A DNA stretch of 64,000 nt from Thermonema rossianum DSM 10300. Lineage in GTDB: Bacteria > Bacteroidota > Bacteroidia > Cytophagales > Thermonemataceae. Below the pieces are notes generated by a model that searched no databases, was not told the DNA's origin, and worked only from the letters and a program-made list of their open reading frames with translations. The stretch is from NCBI RefSeq assembly GCF_000426825.1, contig NZ_KE384579.1, positions 202,877 through 266,876 of the forward strand. Direction: 5' to 3'. Within the stretch, counting starts at the first letter, position 1, and each line of letters starts with the position of its first letter. The position numbers were made by a program, and so were the translations under genes. Shown in pieces: positions 1-64,000 of this stretch.

Positions 1-1748
1 TGGGCTTGCTGGCATCCAATGCCAAGGTGAGTGGTGAGATATGGTTCAATTCCAATAGCTTGGGGTGGGTGGATTTGCTGAGCCTGTCCCCAAAACAAAT
101 GCGCTCGATTCGAGGGGGGGAAATAGCCATGGTCTTTCAGGAGCCCATGACTTCGCTCAACCCCGTGATGACCTGCGGGGACCAGGTGATGGAAGCCATC
201 CGCCTGCATCGCCCCGACTTGAGCAAGGAGGAGGCGCGCCAGCTGGTGTTTCGTAAGTTCCGCGATGTGCATCTGGATAGTCGCGATGAAGGCGACAGCG
301 ACGAAGCTGCCATGGCGCAACTCGAAAAAATCTATCACTCTTTTCCGCATCAACTGTCCGGGGGGCAGAAACAAAGAGTCATGATTGCCATGGCTTTGGC
401 TTGCGACCCGGAGCTTATTATCGCCGATGAGCCTACCACCGCCTTAGATGTGAGTACCCAGCGAGCCATTCTCGATATTTTTCAAGAGTTGACCTGCCGG
501 GAAGATATATCGGTTTTGTTCATCAGCCATGACTTGGGGGTGGTTGCCGAAGTGTCGGACCGCGTGATGGTGATGTATCGAGGCAAGCAGCGCGAACTGG
601 AAGATGTGCTCACTATCTTCGACAACCCGAAAGACCCTTATACGCGAGGTCTTTTCTCTTGCCGCCCACGGGTGGATTTGAGTTTCCTGGATACCTCCGT
701 TACACGCCTGACGCGCCTGCCCACCATTGCAGATTTCATTGAGGTGGATGCCCAAGGCAATGTGAAAGCCAAAAAGGTGGATAACATAGGTATTGGCGAA
801 ACCATCTTTTCGATGATAGACATTGAAGAAGAGTTATCGCAAAGCGAACAGCCCGAGCCGCCCTTGCCTGTGCTTAAAGTGGAAGGGCTGACCAAGACCT
901 TCTGGGTGAAAAAGAAAGACAAAAGGGGCAAGGAACGCTTCGTTGCCGTTGACAATGTGAGTTTCGAAGTCTTCAAGGGAGAGACCGTCGGTTTGGTGGG
1001 CGAGTCGGGATGTGGCAAATCTACTTTGAGCCGCCTGATTCTACGCCTTCTGGAAGCCGATGGTGGGCGTGTGGAGTTTGGAGTGCGTACCGGAGACGGA
1101 AGCATGCACTATCATGACCTTTTTGCGTTGAGTGAGCGCGCCATGCGTCCCCTGCGGCGTTATATGCAGATTGTTTTCCAAGACCCCTTTGCTTCGCTCA
1201 ATCCGCGCATGAGTATAGGCGAGATATTGACCGAGCCCATGCGCCTGTTTAAACTATATGGAAGCGCCAAAGAGCAAAAAGAGCGTGCCTTTAAACTCTT
1301 GGAAGACGTGGGCTTGGACCCCCGCCATGTCTTTCACCGCTACCCTCACGAGTTTTCGGGAGGACAGCGCCAGCGCATTTGCATTGCACGGGCTTTGGCT
1401 ACCGACCCTCAATTTATTATCTTTGACGAATCGGTGTCTGCCTTGGATGTGTCGGTACAAGCCGAAGTGCTGAATCTTATCAACGAACTGAAAGAACAAT
1501 ATCATTTTTCGTCTATCTTTATTTCCCACGACCTTGCCGTCATTCGTTTTATTGCCGACCGGGTGATGGTCATGAAGGATGGCAAGATTATTGAGACAGG
1601 AGATAATCGACAGATTTTTGAAAACCCCTCGCATCCTTATACCCGGGCACTTTTGGATGCCATACCCAAAGGTGATATTATTGCCATCAGGAAGAATATT
1701 GAAGAAAGAACTTCGATTCGCGGCAGCCGTACCCACAGCACCCCATGA
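1..1748 (+). CDS. Fused two-domain peptide ABC transporter ATP-binding protein (5' end outside window)
   Basis: This protein is the energy-coupling ATPase of a di-/oligopeptide-type importer, with both nucleotide-binding domains (DppD-like and DppF-like) on one chain. The reading frame is open to the left edge. The Walker A of the first domain is missing, so the gene starts upstream; the TTG at base 6 is not the true start. The first domain keeps its Q-loop ([11 protein letters not shown]), signature LSGGQKQR and Walker [12 protein letters not shown]. The second domain has Walker [10 protein letters not shown], the [12 protein letters not shown]-loop, signature FSGGQRQR and Walker B IIFDES, where the usual proline after DE is serine. 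The C-terminus carries the peptide-transporter tail motif [11 protein letters not shown]. Fused forms of this kind (YejF/GsiA-like) are known. No permease or binding-protein gene is visible downstream. Substrate is not determinable. Confidence 0.93.
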
Positions 1749-1852
1749 AAACGACGCAGGATGAGTAAAATAAACAATCCACTTCCCACCTAAACAAAGA
1801 AAAAGCGAACTGCCCGGCAGGCTCTTATTGCGCCGGGGAGTACCCATCTTTT

Positions 1853-1860
1853 TTACTTTG
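1853..1860 (+). promoter_or_regulatory. Possible -7 element upstream of rnr
   Basis: TTACTTTG resembles the Bacteroidota -7 consensus TAnnTTTG but lacks the A at its second position. It lies 12 bases before the rnr start codon, which would leave only a very short leader. Weak call. Confidence 0.25.
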
Positions 1861-1872
1861 TGTTTTAAATGA

Positions 1873-4074
1873 ATGAAATCAATGACTATGACAAGAAAGA
1901 AGAAAAAAATAAAAGCAAAGCTTGTTACCAAGCGCAAAAGAAAAAACAAAGCCACAGTTGACATAAAGCAACTGAAAGAACAGATATTAAAAGTGATGGA
2001 AGAGCCTTTGAAACATGGCTATTCCATACGTACCATCATGCGTAAGCTGCATGCCGAAGGCAAAAAAAGCAAACGGGCAGTGATGCAGGCAGTCGAAGAA
2101 CTGCTCGATGAAGGACATCTGTATTTTACATCCGACGGGCGCATGCGTTCGGCGCTGGAGCGCCAGAATGTGCTCGTGGGGGTGGTGGACCAATCCAGCC
2201 CTTACTACGCTTTTGTAGTACCCAAAGACCCGGCACTGCCCGACGTGTGGGTATCGGTCGAAGACCTGAATACCGCCTTCGATGGCGATGTGGTGAAAGT
2301 CGCTTATTTCGATTCGGAGAAGGGGCTGAACCCCGAAGGCAAAGTACTGGAAATCCTGGAACGGAAGCACAACCGCATCGTCGGGCGCTTGACCATAGAC
2401 CGTTCCGGTGAGTTTGGTTTTGTGGAGCCCGACAGCCGCCGTTATTACATGGACATCTTTGTGCCGAAAGAATCGTTGCACGGGGCTCAAACCGACGACA
2501 AGGTGATTGTGGAGATAGTGAAATGGCCCAAGAACGGCAAAAAACCCGTGGGAAAGGTCGTGAGCATATTGGGCAAAGCCGGTGACCACAATACCGAAAT
2601 GCATGCCATCATGGCAGAGTATAATTTGCCTTATGAGTTTCCTAAGAGGGTAGAACAGGCAGCCGAAAAGATATCTGCCAAAATACCGAAAGCCGAAATT
2701 GCCCGGCGGCGCGATTTCCGTGGCATCCCTACTTTTACCATAGACCCCGAAGATGCCAAAGACTTTGACGATGCCCTTTCTATTCGCAAGCTGGAGAATG
2801 GAAACTGGGAAGTGGGCGTACACATTGCCGACGTCACCTACTATGTGAAGCCGGGTTCTGTTTTGGACAAAGAAGCTTTTCAGCGCGCCACTTCCGTGTA
2901 TTTGGTGGACCGGGTGGTGCCCATGCTGCCCGAACGCCTTTCCAATGACCTGTGTTCTTTACGCCCACATGAAGACCGTCTCACTTTTTCGGCAGTTTTT
3001 GAAGTGGACAAGAACGCCCGTGTGCTCAACAGCTGGTTTGGCAGAACCATCATCCATTCGCAGCGCCGCTTCACCTACGAAGAAGCACAAGAGCGCATAG
3101 AAACGGGCAAAGGCGACTTTGCCGGAAAGATACGCACACTCAACCGCCTGGCAAAAATACTGCGCAAACGCCGTTTTGAGCATGGCGCCATCAGCTTCGA
3201 GACCGTAGAGGTGCGCTTCCGCCTGGCACAAGACGGCACCCCGCTGGAGGTGGTACCCAAAATACGCAAAGACGCGCACAAGATGATAGAAGAATGGATG
3301 CTGCTTGCCAACCGCAAAGTGGCAGAGTTTGTCTATAATCTGAAAAAGAAAGAGCCGCGTTTGACTATGGTGTACCGGGTACACGAACCGCCGGTCGAAG
3401 ACCGTCTCGAAACCTTTGCCAAGTTTATTGCCAAATTCGGATATAAGCTCGACACCAGCGACCCGCGGCGTTTGGCGCAATCCTACAATGCCCTGACCGA
3501 AGCCGTAGAAGGCAAACCGGAGCAAAACTTTATTGAATCGCTGGCTATTCGCACCATGTCGAAAGCCAGATATACCACTGAGCCTTTGGGTCACTTTGGC
3601 TTGGCTTTCGACCATTACACCCATTTTACTTCACCCATTCGCCGCTACCCCGACATGATGGTACACCGCCTGCTGTGGCACTATTTGCACAAGGGGCAAT
3701 CGGTCAATAAAGAAGAATACGAGTCGTATTGCGAGCATGCTTCCGAAATGGAGCGTCGTGCCGAAGAGGCAGAGCGTGCTTCCATTAAATACAAGCAGGT
3801 GGAATTTATGCAGAACCGTACCGACGAGGTCTTTGACGGCATTGTGACGGGAGTAACCGAACACGGGGTGTATGTGGAAATTGTGCAAACCAAGTGCGAA
3901 GGACGGGTGGCAATGAGCGACCTGCAAGGAGACTATTACGAGTTGGACCACGAAAACTACCGTCTGGTAGGGCGTAAAACCAAACGCATCATAGCCTTTG
4001 GCGACAAGGTGAAAGTAAAGGTGAAAGCCACCAGCTTGGCAGCCCGTACCATAGACCTGTTGTTGGTGGAATAA
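1873..4074 (+). CDS. rnr: Ribonuclease R (3'-5' exoribonuclease)
   Basis: RNase R degrades structured RNA processively from the 3' end and takes part in RNA turnover and rRNA/tmRNA quality control in the cytoplasm. The 733-residue protein begins with a very lysine-rich segment, followed by an RNase R winged-helix domain (about residues 30-90), cold-shock OB domains, the RNB catalytic domain with metal-binding acidic residues in DPEDAKDFDD (D291-D300), and a C-terminal S1 domain (about 645-725, beginning DGIVTGVTEHGVYVEI). Length and domain order fit the family. The start at 1873 keeps the basic N-terminus; a second ATG four codons in (MTRKKKK) is equally plausible. A hairpin-plus-T-run terminator follows the stop, so the gene is probably monocistronic. 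Confidence 0.95.
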   Translation: MKSMTMTRKKKKIKAKLVTKRKRKNKATVDIKQLKEQILKVMEEPLKHGYSIRTIMRKLHAEGKKSKRAVMQAVEELLDEGHLYFTSDGRMRSALERQNVLVGVVDQSSPYYAFVVPKDPALPDVWVSVEDLNTAFDGDVVKVAYFDSEKGLNPEGKVLEILERKHNRIVGRLTIDRSGEFGFVEPDSRRYYMDIFVPKESLHGAQTDDKVIVEIVKWPKNGKKPVGKVVSILGKAGDHNTEMHAIMAEYNLPYEFPKRVEQAAEKISAKIPKAEIARRRDFRGIPTFTIDPEDAKDFDDALSIRKLENGNWEVGVHIADVTYYVKPGSVLDKEAFQRATSVYLVDRVVPMLPERLSNDLCSLRPHEDRLTFSAVFEVDKNARVLNSWFGRTIIHSQRRFTYEEAQERIETGKGDFAGKIRTLNRLAKILRKRRFEHGAISFETVEVRFRLAQDGTPLEVVPKIRKDAHKMIEEWMLLANRKVAEFVYNLKKKEPRLTMVYRVHEPPVEDRLETFAKFIAKFGYKLDTSDPRRLAQSYNALTEAVEGKPEQNFIESLAIRTMSKARYTTEPLGHFGLAFDHYTHFTSPIRRYPDMMVHRLLWHYLHKGQSVNKEEYESYCEHASEMERRAEEAERASIKYKQVEFMQNRTDEVFDGIVTGVTEHGVYVEIVQTKCEGRVAMSDLQGDYYELDHENYRLVGRKTKRIIAFGDKVKVKVKATSLAARTIDLLLVE

Positions 4075-4101
4075 GACAAGCAAAAAATGTGCCTTTGATT
4101 G

Positions 4102-4144
4102 AAAAATGTGGAGCTTCCCGCTGGAAGTATCCGCATTTTTTTTT
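4102..4144 (+). terminator. Rho-independent terminator after rnr
   Basis: An 11-bp stem (AAAAATGTGGA paired with TCCGCATTTTT, one G-U pair) can form, with an inner TTCC/GGAA helix, followed by a run of T. It lies between the rnr stop and the rpoN start. Confidence 0.75.
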
Positions 4145-4182
4145 AACTTTAACTACTTCAATCTTAAAGTGAAGCAGGGGTT

Positions 4183-5667
4183 ATGCAAAAATTAGACCTG
4201 AAACAGATACAGACGCAAAAGCTTTCGCCTCAACAGATACAATACATCAAGCTGTTGCAAATCCCCAGTGTGGAACTGGAGGCAAGAGTACAGGAAGAAT
4301 TGGCATCCAATCCACTGCTTGAAGAGGGCAGCCCGGAAGAAGACCCTTACAATTTCGAGGCGGAAGAAGAAAATTATGAATCCGAAGAGCTGGAAGATGT
4401 GCAGGAAGAAATCAGCATAGAAGAGTATCTCGAGCACGAAGACGTAAAGAATGGCTACAGTTCGGATTACTCGAACTATTCACCGGATGATGACGATGAC
4501 AAAGAGGTGCCCATCGTCAGCAGCGCCTCTTTGCTCGAAAGCCTCGAGCGTCAAATAGGCTTCTTGGATTTGGACGAAAAACAACAAATCATAGCCCGGC
4601 AAATCATAGGCAGCCTCGATAGCGACGGCTACTTGCGGCGTGACTTGAAAGGGCTGCGCTATGACCTGATGCTTACGCAAAACGTGGCAGTGACGGAACA
4701 AGAGATAGAAGAGGTGCTCAAAAAGGTGCAGCGTTGCGACCCGCCCGGCATCGCTGCCCGTGACTTGAAAGAGTGCCTGATGATTCAACTGGAGCGCAAG
4801 CTGGAGGAAGAGTTTCTTACCGAAGAAGAACAACAACACGTACATAACGCGCTGTTAATATTGCGCAAATGTTTCAACGAATTCAAAAAGAAACACTACG
4901 ATAAGATACAAAGCAAGCTGAACCTTAGCGATGAAGCGTTGCGCGAAGCCGTCCATTTGATTACCAAACTGAACCCCAAGCCGGGTGAGGTGTCGGGTAA
5001 TTCTTTCGTACGCAACCAATACATCATTCCGGATTTTATTGTAAAAAACCGCAACGGACAGCTCGAAGTAAGCCTGAACTCAAAAAATGCCCCGGAACTG
5101 CGCATCAACCGGGTGTATGCCGAGATGCTGCAGCAATACGACAACAGCGACAAAAAAGACAAAAAGCTGAAAGAAACCATTTCGTTTGTGAAACAAAAGC
5201 TTGACTCTGCCAAGTGGTTCATCGATGCCATCAAACAGCGGCAAGATACCCTGTTGCGCACCATGAATGCTATTGTAGAGCATCAAAAGGAGTTCTTTTT
5301 AGAAGGCGACGAGTCGAAGCTAAAACCCATGATTTTGAAAGATATTGCCGATAAAATAGGCATGGATATATCGACGGTCTCGCGCGTGGCAAGCAGCAAA
5401 ACCGTGCAAACCGACTTCGGCATTTACCCTCTGAAATACTTCTTCTCGGAAGGCATAGAAACCAAAGATGGGGGCGAAGCCAGCAGCCGTGAGGTCAAGC
5501 ATGTGTTGAAAGAGTTGGTGGACAACGAAGACAAAAGCGCCCCTTACTCCGACGAGAAACTTGAGCAACTGCTCAAAGAGCGAGGTTATAAGATAGCACG
5601 CCGTACGGTAGCCAAGTACCGCGAGCAATTGGGGATTCCTGTGGCACGCTTGCGCAAAGAACTGTAG
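4183..5667 (+). CDS. rpoN: RNA polymerase sigma-54 factor
   Basis: RpoN directs RNA polymerase to -24/-12 promoters, where it needs an AAA+ activator. The 494-residue protein shows all three regions. The N-terminal glutamine-rich activator-interaction region I (LDLKQIQTQKLSPQQIQYIK) is followed by a strongly acidic linker (about residues 45-110), the core-binding region, and the C-terminal DNA-binding region with the RpoN box ARRTVAKYRE at residues 472-481. All key elements look intact. The downstream membrane-protein gene starts 5 bases after the stop and is probably co-transcribed. No sigma-54-dependent activator gene is in the window. Confidence 0.96.
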   Translation: MQKLDLKQIQTQKLSPQQIQYIKLLQIPSVELEARVQEELASNPLLEEGSPEEDPYNFEAEEENYESEELEDVQEEISIEEYLEHEDVKNGYSSDYSNYSPDDDDDKEVPIVSSASLLESLERQIGFLDLDEKQQIIARQIIGSLDSDGYLRRDLKGLRYDLMLTQNVAVTEQEIEEVLKKVQRCDPPGIAARDLKECLMIQLERKLEEEFLTEEEQQHVHNALLILRKCFNEFKKKHYDKIQSKLNLSDEALREAVHLITKLNPKPGEVSGNSFVRNQYIIPDFIVKNRNGQLEVSLNSKNAPELRINRVYAEMLQQYDNSDKKDKKLKETISFVKQKLDSAKWFIDAIKQRQDTLLRTMNAIVEHQKEFFLEGDESKLKPMILKDIADKIGMDISTVSRVASSKTVQTDFGIYPLKYFFSEGIETKDGGEASSREVKHVLKELVDNEDKSAPYSDEKLEQLLKERGYKIARRTVAKYREQLGIPVARLRKEL

Positions 5668-5672
5668 TTTGC

Positions 5673-6302
5673 ATGAAACGACCCCGCTGGGCTTGGATAC
5701 TGTCAGTGCTTTTTCATCCCTTGTGGGTGCCGTGGCTGATGCTTTTCGTAGTGCTGCATTTTTATGCTTCCTCGTTTTTTTTATGGAGCAAACAGCTGCC
5801 GGCACTGCTTCTGAGGCTGTCAGCCATCTGCTGGCTCCTGTTGCCTGCCGTTTTATTGTTTCTCTTTAAACAAGCGCGCATCATCAAAACATGGGAGATG
5901 GAACAAGCCCGCGAACGGCGCTTGCCCCTGCTTTGTTTGTTGGCGGTATATATTCTTTCGGCTTGGGCTATGCACTTCTGGGAGCTGGATGCCCGTCTGC
6001 AAGCCTTGCCGGCAGGAGTAGCGCTTGGTTTGCTCTTGGCTTTCTTGCTCAACGAGTTATCCAAGATAAGCCTGCATACTTTGGCATTGGGCGGCGCTAC
6101 CGCTTTTTTTGCTGCTTTGGCTTATCACACACACCGTACGGCATGGCTATTCCCCTTGATTGCTTCCATTTGGGCAAGCGGCTGGGTTTATGCCGCCCGT
6201 TTGGAACTCGATGCCCATTCGCACATGCAGCTTATGGGTGGGTACGGGACAGGCATGGTGGCTATGTGGGCAACCTATTGCTATACGGCTTGTGGTTTGT
6301 GA
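5673..6302 (+). CDS. Integral membrane protein, possibly a degenerate PAP2-like protein
   Basis: This 209-residue protein is almost entirely hydrophobic, with about six predicted membrane segments and short basic loops (KQARIIKTWEMEQARERR). Near the C-terminus the pattern RLELDAHSHMQLMGGYGTG recalls the third motif of PAP2 phosphatases (histidine followed by a G-x3-G helix). The first two PAP2 motifs are not visible, so enzymatic activity is doubtful. The start lies 5 bases behind the rpoN stop, which indicates co-transcription. I do not assign a function. Confidence 0.75.
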   Translation: MKRPRWAWILSVLFHPLWVPWLMLFVVLHFYASSFFLWSKQLPALLLRLSAICWLLLPAVLLFLFKQARIIKTWEMEQARERRLPLLCLLAVYILSAWAMHFWELDARLQALPAGVALGLLLAFLLNELSKISLHTLALGGATAFFAALAYHTHRTAWLFPLIASIWASGWVYAARLELDAHSHMQLMGGYGTGMVAMWATYCYTACGL

Positions 6303-6315
6303 GTGCTTGACCGCA

Positions 6316-7335
6316 TCACATGCTAAGCACTATCAACTCAAAGCGCCGGTTTTTGGCACGCCCTTCCTCGGTTTTATTGTCGGCTATGGGCTGCGACTCA
6401 CCGTACCCTTTGGTAACAAAGCGGTCAGGCGACATGCCTTTCTGAAGCAGATATTCTTTTACGGCATTGGCACGCTTGCGCGACAACTCAAGGTTATAAG
6501 CTGCCGAACCGCGGTCGTCGGTATGACCGGCAATTTCAACGATAACGGTGGGGTTCTCTTTCAGCAGCTTGTAAATGCGGTCTATTTCACGCTTTGCATC
6601 TTCGTTCAACTCCCAGCTGTTATACTCAAAAGTGATGTTGCTAAGCGGTATTTTGGCGCCTACTTTTAAGCCTGTCATCTTTACATCCAGTTTGGGCTTG
6701 GCTTCTGCCTGTGGCAAATCCTTGGCAGCCGAAGCCACAAACTTGCGCGCATAGAAAAGGTAGTTGTTGGGGTTTTTTACTTCTATTTCATACTCGTCGC
6801 CTTCACGTAATTTGACCAGGTAGCGGCCATTTTGAGCGTCTTCGGGGCTAAGCTCTATGACCTCATCCCGGTTACGGTTGGTAAGCACCACGCCGAAGTC
6901 AAGGGCTTCGCCCGAGGCAATATCTTGAATATTGATTTCGTACTCTACTTTCTTTGGTGTAAGCGGAATACGGTAAACCAAGTTGAAGGTGTCGAGGCGG
7001 TTGGCGTCAATGGTAATGGTGGTGTCTTCGAACTGAGGTTCGGAAATGCGTATGTTGTATAGCTTCTTGACAGGGAGGTCCAGTGACAGGCGTCCCCCGG
7101 TGGCTTTTTGGCTTGCAATCGTTTGGCTTGCCAGCACGTCGCGTACTTCCACGCGAGCCTCTACGGGCGAACCCAGCTCTTTGTCTTGAATGATAAACTC
7201 GGTAGAGAAGGTGCTGATGCCCAAATCCGGAATCACCGGAGAAGTATCTTCAAGCACTTGGGCATGGCTTTTCATACTCATGAGGCTGATGCTTGCACAA
7301 AGAAAAATATACGAAAGCTTTTTCATTTTCTGCAT
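6316..7335 (-). CDS. OmpA-family outer-membrane/peptidoglycan-associated protein
   Basis: This 339-residue protein has a signal peptide cleaved near A25 (SHA-Q) and a middle part of beta-rich segments containing a carboxypeptidase-regulatory-like strand set (SPVEARVEVRDV). The C-terminal OmpA domain (about residues 222-337) contains NITFEYNSWELNEDAKREID, IAGHTDDRG and SRKRANAVKEYLLQKG, the region that binds meso-diaminopimelate in peptidoglycan. It probably anchors the outer membrane to the wall. The gene lies immediately downstream of the 7356-8168 gene on the same strand with a 20-base gap, so the two are probably one operon. Confidence 0.9.
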   Translation of the reverse strand: MQKMKKLSYIFLCASISLMSMKSHAQVLEDTSPVIPDLGISTFSTEFIIQDKELGSPVEARVEVRDVLASQTIASQKATGGRLSLDLPVKKLYNIRISEPQFEDTTITIDANRLDTFNLVYRIPLTPKKVEYEINIQDIASGEALDFGVVLTNRNRDEVIELSPEDAQNGRYLVKLREGDEYEIEVKNPNNYLFYARKFVASAAKDLPQAEAKPKLDVKMTGLKVGAKIPLSNITFEYNSWELNEDAKREIDRIYKLLKENPTVIVEIAGHTDDRGSAAYNLELSRKRANAVKEYLLQKGMSPDRFVTKGYGESQPIADNKTEEGRAKNRRFELIVLSM

Positions 7336-7355
7336 GATTTGTTCAATACCGGGAG

Positions 7356-8168
7356 TTAAAACCGAAAGGTGAGGCGTAGTGCCGGCACAAATTGTCGCTG
7401 ATAGGTAGCCTGTGGCACAATGCCCGCTTCTATATCCATTTTTTCATTAAGTTTTTTGAGATGGTGCTTGTCCACACGGTTGCGTAGCCCACGAAAGAAG
7501 ACACGCGCCACATCGCCGCCCCAAATCGCGGCACTTACGACTGCCAACCCACTGGCAAGCAGCAACTGCTGGTTGGCTTGGTCGTAGAGCGAGGCGGCTT
7601 GGTCCGGGCGGGTAGCTTGCAAATAATCGTCATAAGAAGCCTTGGCTGCGTTATATTGCCAGATGGCAGCACCGGCTGCTCCGTAGGCTAAAAGCGTGGT
7701 AACCACCCAGCGGTATTTCCATTTCCACCACTTGTAATAGCGCACTTTGGGGTTGCCCAAGCCGGGTACTACCAGCGAATAAAGCGCTGCCCCTTCGTTT
7801 TTCAGATTCAGTACGCTGGGTTCGTAGCGGGCTTTTATTTTAAACTGTATGTTCTTGCCATCGAAGTCGGGGGCTTCTTTTTCATAATACCATATGATGC
7901 GCTTATCGCCGGCAAGCACGCGTCGCCCGATATGCCCGCGCACCTCTTTCAATGGTCCTTGAAATGTTCTACCGCTGTCGTTAGAGTAGTATAATTCGGT
8001 GTGAAATTCATAGCGAATGCTGCCGTCTTCCAAGGTGTAAGGCAAAATCACCTTCCCCTCCTTACGGTTCACTACAATTTGTTCATCCCGTAAATCCAGC
8101 TTTTGCCCAAGCAGCACATATGGCAGGCATAAGAGTACCGGAAATGACAGTTGTATGAGCGTTTTCAT
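7356..8168 (-). CDS. Secreted or membrane protein of unknown function
   Basis: This 270-residue protein has an N-terminal signal peptide (about 21 residues, ending LLGQ). A beta-rich region follows (residues 25-110, including YYSNDSGRTFQGPL and GRRVLAGDKRIIWYYEKE), and then two hydrophobic helices (about 150-170 and 200-220), the first rich in Gly and Ala. The C-terminus ends in RLTFRF, an aromatic terminus as in outer-membrane barrels. The beta-rich part resembles segments seen in other Bacteroidota envelope proteins, but I cannot name the family. It is transcribed with the OmpA-family gene and diverges from the TPR-CHAT gene, with 93 bases between the start codons. Confidence 0.8.
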   Translation of the reverse strand: MKTLIQLSFPVLLCLPYVLLGQKLDLRDEQIVVNRKEGKVILPYTLEDGSIRYEFHTELYYSNDSGRTFQGPLKEVRGHIGRRVLAGDKRIIWYYEKEAPDFDGKNIQFKIKARYEPSVLNLKNEGAALYSLVVPGLGNPKVRYYKWWKWKYRWVVTTLLAYGAAGAAIWQYNAAKASYDDYLQATRPDQAASLYDQANQQLLLASGLAVVSAAIWGGDVARVFFRGLRNRVDKHHLKKLNEKMDIEAGIVPQATYQRQFVPALRLTFRF

Positions 8169-8261
8169 AAGTCACGATGAAAATAAGTTGAAAAATATAT
8201 ACTAAATTCAAGCATAAATTTAACAAAATGCAACTGAATGATGATGGACGGTGTACGTTTT

Positions 8262-11200
8262 ATGCGCACTTTCTTTATGAAACGGCAAGGATGGATATTG
8301 CTTTTTAGCTTTTTATGTTTTGCACAGCTTGTAAAAGCACAGCAAGATTTTCCCCGGCTCTATGAGTCGATGCTTGCCGCCTACAATGCCGGCGACACAC
8401 AGCGGGCAGCTTCATTGGCAGACAGCTTGCGTGCCATAGCGCCACAAGCGCTGCAAAACAAGCCGGAACAACTGGCGGCGCTTTATCAGAATATGGCTGT
8501 GATTTATACACGGGCGCAACGCTTGCCTGATGCCGAGACGATGTATCAAGCTTCTATGGAGCTGCGAAAGACCCAAGACCTGCCATCTTATTTTTCTACT
8601 GCCTTTCAACTGGCGGCACTTTACGTGGCACAAGGCAAGCATGCCGAAGCAGAGCAGCTTTATGCCGGAGTAGTGGCGCTGAGTGAACAACAGGAACAGT
8701 TGACCTTGTATTATCCGGTGGCACTGGCTTATTTGGGGCAGCTGGCCATACGAAAAGCAGCATGGCAGGAGGCAAATGCTTACCTTGCCAAGGCAGATAG
8801 CCTGTTTCAACAGGCACAGCTTACCAACCGCCCTGAATATGCCTATGTATTGGTAGGCAAGGGGCATTTGTTGGTAGAACAGGGCAATTACACGGAAGCC
8901 AAGCCGCTGCTACAAGCAGGCTTGCAGCTGGCGCAGGCAGGCAAGGTGGCAGACTTGCAGCGTCAGGCGCTCTTAGATTTGGCTTTGATAGCCGAAGAAG
9001 AAGGGCAAACTGCACAAGCAATTGAACAGCTGGAAGCATTGCAGCGCATGACAACCCGGAATACTGTAGAGGCAATAGCGTCTTCTGTAGCTTTAGGACG
9101 CCTTTATGTAAAAACCGGCAATTATGAGCAAGCAGAAACACAGCTGCGTAATGTGCAGGGAGCTATAGAAGCGCTACCCACGTTGTTACCCGATTATTAC
9201 CAAGCATGGGCCATGTTGGCAGCTGCCCGGCAAGAATACACCCAAGCACTTACTTTTTTGAGCAAAATAGAAAGCGTTTCAAAAGAAGATGCCCCGGTAC
9301 AAGAACGCCTGACTTTACTGTATAACCGGATACAGATAGAGCGGGCCTTGGCGCGCTGGGTAGATGCCATGCAACACTTGGAAGAGTTCATCCGCCTGAT
9401 GGAAACAAATAATAAGCGGCAATCGCCTTTATACGCGCGAGCATATCTTCTGTGGGGCGAAATACTGGAAGAAGGCCTTTCGGACTACGAAGCCGCCGCC
9501 GAGAAATACCGATTGGCGATGGAGAGCTGGGAGCGGATTCATGGAGCCAAGACACTCTCGTATTGGCTGACTGCTGCGGACTACGCACGGGCTTTGATGC
9601 TCTCCGGGCAATACCGTAAAGCAATAGATGAGTACGAGCGCCTATTGCCCGGTTTAGAAGAGCTGCTGGGCCCGGAAGCGCAAGCCTACGCAGAAGTGCT
9701 TTCGAACTATGCCAATGTGCTTTATGAAACCGGCGACTACAATAAGGCAGAGGAATACTATCAGCAGGCAATAGAGATTTACAAGAAGAACTTTGCTGCC
9801 GGAGACCCCGCCTACATTGCGGTGGTGCGCAACTTGGCTGCTGTTTACGCCAACCGTGGTCTATATGGACTTGCCGAAGCTCTCTACGTGGAAGCCATGA
9901 CCGAGGCTGCCATGAGTTTGGGTGAAGAGCACCCCTTTTATTTGGACTTGCGGGAAGCCTACGCACTACTTTTGCAAAGCATAGGTTATTATGACACGGC
10001 GGAGCAAATGCTGACACAGAACCTGAGCATTCGCCGCCGTCTTTTGGGTGAAGAACACTTGGCAGTGGCCGAAACATATCTTCACTTGGGGGCGCTCAAC
10101 TACCTGATGGGAAGCTATGTAGAAGCCGAAGAGGTGCTTAACAAGGCACGCACGCTTTATGAGCGCCAAAATGCCAAAGAGATAGCAGAGTACACGGATG
10201 TTCTTTACTTTTTGGCGAAAACCCTCAATAAGATGGGGCGTACCAAAGAGGCCATCGAAGCTCTGCAGCAGTGTTTGGCACTGAGGGAGCGTATCGTGGG
10301 GCCGGAACACCCCGACTATGCCCTGGCACTAAATGCCTTGGCTGCTTATCATGAGCAAGTGGGCAACTATACCGAAGCGCAAGAGCTATACCGCTGGGCA
10401 TTGGATATCCTCCGGGCCAAAGGAGAGTATAACCCCGAATACATCGGGGTGTCGGAGCGCTTGGCCAATCTCTACAAAAAGCAGCGAAAGCTGCAAGAAG
10501 CTATCGACCTGCTGAAAAAAGCATATGATGCCCGCTTGACGCTCTACGGGAAGGTGCATCCGGCAACGGCTGCCTCTGCTAATAACCTGGCCATTTTGCT
10601 CGAAAGTGCAGGCAAGCCGGCCGAGGCCTTGAACTACTATACAGAGGCACTACAAGCGTTTGAGCAGACAGTAGGTACACAACACCCCGATTACATCACG
10701 ACGCTCAACAACTTGGCTATCCTGCATGACGAGCAAAAGAACTATGCACAAGCTGCTCAATACTACGAACGAAGCGTGGATGTCTTGGGCAACTTCATAG
10801 AGGAGATATTCCCCGGTTTGAGTGAAAAGGAAAAACGCTCTTTCTATTACAAGTATCGCCCATTTTATGAGAATTTCTTCTTCTTTGTCGTGAAGCATGC
10901 TACCGAAAAACCGGAAGCCGCATTGAGCCAACGTTTGCTGCTGAAAGCCTACAATCTGCAGATGCAGCTCAAAGGTATTTTATTGAGCACTACCGGACGC
11001 CTGCGCCTGTTGATGGAAAACACGACGGACGAAGCGCTTAAACAAACCTACCGCCAATGGCAAGCGTTGCGCGAGCTGATTGCCAATATATACACGGAAG
11101 GGCTTCAGGCTGCCCGGGAAAGGGGCGTCAACATAGAGGAGCTCGAACAGGAGGCCAACCGTTTGGAAAAGATCCTTTCTCAACGCTCTTCTGAATTCGT

Positions 11201-12413
11201 TACCACTAATCAGCGGCAGCAATATAATTTCCGTGCTTTGGCAGCTTCCTTAAAGCCGGGGGAGGCGGCTATGGAGCTGATTCGTATTGAACCGCAGCCG
11301 GATAGCGTGTACTATATCGGCTTGATTGCCCGCCCGCAAGCAACTGTCCCGGACTGGTTCATACTTACCGAAGGGAGTAATATAGAACGGCATGTGAATT
11401 ACCACCGGAATGCCGTGAAGTTTAAACTCGCCGACCGCCGGAGTTATGCCGTTATGTGGGCACCCATCAAACCCCATTTGCAGGGAGTGCGCCGTCTGTA
11501 TTTCTCTGCCGACGGGGCTTACTACCAAATCAACCCCTACGCCCTGTATGATGCGGCACAAGACCGTTACGTGATTGATGAGGTAGAGATTGTATTGGTG
11601 TCCAATACCAAATATCTCATCAACATGAGCGAAGACAGAGCAGTAAAGAGAAAGGCAGTGTTGGTAGGCAACCCTACTTATCAGATAGACCCATCGCTGG
11701 GAATAGAAGCTTCGGCCGTTGACTTGGATAATCAAGAGAGCTATTGGCTTGCCGGGGCGCGTTTCACACCCTTGCCCGGCACGGAAGTAGAAGTAAATCA
11801 AATTGCAGATTTATTGAAGAAGGCTTCTTGGGATGTAGAAGTATTTAAAGGGGCAGAGGCGCGTGAAGAATACATCAAAACCATCGATAAGCCGGGAATC
11901 CTGCATATTGCCACCCACGGCTTTTTTATTCCTTCGTCCAAGGACGAGGTGCAGCCCGGACGTTTCATCAGCCGCGAAGCTTTTGAAGAAGACCCTGTGG
12001 ATCCTATGCTGCGCTCCGGTTTGGTGCTTGCCGGTGTTACCGACTATTTTAACGGACGCCGCGAAGGGCGACGTGATGATGGTGTGTTGACAGCCTATGA
12101 GGCAGCTCACTTGGATTTGTCGCAAACGCAATTGGTTGTATTATCAGCCTGTGAAACCGGTTTGGGTAAAGTGCAAAACGGCGAGGGCGTATACGGACTA
12201 CAACGTGCTTTCTTGCTTTCGGGGGCCAACTATTTGGTGATGAGCCTTTGGCGGGTCGATGATGCCGCCACGCAGCAACTCATGAGTCGTTTTTACCATT
12301 ATTTGGTAGAAGGGAAAGAGCCGCCGGCTGCTTTTAAACAAGCTCAGATAGAGCTGCGGGAAAAGTACCGGCACCCTTACTTCTGGGCTGCTTTTGTGTT
12401 GATAGAGCAATAA
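8262..12413 (+). CDS. Secreted TPR-CHAT domain protein (caspase-like peptidase)
   Basis: This 1383-residue protein has a signal peptide (MKRQGWILLFSFLCFAQLVKAQ) and about 850 residues of tetratricopeptide repeats, many with 42-residue kinesin-light-chain-like spacing (for example [24 protein letters not shown]). A helical linker follows (about 860-1000), and then a C-terminal CHAT domain. The caspase-like dyad is present: His in HIATHGFF (H1219) and Cys in LSACETGLG (C1297). CHAT proteins are caspase/separase-fold cysteine peptidases; the TPRs would bind a partner or substrate. Here the protein is predicted to be exported. I chose the start at 8262, just before the signal peptide; in-frame ATGs at 8238-8244 and at 8277 are alternatives. 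Confidence 0.92.
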   Translation: MRTFFMKRQGWILLFSFLCFAQLVKAQQDFPRLYESMLAAYNAGDTQRAASLADSLRAIAPQALQNKPEQLAALYQNMAVIYTRAQRLPDAETMYQASMELRKTQDLPSYFSTAFQLAALYVAQGKHAEAEQLYAGVVALSEQQEQLTLYYPVALAYLGQLAIRKAAWQEANAYLAKADSLFQQAQLTNRPEYAYVLVGKGHLLVEQGNYTEAKPLLQAGLQLAQAGKVADLQRQALLDLALIAEEEGQTAQAIEQLEALQRMTTRNTVEAIASSVALGRLYVKTGNYEQAETQLRNVQGAIEALPTLLPDYYQAWAMLAAARQEYTQALTFLSKIESVSKEDAPVQERLTLLYNRIQIERALARWVDAMQHLEEFIRLMETNNKRQSPLYARAYLLWGEILEEGLSDYEAAAEKYRLAMESWERIHGAKTLSYWLTAADYARALMLSGQYRKAIDEYERLLPGLEELLGPEAQAYAEVLSNYANVLYETGDYNKAEEYYQQAIEIYKKNFAAGDPAYIAVVRNLAAVYANRGLYGLAEALYVEAMTEAAMSLGEEHPFYLDLREAYALLLQSIGYYDTAEQMLTQNLSIRRRLLGEEHLAVAETYLHLGALNYLMGSYVEAEEVLNKARTLYERQNAKEIAEYTDVLYFLAKTLNKMGRTKEAIEALQQCLALRERIVGPEHPDYALALNALAAYHEQVGNYTEAQELYRWALDILRAKGEYNPEYIGVSERLANLYKKQRKLQEAIDLLKKAYDARLTLYGKVHPATAASANNLAILLESAGKPAEALNYYTEALQAFEQTVGTQHPDYITTLNNLAILHDEQKNYAQAAQYYERSVDVLGNFIEEIFPGLSEKEKRSFYYKYRPFYENFFFFVVKHATEKPEAALSQRLLLKAYNLQMQLKGILLSTTGRLRLLMENTTDEALKQTYRQWQALRELIANIYTEGLQAARERGVNIEELEQEANRLEKILSQRSSEFVTTNQRQQYNFRALAASLKPGEAAMELIRIEPQPDSVYYIGLIARPQATVPDWFILTEGSNIERHVNYHRNAVKFKLADRRSYAVMWAPIKPHLQGVRRLYFSADGAYYQINPYALYDAAQDRYVIDEVEIVLVSNTKYLINMSEDRAVKRKAVLVGNPTYQIDPSLGIEASAVDLDNQESYWLAGARFTPLPGTEVEVNQIADLLKKASWDVEVFKGAEAREEYIKTIDKPGILHIATHGFFIPSSKDEVQPGRFISREAFEEDPVDPMLRSGLVLAGVTDYFNGRREGRRDDGVLTAYEAAHLDLSQTQLVVLSACETGLGKVQNGEGVYGLQRAFLLSGANYLVMSLWRVDDAATQQLMSRFYHYLVEGKEPPAAFKQAQIELREKYRHPYFWAAFVLIEQ

Positions 12414-12439
12414 GGCGCGGCAATAAGCATGGAGTTCAT

Positions 12440-12447
12440 TATCTTTG
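12440..12447 (+). promoter_or_regulatory. -7 promoter element (TATCTTTG) for the metallophosphatase gene
   Basis: TATCTTTG matches the Bacteroidota consensus TAnnTTTG exactly. It lies in the gap between the CHAT gene and the metallophosphatase gene, 76 bases before the start codon. No clear -33 TTG is seen at the usual distance. Confidence 0.5.
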
Positions 12448-12523
12448 TACCCCTTAACCTCAAGCAGCGCTTGAGCGTACAGGCAAAAAAGGTATTGACC
12501 ATCAGCAAGAAGAGTGTAGTACG

Positions 12524-13444
12524 ATGAACAGAAGAACATTCCTGAAGCAAGCGCTCATTGCCGGCGGTGTGGCGGCAGTGGCTCCTTTTGAACTGTTGGC
12601 AGGGCGCCCACAGGCTACCCGCCTTACCATCCTGCATACCAACGATATGCATTCGCGCATCGAGCCCTTTCCTTTGTCGGCACCACAGCACGCCGGCGAA
12701 GGAGGTATGGCACGCCGGGCAGCTCTTATCAAGCAAATACGCAGCGAAAACCCGCATGTGCTTCTGCTTGACAGCGGCGATATTTTCCAAGGTACACCTT
12801 ATTTCAACTTCTTTGGGGGCGAATTGGAATTTAAGCTCATGAGCGAAATGGGCTATGATGCCGCCACGCTCGGAAATCACGACTTCGACAATGGCTTGGA
12901 AGGCCTGTTGAAGATGCTACCTCATGCCCGCTTTCCTTTCTTGACCGCCAACTATGACTTTAGCCGCACCCCGCTGCATGGCAAAACCAAGCCCTATCAG
13001 GTGTTTGAAAGGGGCGGCATTCGCATCGGCGTGTTTGGCATAGGCATTGAGCTGAAAGGCTTGGTCAATGAGCGTTTGTATGGCAAAACACGTTATTTGG
13101 ACCCTGTGGGCGTGGCACGCGAGATGGTCAAAACCCTGCGCAAAGATGAAAAGTGCGATTTGGTGATTTGCCTTTCGCATTTGGGCTTTCTTTATTCTAA
13201 TGGAAAGATATCGGATGTGCTGCTGGCAAGCAAAGTGCCGGGCATTGACATTATCTTGGGCGGGCACACGCATACCTTTATGCAAGAGCCATATAAAATG
13301 CGCCATGCCGACGGAAACTACACCATCATTCATCAAGTAGGATGGGCAGGGGTGCGCTTGGGGCGTATCGACCTGGTGATTGAAAACGGAAAAAAACGGA
13401 TGGTGTCGGCACGCGCCCTGCCCATCAGCGCCGGCCGTGTATAA
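12524..13444 (+). CDS. Tat-exported metallophosphatase, 5'-nucleotidase N-terminal-domain type
   Basis: This protein probably hydrolyses phosphate monoesters (nucleotides or related compounds) in the periplasm. It starts with a twin-arginine-type signal (MNRRTFLKQALIAGG). The dinuclear-metal motifs of the calcineurin-like fold follow in order: ILHTNDMH, LLDSGDIFQG, LGNHDFD and LGGHTHT. At 306 residues it ends after the metallophosphatase domain. The substrate-binding C-terminal domain of UshA-type 5'-nucleotidases is absent. In many Bacteroidota that domain is encoded by a neighbouring gene, but none is adjacent here. A -7 element lies upstream. Confidence 0.9.
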   Translation: MNRRTFLKQALIAGGVAAVAPFELLAGRPQATRLTILHTNDMHSRIEPFPLSAPQHAGEGGMARRAALIKQIRSENPHVLLLDSGDIFQGTPYFNFFGGELEFKLMSEMGYDAATLGNHDFDNGLEGLLKMLPHARFPFLTANYDFSRTPLHGKTKPYQVFERGGIRIGVFGIGIELKGLVNERLYGKTRYLDPVGVAREMVKTLRKDEKCDLVICLSHLGFLYSNGKISDVLLASKVPGIDIILGGHTHTFMQEPYKMRHADGNYTIIHQVGWAGVRLGRIDLVIENGKKRMVSARALPISAGRV

Positions 13445-13452
13445 TGTAGTGG

Positions 13453-13483
13453 TTGGGGATTTGCCCTTTTTTTAACAACTTTG
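13453..13483 (+). promoter_or_regulatory. dnaA promoter (TTG-N20-CAACTTTG)
   Basis: TTG at 13453-13455 and CAACTTTG at 13476-13483 are separated by exactly 20 bases. The two tRNA promoters in this window show the same spacing. The -7 element departs from TAnnTTTG only at its first base. Transcription would start near 13490. Confidence 0.55.
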
Positions 13484-13544
13484 CAGCCCTTTTTGAGTTC
13501 TGTTTATGGTTATTCCAGGTACTAAGCATAGCCCTTATGATTAT

Positions 13545-15041
13545 ATGAGTGTTCGTGATGCAACAACGATATGGAACCAGTGTCTTAAGGTCATTCGCCA
13601 AGAGGTGGATGAAGAGCAATTTAAGACATGGTTCTCGCCTATCGTGCCATTGCATCTGGAGGGCAATACCTTAACCATTCAGGTCCCCAGCCTTTTTTTC
13701 TATGAGTGGATAGAAGAGCACTATGTGCATGCCTTGCGCAAGGCCATTGTGCAAGTGCTGGGCAAAGGGGGGCGCCTCGATTACTCGGTGGTGGTCGATA
13801 GGGGCGATGCTTCCCACCATCCGTTGGCAATGAATATTCCCACCGCCAAAACCGGCAACGGAAATGGCAACACGCCCCGGCAAAAACAACCGGAGAGTGT
13901 GCCCCCGGGGCAGCGCCAAGTGGCTACTTCTTTGCGTCCCAAGCGAAAAGGTAAGAAAATACCGGAGGAGTATAAGCCCCTGCTCGAAGAAACCGAACTG
14001 AATCCACACTATACTTTCGATAACTTCATAGAAGGCGACTGTAACCGTTTGGCGCGCTCGGCCGCTTTTGCCGTAGCGCAAAAGCCGGGGGTTACCTCTT
14101 TCAACCCCTTGATGATATACGGGGGCGTAGGGCTGGGTAAAACCCATCTGGTGCAGGCTATAGGCAATCATATACGCAAGACACAGGAGGAGAAGATTGT
14201 GGTGTATGTCTCTTCCGAAAAGTTTACCAGCCAGTTTATAGAAGAGCTCAAAAACAACAACTTGCAGTTCTTGACCAACTTTTACTTGCTCATCGATGTA
14301 TTGATTATTGATGATGTGCAGTTTTTGTCGGGCAAGGAAAAGACACAAGAGCTGTTTTTCCATGTGTTCAACCATTTGCATCAGAAGGGCAAACAGATAG
14401 TGATGACCAGTGACCGCCCCCCACGCGAGCTGAAAGGCTTACAAGACCGCTTGTTGTCGCGGTTTAAGTGGGGACTTACTGCCGATTTGCAGCAGCCCGA
14501 CTTTGAAACACGCCTTGCCATCATCCAGCGCAAACTGCAAAACGAAGGCATTAGCCTGGACCCGGAAGTGATTGAATATTTAGCCAACACCATAGACAGC
14601 AACATACGCGAGCTGGAAGGGGTCATCGTGTCTTTGATGGCGCATTCTTCTTTGAATCGCCGCCCCATAGACATGGCGCTGGCAAAAGAAGTGGTGCAAC
14701 ATGTGGTGCAAAAGCAGGATGAGCTGCCGCATGAAGACATAGAAGTGGGCATAGACACCATCATGGAAGAGGTGGCACGCTATTTTGGCTTAAGTGTGGA
14801 AGCCCTGAAATCGAAATCCCGAAAGAAAGAAATCGTGGTGCCCCGCCAAATAGCCATGTATTTGTGTAAAGAATACACCAACTTTTCATTGAAGTCCATC
14901 GGTTACCACTTTGGGGGGCGCGACCATAGTACGGTTATCCATGCCGTGCAAAACATCAGTGAGCTACGTGACAAAAACGCCGACTTCCGTTTGTACATAG
15001 ACCAGCTGCTGGACCGTCTGCGCCTGTTGAAACAATCGTAG
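13545..15041 (+). CDS. dnaA: Chromosomal replication initiator protein DnaA
   Basis: DnaA binds DnaA boxes at oriC and opens the duplex. Domain I (TIWNQCLKVIRQEVDEEQFKTWFSPI) is followed by a Gly/Asn/Gln-rich linker (domain II), the AAA+ domain III with Walker A YGGVGLGKTHL and Walker B LLIDVLIIDDVQFL, and domain IV with the DnaA signature GGRDHSTVIHAV. I chose ATG 13545 because family members begin a few residues before the TIWN helix. An upstream in-frame ATG at 13506 would add 13 residues and also lies downstream of the promoter. No cluster of DnaA boxes is recognisable on either side, so this is probably not the origin itself. Confidence 0.96.
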   Translation: MSVRDATTIWNQCLKVIRQEVDEEQFKTWFSPIVPLHLEGNTLTIQVPSLFFYEWIEEHYVHALRKAIVQVLGKGGRLDYSVVVDRGDASHHPLAMNIPTAKTGNGNGNTPRQKQPESVPPGQRQVATSLRPKRKGKKIPEEYKPLLEETELNPHYTFDNFIEGDCNRLARSAAFAVAQKPGVTSFNPLMIYGGVGLGKTHLVQAIGNHIRKTQEEKIVVYVSSEKFTSQFIEELKNNNLQFLTNFYLLIDVLIIDDVQFLSGKEKTQELFFHVFNHLHQKGKQIVMTSDRPPRELKGLQDRLLSRFKWGLTADLQQPDFETRLAIIQRKLQNEGISLDPEVIEYLANTIDSNIRELEGVIVSLMAHSSLNRRPIDMALAKEVVQHVVQKQDELPHEDIEVGIDTIMEEVARYFGLSVEALKSKSRKKEIVVPRQIAMYLCKEYTNFSLKSIGYHFGGRDHSTVIHAVQNISELRDKNADFRLYIDQLLDRLRLLKQS

Positions 15042-15073
15042 GCGGGCAGTCCGGGGTACCTTTAACCTCATGA

Positions 15074-15949
15074 ATGATGCCAATAATAAGTAGAGGAGTA
15101 AAATTGATGTTTGCTGCCAGCTTCCTGTTTGCGCTGATGAACATATGCGTAAAGATGGTGCCTCACATTCCTGCCATTGAAATTGTCTTTTTCCGTTCTT
15201 TGGTTACTTTGCTGATGAGCGTGTGGGTGTTGCGGCGTGCCGGCGTGCCTATGTTGGGCAACAACCGCAAAGTGCTGGTGCTTCGCGGTCTGTTTGGTGC
15301 CATTGCCTTGGCTTTGTTTTTCATGCTTTTGCAACGTATCCCTTTGGCAAGTGCCGCCGTCTTGCATTTCATTGCCCCTATATTTACCGCCCTGATTGCA
15401 GCGCTGGTGCTCAAAGAGCGCCTTTTGCCCTTACAGTTTATTTTTATGCTGCTTTCATTTGCCGGTATCCTTGTCATGAAATCGTTTGACTGGCGTATTG
15501 GCTGGCTCGATGTGAGCATGGGCGTATTGTCTGCTTTTTGTGCCGGCTGTGCTTACAACTGTATCCGCTACTTGAAAGGGCGCGAGCATCCCGTGGTCAT
15601 CGTCCTTTACTTCCCTTTGGTAACGGCGCCCTTGGCTGCCCTTTGGATGTTTTTTGATTGGGTGATGCCGCAAGGTTACGATTGGCTTTGGCTGTTGGCG
15701 ATAGGGGTGCTTACCCAATGGGCGCAGGTGCTCATGACCAAAGCCTATCAGGCAGAATCAGCGGCGAAAGTAGCAGCTGCCAGTTATATCGGCATCGTTT
15801 ATGCCTTGGGCTTGGGCTATGTGTTCTTCGGCGAAACTTTCACATGGCAAACGCTGGCAGGCATGCTGCTTGTTTTGGCAGGGGTAATACTGAATGTGGT
15901 GCTTACACCGGCTTTGAAAAAAAGGCAGCAAAAAGAAGTGGCTTCTTGA
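15074..15949 (+). CDS. EamA/DMT-family transporter
   Basis: This is a 291-residue inner-membrane protein with about ten hydrophobic segments arranged as two five-helix EamA repeats. The first repeat contains FASLFALMNICVKMV-like sequence, RGLFGAIALALFFMLL and FIAPIFTALIAALVLKERL; the second contains YIGIVYALGLGYVFFGE. These are hallmarks of the drug/metabolite transporter superfamily. Members export amino acids, nucleosides or other metabolites; the substrate cannot be told from sequence. The gene starts 32 bases after dnaA and may be co-transcribed with it. Confidence 0.9.
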   Translation: MMPIISRGVKLMFAASFLFALMNICVKMVPHIPAIEIVFFRSLVTLLMSVWVLRRAGVPMLGNNRKVLVLRGLFGAIALALFFMLLQRIPLASAAVLHFIAPIFTALIAALVLKERLLPLQFIFMLLSFAGILVMKSFDWRIGWLDVSMGVLSAFCAGCAYNCIRYLKGREHPVVIVLYFPLVTAPLAALWMFFDWVMPQGYDWLWLLAIGVLTQWAQVLMTKAYQAESAAKVAAASYIGIVYALGLGYVFFGETFTWQTLAGMLLVLAGVILNVVLTPALKKRQQKEVAS

Positions 15950-16048
15950 TGAGCGGGCTGTATCGTGTGGTTTAAAGAAAAATTTCGAAGAAAGTATGCG
16001 GCATTGGCTGCTATGGCATTTTTATTGAGCAGCTAAACAGAAAAAATC

Positions 16049-16060
16049 ATGCGTAATTGA
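16049..16060 (+). other. Minicistron 1 (ATG CGT AAT TGA) in the repeat
   Basis: The first repeat copy carries the initiation region and first two codons of the real gene, then reads into AAT TGA, giving a 3-codon ORF (M-R-N). Its context is identical to that of the true start, so it should be recognised equally well by ribosomes if transcribed. Confidence 0.6.
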
Positions 16061-16080
16061 GCAGCTAAACAGAAAAAATC

Positions 16081-16092
16081 ATGCGTAATTGA
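16081..16092 (+). other. Minicistron 2 (ATG CGT AAT TGA) in the repeat
   Basis: This is the same 3-codon ORF in the second repeat copy. Its stop lies 20 bases before the true start codon at 16113, so terminating ribosomes could reinitiate there. Confidence 0.6.
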
Positions 16093-16112
16093 GCAGCTAA
16101 ACAGAAAAAATC

Positions 16113-16934
16113 ATGCGTACGACTTTCTTCTTCTACTTCATGCTTTTGCTGCCTGTTGCCGGCACCTATGCCCAATACTTCGGAGGCGGCTTTCAGGTGG
16201 CTGTGCCTACCGGTGAATTTGCAGAAAATACCGACGCCGTAGGCATCGGTTTCAACATCTACGGCATGGGAGGCATTGGCGGCAACGAATCCGTGCAAAT
16301 AGGTTTGGATGTAGGGTATTCGCTCTATGGGCGAAACGAACAGCGAGAAACCTTGACAGCCGAACTGGTCGCTTATGACAACAACGGCAACCAGATACTT
16401 ATTGACCAAATCAACATGCCGTTGCGTATTGTGGTCAACAACAACATTTTTCACACCCATTTGATTAGCCGCTTCATTGCACCTATCCCTTATGTGCGCC
16501 CTTACATAGACTTCATGGGCGGCTTTAAGTACATTTACACACGCACCAAAATTTATGACGAGTCGGACGATGGGCGCTATTCAGGTGGTAATAACTCGGG
16601 CAATAACAACAACGACCGTCTGATTACTGCCAAGAACCAAGCCAGCGATTTTGCATGGAGCTACGGCGGGGGAGCCGGTTTGTTGATTACGCTGGGCGGC
16701 ACCAATCTCGAATTGCGGGCGCTCTACCTGATGAGCGGCGAAGTGAGCTATTACGACTCGGAAGATACCAAGGGGTGGACGGTAGAGTTTAAAAACAGTC
16801 CTTCCAACTATGACCCGGGCAATGTGTCTTCGGAAGACATAGGCGAAGTGCGCACCAAAGCCAATAAGAAAAACTCACGCTCCGATGTGTTGTTTTTTAG
16901 TCTGGGTATCAATATCCCATTGCGTGGGCAGTAA
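16113..16934 (+). CDS. Outer-membrane beta-barrel protein of unknown function
   Basis: This 273-residue protein has a signal peptide (MRTTFFFYFMLLLPVAGTYAQ) followed by alternating hydrophobic strands ending in polar loops, as in small outer-membrane barrels (FGGGFQVAVPTGEF, GIGFNIYGMGGIG, VQIGLDVGYSLYG). One predicted loop (residues about 150-175) is Asn/Gly/Ser-rich. It ends in a strand LFFSLGINIPL. No enzymatic motif is seen. Its start codon sits in the third copy of a 32-bp tandem repeat, so its expression may depend on the number of repeats. A small lipoprotein gene follows. Confidence 0.82.
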   Translation: MRTTFFFYFMLLLPVAGTYAQYFGGGFQVAVPTGEFAENTDAVGIGFNIYGMGGIGGNESVQIGLDVGYSLYGRNEQRETLTAELVAYDNNGNQILIDQINMPLRIVVNNNIFHTHLISRFIAPIPYVRPYIDFMGGFKYIYTRTKIYDESDDGRYSGGNNSGNNNNDRLITAKNQASDFAWSYGGGAGLLITLGGTNLELRALYLMSGEVSYYDSEDTKGWTVEFKNSPSNYDPGNVSSEDIGEVRTKANKKNSRSDVLFFSLGINIPLRGQ

Positions 16935-16988
16935 GAGATACACACTTGCTTGTTTGAACTTTTTTGCACAAATTCAACAAAAAAGCCT

Positions 16989-17405
16989 ATGAAACATAAC
17001 CGTCTGTTATTGCTTATTTGGCTGTTTGCCTGCTTGGGCGCCTGTCAGAAACAAAACAAGCAAGCACTGCGTGTCTTTGTGCTCAGCTATGAAGACTTTG
17101 GTCCCAAATACCTTGCCTATACGCTTTTGGGCAATGAATGGTATCAGTGGGAAGAAAGTGAAGACGAAAATAAAAGCTACCGGATTCAGGTAGTGGTCTA
17201 TAAGGACGAGGACTTGGAGCGGGTAAAGAAAGCCTATCCGGTACAAGCCGAAGCAGAGCAAGATTACCGTTATGTGAGCTATGAAGCAGCCATGGAATAT
17301 CTGAACCGGCACAGCCAAAACCCTGCCCTATCGGAAAGCAGCCGGCAGAAGCTCGAAGAAACCAAGCTGCGCTTGATGGAAGCTTTTGGCGAAACGCCTG
17401 AATAA
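16989..17405 (+). CDS. Small lipoprotein of unknown function
   Basis: This 138-residue protein has a lipoprotein signal peptide with lipobox LFACLGAC-Q. I chose the start at ATG 16989 because the longer in-frame ORF from 16950 would put a charged stretch before the signal peptide. The mature part is rich in charged residues and ends in a predicted helix (SSRQKLEETKLRLMEAFGE). It is probably co-transcribed with the barrel-protein gene 54 bases upstream. I do not recognise the family. Confidence 0.75.
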   Translation: MKHNRLLLLIWLFACLGACQKQNKQALRVFVLSYEDFGPKYLAYTLLGNEWYQWEESEDENKSYRIQVVVYKDEDLERVKKAYPVQAEAEQDYRYVSYEAAMEYLNRHSQNPALSESSRQKLEETKLRLMEAFGETPE

Positions 17406-17625
17406 CGGCTTGCCATTTTACGTTGAGCAGCCTCCCGGCATTGCAGGTTTTAAAGCACCTTGCAGTGCCGGTTTTATTATGACTTGGCTTTTTGTGCCGT
17501 TTGGAAGAAAGGGCACTTGGCGCTGCACATAGCCCCAAAACAAAAAGGTTTCTTTTCCATGCTCGAAAAAAGCAGAAGTCTTTGAGGAAGCCTGCCGGCG
17601 CAAAGTATGCCATGCCATTATCTTT

Positions 17626-17633
17626 TATATTTG
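17626..17633 (+). promoter_or_regulatory. -7 promoter element (TATATTTG) for the glycosylase gene
   Basis: TATATTTG matches TAnnTTTG exactly and ends 20 bases before the start codon of the 3-methyladenine glycosylase gene. The rest of the 17406-17653 gap shows no gene or clear terminator. Confidence 0.55.
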
Positions 17634-17653
17634 CCACAAAACGCGCATAGCCC

Positions 17654-18253
17654 ATGTTGCTGGACAGAGCCTTTTATGAACGGGAAGATGTAGTGGGCAT
17701 TGCCCACGACCTGATAGGCAAGGTGATAGTATCGGAAATTGACGGAAAACGAACGGCTTTGGTTATTACCGAAGCAGAAGCCTATTGCGGTGCTACTGAC
17801 CGCGCCTGTCATGCCTTTGGCAACCGGCGTACCCCACGTACTGAGGTGATGTATGCAGCCGGCGGCCATGCTTATGTTTATTTGTGTTATGGCATTCATC
17901 GTTTGTTCAATGTGGTAACCAACCGGGCTGAAAAGGCCGATGCCGTCTTGATTCGTGCCGGTGTACCGCTCGAAGGCTTGGCACACATGCTGCAGCGCCG
18001 CAAGCACCAACGGCTGACGCCCCGTTTGAGTGCCGGACCGGGCACCCTTACCCAAGCATTGGGTATAGAACTGTTGCATAACCGCCACGACCTGACGCTT
18101 GGGCAGCTGCTGTGGCTTGAAGACCGTGGCATAAAGCCCCCGCCGGGGGCAATACAGGCAACCCCACGCATAGGCATTGATTATGCCGGTGAAGATGCCC
18201 TGCTGCCATGGCGTTTTGTATGGAAAGATGTGCCGGTAGATGCTTTCCTTTAA
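17654..18253 (+). CDS. mpg: DNA-3-methyladenine glycosylase (AAG/MPG family)
   Basis: This enzyme excises alkylated purines (3-methyladenine, hypoxanthine and others) to start base-excision repair. The 199-residue protein matches the AAG family along its length. Recognisable parts are an early LIGK segment, the catalytic-Glu region ITEAEAYCGATDRACHAFG, the RTEVMYAAGGHAYVYLCYGIH segment that contains the DNA-intercalating tyrosine area, and LSAGPGTLTQALGI. It overlaps the convergent helicase gene by 4 bases at its stop. Confidence 0.93.
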   Translation: MLLDRAFYEREDVVGIAHDLIGKVIVSEIDGKRTALVITEAEAYCGATDRACHAFGNRRTPRTEVMYAAGGHAYVYLCYGIHRLFNVVTNRAEKADAVLIRAGVPLEGLAHMLQRRKHQRLTPRLSAGPGTLTQALGIELLHNRHDLTLGQLLWLEDRGIKPPPGAIQATPRIGIDYAGEDALLPWRFVWKDVPVDAFL

Positions 18254-21200
18254 TCTTGTGGCAGATAGTTTATCGTGATGACTTCGCTTTCCTGTTTCTT
18301 TTTATTGTTTGCGTATTGGTTTTTTTCATCGGGCGTGCCACACAAATAGACGAAAGAGTACTCATCATAAGCTGCTGCTTGTCCGTTTTCTTGTGAAGCG
18401 TCTTCGCTTTGTTTCGGTATTTTTCCTGCTTGATCGCTCTTTTTACATTGCTCGTTATATTGCTCGGGGATAAGGTCTCCAATCGATTTACTGCTTGAAC
18501 GCTTTGAACTATTCGAACTATTCGAACTCTTCGACGGTATTAGCCAGTTCATGGACGATTTGGGACGGGTGCAGGCAACGTAAAAAAGGTTGAGAGCTGC
18601 CAAATCTTCTTTTTGAGTGGTTTTGGTGAATTCTTGAATGATGCGGCTTATGAATATTTTGTACAGCGTTCCCTGAATGGCAGCATCCCCACATTCCTTA
18701 ATCTTTTCAAGGAAACTATGGTTTTGAGTAACAAACAAATAGGGAAGAGGCGAAGCCGTATCGGTATCGGACAAGCGTACGTAAAGTGTGTGTTGCCGGT
18801 TACTATCCGTAATGGACCAGTTGAGCAGGATGATGGTTACCGGAAATTCAAGTCCTTTGGACTTGTGAAGGGTCATCACTTGCACGGCGTTTTGGCGGAC
18901 GTCTTGCAAGGCGGGCATTTCGCTGAGGGTGTCCCAGTATTTTACGAAAGCATGAAGCTGTTGCCCTTCGGTGTGCACAAATTCATGCACCACTTCCAAG
19001 AAGCGAAATACATAGGCTTGCTCGTCTTTCAGCTTCAGCAAACGGAAGTGTTCAATTACTTCCAGTACAATATCGTAAACGTTTTTACCATTCAACTGCT
19101 CGAATCCGAAAGTTTTAAGGTAGGCATATTTTTCGCGGTAATAATCCCAGTCGGCACCTTCGGGCACTTCACCAAATATTTCTTGTAATGTATTGTGTTC
19201 GATGGGGCTTTCAGACGCCGGTGGCTTACCTTCGTTTTCAAGAGCTTGACAATACAGGCAGTAAAAAAAGCGTGCTTCGGCTTTAGCCAAGCGGTTGGCG
19301 GGTTGCGCCAGGCTTTTCAAGAAAGCCACCAAGAAATTCACGGCATGGGCGCGGTCTATGGTCAGGGAGCCGGGCGCATAAGCCTGCAAGTCCTTGCCGT
19401 GCTCGTCTTGCTTGTCCTTAGATAGGCTGTTCAGTTGCTGTACGATTTGGTTCACCTCGTCATTCTTGCGGCACAAAATGGTGACGTCGTCATAGTTGAA
19501 GCCTTTGTCTTGGATGTATTGGTGGATGATGTGCACCATGTTGGAAAGTATTTGCTGATTGTTCCTGCCCGGAACAAACGTTACGACCACTTCGCCTGAC
19601 TCGGTCTCCTGTTGGGGTTCTTGCTCCACGGAAGTGTACGCCTTCATAATGAAGGGGTTGGTCGCTTCCTTTTTTTTGATGGCTTTGAACAGCTCATTGT
19701 TGAATTTCACGATACGGGAAGCGCTGCGGAAGTTTTTATCCAGTGTGTGGCTTTGCACACTCTGCAAAAAAGCTTCTACTTCGGGGCGTTGGGTGGCGTC
19801 GAGCCCTAAAAAGTCGAGCATTTCAGCAGCCAAATCTGCCGAATTGGCATTGGGACCGGCCTGTGTCAAGTTGACCAATAGTTGCGATTCGCCGCCGCGC
19901 CATTCATAAATCGACTGTTTGGGGTCGCCTACAATCAGACTCTCCAGCCCTTGCGAGGTGCTTTCCTTCAAGAAAGGATAGAGAATGCGCCACTGTGTAA
20001 TGGAGGTGTCTTGAAACTCGTCGATAAGGAAGTGTTTGTAAATATTGCCCAACTGCTGGTAGATTTGCGGAGGGCTCATGGGGTTGTCGGTCAAATAGCG
20101 GGCTAACTTCAACGAAAGCCAGCCCAGATACAGCTTGCTGTTGCGTGAAAGGGTGTTTTCCAGCAAGTGGTGCATGAGAAAATAAATAAAGAGCTTTTGT
20201 ACACTCTGTATGACGGTAAGCTGAAAAAGCACATGCATGCAAACTTCGGTGTGCACATTTTCCATCTCTTTTGCAAGGCGGCTTATCTCTTGCTGCACTT
20301 CGGGCCGCAGACTCTTCTTAGCACTCTTTTTTATCCATTCTTTGTCGGGGGGAAGCTGTGAACCGATACCGGATAGTGCCGTCATGCTTTTAACGTATTC
20401 ATTCAGCTGCTTGCTGTCCGGTTGTTCGCTTGTGAGTGTCTCCTTTAGTTGAGTGACTTTTTCTATTAATTCGCTTAAGGTCTTGAACCCTTTGGCGGCG
20501 TTAATACGGGGGGCTCTGTTTTGGTTAGAAAGGTCTTGATGGCGGTCGATGCCTTCTTTTTGCAGCAGGCTTTCTATATCTTCCCATCGTTCCTTCAAAT
20601 CTTGAAGGAGGGGTTCTACGTCCCTTTTCAGGGCTTCATAGGCTTGTTTTTTCTTTTCCTTCAAGGCTTGAAACAGCTCGCTGAGCGAAGCAGACTGCTT
20701 GTCTTTGATGAGTGCATGGCGGCTTTCTTCCACGATGTCGAGAACGGTGCTGTCGAACAGTTGTTTGCCCGCTTCTTTTAACTTTTCACCTTGCAGCAGT
20801 TTTTCCCAGCTTTCATCGCCGGCAAGTGCTTCTTCTTTAACAAAGTTCTTTAACTCTTCTATGATGGGCATCCACTGTTGACTGCCGCCTTGCTGCTCTT
20901 CCTGCGGCAGGTCGCGCACATGCAACATAAGAAAATCAACCACCTGATCGAGGGATTCTCTTACGCCGGTGGTCAGCTCATAGCGTGTCGGCAGCATCAG
21001 GTCGAAAGCGGCGGCTTTACCCAAACGGTTGATGAAACTGTCGATGGTGCTTATGTGCAGCTCGTCCAAGTGGTGCAGCAGTTCATGATATACCCGGCTT
21101 ACATATTGAGGCGAGCAGTCGATGCCGGGCGTGTTGCGCAGCTGCTCTCTGAGCTTTTCGGCGTCTTTATACTCGTCTTCGGAACGTGGATGCACCAAAA

Positions 21201-21405
21201 TGCGCAAGAACTTCAGTACACGCTCGCGAATCTCATGGGTGGCTTTGTTGGTGAAGGTGATGGCCAATATATGACGGAAGTAGCGCGCATCTTTGTAGTT
21301 TTCTTTCTTTAAAACAAAACGCAAGAAGTAAAGAGCCAGGTTGTAGGTCTTGCCTGAACCGGCAGAGGCATTCAAGATGGTCAGTGGTTTGCGGGGGTTG
21401 TTCAT
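18250..21405 (-). CDS. UvrD/RecB-like superfamily 1 DNA helicase without recognisable nuclease domain
   Basis: This 1051-residue protein shows the SF1A helicase motifs. Walker A NASAGSGKT (12-20), motif Ia ILAITFTNKA, Walker B LIDEFQDTSITQW, motif III VGDPKQSIYEWRGG, motif V VMTLHKSKGLEFPV and motif VI FYVACTRPK are all present. This fits the RecB/AddA branch involved in double-strand-break repair. After motif VI only about 95 residues remain. They are low-complexity (a Ser/Asn/Lys tract encoded by imperfect 9-bp repeats) and lack the GxxD...DYKT nuclease motif normally found at the C-terminus of RecB/AddA. No AddB-like partner is adjacent. Confidence 0.9.
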   Translation of the reverse strand: MNNPRKPLTILNASAGSGKTYNLALYFLRFVLKKENYKDARYFRHILAITFTNKATHEIRERVLKFLRILVHPRSEDEYKDAEKLREQLRNTPGIDCSPQYVSRVYHELLHHLDELHISTIDSFINRLGKAAAFDLMLPTRYELTTGVRESLDQVVDFLMLHVRDLPQEEQQGGSQQWMPIIEELKNFVKEEALAGDESWEKLLQGEKLKEAGKQLFDSTVLDIVEESRHALIKDKQSASLSELFQALKEKKKQAYEALKRDVEPLLQDLKERWEDIESLLQKEGIDRHQDLSNQNRAPRINAAKGFKTLSELIEKVTQLKETLTSEQPDSKQLNEYVKSMTALSGIGSQLPPDKEWIKKSAKKSLRPEVQQEISRLAKEMENVHTEVCMHVLFQLTVIQSVQKLFIYFLMHHLLENTLSRNSKLYLGWLSLKLARYLTDNPMSPPQIYQQLGNIYKHFLIDEFQDTSITQWRILYPFLKESTSQGLESLIVGDPKQSIYEWRGGESQLLVNLTQAGPNANSADLAAEMLDFLGLDATQRPEVEAFLQSVQSHTLDKNFRSASRIVKFNNELFKAIKKKEATNPFIMKAYTSVEQEPQQETESGEVVVTFVPGRNNQQILSNMVHIIHQYIQDKGFNYDDVTILCRKNDEVNQIVQQLNSLSKDKQDEHGKDLQAYAPGSLTIDRAHAVNFLVAFLKSLAQPANRLAKAEARFFYCLYCQALENEGKPPASESPIEHNTLQEIFGEVPEGADWDYYREKYAYLKTFGFEQLNGKNVYDIVLEVIEHFRLLKLKDEQAYVFRFLEVVHEFVHTEGQQLHAFVKYWDTLSEMPALQDVRQNAVQVMTLHKSKGLEFPVTIILLNWSITDSNRQHTLYVRLSDTDTASPLPYLFVTQNHSFLEKIKECGDAAIQGTLYKIFISRIIQEFTKTTQKEDLAALNLFYVACTRPKSSMNWLIPSKSSNSSNSSKRSSSKSIGDLIPEQYNEQCKKSDQAGKIPKQSEDASQENGQAAAYDEYSFVYLCGTPDEKNQYANNKKKQESEVITINYLPQD
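18485..18535 (-). repeat. Imperfect 9-bp tandem repeat coding for a Ser-Ser-Asn/Lys tract
   Basis: Four to five degenerate copies of a 9-base unit related to TTCGAACTA occur in the 3' part of the helicase gene, giving SSNSSNSSKRSSSK in the protein tail. Confidence 0.6.
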
Positions 21406-21485
21406 AAAAAAACAGCTTTTGAAGTAAACAATTGGTACTTTTAAGGGTTTATATGCTCGAATGAATTTATAAAAAAATTGCTTGA

Positions 21486-23888
21486 ATGATGCGATTAAAT
21501 GTATTTTTTAGCGTATTGCTTTTGTTTTTAAGCGCTTATGCCGCGGAGGCACAGCAGCCTGCACAGACTTCTGTTTTGCGCGGTACGGTGACCGACGCCC
21601 GGAGCAATGCGCCCTTGCCCGGCGTGTCTGTTTTTTTGCCTGATTTAAACATAGGTTCGGCATCCGATGAAAACGGGCGTTTTGAGGTGACAGGTATTCC
21701 GCCCGGCTTGCATACGGTGGTGTTTTCTTTCGTAGGGTACCAAGAGCAGCGCATTGAAGATGTGCGCTTCACTTCGGCAGCACCTGCCGTGCTGAATGTG
21801 GCATTGGAGCCCGAGACCATCGGATTGGACGAAGTAACCGTGACGGTGGACCGTGCTTTGGAAACCAACGAAGAAGCGCCGCTCTCGCTCAAACGTATCT
21901 CGAGTACCGAAGTGGGACGTTTCCCGGGCGCCAACCGCGACATTTCGCGTGTGATGCGTGCTTTACCCGGCGTGGCAAGCACCCCTTCGTTCCGTAATGA
22001 CTTAATCATTCGCGGTGGAGCACCCAATGAAACACGCTTTTACTTAGATGGCATTGAAATTCCCAATATCAATCACTTTGCCACGCAAGGCGCCAATGGC
22101 GGTCCGGTGGGGCTTATCAACATCAATTTGATTGATGGAGTGAACTTTTATTCCGGAGCTTTCCCGGCTACCCGCGGCAACCTGCTCAGTGGCTTGTTGG
22201 AGCTGGAGCAAAAGCAGCCCCGCCTCGATGAGTGGGCATTTACCGGCATTGTCAGTGCTACGGATGCCGGCTTGGTGGCAGAAGGACCTTTAGGCGAGCG
22301 TACCGGCATTTCATTGTCTGTCCGGCGTTCTTATCTGCAGTTTCTGTTCGATGCCTTGGAGCTGCCTTTCCTGCCTACTTACAACGACTATCAGCTGAAG
22401 TTGCAGCATGACTTCTCACCAAAAGACCGCTTCACGCTTATCAGTGTGGGCGCACTTGATCGCTTCCGTTTGAACTTAGATGCCAACGAAACGCCCGAAC
22501 AACGCTATTTGCTCGATAATTTGCCCGTATATGGGCAGTGGAACTACACCATTGGCGGCAAATATGAGCACTTCCGCAAGGATGGCAACTATACTCTGGT
22601 GGTGAGCCGCAGCATGCGCGAGAATGCCTTTTACAAATATCCGGATAACGACGAGTCGAAGCCCAAAAGCATCGACTATGTGTCGCAAGAGATTGAAAAT
22701 AAACTGCGCTTTGAAGATGTGCGCTATCGTGGCGCTTGGACCATCCGTTACGGTGCAGGCTATGAGCTTGCCAAATACAATAACCGCAGCCGCTATACCT
22801 TGGCTACTGCCAATGGGCAGGTGCCTGTTGACGTGAACAGCGAATTGAAAATGAATAAAGTGGCTATTTTTTCGCAGGTAACGCGCACTTTTGGCGAAAA
22901 GTGGAGCGTGTCGGCAGGGTTGCGCACCGACTTCAACGATTACAGCCGCGATATGAACCGCCCCTTGGAGCAGCTTTCGCCCCGTTTGGCGGTGGCTTAC
23001 AGTTTTGCCCCGCGTTGGCAGTGGAGTGCTTCGGTAGGGCGCTACTACCAGCTGCCGGCTTATACGGTGATGGGCTACCGCGCGCCGGATGGTCGCTTGG
23101 TGAACCGTGACAACGGCTTGACTTACATACGTTCTGACCAGGCAGCCACAGGCTTTGCCTTTCTGTTGCCTGAACGCAAGGCGCGTATCACACTCGAGGC
23201 TTTCTACAAACGCTATGACCGCTATCCTTTCTCTGTAGCGCAAGGCGTATCTTTGGCAAACTTAGGCTCTGACTTTAATGTGGTGGGCAACGAAGAAGTA
23301 ACGCCCACTTCGGAAGGCAGAGCCTATGGCGTGGAGTTTCTTTACCAGCAGCGCCTATTTAAAGGAGTGTATGGCTTGTTGGCATATACTTTCTTCCGCA
23401 GCGAGTTCACCGATGCACAGGGTGTTTATCAGCCCTCGGCTTGGGATTTCCGCCACTCTCTCAGCCTGACCGCAGGATGGCGCTTTGGCAAAGCGTGGGA
23501 GCTGTCGGGGCGTTTTCTGTTTTCGGGCGGAGCCCCTTATACCCCCTACGACTTGGAAGCCAGTGCCCTGAAAGCCAATTGGGATGCCAACAAACAGGGC
23601 GTGCCTGACTACAGCCGCTTGAATAGCGAGCGCACTTCCGATTTCCACCAGTTGGATGTGCGGCTGACCAAGCAGTTCTACTTCAACCGATGGAGCTTGG
23701 AGCTTTACCTCGACATACAAAACCTCTATGGCTACAAAGTGCGCCTGCGCGACAACTTCGACGTGCTGCGCGACGACCAAGGGCAACCCCTTACCGACCC
23801 CAACAATCCACAGGCTTATCAATACCAATTGCTTAAGAACGAATCGGGTGTGACCCTGCCCAGCATCGGCGTGGTAGTGGATTTTTAA
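21486..23888 (+). CDS. TonB-dependent receptor with carboxypeptidase-regulatory-like N-terminal domain
   Basis: This 800-residue outer-membrane transporter imports a ligand with energy from TonB. It has a signal peptide ending AEAQ and then a carboxypeptidase-D regulatory-like domain (about residues 28-115: LRGTVTDARSNAPLPGVSVFL). The plug domain follows (about 120-230, with LPGVASTPSFRNDLIIRGG and TRFYLDGIEIP), and then a 22-strand-type barrel ending in GVVVDF. No SusD-like gene is adjacent, so it is not a typical Sus-type glycan locus. Ligand unknown. The gene diverges from the helicase gene with an 80-base gap. Confidence 0.92.
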   Translation: MMRLNVFFSVLLLFLSAYAAEAQQPAQTSVLRGTVTDARSNAPLPGVSVFLPDLNIGSASDENGRFEVTGIPPGLHTVVFSFVGYQEQRIEDVRFTSAAPAVLNVALEPETIGLDEVTVTVDRALETNEEAPLSLKRISSTEVGRFPGANRDISRVMRALPGVASTPSFRNDLIIRGGAPNETRFYLDGIEIPNINHFATQGANGGPVGLININLIDGVNFYSGAFPATRGNLLSGLLELEQKQPRLDEWAFTGIVSATDAGLVAEGPLGERTGISLSVRRSYLQFLFDALELPFLPTYNDYQLKLQHDFSPKDRFTLISVGALDRFRLNLDANETPEQRYLLDNLPVYGQWNYTIGGKYEHFRKDGNYTLVVSRSMRENAFYKYPDNDESKPKSIDYVSQEIENKLRFEDVRYRGAWTIRYGAGYELAKYNNRSRYTLATANGQVPVDVNSELKMNKVAIFSQVTRTFGEKWSVSAGLRTDFNDYSRDMNRPLEQLSPRLAVAYSFAPRWQWSASVGRYYQLPAYTVMGYRAPDGRLVNRDNGLTYIRSDQAATGFAFLLPERKARITLEAFYKRYDRYPFSVAQGVSLANLGSDFNVVGNEEVTPTSEGRAYGVEFLYQQRLFKGVYGLLAYTFFRSEFTDAQGVYQPSAWDFRHSLSLTAGWRFGKAWELSGRFLFSGGAPYTPYDLEASALKANWDANKQGVPDYSRLNSERTSDFHQLDVRLTKQFYFNRWSLELYLDIQNLYGYKVRLRDNFDVLRDDQGQPLTDPNNPQAYQYQLLKNESGVTLPSIGVVVDF

Positions 23889-23917
23889 GTAAATACGCTT
23901 GCTTCAAGCATACAACC

Positions 23918-23952
23918 AAGGCAAAATACCGTGTGGTGTTTTGCCTTTTTTA
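23918..23952 (+). terminator. Strong Rho-independent terminator after the TonB-dependent receptor
   Basis: AAGGCAAAA pairs with TTTTGCCTT, extended by a G-U pair and ACC/GGT around a GTGT loop, and is followed by a T-run. It separates the receptor gene from the CARF-HEPN gene, so the latter probably has its own promoter between 23953 and 23993. Confidence 0.9.
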
Positions 23953-23993
23953 TATCTTAAACAAAACGGAAAATAACGATAACTATCAATGCA

Positions 23994-25322
23994 ATGGAAA
24001 CCAAACGCTTAATCCTTCAAGTTGCACGCCTTGACAGAAACTATAAAAAGGAAGTTCACTTTTCCTTTTTTGCAGAAGATGAACAATACACCTATGAAGG
24101 CAAAGCACCGGTCAGCGCTCTGTTTTGGAAGAATGAAGTACTCAAAGAAAACAGCCGGATACTTTTCTTGTTTCCGTTCTCTTTGCCTTTGCAAGATTTC
24201 AGCGGGTGTACAGACGAATATTTACAGTATTGCAGCCAAATAGACCAAGCACGCTATCGCCCCTCCGACGAAGCGTATGCACAAGAGGTGGCACGCAAAC
24301 ATCCATTTATTGAAAATGAATCGTTTCTGATGCTTTCCTGCATCGGTAAATACAAAGTGGGCAGTCACCTGTATGAGTTCGAAGAGTTCAAAGACAGAAC
24401 CATCGATGACATTACTCTTGAGATATTGTCCTGCCTGGTAAACGAATATAGCGACATCGAGGAACTATACGTGGACATTACCGCCGGGCATAACCTTTAT
24501 GTTACGGCTATGCTAAGTGCTGTCATGCGATTTATTCCCATTTACGAGCTGATGCACGGCTTTAAAAAACAATTAAAAGCCATGGTGCTTTATTCTGACC
24601 CCATAGTGCCGGGGATAGACAAGGTAAATCTCTATGTGTCGCCTTTCCGTGCACGTGGCTTCATGGAGCTGCCGCTTAGAAATGTTGACCCAAATCAAAT
24701 TAAATCGTTAGTGAGTACTCTTTGGGGTAAGGATAAAAGGAGAATGGAGAGCTTTTACTTAGAGTATTTTCCCGCTTTGTTTTTCTCAATCAAGCAGGGG
24801 TTTGTGTTGCTTATTCCCAAGCTGATAAAGCACATAGAAGAAGAGTTAAAGATTCGTCCGGATGATTTATTGATTCAACAGACTTTTTCAAAAAGCATAG
24901 ACAAGAAGAAACGTTATTCGATGGTTTATGCCTTCTTCTTTTGCTTTGCCATGTACAAGGGCTTTTATGAAAAGTTCAAAGGCTTCCCGGATAAGTTAGT
25001 TGTCAGGGTGGAAAGGCAAGGCGAAAAAGTGGAAATTTCCGGTATTGAAGAGGAAGAGAGATGGAAGAGTGCCTTTGATGATTGTCATTTAAAGGATGTG
25101 TTCGGCTCTTTTAAAAGTGAGCTTCAAAAGCTTATTAAAGAGGTGGATAACACTTCCTACCAAAAGAACCCACGATTCGACCCCCGCAATTTTGTAGCCC
25201 ATGCCGGGCTCGAGAAAAATATGACTAAATTAAGCAAAAAGGAGGCGGACTGTTACGAAGTCACTTTAAGTGATGGGGTACTCAGTTATATTAAAAAAAT
25301 AGTAAATGAGTGCAAAAAATGA
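23994..25322 (+). CDS. csx1: CARF-HEPN protein, Csx1-type CRISPR ancillary ribonuclease (solitary)
   Basis: Csx1 proteins bind cyclic oligoadenylate made by the type III CRISPR Cas10 complex through a CARF domain and then cut RNA with a HEPN domain. In this 442-residue protein the N-terminal half reads as a Rossmann-like CARF region with the ligand-loop-type motif YVDITAGHNLYV (D161-N167). The C-terminal half is helical and ends with the HEPN signature RNFVAHAGL (R398-x4-H403), in the same wording as Csx1 family members. Length fits the family. No cas10, other cas gene or CRISPR array lies in this window. The gene is visibly AT-richer than its neighbours, which suggests horizontal acquisition. 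The family assignment is by motif reading, not by a profile search. Confidence 0.8.
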   Translation: METKRLILQVARLDRNYKKEVHFSFFAEDEQYTYEGKAPVSALFWKNEVLKENSRILFLFPFSLPLQDFSGCTDEYLQYCSQIDQARYRPSDEAYAQEVARKHPFIENESFLMLSCIGKYKVGSHLYEFEEFKDRTIDDITLEILSCLVNEYSDIEELYVDITAGHNLYVTAMLSAVMRFIPIYELMHGFKKQLKAMVLYSDPIVPGIDKVNLYVSPFRARGFMELPLRNVDPNQIKSLVSTLWGKDKRRMESFYLEYFPALFFSIKQGFVLLIPKLIKHIEEELKIRPDDLLIQQTFSKSIDKKKRYSMVYAFFFCFAMYKGFYEKFKGFPDKLVVRVERQGEKVEISGIEEEERWKSAFDDCHLKDVFGSFKSELQKLIKEVDNTSYQKNPRFDPRNFVAHAGLEKNMTKLSKKEADCYEVTLSDGVLSYIKKIVNECKK

Positions 25323-25332
25323 TAATGCTTAC

Positions 25333-26094
25333 TCAATACTTCCCTTTTCGCAGTCTGAACAAGGCAGCCCGCAGGGCAATATACAAGTGGGCGCCTATGG
25401 TGGGCAGCAAACCATAGTGTTTGCGAAACACCTTGAAGCGGTCGATAAGCGAGGGCAGGCGGTTTTTGTAGGAAAAGCCGCCGGTTTGGAAGTGAGCAAT
25501 CACCTGTCGGGTATGCACCACTTTGCGTGCCCGCTTGAGGCAGCGAATCACCCAGTCTATGTCGCTGCTGTAGGGATGGCGGAGGTCATAATGCGGGGCA
25601 ATGCTGCGGCGCACAATAAAAGCTTGATGCGAGACAACCATGCCAAAGCGCAGGCTCTTCCAGTGAAGGTCTGCGGGCAACTTATGGGGGGTGGTTTCGC
25701 TGCGCAGCCCCAACGGACGATACCACGCATCTACCATCATCACGTCGCCGTAATAAACATCGGCATCCGGCAAGTGCTCAAATACCTTTTGCAGGGTATC
25801 GGGGGCATGAAGCGTATCGCCTGCGTTCAGAAACAGCACATAGTCGCCATAGGCATAGCTTAGCCCTTTGTTCATGGCGTCGTAAATGCCCTCGTCCGGT
25901 TCGCTGTAAAAACAGGCATGGGGAAAGCGCTTCACTACCTCGGCGGTATGGTCGGTAGAGGCGCCATCTACGATGACGTGTTGAATGTGTGGATATGTTT
26001 GCTGTGCTACACTCTCCAGCGTATGCGTGAGGGCATCGGCGGCATTGTAGCACACGGTGATGATGCTGACAAGAGGCGGTTTGGCTTCGCTCAT
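25333..26094 (-). CDS. Family 2 glycosyltransferase
   Basis: This 253-residue GT-A-fold enzyme probably adds a sugar to a surface polysaccharide or glycolipid. It has the GT2 opening VSIITVCYNAADAL, the nucleotide-binding VIVDGASTDHT and the segment DEGIYDAMNKGLSYAYGDYVLFLNAGD, which carries a donor-binding pattern in place of DxD, as in WcaE-like transferases. SSDIDWVIRC is a likely acceptor/catalytic region. Its start overlaps the stop of the upstream small membrane-protein gene by 4 bases, so the two are translationally coupled. It converges on the CARF-HEPN gene with a 10-base gap. Confidence 0.9.
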   Translation of the reverse strand: MSEAKPPLVSIITVCYNAADALTHTLESVAQQTYPHIQHVIVDGASTDHTAEVVKRFPHACFYSEPDEGIYDAMNKGLSYAYGDYVLFLNAGDTLHAPDTLQKVFEHLPDADVYYGDVMMVDAWYRPLGLRSETTPHKLPADLHWKSLRFGMVVSHQAFIVRRSIAPHYDLRHPYSSDIDWVIRCLKRARKVVHTRQVIAHFQTGGFSYKNRLPSLIDRFKVFRKHYGLLPTIGAHLYIALRAALFRLRKGKY

Positions 26095-26456
26095 GTGTAA
26101 GGCTCGTTTTCGTCAGACTTAGCCGGGGGCTTGCGTTTGCAGCCCAGCAGGCGGGCAAAGAGACGCTTCTCGAAGTTATAAAAAAAACGAAACTGCCCGA
26201 AAAGAAAGCCATAGAACAGCAGCAGCACTTGATAGGCAGGCAGTATGGTAAGCAGCCACCAGAAGGTGCGCCAATACCAAGGCGTACCGGCATCGATGCC
26301 CAGCAAGGAAAAAAGCGGCTTTTTGATATACACTGCCGTGGTGCCTGTGCAGGCAAACACCAGCAATATCACCCACACTTGGGCACTGCTTTGCAAGCCC
26401 CAGCGCCTTTGCAGGCGCCGGAGCCACGAATCCTGCCTGCCGTTGTTATCCTTCAT
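26091..26456 (-). CDS. Small membrane protein of unknown function
   Basis: This 121-residue protein has a basic N-terminus (RRLQRRWGL), two or three hydrophobic helices (VWVILLVFACTGTTAVYI; FWWLLTILPAYQVLLLFYGFLFG) and a basic cytoplasmic tail. Its pattern resembles a small conserved Bacteroidota family (I believe DUF6787) of unknown role. It overlaps the pseudouridine-synthase gene upstream by 11 bases and the glycosyltransferase gene downstream by 4 bases, forming a three-gene operon. Confidence 0.78.
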   Translation of the reverse strand: MKDNNGRQDSWLRRLQRRWGLQSSAQVWVILLVFACTGTTAVYIKKPLFSLLGIDAGTPWYWRTFWWLLTILPAYQVLLLFYGFLFGQFRFFYNFEKRLFARLLGCKRKPPAKSDENEPYT

Positions 26457-27195
26457 AGCGAAAATCCAAATGTTCCGGCTTTACTTTTTCGTCATCCAAG
26501 GTAAGAAATTCTTCCCAAAACGCTTGAGGCGGAACGGCTGCCACGCACACCAAGGGCGTTTTACGCACGGGATGGGTAAAGTACAGCCGGCGCGCATGCA
26601 GGTTGATGCACTGATCGTCGTTGGGCTTGGGATAGCCATATTTTACGTCGCCGCGAATGGGGCATCCCATATGGGCCAACTGCGCGCGTATTTGATGCGG
26701 ACGCCCGGTGTGTGGCTCTACTTCCAACAAATAATAGTGATTCAGCTTGCCCACGATGCGGTAGCTTGTTTCGGCTTTTTGGGCGTCGCCGCGCGGATAG
26801 TCATAAACCGTCACCTGGTTCTTTTCGCTGTCTTTTACCAACCAGTTGACCAGTCGTCCGTATTTTTTAGGCGGGCGGTTGCGCACTACAGCCCAGTATT
26901 TCTTTTGAATCTTGTGCTTGCGCAGCATCTCGTTCATGCGCTCCAAGGCTTTGGAAGTGCGGGCAAACATCACCAAGCCGCTCACCGGGCGGTCTATGCG
27001 GTGAATGGTGCCTAAAAACACATTGCCCGGCTTCTCATATTTCTCTTTGATATAAGCCTTTACGTGTTCAGAAAGCGGGGTGTCGCCGGTGCGGTCGCCT
27101 TGCACCAGCATGCCGGCGGGTTTGTTTACAATAATCAGGTGGTTGTCTTCATACACCACCGAAAAAGGGTACTTGTTAATCAATTCCATGCTCAT
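26446..27195 (-). CDS. RluA-family RNA pseudouridine synthase
   Basis: This enzyme isomerises specific uridines in rRNA or tRNA to pseudouridine. The 249-residue protein has the catalytic motif HRIDRPVSG (Asp68; RluA consensus HRLD-x-TSG) and the downstream HTGRPHQIRAQLAHMG motif. There is no N-terminal S4 domain. In the catalytic motif Leu is replaced by Ile and Thr by Val, which is common in several subfamilies. Target position cannot be assigned. It is the first gene of a three-gene minus-strand operon. Confidence 0.92.
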   Translation of the reverse strand: MSMELINKYPFSVVYEDNHLIIVNKPAGMLVQGDRTGDTPLSEHVKAYIKEKYEKPGNVFLGTIHRIDRPVSGLVMFARTSKALERMNEMLRKHKIQKKYWAVVRNRPPKKYGRLVNWLVKDSEKNQVTVYDYPRGDAQKAETSYRIVGKLNHYYLLEVEPHTGRPHQIRAQLAHMGCPIRGDVKYGYPKPNDDQCINLHARRLYFTHPVRKTPLVCVAAVPPQAFWEEFLTLDDEKVKPEHLDFRYEG

Positions 27196-27247
27196 GAATT
27201 TCCTCAGCGTTTTCAGGACCTACAAAGGTACGCAAAGCAAATGGTAT

Positions 27248-30200
27248 CTACCACGCAGGAAGCAAATTAAAACCAAAGGTGCCCGTTATGTCACTGCGTT
27301 GAAGGGCAAAGGCATAGTAGGGCTCCAGCACAATCTGCCCGAAGAGGGCAAAGCGTATGCTAATCCCCGTGCTCCATACAGGTACGCGGTCACCGGCTTG
27401 TTGTACTTCTTCTTCTTTGCCCACCCAGCGGTTGCCTTCGTTCCATGCTATGCCGCCATCGAAGAAAAGGTTCAGCTCGGCAGGCAGGAAGTTCGAGCCA
27501 ATCAAAGCAAAGGAGCGGGGACCCAGTAAAGGAATGCGCCACTCGGCATTGACTACAGCCAAGCGACTGCCGTACAAGTTTTCAACAGAGGCTGCATAGT
27601 TGCTACTGCCCTGCAAATAGTTTTGGTAGGCTATGTTGTCATAACCATGCACCAAGCCCGGAAAGCCCAGATAAAGTGGTGTGATGCGTTCGCTGTCGCC
27701 CCCATAGCGTCCCAGATGGTAGGCGCGCAAGGCGAAGGTAAAAGGACGCACAAACCAGTAGCGCCTGTAGTCCAGCAAGGCACTCTGATACTCAAACTCA
27801 CCGGCATTGAAGCCCCATTCGAAACGGTAGCGCCATCCGCGTGCCGGCGATGCCAAGCCATAAAAACTATTGTCGCCCACATAAGCCAGATAGCCGCTGT
27901 ATAGATTGAAGCCCGGCGGCGCGTCTATGTTTTCTTTAGACTGCGCAATGGGCTGCCCAAAATAGTAGTAGGTCCTGAATCGCTGAATGTTGTAATGATA
28001 GCGGGCATAGCTGAGCCCTGCTTCCCAACGCAAGCTGCGTGAGAGCGGATAAGCCAACAGACCGCCTATTTTTTCTTCGAACAGGCGCCCCAAATCATAC
28101 TGCACCACATCGACAGGCAACAGGCTGTTTTGTCCGTTGACACTTACGGCAAGCGTATCGCCAAAGATGCCCACACTGCCAAAGCGGTAGGGGATGTGCG
28201 ACAGCTGTATGCCCCAGTTGAGCCGCCGGCTTTGGTTGAGATAAAACACCGAGCCGCCTGCATCCAGAATGTCACCATTCAAGCCGAGCGATGCAAAAAC
28301 ATGATGGTCGCCCAATATGTCGCTAAACAACATGACCACACCACCGGCAACGCCCGTGCCCCAGCGGCTCGTGCTGATGCCTATGCCGGTATTGCCTATG
28401 TAGCTCAGTTGAAAGCGGCGTTGCAGAGGCTTGGCGTGCAGGCTGTCTGCAGGCAGCTGCACCGCGTGTCGTGCGATAAGGCGGCTCACCACCCGGCTTT
28501 TGTTTACAAACACGGGGGCTAAGGTGGCAGCCGTGAAGTCCACTGCTTCCGGATTGACCGCCTTGCGGGGGAAGTCATCCAGTGAGGCACGGTACAGGCG
28601 GTAGCCTTTGTTTTCATAATATACATACACTACCTGCCCCTGCCGGTCTATGGTGATGGCCGGCGACAGGGCGGTAACGCCTGTGATGCCTGTGGGCAGC
28701 TGTGTGAGCTGCTCTAAGTTGCCGCTGACGATTTCGTAACAGTATAAGTTGCGAAACCCGTCCCGGTTGGAAAGGAACAAGATGCTTTGCCCGTCGGGGC
28801 TGAATAGCGGATTGACATTGTCTGCACCCGGAAAGAAGTCAAGCAGGCGGATGCTGCCGCTGCCCATATCGTAAATGCCTATGTTCAAACCGGCATGGGC
28901 ATAACCTTTCGACAAAGCCACCGCATCGGTGGCAAACACGAGCTGCCGCCCATCCGGTGACCAGGCGGGCTGTATTTGTGCGGCACGGTCGTTGGTGAGG
29001 CGGCGCACTTCCTTGGTTTGAAAATCATATACATATAAGTCGCTTTGCCCTTGCCGCAAGCCCGAGAAAGCCAGCAGGCGGCCGTCGGGCGACCAGGCCG
29101 GATGGTTAACTGCTTCTACATCTTTCAGGAAGAGTTGTTCTTTTATCTTACCGCTTTGCACGTCGATGATGACCGGTTGCGGCTTGCCTTTGACATACAC
29201 CACGAAAGCCAGCAGGCGGCCGTCGGGCGACCAGCTGCCGGCCGTTTCCAAATAGCTCAACGCATCGATATGCCCTTCTTTATCAGTGGAAAGCAGGCGC
29301 CGTATTACCTTGCCGCTTTGCATATCGACCAAAAACAAATCGATGCTAAACAAATCGCGTTCCGACAGATAAGCCATATAGCGCCCGTCCGGGCTGAGCG
29401 AGGGCGACAGCTGCATTCTACCCGGTCGCTTATCGCGTAAGACACTGTCACCCATGGCGCCATGCATCTCTTTCAAGCGGATGCTTGCGTAATATTCATG
29501 ATAATACTCTTTCCACAACTTGCTGAATGCCTGCCGGTCGGTGCTTAACAAATCCTGCAGGGCAGCATCCAGGCCGTAGCGTGCCGTATATACAAAAAAC
29601 GGACGTATGATTTCGTCGCCCCATAAGCCGGCAATGAGCGCCCAGAAGCTTTGCCCATAGCGGTAGGGGAAATAAATGTGCGGTTTGCGGTCCAGGTCGT
29701 CCAGTGTTGGGAAATAATCGTGTATATAGGTATCACGCATCCAAAGGGCGGTGTGCGGATCGATGCGCCCAAGAGACAAATACTCTGCCAAGCCTTCTAC
29801 CATCCAAAGGGGCAAATTTTGAATGCTTTGCAGCGACAGACTGTCTTCGTTTTTTAGGATATGATATTGAAAGGCATGCACCAATTCGTGCCCCAATACA
29901 TGTTCGGTTTCTTGCCGCGTGAACATCAGCGGCATGACCACCCGGTTTTTGAGCCCTTCGGTCACCCCACCGGTGCCTACGTCTATTAAGCCCGAGATGG
30001 CACCGGTTTGTTGAAAGTCGCCGTGGTGGCTATAAAGAATCACGGGATTGGGCGTGTGAAAAGTGTCGGCAAATACCATTTGATGAATGGCATACCACTG
30101 CTCGGCAGACTGCAGGAAGTCTGCTGCCCTGCTGCTGTCTTGCAGGTAATGATACAACTCAAAATGTGGGGACTGCAATACCCGGAAATGGAAGGGCGTA

Positions 30201-30289
30201 TAGCGCACTTTGTTTTTTCCGAAGTATTGCGCCTGCGACGGCAAAGCAAACCCCGCGACGACAACCCAAACGAATAGCCATTTTTTCAT
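27248..30289 (-). CDS. Peptidase-MA-like / PD40 beta-propeller / outer-membrane barrel fusion protein
   Basis: This 1013-residue exported protein has a signal peptide ending SQA-Q. An N-terminal gluzincin-like domain has the zinc motif HELVHAFQYH (H134, E135, H138) with a downstream EGLAEYLSLG third-ligand region. Five to six TolB/PD40 propeller repeats follow (about residues 290-560; recurring SPDGRLLAF). The C-terminal half is rich in amphipathic strands and reads as an Omp85/surface-antigen-type barrel (NTGIGISTSRWGTGVAGGV, SRSLRWEAGLSYARYHYN). It may be an outer-membrane-anchored metallopeptidase. Homologous architectures are common in Bacteroidota, but their function is unknown to me. 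Confidence 0.88.
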   Translation of the reverse strand: MKKWLFVWVVVAGFALPSQAQYFGKNKVRYTPFHFRVLQSPHFELYHYLQDSSRAADFLQSAEQWYAIHQMVFADTFHTPNPVILYSHHGDFQQTGAISGLIDVGTGGVTEGLKNRVVMPLMFTRQETEHVLGHELVHAFQYHILKNEDSLSLQSIQNLPLWMVEGLAEYLSLGRIDPHTALWMRDTYIHDYFPTLDDLDRKPHIYFPYRYGQSFWALIAGLWGDEIIRPFFVYTARYGLDAALQDLLSTDRQAFSKLWKEYYHEYYASIRLKEMHGAMGDSVLRDKRPGRMQLSPSLSPDGRYMAYLSERDLFSIDLFLVDMQSGKVIRRLLSTDKEGHIDALSYLETAGSWSPDGRLLAFVVYVKGKPQPVIIDVQSGKIKEQLFLKDVEAVNHPAWSPDGRLLAFSGLRQGQSDLYVYDFQTKEVRRLTNDRAAQIQPAWSPDGRQLVFATDAVALSKGYAHAGLNIGIYDMGSGSIRLLDFFPGADNVNPLFSPDGQSILFLSNRDGFRNLYCYEIVSGNLEQLTQLPTGITGVTALSPAITIDRQGQVVYVYYENKGYRLYRASLDDFPRKAVNPEAVDFTAATLAPVFVNKSRVVSRLIARHAVQLPADSLHAKPLQRRFQLSYIGNTGIGISTSRWGTGVAGGVVMLFSDILGDHHVFASLGLNGDILDAGGSVFYLNQSRRLNWGIQLSHIPYRFGSVGIFGDTLAVSVNGQNSLLPVDVVQYDLGRLFEEKIGGLLAYPLSRSLRWEAGLSYARYHYNIQRFRTYYYFGQPIAQSKENIDAPPGFNLYSGYLAYVGDNSFYGLASPARGWRYRFEWGFNAGEFEYQSALLDYRRYWFVRPFTFALRAYHLGRYGGDSERITPLYLGFPGLVHGYDNIAYQNYLQGSSNYAASVENLYGSRLAVVNAEWRIPLLGPRSFALIGSNFLPAELNLFFDGGIAWNEGNRWVGKEEEVQQAGDRVPVWSTGISIRFALFGQIVLEPYYAFALQRSDITGTFGFNLLPAW
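29066..29096 (-). repeat. 31-bp exact direct repeat, copy 1, in propeller coding region
   Basis: This copy is identical to 29204-29234, 138 bases (46 codons) away, and encodes the WSPDGRLLAF blade motif of consecutive propeller repeats. It reflects recent or sequence-constrained duplication of a blade. Confidence 0.85.
29204..29234 (-). repeat. 31-bp exact direct repeat, copy 2, in propeller coding region
   Basis: Second copy of the blade-motif repeat described at 29066-29096. Recombination between the two would delete exactly 46 codons, in frame. Confidence 0.85.
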
Positions 30290-30472
30290 AATAAGCCGGT
30301 GATTTATGTTGTACTTGTTTCATTGAAAGATACCGTAGCCTTACAAAAAAAGTTCGCATCTTTATGTCCCTGAAAATAATGAATTAGCCTATAAGCGGCG
30401 TGTAGTGTTGTGGCATCTTTCCGGGCGCGTTCTTCGTAGGAAGACAAATAAAAACTCAAAACGATAGATTAA

Positions 30473-30967
30473 ATGAAGGTGAAAAAGACAATGCAATGGA
30501 TGGCGCTATGCCTGACAAGCGTGTGGCTGTTCTCTGCTTGTAAGAATTCAAATGAAGCGGCATTGCCCCAAAGCCCCTATGCCGGCATAGAGCAACAAAC
30601 CCTGCAGCTTATCAACGAATACCGCATACAAAACGGCAAAGAGCCCCTTCAGACGCATCCGGCCATTTATGCAGAAGCCTATCAGCACAGTTCCAATATG
30701 GCAGAAGGCAAAGTGCCTTTTGGGCATGATGGATTCAGTGCGCGTGTCGAGCGCATCCGTGCCGAGTTGAATGCCGGTCCTGCTGCTGAAAATGTAGCTT
30801 ACAACTATGGACCTGACCCCGCTCAAACTGCATTTGAACAATGGCGCAACAGCAGCGGACACAATAAAAATATGTTGGGCGACTACACGCATTGTGGGCT
30901 GGCTGTGGCCAAGTCCGGCGATGGCCGCTATTATTTTACCCATATTTTTGTAAAAGTAAGTCCATAA
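30473..30967 (+). CDS. CAP/SCP-domain lipoprotein
   Basis: This 164-residue protein has a lipobox signal peptide (WLFSAC-K). Its CAP-superfamily domain includes LQLINEYRIQNGKEPLQ, the His-containing HSSNMAEGKVPFGHDGF motif and the terminal GHNKNMLGDYTHCG and YYFTHIFV motifs. CAP proteins (SCP/PR-1 fold) bind lipids or act in the envelope; bacterial members have no defined activity. It is a tandem paralogue of the next gene. The 183-base divergent gap upstream contains no gene and must hold promoters for both directions. Confidence 0.9.
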   Translation: MKVKKTMQWMALCLTSVWLFSACKNSNEAALPQSPYAGIEQQTLQLINEYRIQNGKEPLQTHPAIYAEAYQHSSNMAEGKVPFGHDGFSARVERIRAELNAGPAAENVAYNYGPDPAQTAFEQWRNSSGHNKNMLGDYTHCGLAVAKSGDGRYYFTHIFVKVSP

Positions 30968-31066
30968 ATATTGGTTTTTTCTATTCCCCAAGAAGCATCC
31001 TGGCGCACTCTTTGTGGCAGTTAGCACAGGCTTAACCTTTATTTCAACTTACAAAAAGTGCGAACC

Positions 31067-31528
31067 ATGAAGATGCTTCTTTTTTCTTTTCTCATCTTAC
31101 CCGCTTTGACCATGCAGGCACAAGACGGCTTTCCTGCACAAAAAAACATAGAGCAGGAGATACTGCACCTGGTGAATGCATACCGCAGCGATTTGAACAA
31201 ACAGCCGCTTCAATACGATGCGGTCTTATACGCGCAAGCCCTTGCGCATGCCAAGAATATGGCAGAAGGTAAAACAGCTTTCGGACATGAGGGCTTTGAG
31301 CACCGCGTACGCATGGTTGCACGCACGCGCACAATTAAGGCGATGGCAGAAAATGTGGCTTTGCTGGAAGACGGCACCCCCAATTTGGCACAAGAAGCCG
31401 TCAAGGCATGGCTGGAAAGCCCCGGACACCGGAAAAATATGGAGGGGGATTTTACCCATACTGCCATAGCCGTGTACCGCCTGCACGGCTATATTTATTT
31501 TGTGCAGCTTTTTGCTTCGTATCATTAG
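31067..31528 (+). CDS. Secreted CAP/SCP-domain protein
   Basis: This 153-residue paralogue of the preceding gene has a cleavable signal peptide (MKMLLFSFLILPALTMQAQ) instead of a lipobox. CAP motifs are LHLVNAYRSDLNKQPLQ, HAKNMAEGKTAFGHEGF and GHRKNMEGDFTHTAIAV. I chose ATG 31067; an in-frame GTG three codons upstream is less likely. It lies 99 bases behind the lipoprotein copy. The pair probably arose by tandem duplication, followed by a change of localisation signal. Confidence 0.88.
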   Translation: MKMLLFSFLILPALTMQAQDGFPAQKNIEQEILHLVNAYRSDLNKQPLQYDAVLYAQALAHAKNMAEGKTAFGHEGFEHRVRMVARTRTIKAMAENVALLEDGTPNLAQEAVKAWLESPGHRKNMEGDFTHTAIAVYRLHGYIYFVQLFASYH

Positions 31529-31587
31529 GTGCGGCAGGCTTGCCCGGGATTTTATCCGCTTGCAACACACGCAGGCAACACCTTGCT

Positions 31588-31617
31588 TTTGTGGGAAGAA
31601 AAAACTTGCGACCTTTG
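31588..31617 (+). promoter_or_regulatory. Probable promoter of the M16 peptidase gene
   Basis: TTTG ends at 31591, followed by an 18-base spacer and GACCTTTG (31610-31617), close to TTTG-N19-TAnnTTTG. A transcript from here would start near 31624, which supports the start codon at 31661 rather than the longer upstream ORF. Confidence 0.45.
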
Positions 31618-31660
31618 TATGGCTTTCTTTGTTAATAGAGAAAAAGCCATAGAAAACACT

Positions 31661-32944
31661 ATGCAACTACGGAAAGTTATGTCACGGGAAGCAGGGATGG
31701 ACACACAGTATCAGATGCATACTTTTGCCAACGGCATCCGCTTCATTCATAAATACTTGCCTTTTAGTCAGGTGTCGCACATAGGTTATGTGCTGGACAT
31801 AGGCAGCCGCGACGAAGCACCGCATCAGCAGGGGCTGGCGCACTTTTGGGAACACATGGCGTTTAAAGGCACGCGCCGGCGCCGCGCTTATCATATTCTT
31901 AACCGCCTGGAAGCCGTGGGGGGCGAGCTGAATGCCTATACCACCAAGGAAAAAATATGTTTTTATGCTTCTGTGCTGAACGACTACTACCTGCAAGCCG
32001 TTGATTTACTGACCGACATCACCTTCGATTCGGTATTCCCCGAAAAACAAATTGAGCGGGAAAAGGGCGTTATCTTGGAAGAAATTGCCATGTACAAAGA
32101 CTCGCCCGAAGAAGCCATACAAGACGAGTTCGACGCGCTGGTGTTTGGCGACCATCCGCTCGGATACAACATCTTGGGCACCGAAGAGAGCGTGCGCAGC
32201 TTCAGCCGCCACGACTTCCGGGAGTTTATCGATACGCACCTGAGCACCGACCGCATCGTGATAGCTTCGGTGAGTGGGCTGCCCTTTGAAAAAGTGTTGC
32301 CCAAGGTGGAACGTCTGATAGAAGGGATTGCCCCGCGTTATCAGCCCAAACGGCGCTTGCCTTTTTCCGGGCAGTTGTATTGCCCGCGTCAAGAAGAAAA
32401 GCATTTGCCCATCAGCCAAGCGCACTGCGCCTTGGGACGCCCGGCCTATTCCATGCATCACCCGGACCGCCTGTCTTTCTTTTTGTTGAACAACCTGCTG
32501 GGCGGACCGGCCATGAGTTCCCGGCTGAATATGTTGCTGCGCGAGCGCTACGGCTATGTGTATGGCATCGAGTCTTCCTATACGCCTTTGAGCGACACGG
32601 GCTTGTGGGGTATCTTCTTTGCCATCGATGCCAAACACTTGAGCAAAGCCGAAAAGTTGATTTTACAAGAAATGCAACGCTTGTGTGAGCAGCCTTTGGG
32701 CGTGCGCCAACTCAAACAAGCCAAAAACCAACTGAAGGGGCAGTTGGCTATGGCAGAAGAAAACAATCTGAATTTCATGTTGATGATGGGCAAAACCATA
32801 CTGGATTACGGTTACATTGACCCCTTGCCCAAGTTGTTTGAAGAAATAGATGCCATCACTGCCGGGCAGCTTCAAGCCGTGGCGCAACAGATATTTCAAC
32901 CCCAAAGCTTGAGTTTTTTACGTTACATACCACAGCAGGCATGA
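31661..32944 (+). CDS. M16-family zinc metallopeptidase (processing-peptidase-like)
   Basis: This 427-residue insulinase/mitochondrial-processing-peptidase-type protease has the inverted zinc motif HFWEH (H61-x2-E64-H65). A downstream glutamate in the EREKGVILEEIAMYKDSPEE helix serves as third ligand and activity residue. The second half is the inactive M16 domain (HALGRPAY-like start, YGYVYGIESSYTPL). Substrate unknown; family members degrade or process small peptides. I took ATG 31661, downstream of a probable promoter, although the frame is open from 31529. The stop overlaps the next start codon (ATGA), so translation is coupled. Confidence 0.9.
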   Translation: MQLRKVMSREAGMDTQYQMHTFANGIRFIHKYLPFSQVSHIGYVLDIGSRDEAPHQQGLAHFWEHMAFKGTRRRRAYHILNRLEAVGGELNAYTTKEKICFYASVLNDYYLQAVDLLTDITFDSVFPEKQIEREKGVILEEIAMYKDSPEEAIQDEFDALVFGDHPLGYNILGTEESVRSFSRHDFREFIDTHLSTDRIVIASVSGLPFEKVLPKVERLIEGIAPRYQPKRRLPFSGQLYCPRQEEKHLPISQAHCALGRPAYSMHHPDRLSFFLLNNLLGGPAMSSRLNMLLRERYGYVYGIESSYTPLSDTGLWGIFFAIDAKHLSKAEKLILQEMQRLCEQPLGVRQLKQAKNQLKGQLAMAEENNLNFMLMMGKTILDYGYIDPLPKLFEEIDAITAGQLQAVAQQIFQPQSLSFLRYIPQQA

Positions 32945-34164
32945 GCGAAACACAAGCACTCATCAACAGCTTGCTGCATCCCGACACGCAAGCTTTTTGG
33001 CAAGCGCATGCCGGTGAAGACCCGTTTGCTTTAAGCAGCCGGGCGGCGCATTATCCTGCCTTGCCCGTGCAGGCGGTGGCGCAACAAATAGAACGGCACC
33101 GGCGTGTAGCGGATAAACTGCCCACCTGGGCGGCTTCAACACGTGTGCTGTTGCCTGCCCTGCTTAGCTTGGAACAGGCTTCTTCGGAACAGACAGCTGC
33201 TTTCAAACACCATTTGCTGGAAAAATACTATGGGCTGCAAGGCGGGTACGGCTGCGACCTTACCGGAGGGCTTGGGGTGGACTCTTTTTACCTTGCGCGC
33301 GCTTTTGAGCAATGGCACTACGTAGAGCAACAAGCATCGCTTTGCACTTTGGCAGCCCATAATTTTCGTGAGCTCGGGCAACACAACATACAGGCGGTTC
33401 ATGCCGATGCCGCCACCTTTTTACGACAGACGCCACACCAATATACGCTCATTTATTTGGACCCGGCGCGCCGGGCAGCGCATCGCAAAGTATGGGCATT
33501 GGAAGACTGCAGCCCCAACATACTTGAACTGATGCCCCTGCTGGGGCAAAAGGCGCGTTTTCTCTTGGTGAAGCTATCGCCTATGCTGGATTTGAGCCTG
33601 CTGGAGCAACGGCTTTCGCCTTATTTGCAAGACATATGGGTGGTGGGTACTGCGCAAGAGTGTAAAGAAGTGCTGGCATGGCTCGATATGGCTGCCGGTG
33701 CCCCGCTCACGCCCCGGAGGCATGCAGTTACATTGCACGCAACAGGGCATGAGGTGCATGAAGTGCGCCATGAAACTAAATACGCAGCTGCCGTTGCAGC
33801 CCCCCAAGCTTTTCTGTATGAGCCGGCACCGGCATTGATGAAGTGCATGGCATGGCAGTATTTGTCGCAGCGTTATGAATGCAAGCAAATCCACCCCGGT
33901 ATCCACCTGTTTACTTCGCCACACTACCAAGAAGATTTCCCCGGGCGTGCTTTCCGCGTGCTGGCACAGCTGCCCTTCGACCGCAAGGCACTCGCAAAGC
34001 TTTTACCCGAAGGCAAAGCACACATCTTATTGCGCCACGTGCCTTTGAGTGTGGAGCAGGTAAAAAAGAAACTGAAAATCAAAGAAGGGGGCGAACGCTA
34101 CCTATGGGTGCTGCGCTTGGAAAAAAACCGCTTGAGCCTGCTGCTTACCGAGCGCTTGAAATAG
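32941..34164 (+). CDS. Class I SAM-dependent methyltransferase with THUMP-like C-terminal domain
   Basis: This 407-residue protein has a helical N-terminal part (1-95) and a Rossmann methyltransferase core with SAM-binding CDLTGGLGVDSFYLAR, an acidic ribose-contact region, and LIYLDPARR in the catalytic position of DPPY-type enzymes. The C-terminal region (about 300-407) matches the THUMP-like domain seen in Bacteroidota members. An RNA substrate is likely, but no specific target is known to me. It is coupled by a 4-base overlap to the M16 peptidase. Confidence 0.85.
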   Translation: MSETQALINSLLHPDTQAFWQAHAGEDPFALSSRAAHYPALPVQAVAQQIERHRRVADKLPTWAASTRVLLPALLSLEQASSEQTAAFKHHLLEKYYGLQGGYGCDLTGGLGVDSFYLARAFEQWHYVEQQASLCTLAAHNFRELGQHNIQAVHADAATFLRQTPHQYTLIYLDPARRAAHRKVWALEDCSPNILELMPLLGQKARFLLVKLSPMLDLSLLEQRLSPYLQDIWVVGTAQECKEVLAWLDMAAGAPLTPRRHAVTLHATGHEVHEVRHETKYAAAVAAPQAFLYEPAPALMKCMAWQYLSQRYECKQIHPGIHLFTSPHYQEDFPGRAFRVLAQLPFDRKALAKLLPEGKAHILLRHVPLSVEQVKKKLKIKEGGERYLWVLRLEKNRLSLLLTERLK

Positions 34165-34233
34165 AAGCCGTCATAACGCCGGAAAACCAAGCGATATACT
34201 TACTGAAACAAGCCCCTTTTTGCTTTTTTTATG

Positions 34234-34241
34234 TAGTTTTG
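34234..34241 (+). promoter_or_regulatory. -7 promoter element (TAGTTTTG) for nusB operon
   Basis: Exact match to TAnnTTTG, 37 bases before the nusB start codon and at the head of a six-gene run. No clear -33 TTG at the usual spacing. Confidence 0.5.
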
Positions 34242-34278
34242 CATTGCCATCAACAATAATGAGTGAAACCCGACTTTT

Positions 34279-35496
34279 ATGCTGAATAGACGCTTACTTC
34301 GAGTGAAGGTCATGCAGGCGCTGTATGCCTATTCCCAAAGCCGCTCTTCCGATTACTATGTGGCAGAGGAGCACATACGCAACTATTTTCAACCCGACCT
34401 GAACTCGATGACACCGCCCGATTACGAGGCACTTAAACGCAACACACAAATAGCACTGCGCGCTTTCGAGCAGGCACATAAAACCAAAATGATAGAAGAG
34501 GGCGTATCTGCCGAAGTGCAAGTGGCAGTGCAGCAGGCCATCCGGCTTTATGAACAAAACATAGAGCGCGACAAACGCCATTTTCGCCGTTTGCTTATAG
34601 AAGAAATAGAGGGCTTGTATGAGCGCTACCTTTCTGTGTTGGCTCTTTTGATAGAACTGGCCAAGCTGGTGGCTGCCGAACGGGAACGCAAACCCCTTGA
34701 CCCCACCAAGGTGAAAGTGGCAGCCCATTACAAACTGGCCGATAACCAAATTATCCGTTTCTTACAAGAAAACCAAGAGCTGCAGGAAGCGCTGAAGCGC
34801 TACTATATCTCTTGGCAGGATGAAGAAGAAACCGTCAAAACTCTTTACCGTGACCATCTGCGCAAAGACCCCACTTATATAGCTTACCGCGACTTGCCAC
34901 AGGCTTCTCTTGAAGACGATTACAATATTTTGGATCACATCGTGCGGCATCACATTTTCCCACGGGCACAACACGTGTGGGAAGAAGAGGAGGGGCAGGT
35001 GATAGAAGAAGAGCCTTTTATGTACACCTTCTTTGAAGAGCGCGATTTGAAATGGGTAGAAAACCGCTCGGCTCTGCGCAGCATGGTCATAAAAACGCTG
35101 AAGTCGGTAAATCCTGCCCGCCCCGAAGACTTCCGGCTCTTAGATTTGTCGCTCAATTGGGAAGACGATGAAAATTTCATTCTGACCCTGTACAATAAAA
35201 CCATAGAAGAGGAAGAAGAAAACCTGCGGACAATTAAACAGCATCTGAAAGGCTGGGAAATAGAGCGCCTTTTGCTGGTAGATAAAACCCTTTTACAGAT
35301 GGCCATCGTGGAAATGAAATATTGTCCGCAAATTCCTGTGAAGGTAACCATCAACGAGTTTGTGGAATTGGCCAAACATTACAGTTCACCTAAAAGTCGT
35401 AACTTCGTAAACGGGCTGCTCGATAGTATTGCTACCACCCTGCAAGCCGAAGGGCAAATACGCAAGAGCGGCCGCGGACTTATCGATAACCAATAA
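34279..35496 (+). CDS. nusB: Transcription antitermination factor NusB with large internal insertion
   Basis: NusB binds boxA RNA with NusE/S10 and supports rRNA transcription antitermination. The protein has 405 residues, against about 140 in E. coli. The first NusB helix is at the extreme N-terminus (NRRLLRVKVMQALYAYSQ). The rest of the fold appears only after about residue 270, with LLLVDKTLLQMAIVEMKYCPQIPVK and INEFVELAKHYSSPKSRNFVNGLLDSI. Between them is a charged helical insertion of about 240 residues. Long NusB forms are usual in Bacteroidota, and I see no frameshift. Genes for a YtxH protein, isocitrate dehydrogenase, DUF1573 and YajC follow at short spacing. Confidence 0.9.
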   Translation: MLNRRLLRVKVMQALYAYSQSRSSDYYVAEEHIRNYFQPDLNSMTPPDYEALKRNTQIALRAFEQAHKTKMIEEGVSAEVQVAVQQAIRLYEQNIERDKRHFRRLLIEEIEGLYERYLSVLALLIELAKLVAAERERKPLDPTKVKVAAHYKLADNQIIRFLQENQELQEALKRYYISWQDEEETVKTLYRDHLRKDPTYIAYRDLPQASLEDDYNILDHIVRHHIFPRAQHVWEEEEGQVIEEEPFMYTFFEERDLKWVENRSALRSMVIKTLKSVNPARPEDFRLLDLSLNWEDDENFILTLYNKTIEEEEENLRTIKQHLKGWEIERLLLVDKTLLQMAIVEMKYCPQIPVKVTINEFVELAKHYSSPKSRNFVNGLLDSIATTLQAEGQIRKSGRGLIDNQ

Positions 35497-35508
35497 TTAA
35501 AACACCAT

Positions 35509-35829
35509 ATGCCTATGTATCCCGAACAAGAGCACAAATCGAGTCATGAGTTTTTATTGGGGCTGATTCTTGGCGCCGTGGCCGGTGCCACGGTTGCCCT
35601 GCTTTATGCGCCCGCCGAAGGCAAGGAAGTGCGCCGCATGCTTTCCTATAAGCTGCACAAAGCAAAAGAAAGCCTGGAGCAGCTGCTTCACCGCATCAAA
35701 CATGGCGAAGGCATCGTAAGCCAAGCCAAGATTAAGAATGAGAAAGTGGTGAACGAAACCAAAGAAAAAGCCGAAAAGCTATTAGGCGAGGTGGAAGCAC
35801 TCATCGAGCAAATTCAAAAAGCCCAATAA
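35509..35829 (+). CDS. YtxH-domain protein
   Basis: This 106-residue protein has one hydrophobic glycine-rich segment (FLLGLILGAVAGATVALLYAP), followed by the APAEGKEVRRML motif typical of YtxH-like proteins and then a charged coiled-coil. These are small membrane-anchored proteins of uncertain role, some linked to stress. The gene starts 12 bases after nusB. Confidence 0.85.
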   Translation: MPMYPEQEHKSSHEFLLGLILGAVAGATVALLYAPAEGKEVRRMLSYKLHKAKESLEQLLHRIKHGEGIVSQAKIKNEKVVNETKEKAEKLLGEVEALIEQIQKAQ

Positions 35830-35877
35830 AATAAACAAAACCTGTCCCTGTCCCTTATTTAAAAACTGTCTTGTCTT

Positions 35878-36891
35878 ATGAAAACCATCACCTTAATTCC
35901 CGGCGACGGCATCGGTCCTGAAATCATTGAAGCCGTTAAGTTTGTTTTCCGCGAAATGGGTGCCCCCGTAGAATGGGAAGAGTATCCTGCCGGCGAAACA
36001 GCTTTGAAAGAAACCGGCGAACTGATTCCCCCTGCTTTGGTGGAGTCTATTCAACGCAACAAAGTGGCTTTGAAAGGACCTATCACAACCCCCGTCGGCA
36101 AAGGCTTTCGCAGCATCAACGTCACCTTGCGTCAGATGTTCGACTTGTATGCCAACGTACGCCCTTGCAAAAGCACCCCGGGCTTGAGCAGCAAGTTCGA
36201 CAATGTGGACTTGGTGATTTTCCGCGAAAACACCGAAGGGCTGTATGCCGGCTTGAACTACTACGATGAACGCCTTGAAATAGCCGATTCTGTAAGCCGC
36301 ATTACCAAAAAAGGATGCATGCGCATTGTGCGTGCCGCTTTTGAATATGCCAAACAACGCGGGCGCAAGCTGGTGACAGTGGTGCACAAAGCCAACATAT
36401 TGAAGAAGTCGGGCGCCTTGATGCTCGAAGCTGCCGAAACCATCAGCAAAGAATACCCGGGTATCGAATGGAACGACAAAATCATTGATAACATGGCTAT
36501 GCAGCTGGTGCTGCGCCCCGAGCAGTTCGATGTGATTGTTACTTCCAACCTTTTTGGCGATATTCTTTCCGACCTCTGCGCCGGCTTGGTTGGTGGCTTG
36601 GGCGTAGTGGCCGGTGCCAACATTGGCGATGAAATAGCCATCTTTGAAGCAGTACACGGCACAGCCCCTGACATCGCAGGCAAAGGCATAGCCAACCCCA
36701 CGGCCATTTTGCGCTCGTCGGTCATGATGCTTGAACACATTGGCGAAGAAGATTTGGCTAAAAAGTTGGGCACTGCCATAGACCGCACCTTGGCACAAAA
36801 AGAACTGTGCACTGCCGATTTAGGCGGTAAAGCCAATACTATGGAGTTTGCCCGGAACGTTGTAAAACAAATGGAATTGATTGAAAAGTAA
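35878..36891 (+). CDS. icd: Isocitrate dehydrogenase, short NAD-type (isocitrate/isopropylmalate dehydrogenase family)
   Basis: This enzyme oxidatively decarboxylates isocitrate to 2-oxoglutarate in the TCA cycle. The 337-residue protein has LIPGDGIGPEI, the substrate-binding loop SINVTLRQMFDLYANVRP (the S-x-N-x3-R pattern of isocitrate dehydrogenases rather than the Leu-rich loop of isopropylmalate dehydrogenase), RENTEGLYAG, the K-x-NI motif VVHKANILKKSG, the metal-binding segment TSNLFGDILSD, and HGTAPDIAGKGIANPTA. The last lacks the Lys-x3-Tyr-type NADP motif, which suggests NAD use. A homoisocitrate dehydrogenase role cannot be fully excluded. It lies mid-operon between ytxH and DUF1573. 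Confidence 0.88.
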   Translation: MKTITLIPGDGIGPEIIEAVKFVFREMGAPVEWEEYPAGETALKETGELIPPALVESIQRNKVALKGPITTPVGKGFRSINVTLRQMFDLYANVRPCKSTPGLSSKFDNVDLVIFRENTEGLYAGLNYYDERLEIADSVSRITKKGCMRIVRAAFEYAKQRGRKLVTVVHKANILKKSGALMLEAAETISKEYPGIEWNDKIIDNMAMQLVLRPEQFDVIVTSNLFGDILSDLCAGLVGGLGVVAGANIGDEIAIFEAVHGTAPDIAGKGIANPTAILRSSVMMLEHIGEEDLAKKLGTAIDRTLAQKELCTADLGGKANTMEFARNVVKQMELIEK

Positions 36892-36912
36892 AATATCAAA
36901 CCAAAGAATGCC

Positions 36913-37407
36913 ATGAAAAAAGTATGCTTATTGTTGTGCTTGATGGTAGGGCTGTGGGCTTGCAATGAAGCCTCTACCGAGAGCGCTCAAACACAGGTAA
37001 GCCCACAAGACGAGAGCGTGGCAAACCAGGCAACCGAAGAATCAACCGAAGGCGTGCCGGTCATTGCCTTCGAAGAAACCGAATATGATTTCGGTACCAT
37101 TAAAGAAGGCGATGTGGTAGAGCATGTGTTTAAGTTTAAAAACACAGGCAATGCCCCCTTGAAAATTCAAAACGCCACGGCGCCTTGCGGCTGTACCGTG
37201 CCTACCTGGACCAAGGAGCCTATTCCACCCGGGGGCACCGGCGAAATTGTAGTACAGTTCAACAGCAAGGGCAAAGCAGGGCAACAAATCAAGCAAGTAA
37301 CCATTACTGCCAATACCAAACCCGAAGTTTCGCAAGTAACCATCAAAACTTTTGTGGAGGGTACCGGAAAGATGCTCATCGATGCCGAAGGCCCTCGTAA
37401 ACAGTAA
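36913..37407 (+). CDS. DUF1573 lipoprotein
   Basis: This 164-residue protein has a lipobox signal (VGLWAC-N), a Ser/Thr/Glu-rich spacer, and a DUF1573 immunoglobulin-like domain (about 50-155) with EYDFGTIKEGDVVEHVFKFKNTGNAPL and APCGCTVP. The family is widespread in Bacteroidota, exported and of unknown function. It lies between icd and yajC; DUF1573 next to yajC downstream of nusB is an arrangement I know from other Bacteroidota. Confidence 0.92.
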   Translation: MKKVCLLLCLMVGLWACNEASTESAQTQVSPQDESVANQATEESTEGVPVIAFEETEYDFGTIKEGDVVEHVFKFKNTGNAPLKIQNATAPCGCTVPTWTKEPIPPGGTGEIVVQFNSKGKAGQQIKQVTITANTKPEVSQVTIKTFVEGTGKMLIDAEGPRKQ

Positions 37408-37430
37408 TTTAAAAAAACAAACCAAACGCT

Positions 37431-37766
37431 ATGTTGCAAACCATTTTATTCGTATTCCTTCAGCAAAAAGCTGCCCAACCACAGGGTGGTGGCATGATGT
37501 TTAACCTGATTTTCTTCGGAACCATCATCCTTATTTTCTACTTCTTTATGATTCGCCCGCAGCAGAAGCGTGCCAAAGAGCAAAAAAACTTCTTGGCAAG
37601 TCTGCAAAAGGGCATGCAGGTGGTTACCATTGGTGGCATCCATGGCAAAATAGTGGAAGTGGGCGACAATACTGTGACCATCGACATCGATGGCAAAGGC
37701 ACCAAGGTGGTGTTTGAAAAAAACGCCATTGCCGTTGAGAGCACCAAAGCACTGCAAAAAGCCTAA
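37431..37766 (+). CDS. yajC: Preprotein translocase subunit YajC
   Basis: YajC is a small inner-membrane protein that associates with SecDF and the Sec translocon. The 111-residue protein has a single N-terminal membrane helix (FNLIFFGTIILIFYFFMIRPQQKRAKEQ), the conserved MIRPQ-(Q/K) motif after it, and the cytoplasmic beta domain with GMQVVTIGGIHGKIVEVGDNTV. The stop codon directly abuts the next start (TAA-ATG). Confidence 0.95.
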   Translation: MLQTILFVFLQQKAAQPQGGGMMFNLIFFGTIILIFYFFMIRPQQKRAKEQKNFLASLQKGMQVVTIGGIHGKIVEVGDNTVTIDIDGKGTKVVFEKNAIAVESTKALQKA

Positions 37767-38267
37767 ATGAAAGACACAATGAACACTTCGTTTGAGCAAA
37801 TGCCTGCCGATGCCCGCCTGTGGGTGTATCCGGCAGGGCGCCCCCTAAGCAGCACAGAACAACAAAGCCTCTTGCAAGAGGTGCACACCTTCTTGCAGAA
37901 CTGGCGTGCACACGGCAAACCATTGCGGGCAGCGGCTACGGTGGTGGAAGATTACTTTCTGCTGGTAGCTGCCGACCCCCATGCCGAGCCGCCTTCCGGC
38001 TGCTCTATAGATGCTCAGGTGGGTTTTATCCGTCAGCTGGCACAACGCTACGACTTGGCTTTTCTTGAGCGTGGGCGCGTGTATTTCCGTGCTACCGGCG
38101 GCATCGATTACCTGCCTTTAGGGGCTGTGAAAGAGGCGGTCACCGAAGGGCGCCTTACCGCCGAAACGCCGGTTTATAAGCAAGAGGCTGCCACGAAGGC
38201 AGAGTGGGGGTGCGTGCCCGCCGTGGACACCTGGCTCAAACGCTATTTTGCCAAAACGAAGGCATAG
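37767..38267 (+). CDS. Conserved Bacteroidota protein of unknown function
   Basis: This 166-residue soluble protein begins directly after the yajC stop. Recognisable features are WVYPAGRPLS, a central PPSGCSIDAQVGFIRQLAQRY motif with a single conserved-looking Cys, and a basic C-terminus (LKRYFAKTKA). Similar proteins in related genomes are often labelled as ABC-transporter ATPase, but there is no Walker A or signature motif here, so that label should not be used. An ATG four codons downstream (37779) is an alternative start. It is the last gene before a terminator. Confidence 0.82.
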   Translation: MKDTMNTSFEQMPADARLWVYPAGRPLSSTEQQSLLQEVHTFLQNWRAHGKPLRAAATVVEDYFLLVAADPHAEPPSGCSIDAQVGFIRQLAQRYDLAFLERGRVYFRATGGIDYLPLGAVKEAVTEGRLTAETPVYKQEAATKAEWGCVPAVDTWLKRYFAKTKA

Positions 38268-38284
38268 TGTCTTATAGATGTGCG

Positions 38285-38312
38285 AAGCGCCCTCAAGGGC
38301 GCTTTCTTTTTT
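38285..38312 (+). terminator. Rho-independent terminator ending the nusB-yajC operon
   Basis: AAGCGCCC pairs with GGGCGCTT around a TCAA loop and is followed by a T-rich run. It lies 18 bases after the last stop codon. Confidence 0.85.
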
Positions 38313-38346
38313 ACCTTCCGTAAAAACGCAAATCAAGTATAAAACC

Positions 38347-39495
38347 ATGAAAATAGGCATCTTAGGCGGTGGACAGCTCGGGCGCATGCTGTTGCAGGCA
38401 GCTTTCAACTATCCGGTAGAGCTGCACGTGCTTGACCCCGACCCGCAAGCCCCTTGCGCAGCGGCTACACCATATTTTAAAACGGGCAGTTTGCAAGACG
38501 AAGCCACGGTCTATGCTTTTGGCAAGCAAGTGGAAGTGCTTACCATTGAAATAGAAAACGTCAATGTAGCGGCACTCAAGCGCTTGCAGGCCGAAGGCGT
38601 GAAGGTGTACCCTCAACCCCACGTGATTGAAACTATTCAGGATAAGCGGCTTCAAAAGCAGTTTTTTGTGCAGCATCAAATACCGACTGCCCCCTTCGTC
38701 TTGATTGACCACCCCTCGGACTTGCACAAGCATGCTAACTTCCTGCCGGCATTTATGAAAGTGGGCAAGGGCGGTTACGACGGGCGTGGGGTCTTGCCTT
38801 TGCACAGCCCCGCTGACTTTGCACAGGCTTTTCAGGCGCCTTCTTTACTTGAAAAAGCGGCCGATATACACAAAGAAATATCGGTGATTGTGGCGCGTAA
38901 TGAGGCAGGCGAAGTGCGTGCTTTCCCCCCGGTGGAAATGGTATTCGACCCACAACTAAACTTGGTGGACTACCTGCTGTCACCGGCACAGCTCACCGAA
39001 GAGCAAGCAGCAGAGGCACAAAGCATTGCTTGCCGTTTAATAGAGGCGCTGGACATGGTCGGTATATTGGCAGTAGAAATGTTTTTAAATCGTGATGGCA
39101 GTTTGTGGGTCAACGAAGTAGCTCCGCGCCCCCACAACAGCGGGCACCACACCATCGAAGCCAACTATACTTCCCAATACGAACAACATTTGCGTGCCAT
39201 CACCAACATGCCTTTGGGCTGCACCGACAGCCGCTGTGCCGCAGCCATGGTGAACCTATTGGGCGAAGCCGGCCACTACGGCGCAGTGTATTACCGTGGA
39301 TTGAAACGTGCACTTGCCCGTAAGGGCGTGTATGTGCACCTCTATGGAAAGGCAGAAACCAAACCCGGGCGCAAGATGGGGCATGTGACCTTGATTGATG
39401 ATGACCCGGACAGCCTGCAAGCCAATATCCGCTACATCAAAGAGGTGTTGAAGGTAGAAAGCCGCGCGGCTGTATCCGGTAATCCGCAAGAATGA
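38347..39495 (+). CDS. purK: 5-(carboxyamino)imidazole ribonucleotide synthase
   Basis: PurK carries out ATP-dependent carboxylation of AIR to N5-CAIR in purine synthesis. The 382-residue ATP-grasp protein begins MKIGILGGGQLGRML, with the family motifs EIENVNVAALK, FMKVGKGGYDGRG (ATP-grasp loop), AVEMFLNRDGSLWVNEVAPRPHNSGHHTIE and GHYGAVYYRGLKRAL. The start is at ATG 38347; the frame is open 69 bases further up, but that part overlaps the upstream terminator. A terminator follows the gene. PurE is not in the window. Confidence 0.95.
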   Translation: MKIGILGGGQLGRMLLQAAFNYPVELHVLDPDPQAPCAAATPYFKTGSLQDEATVYAFGKQVEVLTIEIENVNVAALKRLQAEGVKVYPQPHVIETIQDKRLQKQFFVQHQIPTAPFVLIDHPSDLHKHANFLPAFMKVGKGGYDGRGVLPLHSPADFAQAFQAPSLLEKAADIHKEISVIVARNEAGEVRAFPPVEMVFDPQLNLVDYLLSPAQLTEEQAAEAQSIACRLIEALDMVGILAVEMFLNRDGSLWVNEVAPRPHNSGHHTIEANYTSQYEQHLRAITNMPLGCTDSRCAAAMVNLLGEAGHYGAVYYRGLKRALARKGVYVHLYGKAETKPGRKMGHVTLIDDDPDSLQANIRYIKEVLKVESRAAVSGNPQE

Positions 39496-39542
39496 CCGCT
39501 TCGGCAATGGCGCATGCTTGCCGCCCTTGAAGATGACAACAC

Positions 39543-39573
39543 AAACGCCCTTGCATGCAGAGGGCGTTTATTT
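39543..39573 (+). terminator. Rho-independent terminator after purK
   Basis: AAACGCCCT pairs perfectly with AGGGCGTTT around a 9-base loop, followed by a short T-rich stretch interrupted by A. Confidence 0.75.
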
Positions 39574-39636
39574 GCTTTGAGGCTTTCTTCTTTTGCCGGA
39601 ATTGATTACCTTTCTTCTTTACGAAACCACAATACC

Positions 39637-40437
39637 ATGTCTGACACACTGCACCTTGCCTTGCTACAGCTTGACTTGCACTGGCACTCGCCCGACGCCA
39701 ACCGGGCACACATAGAAGAGCGTCTGCGTCAGCTCGAAGAAATAGATATCGTGCTGTTGCCCGAAATGTTTACTACCGGTTTCACCATGGAAGCGGCTGC
39801 TTATGCCGAACCCATGAATTTTCATACTTGCCGCTGGATGCGCCTGATGGCAGCCCATAGCGGTGCGGTCATTGCCGGCAGCATTATCGTCAAAGAAAAC
39901 GGGCACTACTACAACCGCTTGCTGTGGGTAACGCCCGAAGGCGATGTGCAATATTATGACAAACGCCATCTGTTTCGCATGGCAGGTGAGCACAAGGTAT
40001 ATACACCGGGCAGTCATCTGCCTGTTTTTCAATACAAAGGCTGGCGCATTGCCCCCTTTATTTGTTATGACCTGCGCTTTCCCGTGTGGTCTTACAACCG
40101 CGCTTTCATGTATGACCTGGCTATTTATGTTGCCAATTGGCCTGCACCGCGCATTACTGCCTGGGATGCACTGCTGGCAGCCCGTGCCATAGAAAACGTG
40201 GCTTATGTGGCGGGGGTCAATCGCACGGGAACAGACACTGAAGGCATGGTTTATCCGGGGCATTCGGCAGTCTTCGACTTTAAGGGGCAGCCTTTGGCAC
40301 AAGCAGGCAACACAGAAGAAACACTCTGTGTAAAGCTCGACAAGCAAGCATTGCAAAGATTTCGCGAAAAATTCCCCGTGCATCTGGATGCCGACGATTT
40401 TTTGATTGTCGATGGTGTGGCGCAAAATAAAACCTAA
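39637..40437 (+). CDS. Nitrilase-superfamily amidohydrolase, omega-amidase-like
   Basis: This C-N hydrolase of 266 residues has the Glu-Lys-Cys triad visible at E43 (VLLPEMFTTGF), K109 (YYDKRHLF) and C143 (PFICYDLRFP). The GFTM motif and the DKRHLFRMAGEH segment are typical of the YafV/Nit2-type omega-amidases. These hydrolyse alpha-ketoglutaramate or alpha-ketosuccinamate and act in metabolite repair. I started the gene at ATG 39637 because the longer frame overlaps the purK terminator. The PIF1 helicase gene starts 6 bases downstream. Confidence 0.9.
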   Translation: MSDTLHLALLQLDLHWHSPDANRAHIEERLRQLEEIDIVLLPEMFTTGFTMEAAAYAEPMNFHTCRWMRLMAAHSGAVIAGSIIVKENGHYYNRLLWVTPEGDVQYYDKRHLFRMAGEHKVYTPGSHLPVFQYKGWRIAPFICYDLRFPVWSYNRAFMYDLAIYVANWPAPRITAWDALLAARAIENVAYVAGVNRTGTDTEGMVYPGHSAVFDFKGQPLAQAGNTEETLCVKLDKQALQRFREKFPVHLDADDFLIVDGVAQNKT

Positions 40438-40443
40438 AGCGCT

Positions 40444-42138
40444 ATGGCTTCGCTTCTTCCACCGGCAATTGAACAAAACAAAGAGTTCCGGCTGGCATTT
40501 GACCTGCTGAAAAATACCACGCATTCGCTGTTTTTGACAGGCAAAGCGGGTTCGGGCAAAACAACCTTTTTGCACTATCTGCGCCAACACCTGCCGAAAA
40601 AAATGGTGGTGCTTGCCCCCACAGGCATTGCGGCTGTGCGTGCCGGCGGGCAAACCATTCATTCGTTTTTTAAGATAGACTACAAAGAACTGTTTTTGCC
40701 CGATGACCCCCGCCTTGCTTTTGCGAAGATAGAAGAGACCTTTCGCATAGAAGACGATTTCATACAGCTGGTGCAGGGGTTGGAGTTGCTGGTCATTGAC
40801 GAAGTGTCGATGCTGCGCTGCGATCTGGTGGACGTCATAGACCGCATTTTGCGTGTGGCACGGGGCATGCCCCTGATGCCCTTTGGCGGCTTGCCTGTCT
40901 TATGGATTGGCGACCTCTATCAGTTGCCGCCGGTGGTGCGCGAAGAAGAACGCGCCTTGCTGAAAAACTACTATGAGCCCAACTTTTACTTTTTTCAAGC
41001 ACGGGTCTTTCGCCAAGACTACCGCCCGGTGTGTATAGAGCTGCAGAAGGTGTACCGGCAGGCAGACCACCGTTTCCTGAGCTTGCTCAATCGTTTGCGT
41101 GAAAATGCACTCACCAAAGAAGACCGTGCACTGCTGCGTTCGCGTGTGGATGTGGAGTTTCAACCACCCCCCAATAGTGGTTTTGTAACCATTTGCACAC
41201 ACAACCGCCAAGCCGAAGCCATCAACCGTAGCAACCTGCATCGTCTTAAAGGAAAGCAGCATACTTTCGAAGCCATCGTGGAAGGCGATTTCCCCCCTTC
41301 TATGTATCCGGTAGAAAAAGAACTGCATCTTAAAGTGGGGGCTCAGGTCATGTTCACCAAAAACAACTGGAGCAAAGGTTACTACAACGGCGAGGTGGGC
41401 ATTGTGCGCGCCATTGATGAAGACGAAATACTGGTGGAAATTACCGGCAAAGACAAAGAAATTATCGTGGAGCGTGAAGAGTGGGAAAACATACGCTACC
41501 GTACCCACCGGGTGCAAAACATGCCTTTGAGTGTGGAAACAGAGGTGGTGGGGCGCTTTGTGCAGTTCCCCTTACGCTTGGCTTGGGCTATTACGGTGCA
41601 CAAAAGCCAAGGCATGACTTTTGAAAAAGTATATGCCGAGTTGCATCGTGCCTTTGCCCATGGGCAGGTCTATGTGGCATTGAGCCGTTGCCGCTCGTTG
41701 GAAGGCTTGCGGCTGAAAAGCGACATTCCCGCCCACAGCATACGTGTGGATGAGCGCATTACTGCCTTTATAAAAGAAGCTCAATGGCATGGGAAAGAAG
41801 TGGAACAACTAATTGCACAAACCTTGGGCGACGACTTCCGTGTGTGCGACAAAGCAGAGACCATTGAGCAGGAAAGCATAGACTTAACCGCCCCCCAGGA
41901 AAGCCCGGAGGCATGGCTGGCTGCACTGCCGTCCCTCGACAGCTTGCAACTCATGCGGGAGGCAGTCGAAAAGCAATTGCCGGCAGGCAAAGAGGCTTCT
42001 GATGTGCTGCCAAAGCTGTTGCAGTGGCAGCTGCTTTGTTTGGCTATAGAGGTGAAGACGGCAGAAAACTGCCCGGCAGATTGGAAAGCACGCTGGAGCT
42101 TGTTACAACAAATGTTGAAACGATGGGAAAAGGCATGA
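40444..42138 (+). CDS. PIF1/RecD-like superfamily 1B helicase
   Basis: This 564-residue ATP-dependent DNA helicase shows Walker A LTGKAGSGKTT (32-42), motif Ia VLAPTGIAAVRAGGQTIHSFF, Walker B LLVIDEVSMLRCD, motif III IGDLYQLPPV, and the C-terminal motifs AITVHKSQGMTFEKV and VYVALSRCRSLEGL. PIF1-type proteins remove obstacles such as G-quadruplexes and R-loops. The C-terminal 110 residues are helical and not part of the motor. The stop overlaps the start of the radical SAM gene (ATGA). Confidence 0.93.
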   Translation: MASLLPPAIEQNKEFRLAFDLLKNTTHSLFLTGKAGSGKTTFLHYLRQHLPKKMVVLAPTGIAAVRAGGQTIHSFFKIDYKELFLPDDPRLAFAKIEETFRIEDDFIQLVQGLELLVIDEVSMLRCDLVDVIDRILRVARGMPLMPFGGLPVLWIGDLYQLPPVVREEERALLKNYYEPNFYFFQARVFRQDYRPVCIELQKVYRQADHRFLSLLNRLRENALTKEDRALLRSRVDVEFQPPPNSGFVTICTHNRQAEAINRSNLHRLKGKQHTFEAIVEGDFPPSMYPVEKELHLKVGAQVMFTKNNWSKGYYNGEVGIVRAIDEDEILVEITGKDKEIIVEREEWENIRYRTHRVQNMPLSVETEVVGRFVQFPLRLAWAITVHKSQGMTFEKVYAELHRAFAHGQVYVALSRCRSLEGLRLKSDIPAHSIRVDERITAFIKEAQWHGKEVEQLIAQTLGDDFRVCDKAETIEQESIDLTAPQESPEAWLAALPSLDSLQLMREAVEKQLPAGKEASDVLPKLLQWQLLCLAIEVKTAENCPADWKARWSLLQQMLKRWEKA

Positions 42139-43181
42139 TTCGAAGGCTGCTTGCGGGCTTGCAGGCATACGGGCGGCGCCGGCGTTTGGCGCGTCTGCGT
42201 TGGCGCCGGGGGATGGTGCGCATAGAAGCGTCTTCTAAATGCCAGCTGAAGTGTCCTTTGTGTTTGACTGCCCAAGGCTATCACCGCAAGCACAGCGCGG
42301 TGGGGTGGGGGCATCTGAAAGCTCTCGATTTTGAAGCCTTCCTTGACAAACACCCGCAGGTGCGCCATGTGGAGCTGTCGAATTATGGTGAAATACTGCT
42401 CAACCCGCAGCTTATCGACATAATGCGGATTGCACATGAGCGTGCTGTAACCCTTAGTGCCCTGAATGGGGTGAACCTCAACCATGCCCCTGATGCAGTG
42501 CTCGAAGCCATGGTGCGTTATGGTTTTGGCAAGTTAAAAGTCTCTATTGATGGTGCAAGCCCGCAAACCTATGCCGTTTACAGGCGTGGCGGTAATTTTG
42601 AACGTGTGATGGAAAACATACGCAAGCTGAACGCTTATAAACAGCAATATGGCAGTAAATACCCCAAGCTGAAATGGCAGTTTATTGTATTTGGGCATAA
42701 CGAGCACGAGATAGTGAAAGCACGCCAAATGGCAAAAGAGCTGGGCATGGGCTTTAAGGTGAAGTTTAATTACGAGCCATCCTATGCACCGGTGCGTAAC
42801 CCTGCCAAGGTGCGGCAAGATAGTGGCTTGGGGGTGGCTTCCATAGATGAATACGAGCAGCATTATGGGCGCTTGCAATCGCCGGCTTGCATGCAGCTGT
42901 GGGTGTCGCCGCAAATCAACTATGATGGCGAAGTATTGGGCTGCTGTGTCAATCATTATGCAAGCTTTGGCAATGCCTTTAAAGAGGGGTTGGAAGCCAT
43001 ATTGCAAAGCGAGCGCTACCGCTATGCGCAGAAGATGGTGTTGGGCAGCGCCCCGCCACGCCAAGATGTGCCTTGCACACACTGTAGGCGTTACGAGCGC
43101 ATTCGTTCGCTTCCGCTTTTCTACAAAGAGTTGCTTGCCGCTTATTCCCAAAGCCATGCCCCCGGCGCTTCTTTCTTTTAA
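42135..43181 (+). CDS. Radical SAM protein with SPASM-like C-terminal cysteines
   Basis: This 348-residue protein has the radical-SAM cluster motif C36-x3-C40-x2-C43 (CQLKCPLC), a TIM-barrel core (SNYGEILLNP, LKVSIDGASPQTY), and extra C-terminal cysteines (PACMQLW, VLGCCVNHY, VPCTHCRRY) that could hold an auxiliary iron-sulfur cluster as in SPASM/Twitch proteins. Substrate unknown; it could modify a peptide or sugar or be an oxidoreductase. The start at 42135 overlaps the helicase stop; ATG 42123 is an alternative. No precursor peptide is recognisable nearby. Confidence 0.88.
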   Translation: MIRRLLAGLQAYGRRRRLARLRWRRGMVRIEASSKCQLKCPLCLTAQGYHRKHSAVGWGHLKALDFEAFLDKHPQVRHVELSNYGEILLNPQLIDIMRIAHERAVTLSALNGVNLNHAPDAVLEAMVRYGFGKLKVSIDGASPQTYAVYRRGGNFERVMENIRKLNAYKQQYGSKYPKLKWQFIVFGHNEHEIVKARQMAKELGMGFKVKFNYEPSYAPVRNPAKVRQDSGLGVASIDEYEQHYGRLQSPACMQLWVSPQINYDGEVLGCCVNHYASFGNAFKEGLEAILQSERYRYAQKMVLGSAPPRQDVPCTHCRRYERIRSLPLFYKELLAAYSQSHAPGASFF

Positions 43182-43332
43182 AGCCGGTGCCCTGCATGTC
43201 ATGATTTGATGAAGCGCTTATTCGCTTTTTAAGCTTTTGTATCATTTGGCAAGCGGCGAAAAAGTTCTTTGGGGAGTGAATGCAAAAATTTTTGTGTAAA
43301 AACCAAAGCCGTACACATTTATTTTGTTGTGA

Positions 43333-43354
43333 ATGCCTACCTTGAGGTAGGTAT
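43333..43354 (+). promoter_or_regulatory. Hairpin in the leader of the small acidic gene
   Basis: AATGCCTACC and GGTAGGTAT can pair around a TTGA tetraloop (nine pairs, one G-U), 8 bases before the start codon at 43363. The rest of the 43182-43362 gap is AT-rich, with one weak 5-bp hairpin after the radical SAM gene and nothing else recognisable. Confidence 0.4.
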
Positions 43355-43362
43355 GTGTTTCT

Positions 43363-43737
43363 ATGTTTAACCCTAAATACCCTAATGTCATGAATGAAAC
43401 AATGTATTCTTTTCTTAAGAACTTGCCACTGGTAGGGCCTGCCGTGAAGGCAGCCTACATAGGCAGCAAGGTGAAAGTGCTTATTCAAAAAGTGGAAGGC
43501 GACCCACAAGCCACGGCTGAATTGAAAGGCAAAGCAGGCAACGAACTGGAAGAAGCACTGAACGAAGAAGCCAATGAGTTGTACGACAGCGAAATATCGC
43601 CCATCGTACAAGCAGAAGGCATACCCGAAGAAGTGGAGCAGCCGGTTAAGGAAAAGGCTATTGAGGAGTTGGTAGCCGCTCTGCGGAAGAAGTTGGAACG
43701 AAACAAGTCTGCCGGAGCAGAAGAAGGAAAAAACTAA
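43363..43737 (+). CDS. Small acidic helical protein of unknown function
   Basis: This 124-residue protein is rich in Glu, Lys and Ala. A moderately hydrophobic N-terminal segment (FLKNLPLVGPAVKAAYIG) is followed by amphipathic helices with a KAGNELEEALNEEANELYD stretch and a basic C-terminal helix. There is no signal peptide and no motif I recognise. Later ATGs at 43390 and 43402 could serve as starts. Codon use resembles its neighbours, which argues that it is a real gene. Confidence 0.62.
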   Translation: MFNPKYPNVMNETMYSFLKNLPLVGPAVKAAYIGSKVKVLIQKVEGDPQATAELKGKAGNELEEALNEEANELYDSEISPIVQAEGIPEEVEQPVKEKAIEELVAALRKKLERNKSAGAEEGKN

Positions 43738-43783
43738 GAAGCCGCTCGGTGTGCTTCTTGCCTGTGATTTAACCACCAAAAAC

Positions 43784-43813
43784 AAAAAAGGCACCTTTTT
43801 GAAAGGTGCCTTT
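43784..43813 (-). terminator. Rho-independent terminator of tRNA-Ala
   Basis: Read on the minus strand, AAAGGCACCTTT pairs with AAAGGTGCCTTT around CAA and is followed by a T-run, starting at the CCA end of the tRNA. It may also stop plus-strand transcripts of the small acidic gene, although the T-run on that side is only three bases. Confidence 0.85.
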
Positions 43814-43889
43814 GGTGGAGAATACCGGATTCGAACCGGTGACCTCTACGCTGCCAGCGTAGCGCTCTAGCCAGCTGAGCTAATTCCCC
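43813..43889 (-). tRNA. tRNA-Ala (anticodon GGC), CCA encoded
   Basis: A complete cloverleaf folds on the minus strand: acceptor GGGGAAT/ATTCTCC with the G3-U70 pair that marks alanine tRNAs, D arm GCTC/GAGC, anticodon stem CTACG/CGTAG with loop CTGGCAG (anticodon GGC, reading GCC/GCU), and T arm ACCGG-TTCGAAT-CCGGT. Discriminator A and CCA are encoded. Confidence 0.97.
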
Positions 43890-43901
43890 GTTTTGCTGAT
43901 G

Positions 43902-43932
43902 CAAATTTAATACAAGCTTATTTTCTATGCAA
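43902..43932 (-). promoter_or_regulatory. tRNA-Ala promoter (TTG-N20-TAAATTTG)
   Basis: On the minus strand TTG (43930-43932) and TAAATTTG (43902-43909) are separated by 20 bases. The -7 element ends 12 bases before the mature tRNA 5' end. Confidence 0.75.
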
Positions 43933-43951
43933 GCGTTGCGCATGAAATTTT

Positions 43952-43959
43952 TAACTTTG
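43952..43959 (+). promoter_or_regulatory. -7 promoter element (TAACTTTG) for the arginyltransferase-like gene
   Basis: Exact TAnnTTTG match 48 bases before the start codon at 44008. It is divergent from the tRNA-Ala promoter, with about 20 bases between the two promoter regions. Confidence 0.5.
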
Positions 43960-44007
43960 TCCTGTTGTTTGTAGTTAAAATCGTGTGCAAACCTTTGAAA
44001 ATGAAGT

Positions 44008-45132
44008 ATGATTCAAAATATATTTTTTGATATTGAAGTGCCGGAATTTGCCGACAGTCTGTGGCTTGACAACTATTTGGCGGAGGGGTGGTTTCGTAGT
44101 AGTCATATGATGCTGCGCTCGAATGTATTGTGTGTGGAAGGGGAATTGCTCGAAACAATCAACATACGCTACGACCTGCGTGACTATGAATACCCTAAGC
44201 GGCTGCGCAAGCTGATGCGCCGCAATCGCAAGCGCTTTCGCCATGAAGTGCGTCCGGCAAGAATTACGAAGCGGCGCCGGCAAATGTATAAAGCGCATAT
44301 CAAGCGGTTTAAGGGCATGGTGGTGCCTACGCTCGATGCTTTTATGCTGGGCAGCTTTCATGAGCACAGCCCTTTTAATACTATGGAAGTGACCGTCTAT
44401 GACGGGCGGCGCATCGTGGCCGTCAGCTATTTCGACGTGGGGATGCACAGCCTGGCCAGCATTCTGGGCTTTTTTGACCCGGATTATAGCCGTTATAGCT
44501 TAGGCATATATACCATGCTTTTGGAAATAGAGTGGGCGCAACAACGCCAAATGCATTATTATTACCCCGGTTATATTCTGGATGCGCACCCCCTCTTCGA
44601 TTACAAGCTGCGCCTGGGCAAAGCCGAAGTGTATGACTGGAATAACCGTTGGGTGCCTTTTCACCCGCTTATGCGCGAACATACGTTGGCTGCAAACATT
44701 CGTTCAAGGCTGCAGCTGCTCAAAGAGCACTTCACGCGTGCAGGCGTAGGACATGAGCTTTATACCTATCCTTTGGCTTATTTGGGTTACTTGGAAATGC
44801 CTTTGAGTGGAGAGGCTGTTTTGTTTCAGTCGCTTAATTTTGTACGGGACTTCGCCCTCTTTTACTTAGGCGCCGACGAAGACGGTAATTTTTGGATGGC
44901 TGCCTATGACCCGCTGAAACAACTGTACCATATTGCCGCCATGCGTTATTTCCCCCTGAACAGCCTCGTGGAAAAAGCGATGGACATACAAGTGGAAGAG
45001 AGCCCCAATACCTTGCTCGATATTCTCTATTATCAAGAATTCTATTATCTTGGGGAGGAGGCTGAGCAAGTAGTTTTGCAAGCCAAACAATTACAGAAAG
45101 CTTTGTCATTAAACCTTTCAAAAAAGCCATGA
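44008..45132 (+). CDS. Arginyl/leucyl-tRNA--protein transferase-like protein (ATE1/Bpt family)
   Basis: Enzymes of this family add an amino acid from aminoacyl-tRNA to protein N-termini (N-degron pathway). The 374-residue protein keeps the GNAT-like core: VSYFDVGMHSLASILGFFDPDYSRYSLG and the following helix ending HYYYPGYIL match the ATE C-terminal domain closely. In the N-terminal domain the YLAEGWFRSS segment is recognisable. The Cys cluster of ATE1/Bpt proteins, which binds a metal or cofactor, is missing: only C47 lies in that region. The extra C-terminal part (about 240-374) is not familiar to me. It overlaps the next gene by 4 bases. Confidence 0.8.
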   Translation: MIQNIFFDIEVPEFADSLWLDNYLAEGWFRSSHMMLRSNVLCVEGELLETINIRYDLRDYEYPKRLRKLMRRNRKRFRHEVRPARITKRRRQMYKAHIKRFKGMVVPTLDAFMLGSFHEHSPFNTMEVTVYDGRRIVAVSYFDVGMHSLASILGFFDPDYSRYSLGIYTMLLEIEWAQQRQMHYYYPGYILDAHPLFDYKLRLGKAEVYDWNNRWVPFHPLMREHTLAANIRSRLQLLKEHFTRAGVGHELYTYPLAYLGYLEMPLSGEAVLFQSLNFVRDFALFYLGADEDGNFWMAAYDPLKQLYHIAAMRYFPLNSLVEKAMDIQVEESPNTLLDILYYQEFYYLGEEAEQVVLQAKQLQKALSLNLSKKP

Positions 45133-45812
45133 CTATACAATACTTAGGACACGCTTGTTTTTTGGTAGAAGTAAACAACTGCAAAATTCTTTTTGACCCT
45201 TTTGTGTCGGGTAACCCCTTGGCTGCCGATAAAGTATCTTTGGAAGACATGCGTTGCGACTACATGTTGGCATCGCACGGGCACCAAGACCATGTGGCCG
45301 AGGTCATGAGTGTGTACCAGCATTGCGAGGCAGAGCTGGTGGCTGTCTTTGAAGTGAGCCGCTGGTTTGCCCAGAAAGGCGTGAAGCGCGTGACTTCCAT
45401 GAACATAGGAGGCAGCGCACAGTTCGATTTCGGTAAACTTACTTTGGTGCCCGCCGCCCATAGCAGCAGCATGCCCGATGGCTCTTATGGGGGGGGTGCT
45501 GCCGGTTTCGTTCTGCAAACCCCGGAAGGTACCCTTTATTTTGCCGGCGATACCGGTTTGTTTGTCGATATGCAGTACTTCGGCGAGCGTTACGACATAG
45601 ACGTGGCTTTTCTGCCGGTAGGGGGGCACTATACCATGGATGCGGCCGATGCGGCCATTGCTGCCCGCTGGCTGAAAGCCAAGCATGTAATAGGCATGCA
45701 CTACGATACTTTTGAGCCTATTCGTATAGACAAACAGCAGGCACGGGCTGCCTTTGAAGCCGAAGGACAAAAGCTGCACTTGTTGAGTATTAAGGAAAAA
45801 GTATCGTTTTAA
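45129..45812 (+). CDS. Metal-dependent hydrolase, UPF0173 metallo-beta-lactamase fold
   Basis: This 227-residue protein has the zinc motif SHGHQDH (H50, H52, D54, H55), the opening LGHACFLVE, a second His region (PAAHSSSMPDG), YFAGDTGLF and a final histidine in IGMHYDTFEPI. This order matches the UPF0173 (YtkL-like) hydrolases, whose substrates are unknown. Start and upstream stop overlap (ATGA), so it is translated together with the transferase-like gene. Confidence 0.92.
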   Translation: MTIQYLGHACFLVEVNNCKILFDPFVSGNPLAADKVSLEDMRCDYMLASHGHQDHVAEVMSVYQHCEAELVAVFEVSRWFAQKGVKRVTSMNIGGSAQFDFGKLTLVPAAHSSSMPDGSYGGGAAGFVLQTPEGTLYFAGDTGLFVDMQYFGERYDIDVAFLPVGGHYTMDAADAAIAARWLKAKHVIGMHYDTFEPIRIDKQQARAAFEAEGQKLHLLSIKEKVSF

Positions 45813-45836
45813 GGGTAGCAGATAATAAAACTGCCG

Positions 45837-45844
45837 TATCTTTG
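45837..45844 (+). promoter_or_regulatory. -7 promoter element (TATCTTTG) for queE
   Basis: Exact TAnnTTTG match. Expected transcription start is near 45851, 20 bases before the ATG at 45871, which supports that start over the upstream TTG at 45850. No preQ1 riboswitch fits in so short a leader. Confidence 0.55.
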
Positions 45845-45870
45845 CGGGCTTGGCATTTGGAGATGGACTT

Positions 45871-46518
45871 ATGATAGATACCCAACAAAACAAAAAGATG
45901 GAAAGGGAACAGGCGCATCCGCTTGTGTTCCCGGTGATGGAGCATTTCTACACCTTGCAGGGCGAAGGGGCTTATCAAGGGCATGCTGCCTATTTTGTAC
46001 GCCTTGCCGGCTGCGATGTGGGCTGTGTGTGGTGCGACGTGAAAGAATCATGGCATACGGACGGCTACCCGTCCTTGCCGGTAGATACACTCATAGAAGC
46101 GGCACGCGCCCACCCTGCCCGCTTGCTGGTGACCACCGGCGGCGAGCCTTTGATGTATCGCCTGGATGCATGGTGCCAACAGTGGCGTGAGGCGGGCTTC
46201 CGTTTGCACCTCGAAACTTCGGGCGCCTATCCGCTTTCCGGTACATGGGACTGGATTTGTCTTTCACCTAAAAAATTCAAGCGTCCCCATGAAAGTGTGT
46301 GCCGCCAAGCTCATGAGTTGAAAGTGGTGGTGTATCATAAAAGCGATTTTGCTTGGGCAGAAGAATATGCTGCCAAAGTACCGGAAGGCTGCCTGCTGTT
46401 TTTGCAGCCCGAGTGGAGCCGCGCCGAACAGCTTTTGCCACTCATTATAGAATACGTAAAAGCCAACCCGCGTTGGCGTATTTCGTTACAAACACATAAA
46501 TACATGAACATTCCATAA
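45871..46518 (+). CDS. queE: 7-carboxy-7-deazaguanine synthase
   Basis: QueE is a radical SAM enzyme that turns 6-carboxytetrahydropterin into CDG in queuosine/7-deazaguanine synthesis. The 215-residue protein has the FYTLQGEGAYQGHAAYFVRLAGC opening typical of QueE, the cluster motif C48-x3-C52-x2-C55 (CDVGCVWC) followed by D, the SAM-binding TTGGEPL and LHLETSG motifs, and a QTHKYMNIP terminus. I chose ATG 45871 because of the promoter position; ATG 45898 is also possible. The other queuosine genes are not adjacent. The next gene starts 10 bases downstream. Confidence 0.94.
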   Translation: MIDTQQNKKMEREQAHPLVFPVMEHFYTLQGEGAYQGHAAYFVRLAGCDVGCVWCDVKESWHTDGYPSLPVDTLIEAARAHPARLLVTTGGEPLMYRLDAWCQQWREAGFRLHLETSGAYPLSGTWDWICLSPKKFKRPHESVCRQAHELKVVVYHKSDFAWAEEYAAKVPEGCLLFLQPEWSRAEQLLPLIIEYVKANPRWRISLQTHKYMNIP

Positions 46519-46528
46519 AGACAGCCTT

Positions 46529-48475
46529 ATGCGTCGATTCGTCCTGATTCTGTTTTTTTTGCTGTTGATGGTTCCTTTTGGAGGACATGCCCAGCAGTAT
46601 TCAACCAAAAACAAAAAAGCCATTAAGTTGTATGAGCAGGCAAGTGCCAGCTTCCGTTTACGCGACTACGAAACGGGCATGAACCTGCTGTTACAAGCCG
46701 TACAAAAAGACCCCGCCTTTGTGGAGGCTCATATGTCCTTGGCGCATAACTTTCAACTGTTTGGTTACTTGCCCAAGGCTTTGGAGCACTACGAAGCGGC
46801 CGTAAAGGCAGATCCGAAAAGCCCCAAGGTAGTGGGCGCTTATTATACTTTGGCTACCGAATACTTAAAACAGGGGCGTTACCGGGAAGCGAAAGAGTAT
46901 GCACTGCGCTTTTTGAGTTTTCACCCTGAACCGAACAATTTCACCAACGACATTGAGCGGGTAGTGGCTTCGGCAGAATTTGCCTTGGAAGCCATGCAGC
47001 AACCACTGCCTTTTGAGCCGAAACCCCTGCCCGGCAAGGTGAATCGCGAAGACTACCTGCAGTATTTCCCTGTGCTTACTGCCGATGAAGAGATGCTTAT
47101 TTTTACGGCAAGGCGGAAAGAGCAAGGGCGCGATGAAGATATATTTGTAAGCTACCGGCAGGAAGATGGCTCTTGGGGCGAGCCGCAACCTTTGTCACCG
47201 GTCATCAATACGGCTGCCAGTGAAGGCACTTGTGCCATCTCGGCCGACGGCACCGTGCTGGTATTTACCTCTTGCCAGTCGCGGCGCGGCTATGGCAGTT
47301 GCGACCTCTTTGTTTCTTACCGTTATGGCAATGAATGGAGCACCCCCGTTAACTTGGGCGCCAACGTGAATAGTTCTTCTTGGGAGTCGCAGCCTACGCT
47401 GTCGCCCGATGGACGCGTGCTCTTCTTTGTTTCTGACCGCCCCGGTGGCATGGGCGAGCGGGATATTTACATGACCATGCGCGATGAAGACGGCCGCTGG
47501 CTGCCGGCTGTCAATGTGGGCGCCCCCATTAATACTTATGCCGATGAAGTATCGCCTTTCTTATATGCCAACGGCAAACGTTTGTTTTTTGCCTCGAATG
47601 GGCATGTAGGCATGGGCGACTTCGACCTGTATTATAGCGATTGGCATCGCGGGCGCTGGAGTGAGCCGGTAAACTTGGGCTATCCTTTGAACGATCATCA
47701 GTCGCAAGTGTCCTTGTTTGTTACTGCCGATGGCAAGAAAGGATATTATGCACAAGAGCAATGGGAGGGGCGCCGTCAGCTCTCGGCTATTTTGATGTAC
47801 TTCGACATGCCCCCGCAGCTCATACCCGCCGAACAAACAGCCTATGTGAAAGGCGTAGTGCGGGATGCCCGAACCGGCAAGCCTCTGAAAGCAGAAATAG
47901 AGTTGTTCAATGTGAATGAAGACAGCCTGATAGCACAGGTTTGGTCCGATACACTCACCGGCGAATACCTTATCGTACTGAATCAAGGAGCAGATTATGC
48001 ACTGGAAGTAAACAAAGCCGGTTATTTGATGAAAAGCCTTTCTTTCCGTCTTAAAGAAACGAATGATACTCTGCGCCCGGTGATACTGGACATAGAGCTG
48101 GAGCCCATTACGGCAGGCAGTAAGTTTGTTCTGTCGAATATCTTTTTCGATTATGGAAAATACACGCTCCGGGAAGAATCGAAAGCCGAGCTGCGCAAAG
48201 TGGTGGAGTTCATGCAACAAAACCCTGCAGTAACCGCCGAAATAGCCGGGCACACCGATGACATCGGCGACGAGAAAGCGAACATGGAGCTGTCGCTTCA
48301 GCGGGCAAAAGCGGTATATGATTACCTGATAGCGGCAGGCATTGAGCCCCGCCGCCTAAGCTATAAAGGCTATGGCGAAACACAACCGGCAGTGCCCAAC
48401 ACCTCAGACGCGAACCGGGCACAAAACCGACGCATCGAGTTTCGCATCATATCTGTAGAAAAAACAGGCGAATAG
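46529..48475 (+). CDS. TPR / PD40 propeller / carboxypeptidase-regulatory / OmpA-domain envelope protein, PorE-like
   Basis: This 648-residue exported protein has a signal peptide ending GHAQ. The domains in order are TPR repeats (about 25-140), a PD40-type beta-propeller (about 175-425; repeats SPDGRVLFFVSDRPGGMGERD and NGKRLFFASNGHVGMGDFD), a carboxypeptidase-regulatory-like domain (about 435-520; VRDARTGKPLKAEIELF) and an OmpA peptidoglycan-binding domain (about 530-645; IAGHTDDIGD). This is the architecture of PorE of the type IX secretion system, which is however a lipoprotein. Here the signal lacks a lipobox. Similar proteins with other roles are common in Bacteroidota, so PorE identity is only a possibility. 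Confidence 0.88.
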   Translation: MRRFVLILFFLLLMVPFGGHAQQYSTKNKKAIKLYEQASASFRLRDYETGMNLLLQAVQKDPAFVEAHMSLAHNFQLFGYLPKALEHYEAAVKADPKSPKVVGAYYTLATEYLKQGRYREAKEYALRFLSFHPEPNNFTNDIERVVASAEFALEAMQQPLPFEPKPLPGKVNREDYLQYFPVLTADEEMLIFTARRKEQGRDEDIFVSYRQEDGSWGEPQPLSPVINTAASEGTCAISADGTVLVFTSCQSRRGYGSCDLFVSYRYGNEWSTPVNLGANVNSSSWESQPTLSPDGRVLFFVSDRPGGMGERDIYMTMRDEDGRWLPAVNVGAPINTYADEVSPFLYANGKRLFFASNGHVGMGDFDLYYSDWHRGRWSEPVNLGYPLNDHQSQVSLFVTADGKKGYYAQEQWEGRRQLSAILMYFDMPPQLIPAEQTAYVKGVVRDARTGKPLKAEIELFNVNEDSLIAQVWSDTLTGEYLIVLNQGADYALEVNKAGYLMKSLSFRLKETNDTLRPVILDIELEPITAGSKFVLSNIFFDYGKYTLREESKAELRKVVEFMQQNPAVTAEIAGHTDDIGDEKANMELSLQRAKAVYDYLIAAGIEPRRLSYKGYGETQPAVPNTSDANRAQNRRIEFRIISVEKTGE

Positions 48476-48542
48476 GTACGTGCACCCCTTCGGTTTAATG
48501 AAAAATTTCTAAATTGCAGCGATTTTAACGGCTCTGTAAACA

Positions 48543-49388
48543 ATGAAAAAACGAATTGTTCAAGTAGGCGATATTGCTTGTGGCAGCGAGCAACTATTCC
48601 TCATCTCCGGTCCTTGTGTGATTGAAGATGAAAGCATTATGATGCAAACAGCCGAGAAGCTGAAAGAAGTGTCTGAGCGCCTCGGTATTCCTGTTATTTA
48701 TAAGTCTTCTTTTCAGAAAGACAACCGCAGTTCTTTGAAATACTACACCGGTCCCGGCTTGGAAGAAGGTTTGCGTATCTTACAAAAGATAAAAGACACA
48801 TTCGGCTTTCCGGTGCTTTCAGATGTGCACTACCCCTCGCAGGTAGCCCCTGCAGCCGAAGTGTTGGACGTCATACAAATACCGGCTTACTTGTGCATGC
48901 AAACCGACCTGATGGTGACGGCTGCAAAGACCGGCAAGGTAATCAACATTAAGCATGGGCAGTTTTTGGCACCCGAAAATATGATTAAGCCCGTGCAGAA
49001 GGCAGTAGATGCCGGCAATGACCAAATCATATTGACCGAGCGCGGTTATACCTTTGGCTACAACGACTTGATTGTGGACCCGCGTAGCTTCTACCATCTG
49101 AATCAGACCGGCTATCCGGTGGTGTTCGACATTACCCACTCTATTCGCAAATACGGTATTCCGAGTGCCGACCCGCGCGGGGGCGCCCGTGAGTTCTTGC
49201 CTACGATTGCGCGTGCCGGCGTGGCAGCCGGCGTGGATGGTGTCTTCATTGAAACACACCCCAACCCCGCCGAAGCTCTTTGTGATGCGGCCAGTCAAAT
49301 GTGCGTTTTCGACCTTGAAGAGTTTTTAAAACCCTTGATTGAAATTCACAATTTAGAAGTAAAATACCGACCTGTCTTTACCGAATAA
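48543..49388 (+). CDS. kdsA: 3-deoxy-8-phosphooctulonate synthase (Kdo8P synthase)
   Basis: KdsA condenses arabinose 5-phosphate with phosphoenolpyruvate to Kdo 8-phosphate for lipid A-core synthesis. The 281-residue protein matches the family throughout: FLISGPCVIE, KSSFQKDNRSS, GPGLEEGLRIL, SDVHYPSQ, VIQIPAYLCMQTDL, VINIKHGQFLAPENM, ERGYTFGYNDLIVD and FDITHSIRKYG. The Cys in GPCVIE (Asn in the E. coli enzyme) indicates the metal-dependent class II type. It is the first gene of a tight three-gene unit with an aldolase-CBS fusion and a KdsC-like phosphatase. Confidence 0.95.
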   Translation: MKKRIVQVGDIACGSEQLFLISGPCVIEDESIMMQTAEKLKEVSERLGIPVIYKSSFQKDNRSSLKYYTGPGLEEGLRILQKIKDTFGFPVLSDVHYPSQVAPAAEVLDVIQIPAYLCMQTDLMVTAAKTGKVINIKHGQFLAPENMIKPVQKAVDAGNDQIILTERGYTFGYNDLIVDPRSFYHLNQTGYPVVFDITHSIRKYGIPSADPRGGAREFLPTIARAGVAAGVDGVFIETHPNPAEALCDAASQMCVFDLEEFLKPLIEIHNLEVKYRPVFTE

Positions 49389-49412
49389 ACAGAAACAAAG
49401 CAAATAAAGCCT

Positions 49413-50438
49413 ATGGAATTGTATCTTGACTCTGCCAATATGCAGGAAATCGAGGAAGCCTTCAAGTTAGGTTTCCTGACCGGTCTTACCACCACGCCTA
49501 CCTTTATGCATCGTGAGGGCATCCGCGATATCGATGCCACCATTATCAAGCTGTCGAAGATGGTGCCTATTTTGCAGATAGAGGCACTGGGCGAAACCGC
49601 CGATGAAATAGTAAAAGAAGCCGAACGCCTCATTGGGCTGGGCTTGGACAAAGAAAAGACGGTCTTTAAAATCCCCGTTTCTTTGGAAGGGGTCAAAGCT
49701 TGTAAGCGCCTGACGGACCAAGGCTATAAGGTGAATATCCACTTGGTATATACCTTGCAGCAAGCCTATATGGCCATGGCTGCCGGGGCTACTTATGTTT
49801 GCCCCTTGGTAGGACGCCTGCAAGACCAAGGACATGACGCATTGGCGCTGGTAGAGCAGTGTGTGAAGGCAGTGAACTACTATGGCTATCCTTCGAAAAT
49901 CATGTTTTCGTCGGTGCGTCATCCCGAGCATGTGCGCAACGCCATCAACATAGGTGTGCATACCTGTACGGTGCCTTGGAAAGTAATGAAGATGCTCACC
50001 GAAAACAACTTTACCACACTGGGTACGCAGCAGTTCTTTGAGCATACCAAGCTCATGACCATGCATGTGAAAGAGGTGATGAAGCCTTACAACCCGGTGG
50101 TGCGTTTGGACCAAACCGTGCTGGATGCAACCATTCAAATGACGGAGTCGGGCTTTGGCGCCGTGACCGTGGTGGACGACAAAGGCGACATCGTGGGTAT
50201 CTTTACCGACGGAGACTTGCGCCGCCGCTTGCGTGAGAACGGCAAGGATATCTTGCAAAAGAAAATGAGCGAGTTTGAATGGCACAAGCCGCTGACCATT
50301 GAAGCCGGGGCGCTGCTGCATGAAGCCGTGGAGATGTTGCGCCAAAAGTCGGTAGATAATTTGGTGGTAACTGAAAACGGCAAGCTTGTGGGCATGCTGG
50401 ACGTGCAGGACCTGTTGCAACTAAATATTTTTGTATAA
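49413..50438 (+). CDS. Fusion of fructose-6-phosphate-aldolase/transaldolase-like domain with a KdsD-like CBS pair
   Basis: In this 341-residue protein residues 1-215 are a class I aldolase barrel of the TalC/FSA type. The start MELYLDSAN carries the conserved D6; the Schiff-base lysine is K86 in VFKIPVSLEG; YVCPLVGRL keeps the phosphate-binding Arg; the length suits FSA. Unusual residues are T28 where FSA and transaldolases have Asn (GLTTTPTF versus TTNPS) and H110 where FSA has Thr109. Residues about 220-341 are two CBS domains. The segment DIVGIFTDGDLRRRL matches the CBS pair at the C-terminus of arabinose-5-phosphate isomerase KdsD. The gene sits 24 bases after kdsA and 2 bases before a kdsC-like gene. 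I infer a role in supplying arabinose 5-phosphate; this is untested. Confidence 0.9.
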   Translation: MELYLDSANMQEIEEAFKLGFLTGLTTTPTFMHREGIRDIDATIIKLSKMVPILQIEALGETADEIVKEAERLIGLGLDKEKTVFKIPVSLEGVKACKRLTDQGYKVNIHLVYTLQQAYMAMAAGATYVCPLVGRLQDQGHDALALVEQCVKAVNYYGYPSKIMFSSVRHPEHVRNAINIGVHTCTVPWKVMKMLTENNFTTLGTQQFFEHTKLMTMHVKEVMKPYNPVVRLDQTVLDATIQMTESGFGAVTVVDDKGDIVGIFTDGDLRRRLRENGKDILQKKMSEFEWHKPLTIEAGALLHEAVEMLRQKSVDNLVVTENGKLVGMLDVQDLLQLNIFV

Positions 50439-50440
50439 AC

Positions 50441-51172
50441 ATGTTGACAAGTCAAATTACCGACCGCTTCCGTAGCATAGGAGGAGAGTTTTGTGTTTCG
50501 CCTCAAGAGCTGCGGGAGCGGCTCGATAACACCCGCATCTTCCTTTTCGATTGGGACGGTGTGTTCAATGCCGGCGAAAAAGGAAAGGGTGCCACAAGCC
50601 TCTATGCCGAGGTGGACTCTATGGGCTTGAACATGCTGCGCTTTGGCTACTATCTGCAAACCGGTGAAATCCCTAAAATGGGCATCATCACCGGGCAGGA
50701 AAACCATTCCGCCTTTCAGCTGGCTACACGCGAACACTTCGATGTGGTCTATTATAAGTTTCGTCATAAAGCCCTGGCATTGGAGCACCTCGAAGCAGCG
50801 TATGGCATTCAGGACTACGAAGTGGCCATGACTTTCGACGACATTGCCGATATCACCGTGGCAAAACGGGTCGGCGTGCGTTTTCTGGTGCGCTGCACGG
50901 CTGCTGTCTTATTTAACGACTACGTAAGAAAAAACAACTACTGCGAGTACATTACCGGTCACGAAGGGAAGGATAATGCAGTGCGTGAAATCAGTGAGCT
51001 GGTATTGGGTATTCGTGGGGTGTTTGAGCAGGCCATCGAAGAACGTTTTGATTACTCGGATAAGTTCCGGGAGTATATGCGCTTGCGTAACAGCATAGAA
51101 ACACGCTTTTTTATTGGGCACGACGACCATGTAGTGCCTATTGATGTGCACATTGAAGACCATCGCTATTAG
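50441..51172 (+). CDS. kdsC: KdsC-like HAD phosphatase (Kdo 8-phosphate phosphatase)
   Basis: KdsC removes the phosphate from Kdo 8-phosphate. The 243-residue HAD protein has the nucleophile motif FLFDWDGVF (D37, D39), motif II MGIITGQE, the lysine in KFRHKALALEHL, the acidic motif MTFDDIADITVAKRVGV, and the C-terminal GKDNAVREISELVLG. The last corresponds to the GxxGAVREV-x-DLLL tail of KdsC. It is about 60 residues longer than E. coli KdsC because of N- and C-terminal extensions. A strong terminator follows. Position behind kdsA and the aldolase-CBS gene supports the assignment. Confidence 0.85.
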   Translation: MLTSQITDRFRSIGGEFCVSPQELRERLDNTRIFLFDWDGVFNAGEKGKGATSLYAEVDSMGLNMLRFGYYLQTGEIPKMGIITGQENHSAFQLATREHFDVVYYKFRHKALALEHLEAAYGIQDYEVAMTFDDIADITVAKRVGVRFLVRCTAAVLFNDYVRKNNYCEYITGHEGKDNAVREISELVLGIRGVFEQAIEERFDYSDKFREYMRLRNSIETRFFIGHDDHVVPIDVHIEDHRY

Positions 51173-51210
51173 TTCAAGCCTTATTGCCGGCAGGCATTAC
51201 AGTGAACCAT

Positions 51211-51243
51211 AAGGGCACTCATGTGTATGAGTATGCCCTTTTT
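51211..51243 (+). terminator. Rho-independent terminator of the Kdo operon
   Basis: AAGGGCA/TGCCCTT outer stem and CTCAT/ATGAG inner stem around GTGT, followed by T-run, 38 bases after the kdsC-like stop. Confidence 0.88.
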
Positions 51244-51269
51244 CTTTGATAATAAGAAAGGTCAGTTTT

Positions 51270-53288
51270 ATGAAAACGGAAGTGTTTACGCAGGAAAAAG
51301 AACAAAAAAGCAATGCGCCGGCGCTCTTTTGGGGCAGTCAAAAGCGTTTGTTGCTGCTTTTTGCGCTGGCATTGGGCATATTTGCGGTAGCTCGTTTGGC
51401 ACTGCTTTGGCGCTTCGGGCAAAACCTGGAAGGCTATGAGCAGGATGTCGTGTGGGCTTTTGTAGTGGGGGCGCGCTATGACCTGTTGGTGATTGCTTAC
51501 ATGTTTTTGCCTCTGCTGCTTAGCTCGTGGCTTTATTGGTTTCGTGGCGGCAAGGCAGAAGCTGCTATTCGCCGCTTTCAGCGCTATTATGCAACCTTCA
51601 TACTGTCCGCAGCAGTCCTGGGCTTGCTTATCGACCAAGAGTATTATACCTACTTTCAAAGCCATCTGAATGTTTTTGTGTTTGCTTTTCTTGAAGATGA
51701 CACGGTGAATATTTTGCGTTCGGTATGGTCTGACCACTCACCGGGTCTCTTTTTGAGTTTGTGGCTGCTCATTACCATGGGCTTGGCTTATCTGATGCGG
51801 CGTTGGTTTGCCCGTCCTTGGGTGGTCAGTTGGCAGATGTCCAAGGGGGCAACGGCCTTGTGTCTGCTTTTGTGGCATGGTTTATATTTTGTAGCCTTGC
51901 GCGGTTCATTTACCGAGTTTCCCCTGCTCATCGATGACGCTTCTATTTCTGACAATGGTTTTGTAAACTACCTTACGCCAAACGGTTTTTTTACTTTCAA
52001 AGAGGCATTTAAGGAAAGAAATGACTTGTTTGAGCCCAAGGCTTCCATATGGGAACAGTATGGGTTTTCGGGCAGGGAAGAAGCCCTGAAGGTACTGGGG
52101 CATGAGGACCTGCACAAAAAAACACCTGTTAATGACTTTCTGGCAAAAAATCCGCCCAATGTGGTGTTTATTATCATGGAAAGCATGGGCACCGATTACC
52201 TGCGGCTGCACAGCGAAACATGCAACACCTTGGGAAGCCTTGCTGCTTTGTTGCCGGAAATGTATGTTTTTCTGAACACCACCTCGGCACAAAATGGTAC
52301 CATACCAACAGTAGAAGAGTTGCTGCTGAATACGCCCTTGCATCCCATCACGCAGTCGCGCCACCGTCGTACTTCTTTCGAAAGTTCGGTGGCTTATCCT
52401 TTCAAGCAGAAAGGGTATTTGACGGGCTTTTTGACAAGCGGCAAGCTGGCATGGCAAAACCTGGAAGAGTTTTTACCTTACCAATATTTCGATTTTCAGG
52501 TGGGACGTTCTTTGTTGCGCAAGCGCTATCCGCAAGCCGAAGAAAACGATTGGGGGGTATATGATGAGTTTTTATTCGATTACACGCTTGAAAAACTGCA
52601 GGAGTCGCCCGGCAAGCCCAAGTTCTTTTTCCTGCTGACCACGACCAACCACACACCTTTCCGCCTGCCTTCCACTTATGAACCTTTGCCGGTAAGCATT
52701 CCCGACTCTATTCGCCGTGCGATGTTGACCGAGCCGGATATGGCACAGCGTAGTTTTTACAACTACCAATATGCAGCGCATCAGTTGGGTTTGTTTTTGA
52801 AGCGCCTGAAAGAAAGTGAGGAAGGGAAGCGCACCATCGTGGTCATCACGGGCGACCACAATAACTTGATGGTGATTCCTTATGATGACAGCCGTCTGAT
52901 GGCGAAGCGCAGCGTGCCTATCTTGTTTTACATACCGGAGGCATACCGCCCCAAACAGCCGGTGGATACGGGCGTGCCTGCTTCTCACAAAGATATTTTT
53001 GCCACTATATTTCCACTGGCTTTGTCTGGGGCTGACTACTGGAGCTTAGGCGAAAACCTGTTTGATGCTTCACAGCCCGGACGCTTTTTTGCCTTGAATG
53101 CCGGCACTACTGCCTTTGACAGCCAATATGGCATTGCCGATATCCGGCAACAAAAAACGTTGTACCTGCACAGGCAGCCTACGGGCAAGTGGCAAGCCGG
53201 CGAGCCCCGGCCCGAACACGAACAGCTACGGCGCCGGGCACTGGCTTACGTGGCTTTGTGGCATGACTTCTTTAACAGTCGTTTTTAA
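51270..53288 (+). CDS. LTA-synthase-like membrane sulfatase/phosphotransferase
   Basis: This 672-residue protein has five N-terminal membrane helices (about residues 25-230) and a periplasmic alkaline-phosphatase-fold domain of the LtaS/OpgB type. Visible motifs are FIIMESMGTDYL (metal site), the nucleophile threonine T344 in NGTIPTVEELL, LTTTNHTPF and VITGDHNNLM. Such enzymes transfer phosphoglycerol or phosphoethanolamine to membrane or periplasmic glycans; in Bacteroidota a modification of lipopolysaccharide or glycolipid is likely. The start is ATG 51270. It has a terminator on each side, so it is a single-gene unit next to the Kdo operon. Confidence 0.9.
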   Translation: MKTEVFTQEKEQKSNAPALFWGSQKRLLLLFALALGIFAVARLALLWRFGQNLEGYEQDVVWAFVVGARYDLLVIAYMFLPLLLSSWLYWFRGGKAEAAIRRFQRYYATFILSAAVLGLLIDQEYYTYFQSHLNVFVFAFLEDDTVNILRSVWSDHSPGLFLSLWLLITMGLAYLMRRWFARPWVVSWQMSKGATALCLLLWHGLYFVALRGSFTEFPLLIDDASISDNGFVNYLTPNGFFTFKEAFKERNDLFEPKASIWEQYGFSGREEALKVLGHEDLHKKTPVNDFLAKNPPNVVFIIMESMGTDYLRLHSETCNTLGSLAALLPEMYVFLNTTSAQNGTIPTVEELLLNTPLHPITQSRHRRTSFESSVAYPFKQKGYLTGFLTSGKLAWQNLEEFLPYQYFDFQVGRSLLRKRYPQAEENDWGVYDEFLFDYTLEKLQESPGKPKFFFLLTTTNHTPFRLPSTYEPLPVSIPDSIRRAMLTEPDMAQRSFYNYQYAAHQLGLFLKRLKESEEGKRTIVVITGDHNNLMVIPYDDSRLMAKRSVPILFYIPEAYRPKQPVDTGVPASHKDIFATIFPLALSGADYWSLGENLFDASQPGRFFALNAGTTAFDSQYGIADIRQQKTLYLHRQPTGKWQAGEPRPEHEQLRRRALAYVALWHDFFNSRF

Positions 53289-53292
53289 GTGC

Positions 53293-53326
53293 AAAAACCT
53301 TCTCTTTCCGAAAGAGAAGGTTTTTT
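53293..53326 (+). terminator. Strong Rho-independent terminator after the sulfatase gene
   Basis: A perfect 15-bp stem (AAAAACCTTCTCTTT with its complement) around a CCG loop, ending in a T-run, starts 4 bases after the stop codon. The A-tract on the left would let it act on minus-strand transcripts too. Confidence 0.95.
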
Positions 53327-53427
53327 ATGTATCCGGCGGGTGCTTTTTACCGGTATATGCATGCTTTTGCCTAAATTATTCTTTGTGCTTTGCAAGCTGT
53401 ATTTGGAATGTAAAAAATATCTGCTTT

Positions 53428-54873
53428 ATGTCTTTGAAATACAGGGAATTGAAAAGAGAAGCCTTGCACTTGTTGCGTGGGCCTTCTTTTGTAATGATTT
53501 TTTTATTGACAAGCATAGCAGCAGCGGTAGTTTATACAATGCGCGGCACTTTTTTGATTTATGCTACCGTGCAGGTGTTTCACGACATGATGAATCTGCT
53601 TATAGGTTTGTTGGCGGGTATTGTGGTTACCACCTATTCCATCACGATAGTGGCACTGCAGCTTACCTCAACACAGTTCTCGCCACGGGTCATACGCCAT
53701 TTGCTTTCGCAAGACTTGTACACACAAATTACCTTGGGCAGCTTTCTAAGCTGGATAATCTTTTGTTTGATTATTAAGTTCTGGATTTTATCCCCTTTGC
53801 CATTTGATGCCCCGCCGGGCTACACCGCTATTTTATGGATAAACGCGGCTATTTACGGTGCCTTTTTTCTCTTGGCAGTTCTTTTGCCCCATTTTATTTT
53901 GACCATTGCGCAAAATATCAATGCCGCTCATATTATTCGTAAAATCGCTTTGCATACATTGGACGTAGTGGCAGAAGAGGCGCAAGCATGGGAACAAATG
54001 GAAAAGGCAGAGGCGCCCGCGGCATCGGAAAATGATTGTTATGTGAAAAGTAAGCGCTTTGGGTATATACAAGAAATCGACTATGAAGCCATACGTCATT
54101 GGTTGCGCCGGCATCCCGGGGTTTTATTTGTGGAGCAAAGCCGTAGTGTAGGCGCTTTTTTAACAGCCGGTGCGCCTATTTTTCGTTTTCGTTTATCCGC
54201 TACGCTTGCTGAAGCGCAACGCCATCAATTGATGCAAAAAACCGGGCATTTTTTGCAGCGCTGCTATTCGGTAGGGCAATTCCGCAGCTTTCGCCAAGAT
54301 GTGCACTTTGGCATTCGCCAGATTGTCGATATTGCCATCCGGGCAATATCGCCGGCAGTCAATGATCCTACCACTGCCATCAACTGCTTGGATTATTTGG
54401 GTCAGTTGGTGCTTTCGCTTACCGAATATCGCATGCCCACGGGGCGCGTGAACCGTTATCGCAACGAACCGCTTTATGTGCGCACCGTTACTTTCGATCA
54501 GATAGTGAGTCAGGCTTTTGACCAAATTTATCACTTTGGGCGTCATGACTACGCCGTGCTTAGCCGCACCTTCAGCTTGTTGAATACCTGTGTGCGGGCA
54601 GTATCGAAGCAGGAGCATCTGTATGTGCTGGGCGATGAAATCGGTGAGTTTGTAGAAGACCTGCTTCAGCAAATAGAGATGGAGACAATACAAGCCCACG
54701 TAAGCCAGGTGCAACTGGCACGCTTGGCAGGCATTGCCCGGCGCACCTGTGACGACTGGTTGGCAAAGACCGAAGAGTTTGCGGAGATGGGCAACAAGAT
54801 GCGTCTGCTTCATGAAAAAATACAAAACGACAGCCGGCAGCTGCGGGCTCTGCATGATGCCTTAAACAGCTGA
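53428..54873 (+). CDS. DUF2254 predicted membrane protein
   Basis: This 481-residue protein has four N-terminal membrane helices (about 15-150; includes FVMIFLLTSIAAAVVYTM and LIGLLAGIVVTTYSITIVALQLTSTQFSPRVI, the family's best-conserved stretch). A cytoplasmic part follows with FGIRQIVDIAIRAISPAVNDPTTAINCLDYL, also characteristic of DUF2254. Function unknown. I started at ATG 53428: the open frame continues upstream, but that part runs through the preceding gene and its terminator. Confidence 0.9.
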   Translation: MSLKYRELKREALHLLRGPSFVMIFLLTSIAAAVVYTMRGTFLIYATVQVFHDMMNLLIGLLAGIVVTTYSITIVALQLTSTQFSPRVIRHLLSQDLYTQITLGSFLSWIIFCLIIKFWILSPLPFDAPPGYTAILWINAAIYGAFFLLAVLLPHFILTIAQNINAAHIIRKIALHTLDVVAEEAQAWEQMEKAEAPAASENDCYVKSKRFGYIQEIDYEAIRHWLRRHPGVLFVEQSRSVGAFLTAGAPIFRFRLSATLAEAQRHQLMQKTGHFLQRCYSVGQFRSFRQDVHFGIRQIVDIAIRAISPAVNDPTTAINCLDYLGQLVLSLTEYRMPTGRVNRYRNEPLYVRTVTFDQIVSQAFDQIYHFGRHDYAVLSRTFSLLNTCVRAVSKQEHLYVLGDEIGEFVEDLLQQIEMETIQAHVSQVQLARLAGIARRTCDDWLAKTEEFAEMGNKMRLLHEKIQNDSRQLRALHDALNS

Positions 54874-54902
54874 AAAAGCTTTCAAAATCCCTGTTTTTTT
54901 GC

Positions 54903-54910
54903 TATCTTTA
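54903..54910 (+). promoter_or_regulatory. Possible -7 element (TATCTTTA) for gyrB
   Basis: One mismatch from TAnnTTTG (final A), 70 bases before the gyrB start codon, in the 107-base gap after the DUF2254 gene. Confidence 0.4.
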
Positions 54911-54968
54911 CATGTTTCAAAACCTTGCCTGCAGGGCAGGTTTCTATTGTGGATTTTGTGTTTTTTAG

Positions 54969-56957
<1,989 letters not shown>

Positions 56958-56986
56958 ACATGAATAATGGAAAGCAATAAAACACA

Positions 56987-57021
56987 AAGCCCCTTCCGGT
57001 TTAAGGAGGGGCTTCTTTTTT
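56987..57021 (+). terminator. Rho-independent terminator after gyrB
   Basis: AAGCCCCTTCC pairs with GGAGGGGCTT (one bulged T) around a short loop, followed by a T-run, 29 bases after the gyrB stop. Confidence 0.85.
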
Positions 57022-57091
57022 ATTAAGGAACCAAATGGTTATTTTTAAGTTTTACACATTGGGTAAAAGCAGATAGACAGGAGACGCAATT

Positions 57092-59134
57092 ATGAGCAAA
57101 TTTGAATTGGTAGCACCTTTTCAGCCTACGGGCGACCAACCGGAGGCCATCCGTCAATTGGTGGAGGGCATACGCCGGGGCGAAAAGGCGCAAACATTGT
57201 TGGGCGTAACCGGCTCGGGCAAGACTTTTACCATCGCCAATGTGATTGCGCAGCTCAACAAACCTACGCTTATCATCAGCCATAATAAAACCTTGGCAGC
57301 CCAATTGTATGGCGAATTCAAGCAGTTTTTTCCGAACAATGCCGTAGAATATTTCATTTCCTACTACGATTATTATCAGCCGGAGGCTTATATTGCCACC
57401 ACCGATACCTACATAGAAAAAGAGCTTGCCATCAATGAGGAGATCGAGAAGTTGCGCTTGCGGGCAACTTCTGCTTTGCTGTCGGGGCGCAACGATGTGA
57501 TAGTCGTGGCTTCGGTGTCGTGTATTTATGGTATGGGTAATCCCGATGAGTTTGCCCGCAGCACCATTCACCTCAAAAGGGGGCAGACGTGCGACATGCG
57601 CGACTTTCTCTTCTCTTTGGTTGATATCATGTATCACCGCACTGAAGGCGATTTTGTGCGGGGCAGCTTTCGTGTGAAGGGCGACACGGTGGATGTGTTC
57701 CCTGCCTATGCCGACTGGGCGTACCGTATCAGCTTCTTCGATGATGAAATCGACGAAATCAGCCGCATAGAACCTGAATCAGGAAAAAAGATCAGCACGG
57801 AAGAATATATCCGCATTTTTCCTGCCAACTTGTTTATTACGGGCAAAGAGGTGCTGGATATGGCAATGCGCGAAATAGAGGAAGATTTGGAAAAGCAGGT
57901 GGCTTTTTTAGAAAAAGAAGGGAAAAGCGAGGAAGCCCGCCGTCTGAAGGAACGTACCCTCTTTGACCTGGAGATGATGGCTGAGCTGGGCTATTGTTCA
58001 GGCATAGAGAACTACTCGCGCTATTTCGACCGCCGGCAACCGGGACAACGCCCCTTCTGTCTGCTCGATTACTTCCCCGATGATTATTTAATGGTGATAG
58101 ATGAAAGCCACGTGACCATTCCTCAAATACGGGGCATGTACAACGGTGACCGGGCGCGTAAGTTGTCATTGGTAGAGCATGGGTTTCGTTTACCGGCGGC
58201 ATTAGATAACCGCCCCTTGCGTTTTGAAGAGTTTGAGTCGTTGATTCATCAGGTGATTTTTATGAGTGCTACGCCGGCTGCTTATGAGCTGGAGCAGTCG
58301 GGGGGAGCAGTAGTAGAGCAGGTGGTGCGCCCGACCGGCTTGCTGGACCCGCTGATTGAAGTGCGTCCTACGCTGAACCAAATCGACGACCTGCTGGATG
58401 AAATATCGATGACCATTGAGCGGGGGGAACGTGTGATGATTACGACGCTCACCAAGCGCATGGCCGAAGAGCTTAGTCGCTATTTGGACAGGATAGGCAT
58501 CCGGGCGCGTTATATTCACTCGGAGTTGGATGCCCTGGAGCGGGTAGAGGTACTGCGCGATTTGCGCCTGGGCGAGTTCGATGTGCTGGTAGGGGTGAAC
58601 CTGCTGCGCGAAGGCTTGGACTTGCCCGAAGTGTCTTTGGTAGCCATCATGGATGCCGACAAGGAGGGCTTTTTGCGCGATGAGCGTTCTTTGATTCAGA
58701 CCATCGGGCGGGCTGCCCGCAATGCCAACGGGCGGGTGTTGATGTATGCCGATCGCATCACGAAGTCGATGCAAAAAGCAATTGAGGAAACCAACCGGCG
58801 GCGTGCCAAGCAGGAAGCATATAACCGTGAGCGGGGCATTGTGCCCAAGACGGTGCTCAAGTCAAAAGAGGCTATTTTGGAGCGCAGCCGCCTGACCGGG
58901 CAAGAGAGCAAAGAAAAGCAGGGCTACAAAACAGATAAGCGGGGAGGTCACAAGCAGGTAGCCGAGCCGGCACAAGCCTACCACAGCATGGATGCTGCGG
59001 CGCTTAAGGCGCGTATCAAAGAAGTGCAAGCAGCCATGGAGGCAGCTGCCAAAGACTTGGATTTTATACAAGCGGCCGCCCTGCGCGATGAGCTGTTGGC
59101 GCTTAAAGAACAGTTGAAAAAGGTAGAGCGGTAA
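57092..59134 (+). CDS. uvrB: Excinuclease ABC subunit B
   Basis: UvrB is the damage-verifying helicase-like subunit of nucleotide excision repair. The 680-residue protein has Walker A GVTGSGKTFT (38-47), the beta-hairpin region YYDYYQPEAYIATTDTYIEKE, Walker B MVIDESHVTIPQ, the SF2 motifs VGVNLLREGLDLPEVSLV and QTIGRAARNANGRV, and a C-terminal UVR (UvrC-binding) motif (residues about 640-675, AALRDELLALKEQL). Everything essential is present. The rffA-type gene starts 4 bases downstream. Confidence 0.97.
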   Translation: MSKFELVAPFQPTGDQPEAIRQLVEGIRRGEKAQTLLGVTGSGKTFTIANVIAQLNKPTLIISHNKTLAAQLYGEFKQFFPNNAVEYFISYYDYYQPEAYIATTDTYIEKELAINEEIEKLRLRATSALLSGRNDVIVVASVSCIYGMGNPDEFARSTIHLKRGQTCDMRDFLFSLVDIMYHRTEGDFVRGSFRVKGDTVDVFPAYADWAYRISFFDDEIDEISRIEPESGKKISTEEYIRIFPANLFITGKEVLDMAMREIEEDLEKQVAFLEKEGKSEEARRLKERTLFDLEMMAELGYCSGIENYSRYFDRRQPGQRPFCLLDYFPDDYLMVIDESHVTIPQIRGMYNGDRARKLSLVEHGFRLPAALDNRPLRFEEFESLIHQVIFMSATPAAYELEQSGGAVVEQVVRPTGLLDPLIEVRPTLNQIDDLLDEISMTIERGERVMITTLTKRMAEELSRYLDRIGIRARYIHSELDALERVEVLRDLRLGEFDVLVGVNLLREGLDLPEVSLVAIMDADKEGFLRDERSLIQTIGRAARNANGRVLMYADRITKSMQKAIEETNRRRAKQEAYNRERGIVPKTVLKSKEAILERSRLTGQESKEKQGYKTDKRGGHKQVAEPAQAYHSMDAAALKARIKEVQAAMEAAAKDLDFIQAAALRDELLALKEQLKKVER

Positions 59135-59138
59135 ATCC

Positions 59139-60323
59139 ATGCGTATCAATCCGGAAGACTATCATGTTGTATTTAACAAGCCTTACCTTACAGGTAAGGA
59201 AGCCCTTTATATTGAGCAAGCGGCAAAAAGGTGGGGGCATCTTTCCGGTAATGGCAAATACACGCGCCTGTGTCAGCGCTTTTTTGAGGAGCGCTATGGC
59301 TTTCGCCGCTGCCTGCTGACCACTTCTTGCACGGATGCGCTCGAAATGGCTGCCCTGTTGCTAAACATTCAGCCCGGCGACGAGGTGATTATGCCTTCCT
59401 ATACTTTTGTGAGCACAGCCAATGCTTTTGTACTGCGTGGCGCCAAAATCATATTTGTCGACAGCCAGCCTTGGCATCCTAATATGGATGCGCACAGCAT
59501 AGAAGCGCTGATAACACCACGAACTAAAGCCATTGTGGTGGTGCATTATGCAGGCATGGCCAACGACATGAAAACAATCTTACAAATAGCCGGACGTCAT
59601 GGTTTATATGTGGTAGAAGATGCCGCACAAGCCATTGACAGCTATCATAAGGAAGGGAACCGCCGCTTGCCTTTGGGCAGTTTGGGGCATTTGGCTGCTT
59701 TTTCTTTTCATGAAACCAAAAACATCATTGCCGGAGAGGGGGGAATGCTGGTAATAAACGCCCCTTCCATGGAAGCACGTGCCGAAATACTTTGGGAGAA
59801 AGGAACCAACCGCAGTGCTTTCTTCAGAGGCGAGGTGGATAAATACAATTGGGTAGATGTAGGTTCGTCTTTTTTGCCTTCCGAAATCATAGCCGCCTTT
59901 TTGTATGCACAGCTCGAACATTTGGAGGCCATACAGCAGCGCCGTCTGAACTTGTGGAACTACTACTACCAAGGGCTGAAACCATTGGCAGAAGCCGGCT
60001 TTATAGATTTACCCACGATACCGGCCTATGCCACCAACAATGCCCATATGTTTTACATTGTTTGCCGTAGTTTGGAAGAACGTAGCCGGCTAATAGATTA
60101 CCTGAAACGGCACGGTATCCTGGCTGTTTTTCATTATCAACCGTTGCACGACTCGCCTTTTTATAGAGAGAAGCACGACGGGCGCCCCTTGCCCAATTGC
60201 CGCCGTTTTGCCGATTGTTTATTGCGCCTGCCGCTGTTTTATGAGTTGACTCACACCCAGCAAGACTATATCATAGCTACGATAGAGGCTTTTTATAGAC
60301 CTCAAAAAGGAAAAAAGCCGTAG
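59139..60323 (+). CDS. rffA: dTDP-4-amino-4,6-dideoxygalactose transaminase (WecE/RffA-type aminotransferase)
   Basis: This PLP enzyme of the DegT/DnrJ/EryC1/StrS family makes dTDP-4-amino-4,6-dideoxy-D-galactose (Fuc4N precursor) from the 4-keto sugar. The 394-residue protein has TTSCTDALEMAALLL, MPSYTFVSTANAFVLRG, VVEDAAQAID and the PLP lysine K194 in FHETKNIIAGEGG. The HETKN pattern is typical of WecE. It implies a 4-amino-deoxysugar in a surface glycan, although the partner genes (dTDP-sugar synthesis, N-acetyltransferase) are not here. The gene abuts uvrB, and its last codons overlap the terminator of the convergent tRNA-Ser. Confidence 0.92.
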   Translation: MRINPEDYHVVFNKPYLTGKEALYIEQAAKRWGHLSGNGKYTRLCQRFFEERYGFRRCLLTTSCTDALEMAALLLNIQPGDEVIMPSYTFVSTANAFVLRGAKIIFVDSQPWHPNMDAHSIEALITPRTKAIVVVHYAGMANDMKTILQIAGRHGLYVVEDAAQAIDSYHKEGNRRLPLGSLGHLAAFSFHETKNIIAGEGGMLVINAPSMEARAEILWEKGTNRSAFFRGEVDKYNWVDVGSSFLPSEIIAAFLYAQLEHLEAIQQRRLNLWNYYYQGLKPLAEAGFIDLPTIPAYATNNAHMFYIVCRSLEERSRLIDYLKRHGILAVFHYQPLHDSPFYREKHDGRPLPNCRRFADCLLRLPLFYELTHTQQDYIIATIEAFYRPQKGKKP

Positions 60324-60339
60324 CGTGCGCCACGGCTTA
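60309..60339 (-). terminator. Rho-independent terminator of tRNA-Ser
   Basis: On the minus strand AAGCCGTGGC pairs with GCTACGGCTT (one G-U) around GCAC, followed by six T. It overlaps the last codons and stop of the rffA-type gene. Confidence 0.85.
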
Positions 60340-60345
60340 CATGAG

Positions 60346-60434
60346 CGGAGACGGAGGGATTCGAACCCTCGGTACCCGTTAGAGGGTACACTTGATTTCG
60401 AGTCAAGCCCGTTCGACCACTCCGGCACGTCTCC
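60346..60434 (-). tRNA. tRNA-Ser (anticodon CGA), CCA not encoded
   Basis: A class II cloverleaf folds on the minus strand: acceptor GGAGACG/CGTCTCC, anticodon stem CTTGA/TCAAG with loop CTCGAAA (anticodon CGA, reading UCG), a long variable arm (GTACCC/GGGTAC region) as in serine tRNAs, and T arm GAGGG-TTCGAAT-CCCTC. The discriminator is G as expected for serine. The 3' flank reads CTC, so CCA must be added after transcription. Confidence 0.97.
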
Positions 60435-60439
60435 ACCTG

Positions 60440-60470
60440 CAAAGGTAATAGATGCCTTTTGAACTTACAA
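60440..60470 (-). promoter_or_regulatory. tRNA-Ser promoter (TTG-N20-TACCTTTG)
   Basis: On the minus strand TTG (60468-60470) and TACCTTTG (60440-60447) are separated by 20 bases. The -7 element ends only 5 bases before the mature tRNA 5' end, so the primary transcript should begin at or next to it. Confidence 0.75.
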
Positions 60471-60473
60471 TAC

Positions 60474-61289
60474 CTATGGCAGTGAATTTTTGAAATCCTG
60501 ATAAGAAGAGATGGTTGCCGGACGGTTGTCGCAAGATAAAGCAGCCGCCTTATCATTGATATTTTGCACACGCTCGCAGGGGTCAGGGTGGGTGCTGGTC
60601 CAGGTAAGACCGCCGCATTTGCCCTCTGCCTGAAGTTTTTCAAAGAAGCCAGCAGCGCCATCACACTGGTAGGAGGTGCTGTTGAGGTAGATAACCGAAT
60701 ACTCATCGGCTTCGCGTTCCATATCGCGGCTGAAGCTTAGCCCTGCCAAGCCCAACGCCAGCTGTTTGGTAATTTGTGTGAGTTGTGAACCGCCGCTTCC
60801 CAATACGATATCCAATAAGATGGCTACGCCATAAACACGTTCGAGGTTGCGGGCACTGTGGCGCCGGTCGGAGTGAGCAATTTCGTGTCCCAAGACACCG
60901 GCCAGTTGGTCGGCAGAATCCAAATATTTAATAAGGTCCACATAAACAAAGATATAGCCGCCCGGCGTGGCAAAGGCATTCAATACACCCGGCTTGTGTA
61001 TGATGCGCACTTCCCAGGCAAACTCGTCTTTGTAGCGCACATCGGGCGAAGCCAGAATGCTGTTTACCAGATTGTCGAGATAGGCATAGGCTTGCGGGTA
61101 TTGCGAGCGGTCAAGCACTTCGCCGTATTCCTGCGGGTTACTGAGTACCTCATCCCGCACTTGCTGCCCCAGCTGTATTTCATCCTGAAGAGAGAATAAA
61201 ATGGGGTTCCCTTTTTTACAGCTGTTGAAGCTGAAAAGCACCAAAAGCAATAAGGTGCTGCGTAAAACATAGCGACGAATTGTAGGCAT
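60474..61289 (-). CDS. M48-family metallopeptidase lipoprotein
   Basis: This 271-residue zinc peptidase probably works in periplasmic protein quality control (BepA/LoiP-like). A lipobox signal peptide (FNSC, C24) is followed by the zinc motif GHEIAHSDRRHS (H135, E136, H139) and the third-ligand segment SRDMEREADEYSV. The family's TSTHPDPCERVQNI motif is near the C-terminus. There is no TPR extension, unlike BepA. The gene ends only 3 bases from the tRNA-Ser promoter's -33 element, so transcription from it would run into the tRNA. Confidence 0.92.
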   Translation of the reverse strand: MPTIRRYVLRSTLLLLVLFSFNSCKKGNPILFSLQDEIQLGQQVRDEVLSNPQEYGEVLDRSQYPQAYAYLDNLVNSILASPDVRYKDEFAWEVRIIHKPGVLNAFATPGGYIFVYVDLIKYLDSADQLAGVLGHEIAHSDRRHSARNLERVYGVAILLDIVLGSGGSQLTQITKQLALGLAGLSFSRDMEREADEYSVIYLNSTSYQCDGAAGFFEKLQAEGKCGGLTWTSTHPDPCERVQNINDKAAALSCDNRPATISSYQDFKNSLP

Positions 61290-61342
61290 AGCGTTTTCAG
61301 TTTTGATTTTAAGTTTTCGCTTATCTTGCTTTTTCGCAAATA

Positions 61343-62158
61343 TTATTCCTTTCGAATATAAATTTTATGCTTGGGGTAGAGCAATTCGAAGTAGTCCTCA
61401 TGGTTTTGGGGCAGACTGTCGTAGTAGCCCATGATAAGCAGACCTTCGGGGCTGCTGTGCTCGTAAAATGTTTTTAACACGCGCATCTTGAGTACCGGGT
61501 CGAAGTAAATGAATACGTTACGGCAAAAGATAATATCGAACTGGCCTTCGACAGGGTCTTGTATGAGATTATGTTGGCGAAATTCCAAACGGGCTGCTTC
61601 CTGTTGTATCTTGTCGAAAACAATATGTTTTTCTGACAGGCTACAGTAGCGGCGAATATCATGAATGCCCCCGGCAATAAAATAGTTTTGCTGAAACTGT
61701 TCCGATGCTTTGATGCTGTATTTGCCCTGCTGGGCTATTTCAAGCGCTTTGGGGTTGATGTCGGTAGCAAGGATATGGGATTTCTGCAAGAGATTCATTT
61801 CTTTAAGCAGAATCATGAAAGAATACACTTCTTCGCCTGTGGCGCATCCGGCATGCCAGATATGAATTTGTTGCTTGTCGAAAAGCAAAGGAAGGATTTT
61901 GCGCCGTAAAAACTTCCACAGGTCAGCGTTACGAAAAGGTTCAGTCAAGTTGACGGCGATGGCATCGATGAGGTCGTGGATGAAATGCGGCTCGTAAAGC
62001 ATCTTACGCCACAGGTCCACGGCACCGTTCAGCTTGAACGTATGCATGGCCTTGCTTAAACGCCGCCTCAGCGAACTGCGCTCGTAGTTGCTGAAGTCCA
62101 GCCGGTAACGCTGATAAATAGCTTCTATGATGGCCTCTACTTCTTCTTCTTTCAGCAT
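61343..62158 (-). CDS. cheR: CheR-type protein-glutamate O-methyltransferase
   Basis: CheR enzymes methylate glutamates of chemoreceptors with SAM. The 271-residue protein has the helical N-terminal domain (YRLDFSNYERSSLRRRLSKAM), the NLTEPFRNADLW segment (normally NxTxFFR; here Pro replaces the first Phe), SAM-binding IWHAGCATGEEVYSF, ATDINPKAL, and DIIFCRNVFIYFD. There is no chemoreceptor with methylation helices in view. The gene follows a GAF/PAS protein with a 13-base gap. A role in a non-flagellar sensory pathway of the CheB/CheR-PAS type common in Bacteroidota is plausible. Confidence 0.92.
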   Translation of the reverse strand: MLKEEEVEAIIEAIYQRYRLDFSNYERSSLRRRLSKAMHTFKLNGAVDLWRKMLYEPHFIHDLIDAIAVNLTEPFRNADLWKFLRRKILPLLFDKQQIHIWHAGCATGEEVYSFMILLKEMNLLQKSHILATDINPKALEIAQQGKYSIKASEQFQQNYFIAGGIHDIRRYCSLSEKHIVFDKIQQEAARLEFRQHNLIQDPVEGQFDIIFCRNVFIYFDPVLKMRVLKTFYEHSSPEGLLIMGYYDSLPQNHEDYFELLYPKHKIYIRKE

Positions 62159-62171
62159 GCAAGCCTTGTTT

Positions 62172-64000
62172 TTAAAGCATATCTACCGGTTCTATAGCTA
62201 CGAATAGCATGACCATGTCAAACTCTTGTGGGTTGTTGGGGTGCGGATATTGCGGCACCAATATCACATTGAAAGTGGGCGCATTATATTCATCGAGCCG
62301 CACCGAGAGCTTCAACTGTGCCATTTCCGGCATGTTTATTTTTGCCCGGAAGTAATCTTGCTCTACTTGCGAGTGAAACTGCAGGAATTTCTGAATGGGT
62401 TTGTGTTGCAGCTGCCGTGCGTCGTAGCCCAACAGACGTGTAGCCATGATGTTGGCAGAGAGTATTTCGCCCAGGCGGTTGATACGCACCACCGGCACAC
62501 TCTTGTTGCTGAACTCTTTTTCTATGTTGTTGCTGTTTTCGAGCAGCATTTGCGCCAACTGCTCTGCGAAGTCTTCTGTGGTAGTCATTTGCATGTTCAT
62601 CAACACATTTTGCCGGCGCTCTTCTTTGAGGTTTTGTTGCAGTTGTTGGCGCAGCTTTTGCAGTTCGGTTACGTCTGCCAGGATGGCAACCACTTTGTAA
62701 ACCTCGCCATTCAGGTTTTTTACAGGGCTAAAACTACACCGGTAATAACGCAAGTCACCGGTGCGTGTATACAACCGATAAATATAATGAGCGGGGGTGC
62801 CTTGCAGTATTTGTTGCCATATCTCATTGAAGTCGTCCACGTCTTGTAAGTCCAAGAGGCCGGCAAAGCGGGTGCGGCGCACTTCCATGCGACTTTGGAA
62901 GCCAAACTCCTGCATAAAACGGGGATTGGCACGCAGCAGCACGCCGTCTTTTCCTATTTCAACAAGTGCCACTGCCTCGTCTATAGCTTTGATTTTACTG
63001 TCATACTCTTGCTCTCGCTCTTTTTGCTCGGTGGTAAACTGCCCGAATTGCACAATCTTATATACTTGGTTGTTTACGTCAAAGATAGGGCTGTAAGTGG
63101 CAGAAAGCCATAGTTCCTTGCCATTTTTGGCAATTCGCCGGAATTCGCCTGATATATAAGAGCCGGCTTTTACGGCTTCCCACATCATGGTATAACGCAA
63201 GCTGTCGCGCTCGTCAGGCGGCAACAGCATGCTTTCGGCCTTGCCTATAAGCTCTTCTTTGCTATAGCCCGTAAGGCTGGTATAAATATCGTTGACGTCG
63301 GTAATTCTACCTTCGAGGTCCAGCTCCAACATGGAGTTGGTTTTGTTTACCGCATTTAGAATAGAGTTCGTGAGCATGGATTCACGCTCCACTTCTTGCA
63401 TCTTTTCTTCAAGAATGCGCTTGGTACGTTCCAACTCTGCCGTATTGCGCATCAAAGTAGCTTCTTTCTCTTGCAGTTCCTTGGCTGTTTGCTCATATTG
63501 CCGCAGTAGCCGTTCAGTACGTGCTTTATTGAGTGCATTGGCAACGCTGGAGCCAAAGGTTTGGCTTACATCCTCTATGAACTGCCGCACATGGGGTGGG
63601 AGGGGGCGCAAAGAGGCAATTTCAACTACGCCATATACACGATCATTATGACGAATGGGCGAAAGAACAATGCATTTGGGCTTGCCCTCGCTTAATCCGG
63701 AAACGATTTTGGGATAGTTTTCGGGGATGTCGTCTATGTAAATCAAATCGTTTTCGAGTACACAGCGCCCCACCAGCCCTTCTTTGAGCTCGAAGCGCTT
63801 TTGCAAATACTTTCTTCTTTGAAAGGCATAAGCAGCTACGGTGCTGATATAAGGCGGGTCGGCTTCTTCTTGTATGAGATGTACAGCCCCTTGATGCGCC
63901 TGCACATACTCTACCAGTTTATGTAAGAAAGCGAAGGCGAGGTCTTCAATCTTATCGTTTTGATGCTCACGTAACAGGTTGTTGAACTCAGCCAAGCCAC
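62172..64000 (-). CDS. GAF and multi-PAS sensory protein (5' end outside window)
   Basis: The visible 609 residues contain a GAF domain (about 15-160; GLVGRCVLENDLIYIDDIPE, VLSPIRHNDRVYGVVEIASL), a coiled coil (160-215), and three PAS domains (about 220-330 with SLTGYSKEELIGKAESMLLP; 335-450 with its PAC end; 500-600 with LLGYDARQLQHKPIQKFL). The frame stays open to the right edge; the TTG at 63995 is not a convincing start. The C-terminus has no histidine-kinase, cyclase or receiver domain, so output must be through the missing N-terminal part or a partner. CheR is encoded directly downstream. Confidence 0.9.
   Translation of the reverse strand, partial: GLAEFNNLLREHQNDKIEDLAFAFLHKLVEYVQAHQGAVHLIQEEADPPYISTVAAYAFQRRKYLQKRFELKEGLVGRCVLENDLIYIDDIPENYPKIVSGLSEGKPKCIVLSPIRHNDRVYGVVEIASLRPLPPHVRQFIEDVSQTFGSSVANALNKARTERLLRQYEQTAKELQEKEATLMRNTAELERTKRILEEKMQEVERESMLTNSILNAVNKTNSMLELDLEGRITDVNDIYTSLTGYSKEELIGKAESMLLPPDERDSLRYTMMWEAVKAGSYISGEFRRIAKNGKELWLSATYSPIFDVNNQVYKIVQFGQFTTEQKEREQEYDSKIKAIDEAVALVEIGKDGVLLRANPRFMQEFGFQSRMEVRRTRFAGLLDLQDVDDFNEIWQQILQGTPAHYIYRLYTRTGDLRYYRCSFSPVKNLNGEVYKVVAILADVTELQKLRQQLQQNLKEERRQNVLMNMQMTTTEDFAEQLAQMLLENSNNIEKEFSNKSVPVVRINRLGEILSANIMATRLLGYDARQLQHKPIQKFLQFHSQVEQDYFRAKINMPEMAQLKLSVRLDEYNAPTFNVILVPQYPHPNNPQEFDMVMLFVAIEPVDML

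Follow-up and report, generated by a model that had tools for sequence, protein, structure and literature searches.

The protein in which a transaldolase/FSA (TAL/FSA) barrel is fused to a pair of CBS domains in Thermonema rossianum DSM 10300 is, as judged from comparison of sequences, likely to be a non-orthologous supplier of D-arabinose 5-phosphate (A5P) to KdsA, acting by Schiff-base chemistry in bacteria without KdsD. To our knowledge, isomerases of the SIS type are regarded as indispensable in bacteria for the first step towards Kdo, a sugar of lipopolysaccharide. Many Kdo-making bacteria seem to lack KdsD and to carry a remodelled transaldolase with a sensor domain instead.

Within the window (the whole stretch of 64,000 nucleotides that was analysed), three genes lie in tandem on the forward strand at 48543-51172. 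The gene kdsA (48543..49388), encoding a 3-deoxy-8-phosphooctulonate synthase of a distinct clade, is followed after 24 bases by the gene of the 341-residue fusion (49413..50438) and, after a further 2 bases, by that of a 243-residue HAD phosphatase (50441..51172); the coordinates and domain matches thus bear out the layout described in an earlier note on this DNA. The KdsC-like phosphatase of that note is in place, but by its sequence it is only a remote relative of KdsC, staying below the cut-offs of NF007019 (42 bits vs 208, E 7e-11) and TIGR01670 (34.2 vs 106.95), with no Pfam match at E 0.001 and with KdsC/YrbI chains among weak PDB matches. The terminator of the note is plausible as an intrinsic one: a 56-base stretch downstream of the phosphatase gene, with a stem at about 51211-51240 of the same strand and a subsequent T run, folds at -15.1 kcal/mol (z -2.48), and a strict consensus terminator scan did not list this stem.

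The flanks of 60 out of 80 related fusion loci were long enough for the neighbours to be determined. The order proposed earlier for examination in relatives recurs in part, with kdsA upstream and the phosphatase downstream at 20 loci, kdsA only at 16 and the phosphatase only at 13; at the remaining 11 the fusion stands apart from both, which counts against the proposed role. A misassembly or a one-off fusion was rejected in view of the 80 related loci and the occurrence of the fusion in 54 of 148 genomes from the order to which T. rossianum belongs.

The N-terminal part of the fusion (residues 1-222; 49413..50078, + strand) matches Pfam TAL_FSA (PF00923) over its cut-off at residues 3-222 (E 3.4e-35), the transaldolase/FSA model TIGR00875 staying below its own (167.5 bits vs 245.95). 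It is followed by two CBS domains (PF00571, two stretches within residues 219-336; 50067..50420, + strand), the best one starting at residue 219. The models of KpsF, GutQ and KdsD match only the CBS half, TIGR00393 at positions 153-267 of its 268, and the SIS isomerase domain is therefore absent, as had been claimed. The AlphaFold2 model of the fusion has a pLDDT of 91.1 and a pTM of 0.67. In the fold searches, in which only the top chains of Foldseek were re-ranked, the best matches of the barrel are transaldolases with Z of about 28 (28.1 for the Bacillus subtilis enzyme). The best structural match of the CBS pair, with Z 18.1 and rmsd 2.3 over 126 aligned residues, is 4o9k, which comes from a putative KdsD and is likewise a CBS pair. 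Putative KdsD proteins supply the CBS pairs in three of the four top-ranked structures, differences within 1 Z counting as ties; the best profile models of the CBS half are kpsF, GutQ and KdsD. The derivation of the CBS pair from KdsD, proposed earlier, is thus favoured by both profile and structure matches, though the kinship is not exclusive: against a profile of the fusion CBS pairs most KdsD pairs outscore other CBS pairs, but the scores overlap and were dropped as proof of origin.

No KdsD was found in the genome of T. rossianum, which is 97.5% complete. All five matches to the SIS family PF01380 belong to other proteins: two to GlmS, as its ORF shows, and one each to MurQ, to GmhA and to a bifunctional phosphoglucose/phosphomannose isomerase. 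Far from a complete kdsD occurring in every genome with the fusion, KdsD exceeds its cut-off in only 2 of 56 fusion genomes and in 2 of 54 in the sample of the order, two overlapping samples with one KdsD-bearing genome common to both counts. In the other 54 of the 56, among the matches listed, the KdsD model is hit via the CBS domains only (position 135 onward). A KdsD hidden elsewhere was accordingly rejected.

Across the 148 genomes of the order, the fusion only was found in 52, KdsD only in 70, both in 2 and neither in 24. Among the 119 with KdsA over cut-off the corresponding numbers are 48, 68, 2 and 1, so that 118 have either the fusion or KdsD; the kdsA of the remaining genome stops at a contig edge. 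A genome with the fusion thus hardly ever has KdsD as well, and both states occur within each of seven families, in a sample that contains many MAGs and in which genomes of one genus are not independent. Comparative genomics, with this near-exclusion and the lack of KdsD in the genome of T. rossianum among its results, gives strong support to the earlier view of the fusion as a substitute for KdsD. The two can nevertheless coexist, since the fusion genome G410 has KdsD and a single kdsA.

Of three NCBIfam models for KdsA, the protein of the window exceeds the cut-off of two (354 bits vs 242; 341.4 vs 314) and falls short of that of the third, NF009109 (279.7 vs 457), and all 50 of 50 fusion genomes have a KdsA over cut-off. 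The fusion-associated KdsA forms a deep separate clade, the rows fetched from the other clade being 41-50% identical to the KdsA of the window. This depth, together with the remoteness of the phosphatase from KdsC, would suit a cassette for a different ulosonic acid, in which the fusion forms another sugar phosphate used by its KdsA clade. Such a cassette is very improbable, as KdsB is over cut-off in the genome of T. rossianum and the fusion-type clade of the KdsA tree holds, beside 59 fusion rows, three rows from genomes with KdsD and no fusion (G249, G494 and G550), which argues that both suppliers yield the same sugar. From the tree, the A5P supplier seems to have been swapped beneath the same KdsA; the swap is firm for G249, a genome in one contig, and for its sister G494 only, because G550 is a draft of 560 contigs, 94% complete with 4% contamination. 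The two genomes of the order with both suppliers (G503 and G528) contain two kdsA genes each: in one case 120-149 bases separate the end of the match from the fusion, whereas the second gene, of the other clade, lies on the same contig as kdsD. By score, two genomes (G434 and G435) have a second, other-type KdsA with no KdsD over cut-off, and another (G443) has the other-type KdsA only, alongside the fusion; these three count against the proposal.

Alignment of 91 fusion rows (90 distinct) with 19 canonical rows demonstrated that the Schiff-base lysine (Lys86, codon 49668..49670, + strand; lysine 85 of FSA), the phosphate clamp and Asp6 are kept in all 91. Three changes in the donor pocket are fixed in the fusion rows, N28T, T109H and F/Y131L: Thr28 (codon 49494..49496, + strand), His110 (codon 49740..49742, + strand) and Leu132 are found in 91 of 91, at the positions of Asn28 and Thr109, present in 19 of 19 canonical rows, and Phe/Tyr131. 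Furthermore, position 130 is Cys or Thr in the fusion rows vs Ser or Ala in the canonical ones, and the pair Glu57/His110 is fixed in 91 of 91; an FSA-type Gln59 was rejected, since the alignments give Glu57. The changed residues include those that bind the CH2OH group of C1 in transaldolases.

These changes bear on whether the fusion might be an ordinary CBS-controlled transaldolase/FSA, with A5P coming, for example, from the isomerase domain of GlmS, from GmhA or from the phosphoglucose/phosphomannose isomerase, all encoded in the genome. The glucosamine-6-phosphate synthase fold is a SIS fold. According to PMC11301363, a kdsD gutQ mutant of E. coli, which needs A5P, is complemented by eukaryotic GFATs, and the human enzyme turns ribulose 5-phosphate (Ru5P) into A5P. 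The need of the double mutant for A5P speaks against GlmS as the source, for E. coli has its own GlmS. GFAT thus resembles the fusion as a source of A5P that is not KdsD, and differs from it in being eukaryotic, in its glucosamine-6-phosphate synthase fold and in isomerising Ru5P. Since the genome of T. rossianum encodes, apart from the fusion, a TalC that passes its own cut-off and retains Asn28 and Thr109, and the transaldolase pocket is altered in every fusion row, a plain transaldolase paralogue was rejected; an ordinary transaldolase would also leave the near-exclusion with KdsD without a cause, and it is an unlikely explanation.

As the supplier of A5P, the fusion would share with KdsD/GutQ/KpsF (TIGR00393) its product and its place in the pathway, as it shares the C-terminal CBS pair, but with a TAL/FSA barrel instead of their SIS domain its chemistry must differ. 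The retained lysine favours imine chemistry: the Schiff base would join Lys86 to an aldose 5-phosphate at its aldehyde carbon. A5P is fructose 6-phosphate without the CH2OH group of C1, so the distance from the lysine to the phosphate clamp would be the same. As to the source of carbon, we lean slightly, and short of even confidence, to ribose 5-phosphate (R5P), remodelled at C2 by retro-aldol and re-aldol steps or by an enamine step in which Glu57 and the newly acquired His110 help. Nearly as likely is an aldol condensation between glycolaldehyde and glyceraldehyde 3-phosphate (G3P); the leaning to R5P rests on no supply of free glycolaldehyde being apparent to us. Isomerisation of Ru5P to A5P by the barrel via a cis-enediol, through Glu57/His110 and with no need of a Schiff base, would keep the known substrate of KdsD and employ the fixed Glu-His pair. 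It has a small probability, as a pure enediol isomerase has no obvious need of the invariant Lys86 and Asp6 and, by counting bonds, a site like that for fructose 6-phosphate would require the C2 atom of Ru5P to be one bond further from the phosphate. In the Schiff-base reading, the CBS pair, by analogy with what is supposed for KdsD, probably gives feedback control through a presumed ligand.

A bolder and tentative extension would see a full alternative Kdo-8-phosphate module, with KdsA clade, A5P supplier and phosphatase all peculiar to it, in which a transaldolase-derived C2-epimerase forms A5P from R5P by lysine-dependent retro-aldol and re-aldol steps. We know of no enzyme class that such an activity would fit. 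Such a module would extend over Bacteroidota and over bins that carry the labels Desulfobacterales, Ignavibacteriales, Chlorobiota and SAR324. No R5P 2-epimerase on the TAL/FSA fold was found in the open-licence literature examined.

The fusion has its fold, Asp6, Lys86 and phosphate clamp in common with TalC/FSA-type transaldolases such as E. coli FsaA, and differs from them in N28T, T109H, F/Y131L, the change at position 130, the CBS pair and the frequent linkage to kdsA. FsaA served as an A5P aldolase, with glycolaldehyde and G3P, in engineered E. coli, according to PMC9947464, and the transaldolase of PDB entry 3upb is, by the title of the entry, "in Covalent Complex with Arabinose-5-P". 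Transaldolase barrels have been recruited for another sugar in LmbR (PMC5854111) and, by its PDB title, in the sulfofructose transaldolase BmSF-TAL, in likeness to the fusion; neither is tied there to A5P supply for Kdo. No title or beginning of an abstract among the open-licence PMC papers listed in the literature searches, a set mostly outside the subscription journals, announces a TAL-CBS fusion as an A5P supplier.

The fusion would represent a second solution to the entry step of Kdo synthesis within one order, and in several families it seems to have changed places with KdsD as its equivalent. If so, it would explain kdsD genes missing from annotated genomes, offer synthetic chemistry a natural A5P-forming aldolase or epimerase, and matter where KdsD is weighed as a drug target; it would also be an example of a transaldolase barrel turned to another sugar.

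Three genes lie in tandem in the window: kdsA (48543-49388), whose product scores above the cut-offs of two of three NCBIfam KdsA models, then, 24 bases on, the gene for the 341-residue fusion (49413-50438) and, 2 bases after it, that for a 243-residue phosphatase (50441-51172). The gene coordinates and domain matches bear out the arrangement proposed in the earlier note. The TAL_FSA barrel occupies residues 3-222 of the fusion and is followed by two CBS domains; since matches of KdsD-type models are confined to the CBS half, the SIS isomerase domain is indeed missing. The phosphatase, described as KdsC-like, is a KdsC relative, but a remote one scoring below the cut-off, and the terminator placed downstream of its gene is probable, yet absent from the list of the strict terminator scan. 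An OmpA-type protein, related to CHU_0125 and PorE with scores below both cut-offs, is encoded upstream of kdsA (46529-48475).

The genome of T. rossianum (2.95 Mb, 24 contigs, 97.52% complete) contains five SIS-domain matches, none of which is KdsD: two share one 613-residue ORF read as GlmS, and the others are MurQ and GmhA (each over its NCBIfam cut-off) and a bifunctional phosphoglucose/phosphomannose isomerase. KdsB is present over its cut-off, as is a second transaldolase over that for TalC/FSA, which retains TTNPS and the threonine at position 109.

In a sample of 148 Cytophagales genomes, KdsD and KdsA (over cut-off) were found in 72 and 119 genomes, respectively, and the fusion (E ≤ 1e-60) in 54. 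The fusion alone occurs in 52, KdsD alone in 70, both in 2 and neither in 24 (Fisher p 1.5e-18); among the 119 KdsA-positive genomes the corresponding numbers are 48, 68, 2 and 1 (p 1e-29), p-values that take no account of relatedness. A GFAT-type route to arabinose 5-phosphate (A5P), reported for eukaryotes in the excerpted text of PMC11301363, would leave this near-exclusion between fusion and KdsD unexplained. KdsA over the cut-off is lacking in two KdsD genomes and four fusion genomes; of the latter four, three (G469, G540 and G541) match KdsA in part and G515 (75% complete) not at all. In the sole KdsA genome with neither supplier, G562, the kdsA match (bases 151-921, minus strand) lies at the edge of a contig, and in the KdsA tree this gene is the sister of that in the fusion genome G537, where the fusion match starts 69 bases past the kdsA match; at this spacing a fusion would run off the G562 contig. 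By genus (n = 80), 29 have only the fusion, 38 only KdsD, 10 neither, and three are mixed (two with fusion or none, one with fusion or both). Since fusion-only and KdsD-only genera stand side by side in seven families (f2, f4, f59, f60, f64, f72 and f73), the swap of supplier seems to have happened repeatedly.

A wider set of 80 related loci was kept from Bacteroidota and from bins labelled Desulfobacterales, Deltaproteobacteria, Ignavibacteriales, Chlorobiota and SAR324. KdsD, sought among relatives as the earlier note had advised, is nearly absent from fusion genomes, being over the cut-off in 2 of 56 (50 from wider-set loci plus six genomes; G410 and G405) and in 2 of 54 in the order sample; the samples overlap, G405 being identical in contig and coordinates to G528 of the latter. 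KdsA is over the cut-off in all 50 wider-set fusion genomes. The full fusion is present in 6 of 395 genomes sampled across the phylum; beyond these, matches weaken abruptly from E 2e-145 to 3e-44, and all those listed below this drop stop at residue 238 or earlier, which clearly sets the fusion family apart from ordinary transaldolases. Against replacement count G410, which has KdsD as well as the fusion but only one kdsA; G434 and G435 (genomes of loci L064 and L066), with the fusion, two KdsA of very different scores, the second, judged by score, of the other type, and no KdsD over the cut-off; and G443, whose only KdsA is, by score, of the other type. Labilibacter marinus Y11 (G433; C17 and C41) has two fusion copies, L071 beside kdsA and L061 not, the extra one possibly a paralogue with another use. 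At locus L074 (6001-7016) the fusion match is broken into two frames at about 6810, by a frameshift or a sequencing error.

The KdsA tree (82 rows) has two deep clades of 20 and 62 rows; as its bootstrap had yet to converge completely and long branches come together near the root, only nested placements were relied on. All rows of the smaller clade stem from KdsD genomes or, where a genome has both suppliers, from its kdsD side. The larger holds 59 fusion-associated rows (G562, cut off by its contig end, is counted with them) and three from genomes that have KdsD but no fusion (G249, G494 and G550), placed inside the fusion rows with starred support. Fusion-type KdsA is thus found alongside either supplier, an argument that the two provide the same sugar. 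G550 is a fragmented draft with 4% contamination; the firm swap genomes are G249 (a single contig, 99% complete) and its sister genome G494, and in these two kdsA still adjoins a KdsC-like phosphatase and KdsD lies elsewhere, with kdsB next in G249. Also beside kdsA in G249 (L154:2963-5060, minus strand; L155 similar) are two genes whose products score below the cut-offs of the models they match, an iron-type alcohol dehydrogenase and a LegC/PseC-like aminotransferase; the pair is reminiscent of KdnB/KdnA of 8-amino-Kdo synthesis. G503 and G528, the double genomes, have a kdsA of either clade, the fusion-type gene directly upstream of the fusion and the other on the kdsD-bearing contig.

Conservation of the kdsA-fusion-kdsC order holds in part: among the 60 of 80 wider-set loci with enough flank, 20 have both neighbours, 16 kdsA only, 13 the phosphatase only and 11 neither, and the 28 testable of 31 order loci, which have short flanks and overlap with the wider set, give 10, 1, 6 and 11. 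Several fusions lie apart from kdsA, in Raineya (L007), Thermoflexibacter (L009) and Runella (L057, L058), and this counts against replacement of KdsD. In a selected set, 8 of 40 fusion-only, 2 of 2 double and 33 of 38 KdsD-only genomes encode a YrbI/KdsC-type phosphatase that scores above the TIGR01670 cut-off; given the scarcity in fusion-only as against KdsD-only genomes, the cassette phosphatase probably replaces KdsC too.

The barrel of the predicted fusion structure (pLDDT 91.1, pTM 0.67) matches transaldolases (3r8r: Z 28.1, rmsd 1.5, 208 aligned). Modelled alone (pLDDT 92.7), the CBS pair best matches that of a putative Methylococcus KdsD (4o9k, whose ligand we take to be CMP-Kdo; Z 18.1, rmsd 2.3, 126 aligned, 36% identity), and the CBS pairs of putative KdsD 3k2v and 3fna rank third and fourth; since rows within 1 Z count as tied, the proposed kinship to KdsD is suggested by the model rather than proven. 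Alignment of 91 fusion rows (90 distinct) with 19 canonical rows showed Asp6, Glu57, Lys86, Asn108, Arg135, Ser167 and Arg169 to be invariant in all 91. It also revealed fixed replacements of the canonical Asn by Thr28, Thr by His110, Phe or Tyr by Leu132, Ala or Val by Phe165 and Ala by Ser166; at position 130, where canonical rows have Ser or Ala, 85 fusion rows carry Cys and 6 carry Thr. In transaldolase structures the CH2OH group of the dihydroxyacetone donor is bound by positions 28 and 130, and the phosphate by Arg135, Ser167 and Arg169, so that the fusion retains the phosphate side and has a remodelled donor side. A5P corresponds to fructose 6-phosphate lacking C1, and the two sugars share a spacing of four bonds between the carbon that forms the imine and the one that bears the phosphate. 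This geometry, the kept phosphate side and the title of PDB entry 3upb, the listed part of which names a transaldolase in covalent complex with arabinose 5-phosphate, favour a Schiff base between Lys86 and an aldose 5-phosphate in the barrel.

From there, C2 remodelling of ribose 5-phosphate to A5P has, in our estimate, somewhat less than an even chance; it would need no free glycolaldehyde and would give roles to Glu57 and the new His110, and no enzyme of this kind on a transaldolase fold was found in the literature searched. Condensation of glycolaldehyde with glyceraldehyde 3-phosphate is rated nearly as likely. To our knowledge, the only source of glycolaldehyde is dihydroneopterin aldolase of folate synthesis, whose output, by reasoning, seems too little for LPS needs. 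FsaA is a working precedent for the condensation, according to the excerpted text of PMC9947464. No earlier description of such a fusion was found in the open-licence papers searched; it very likely replaces KdsD.
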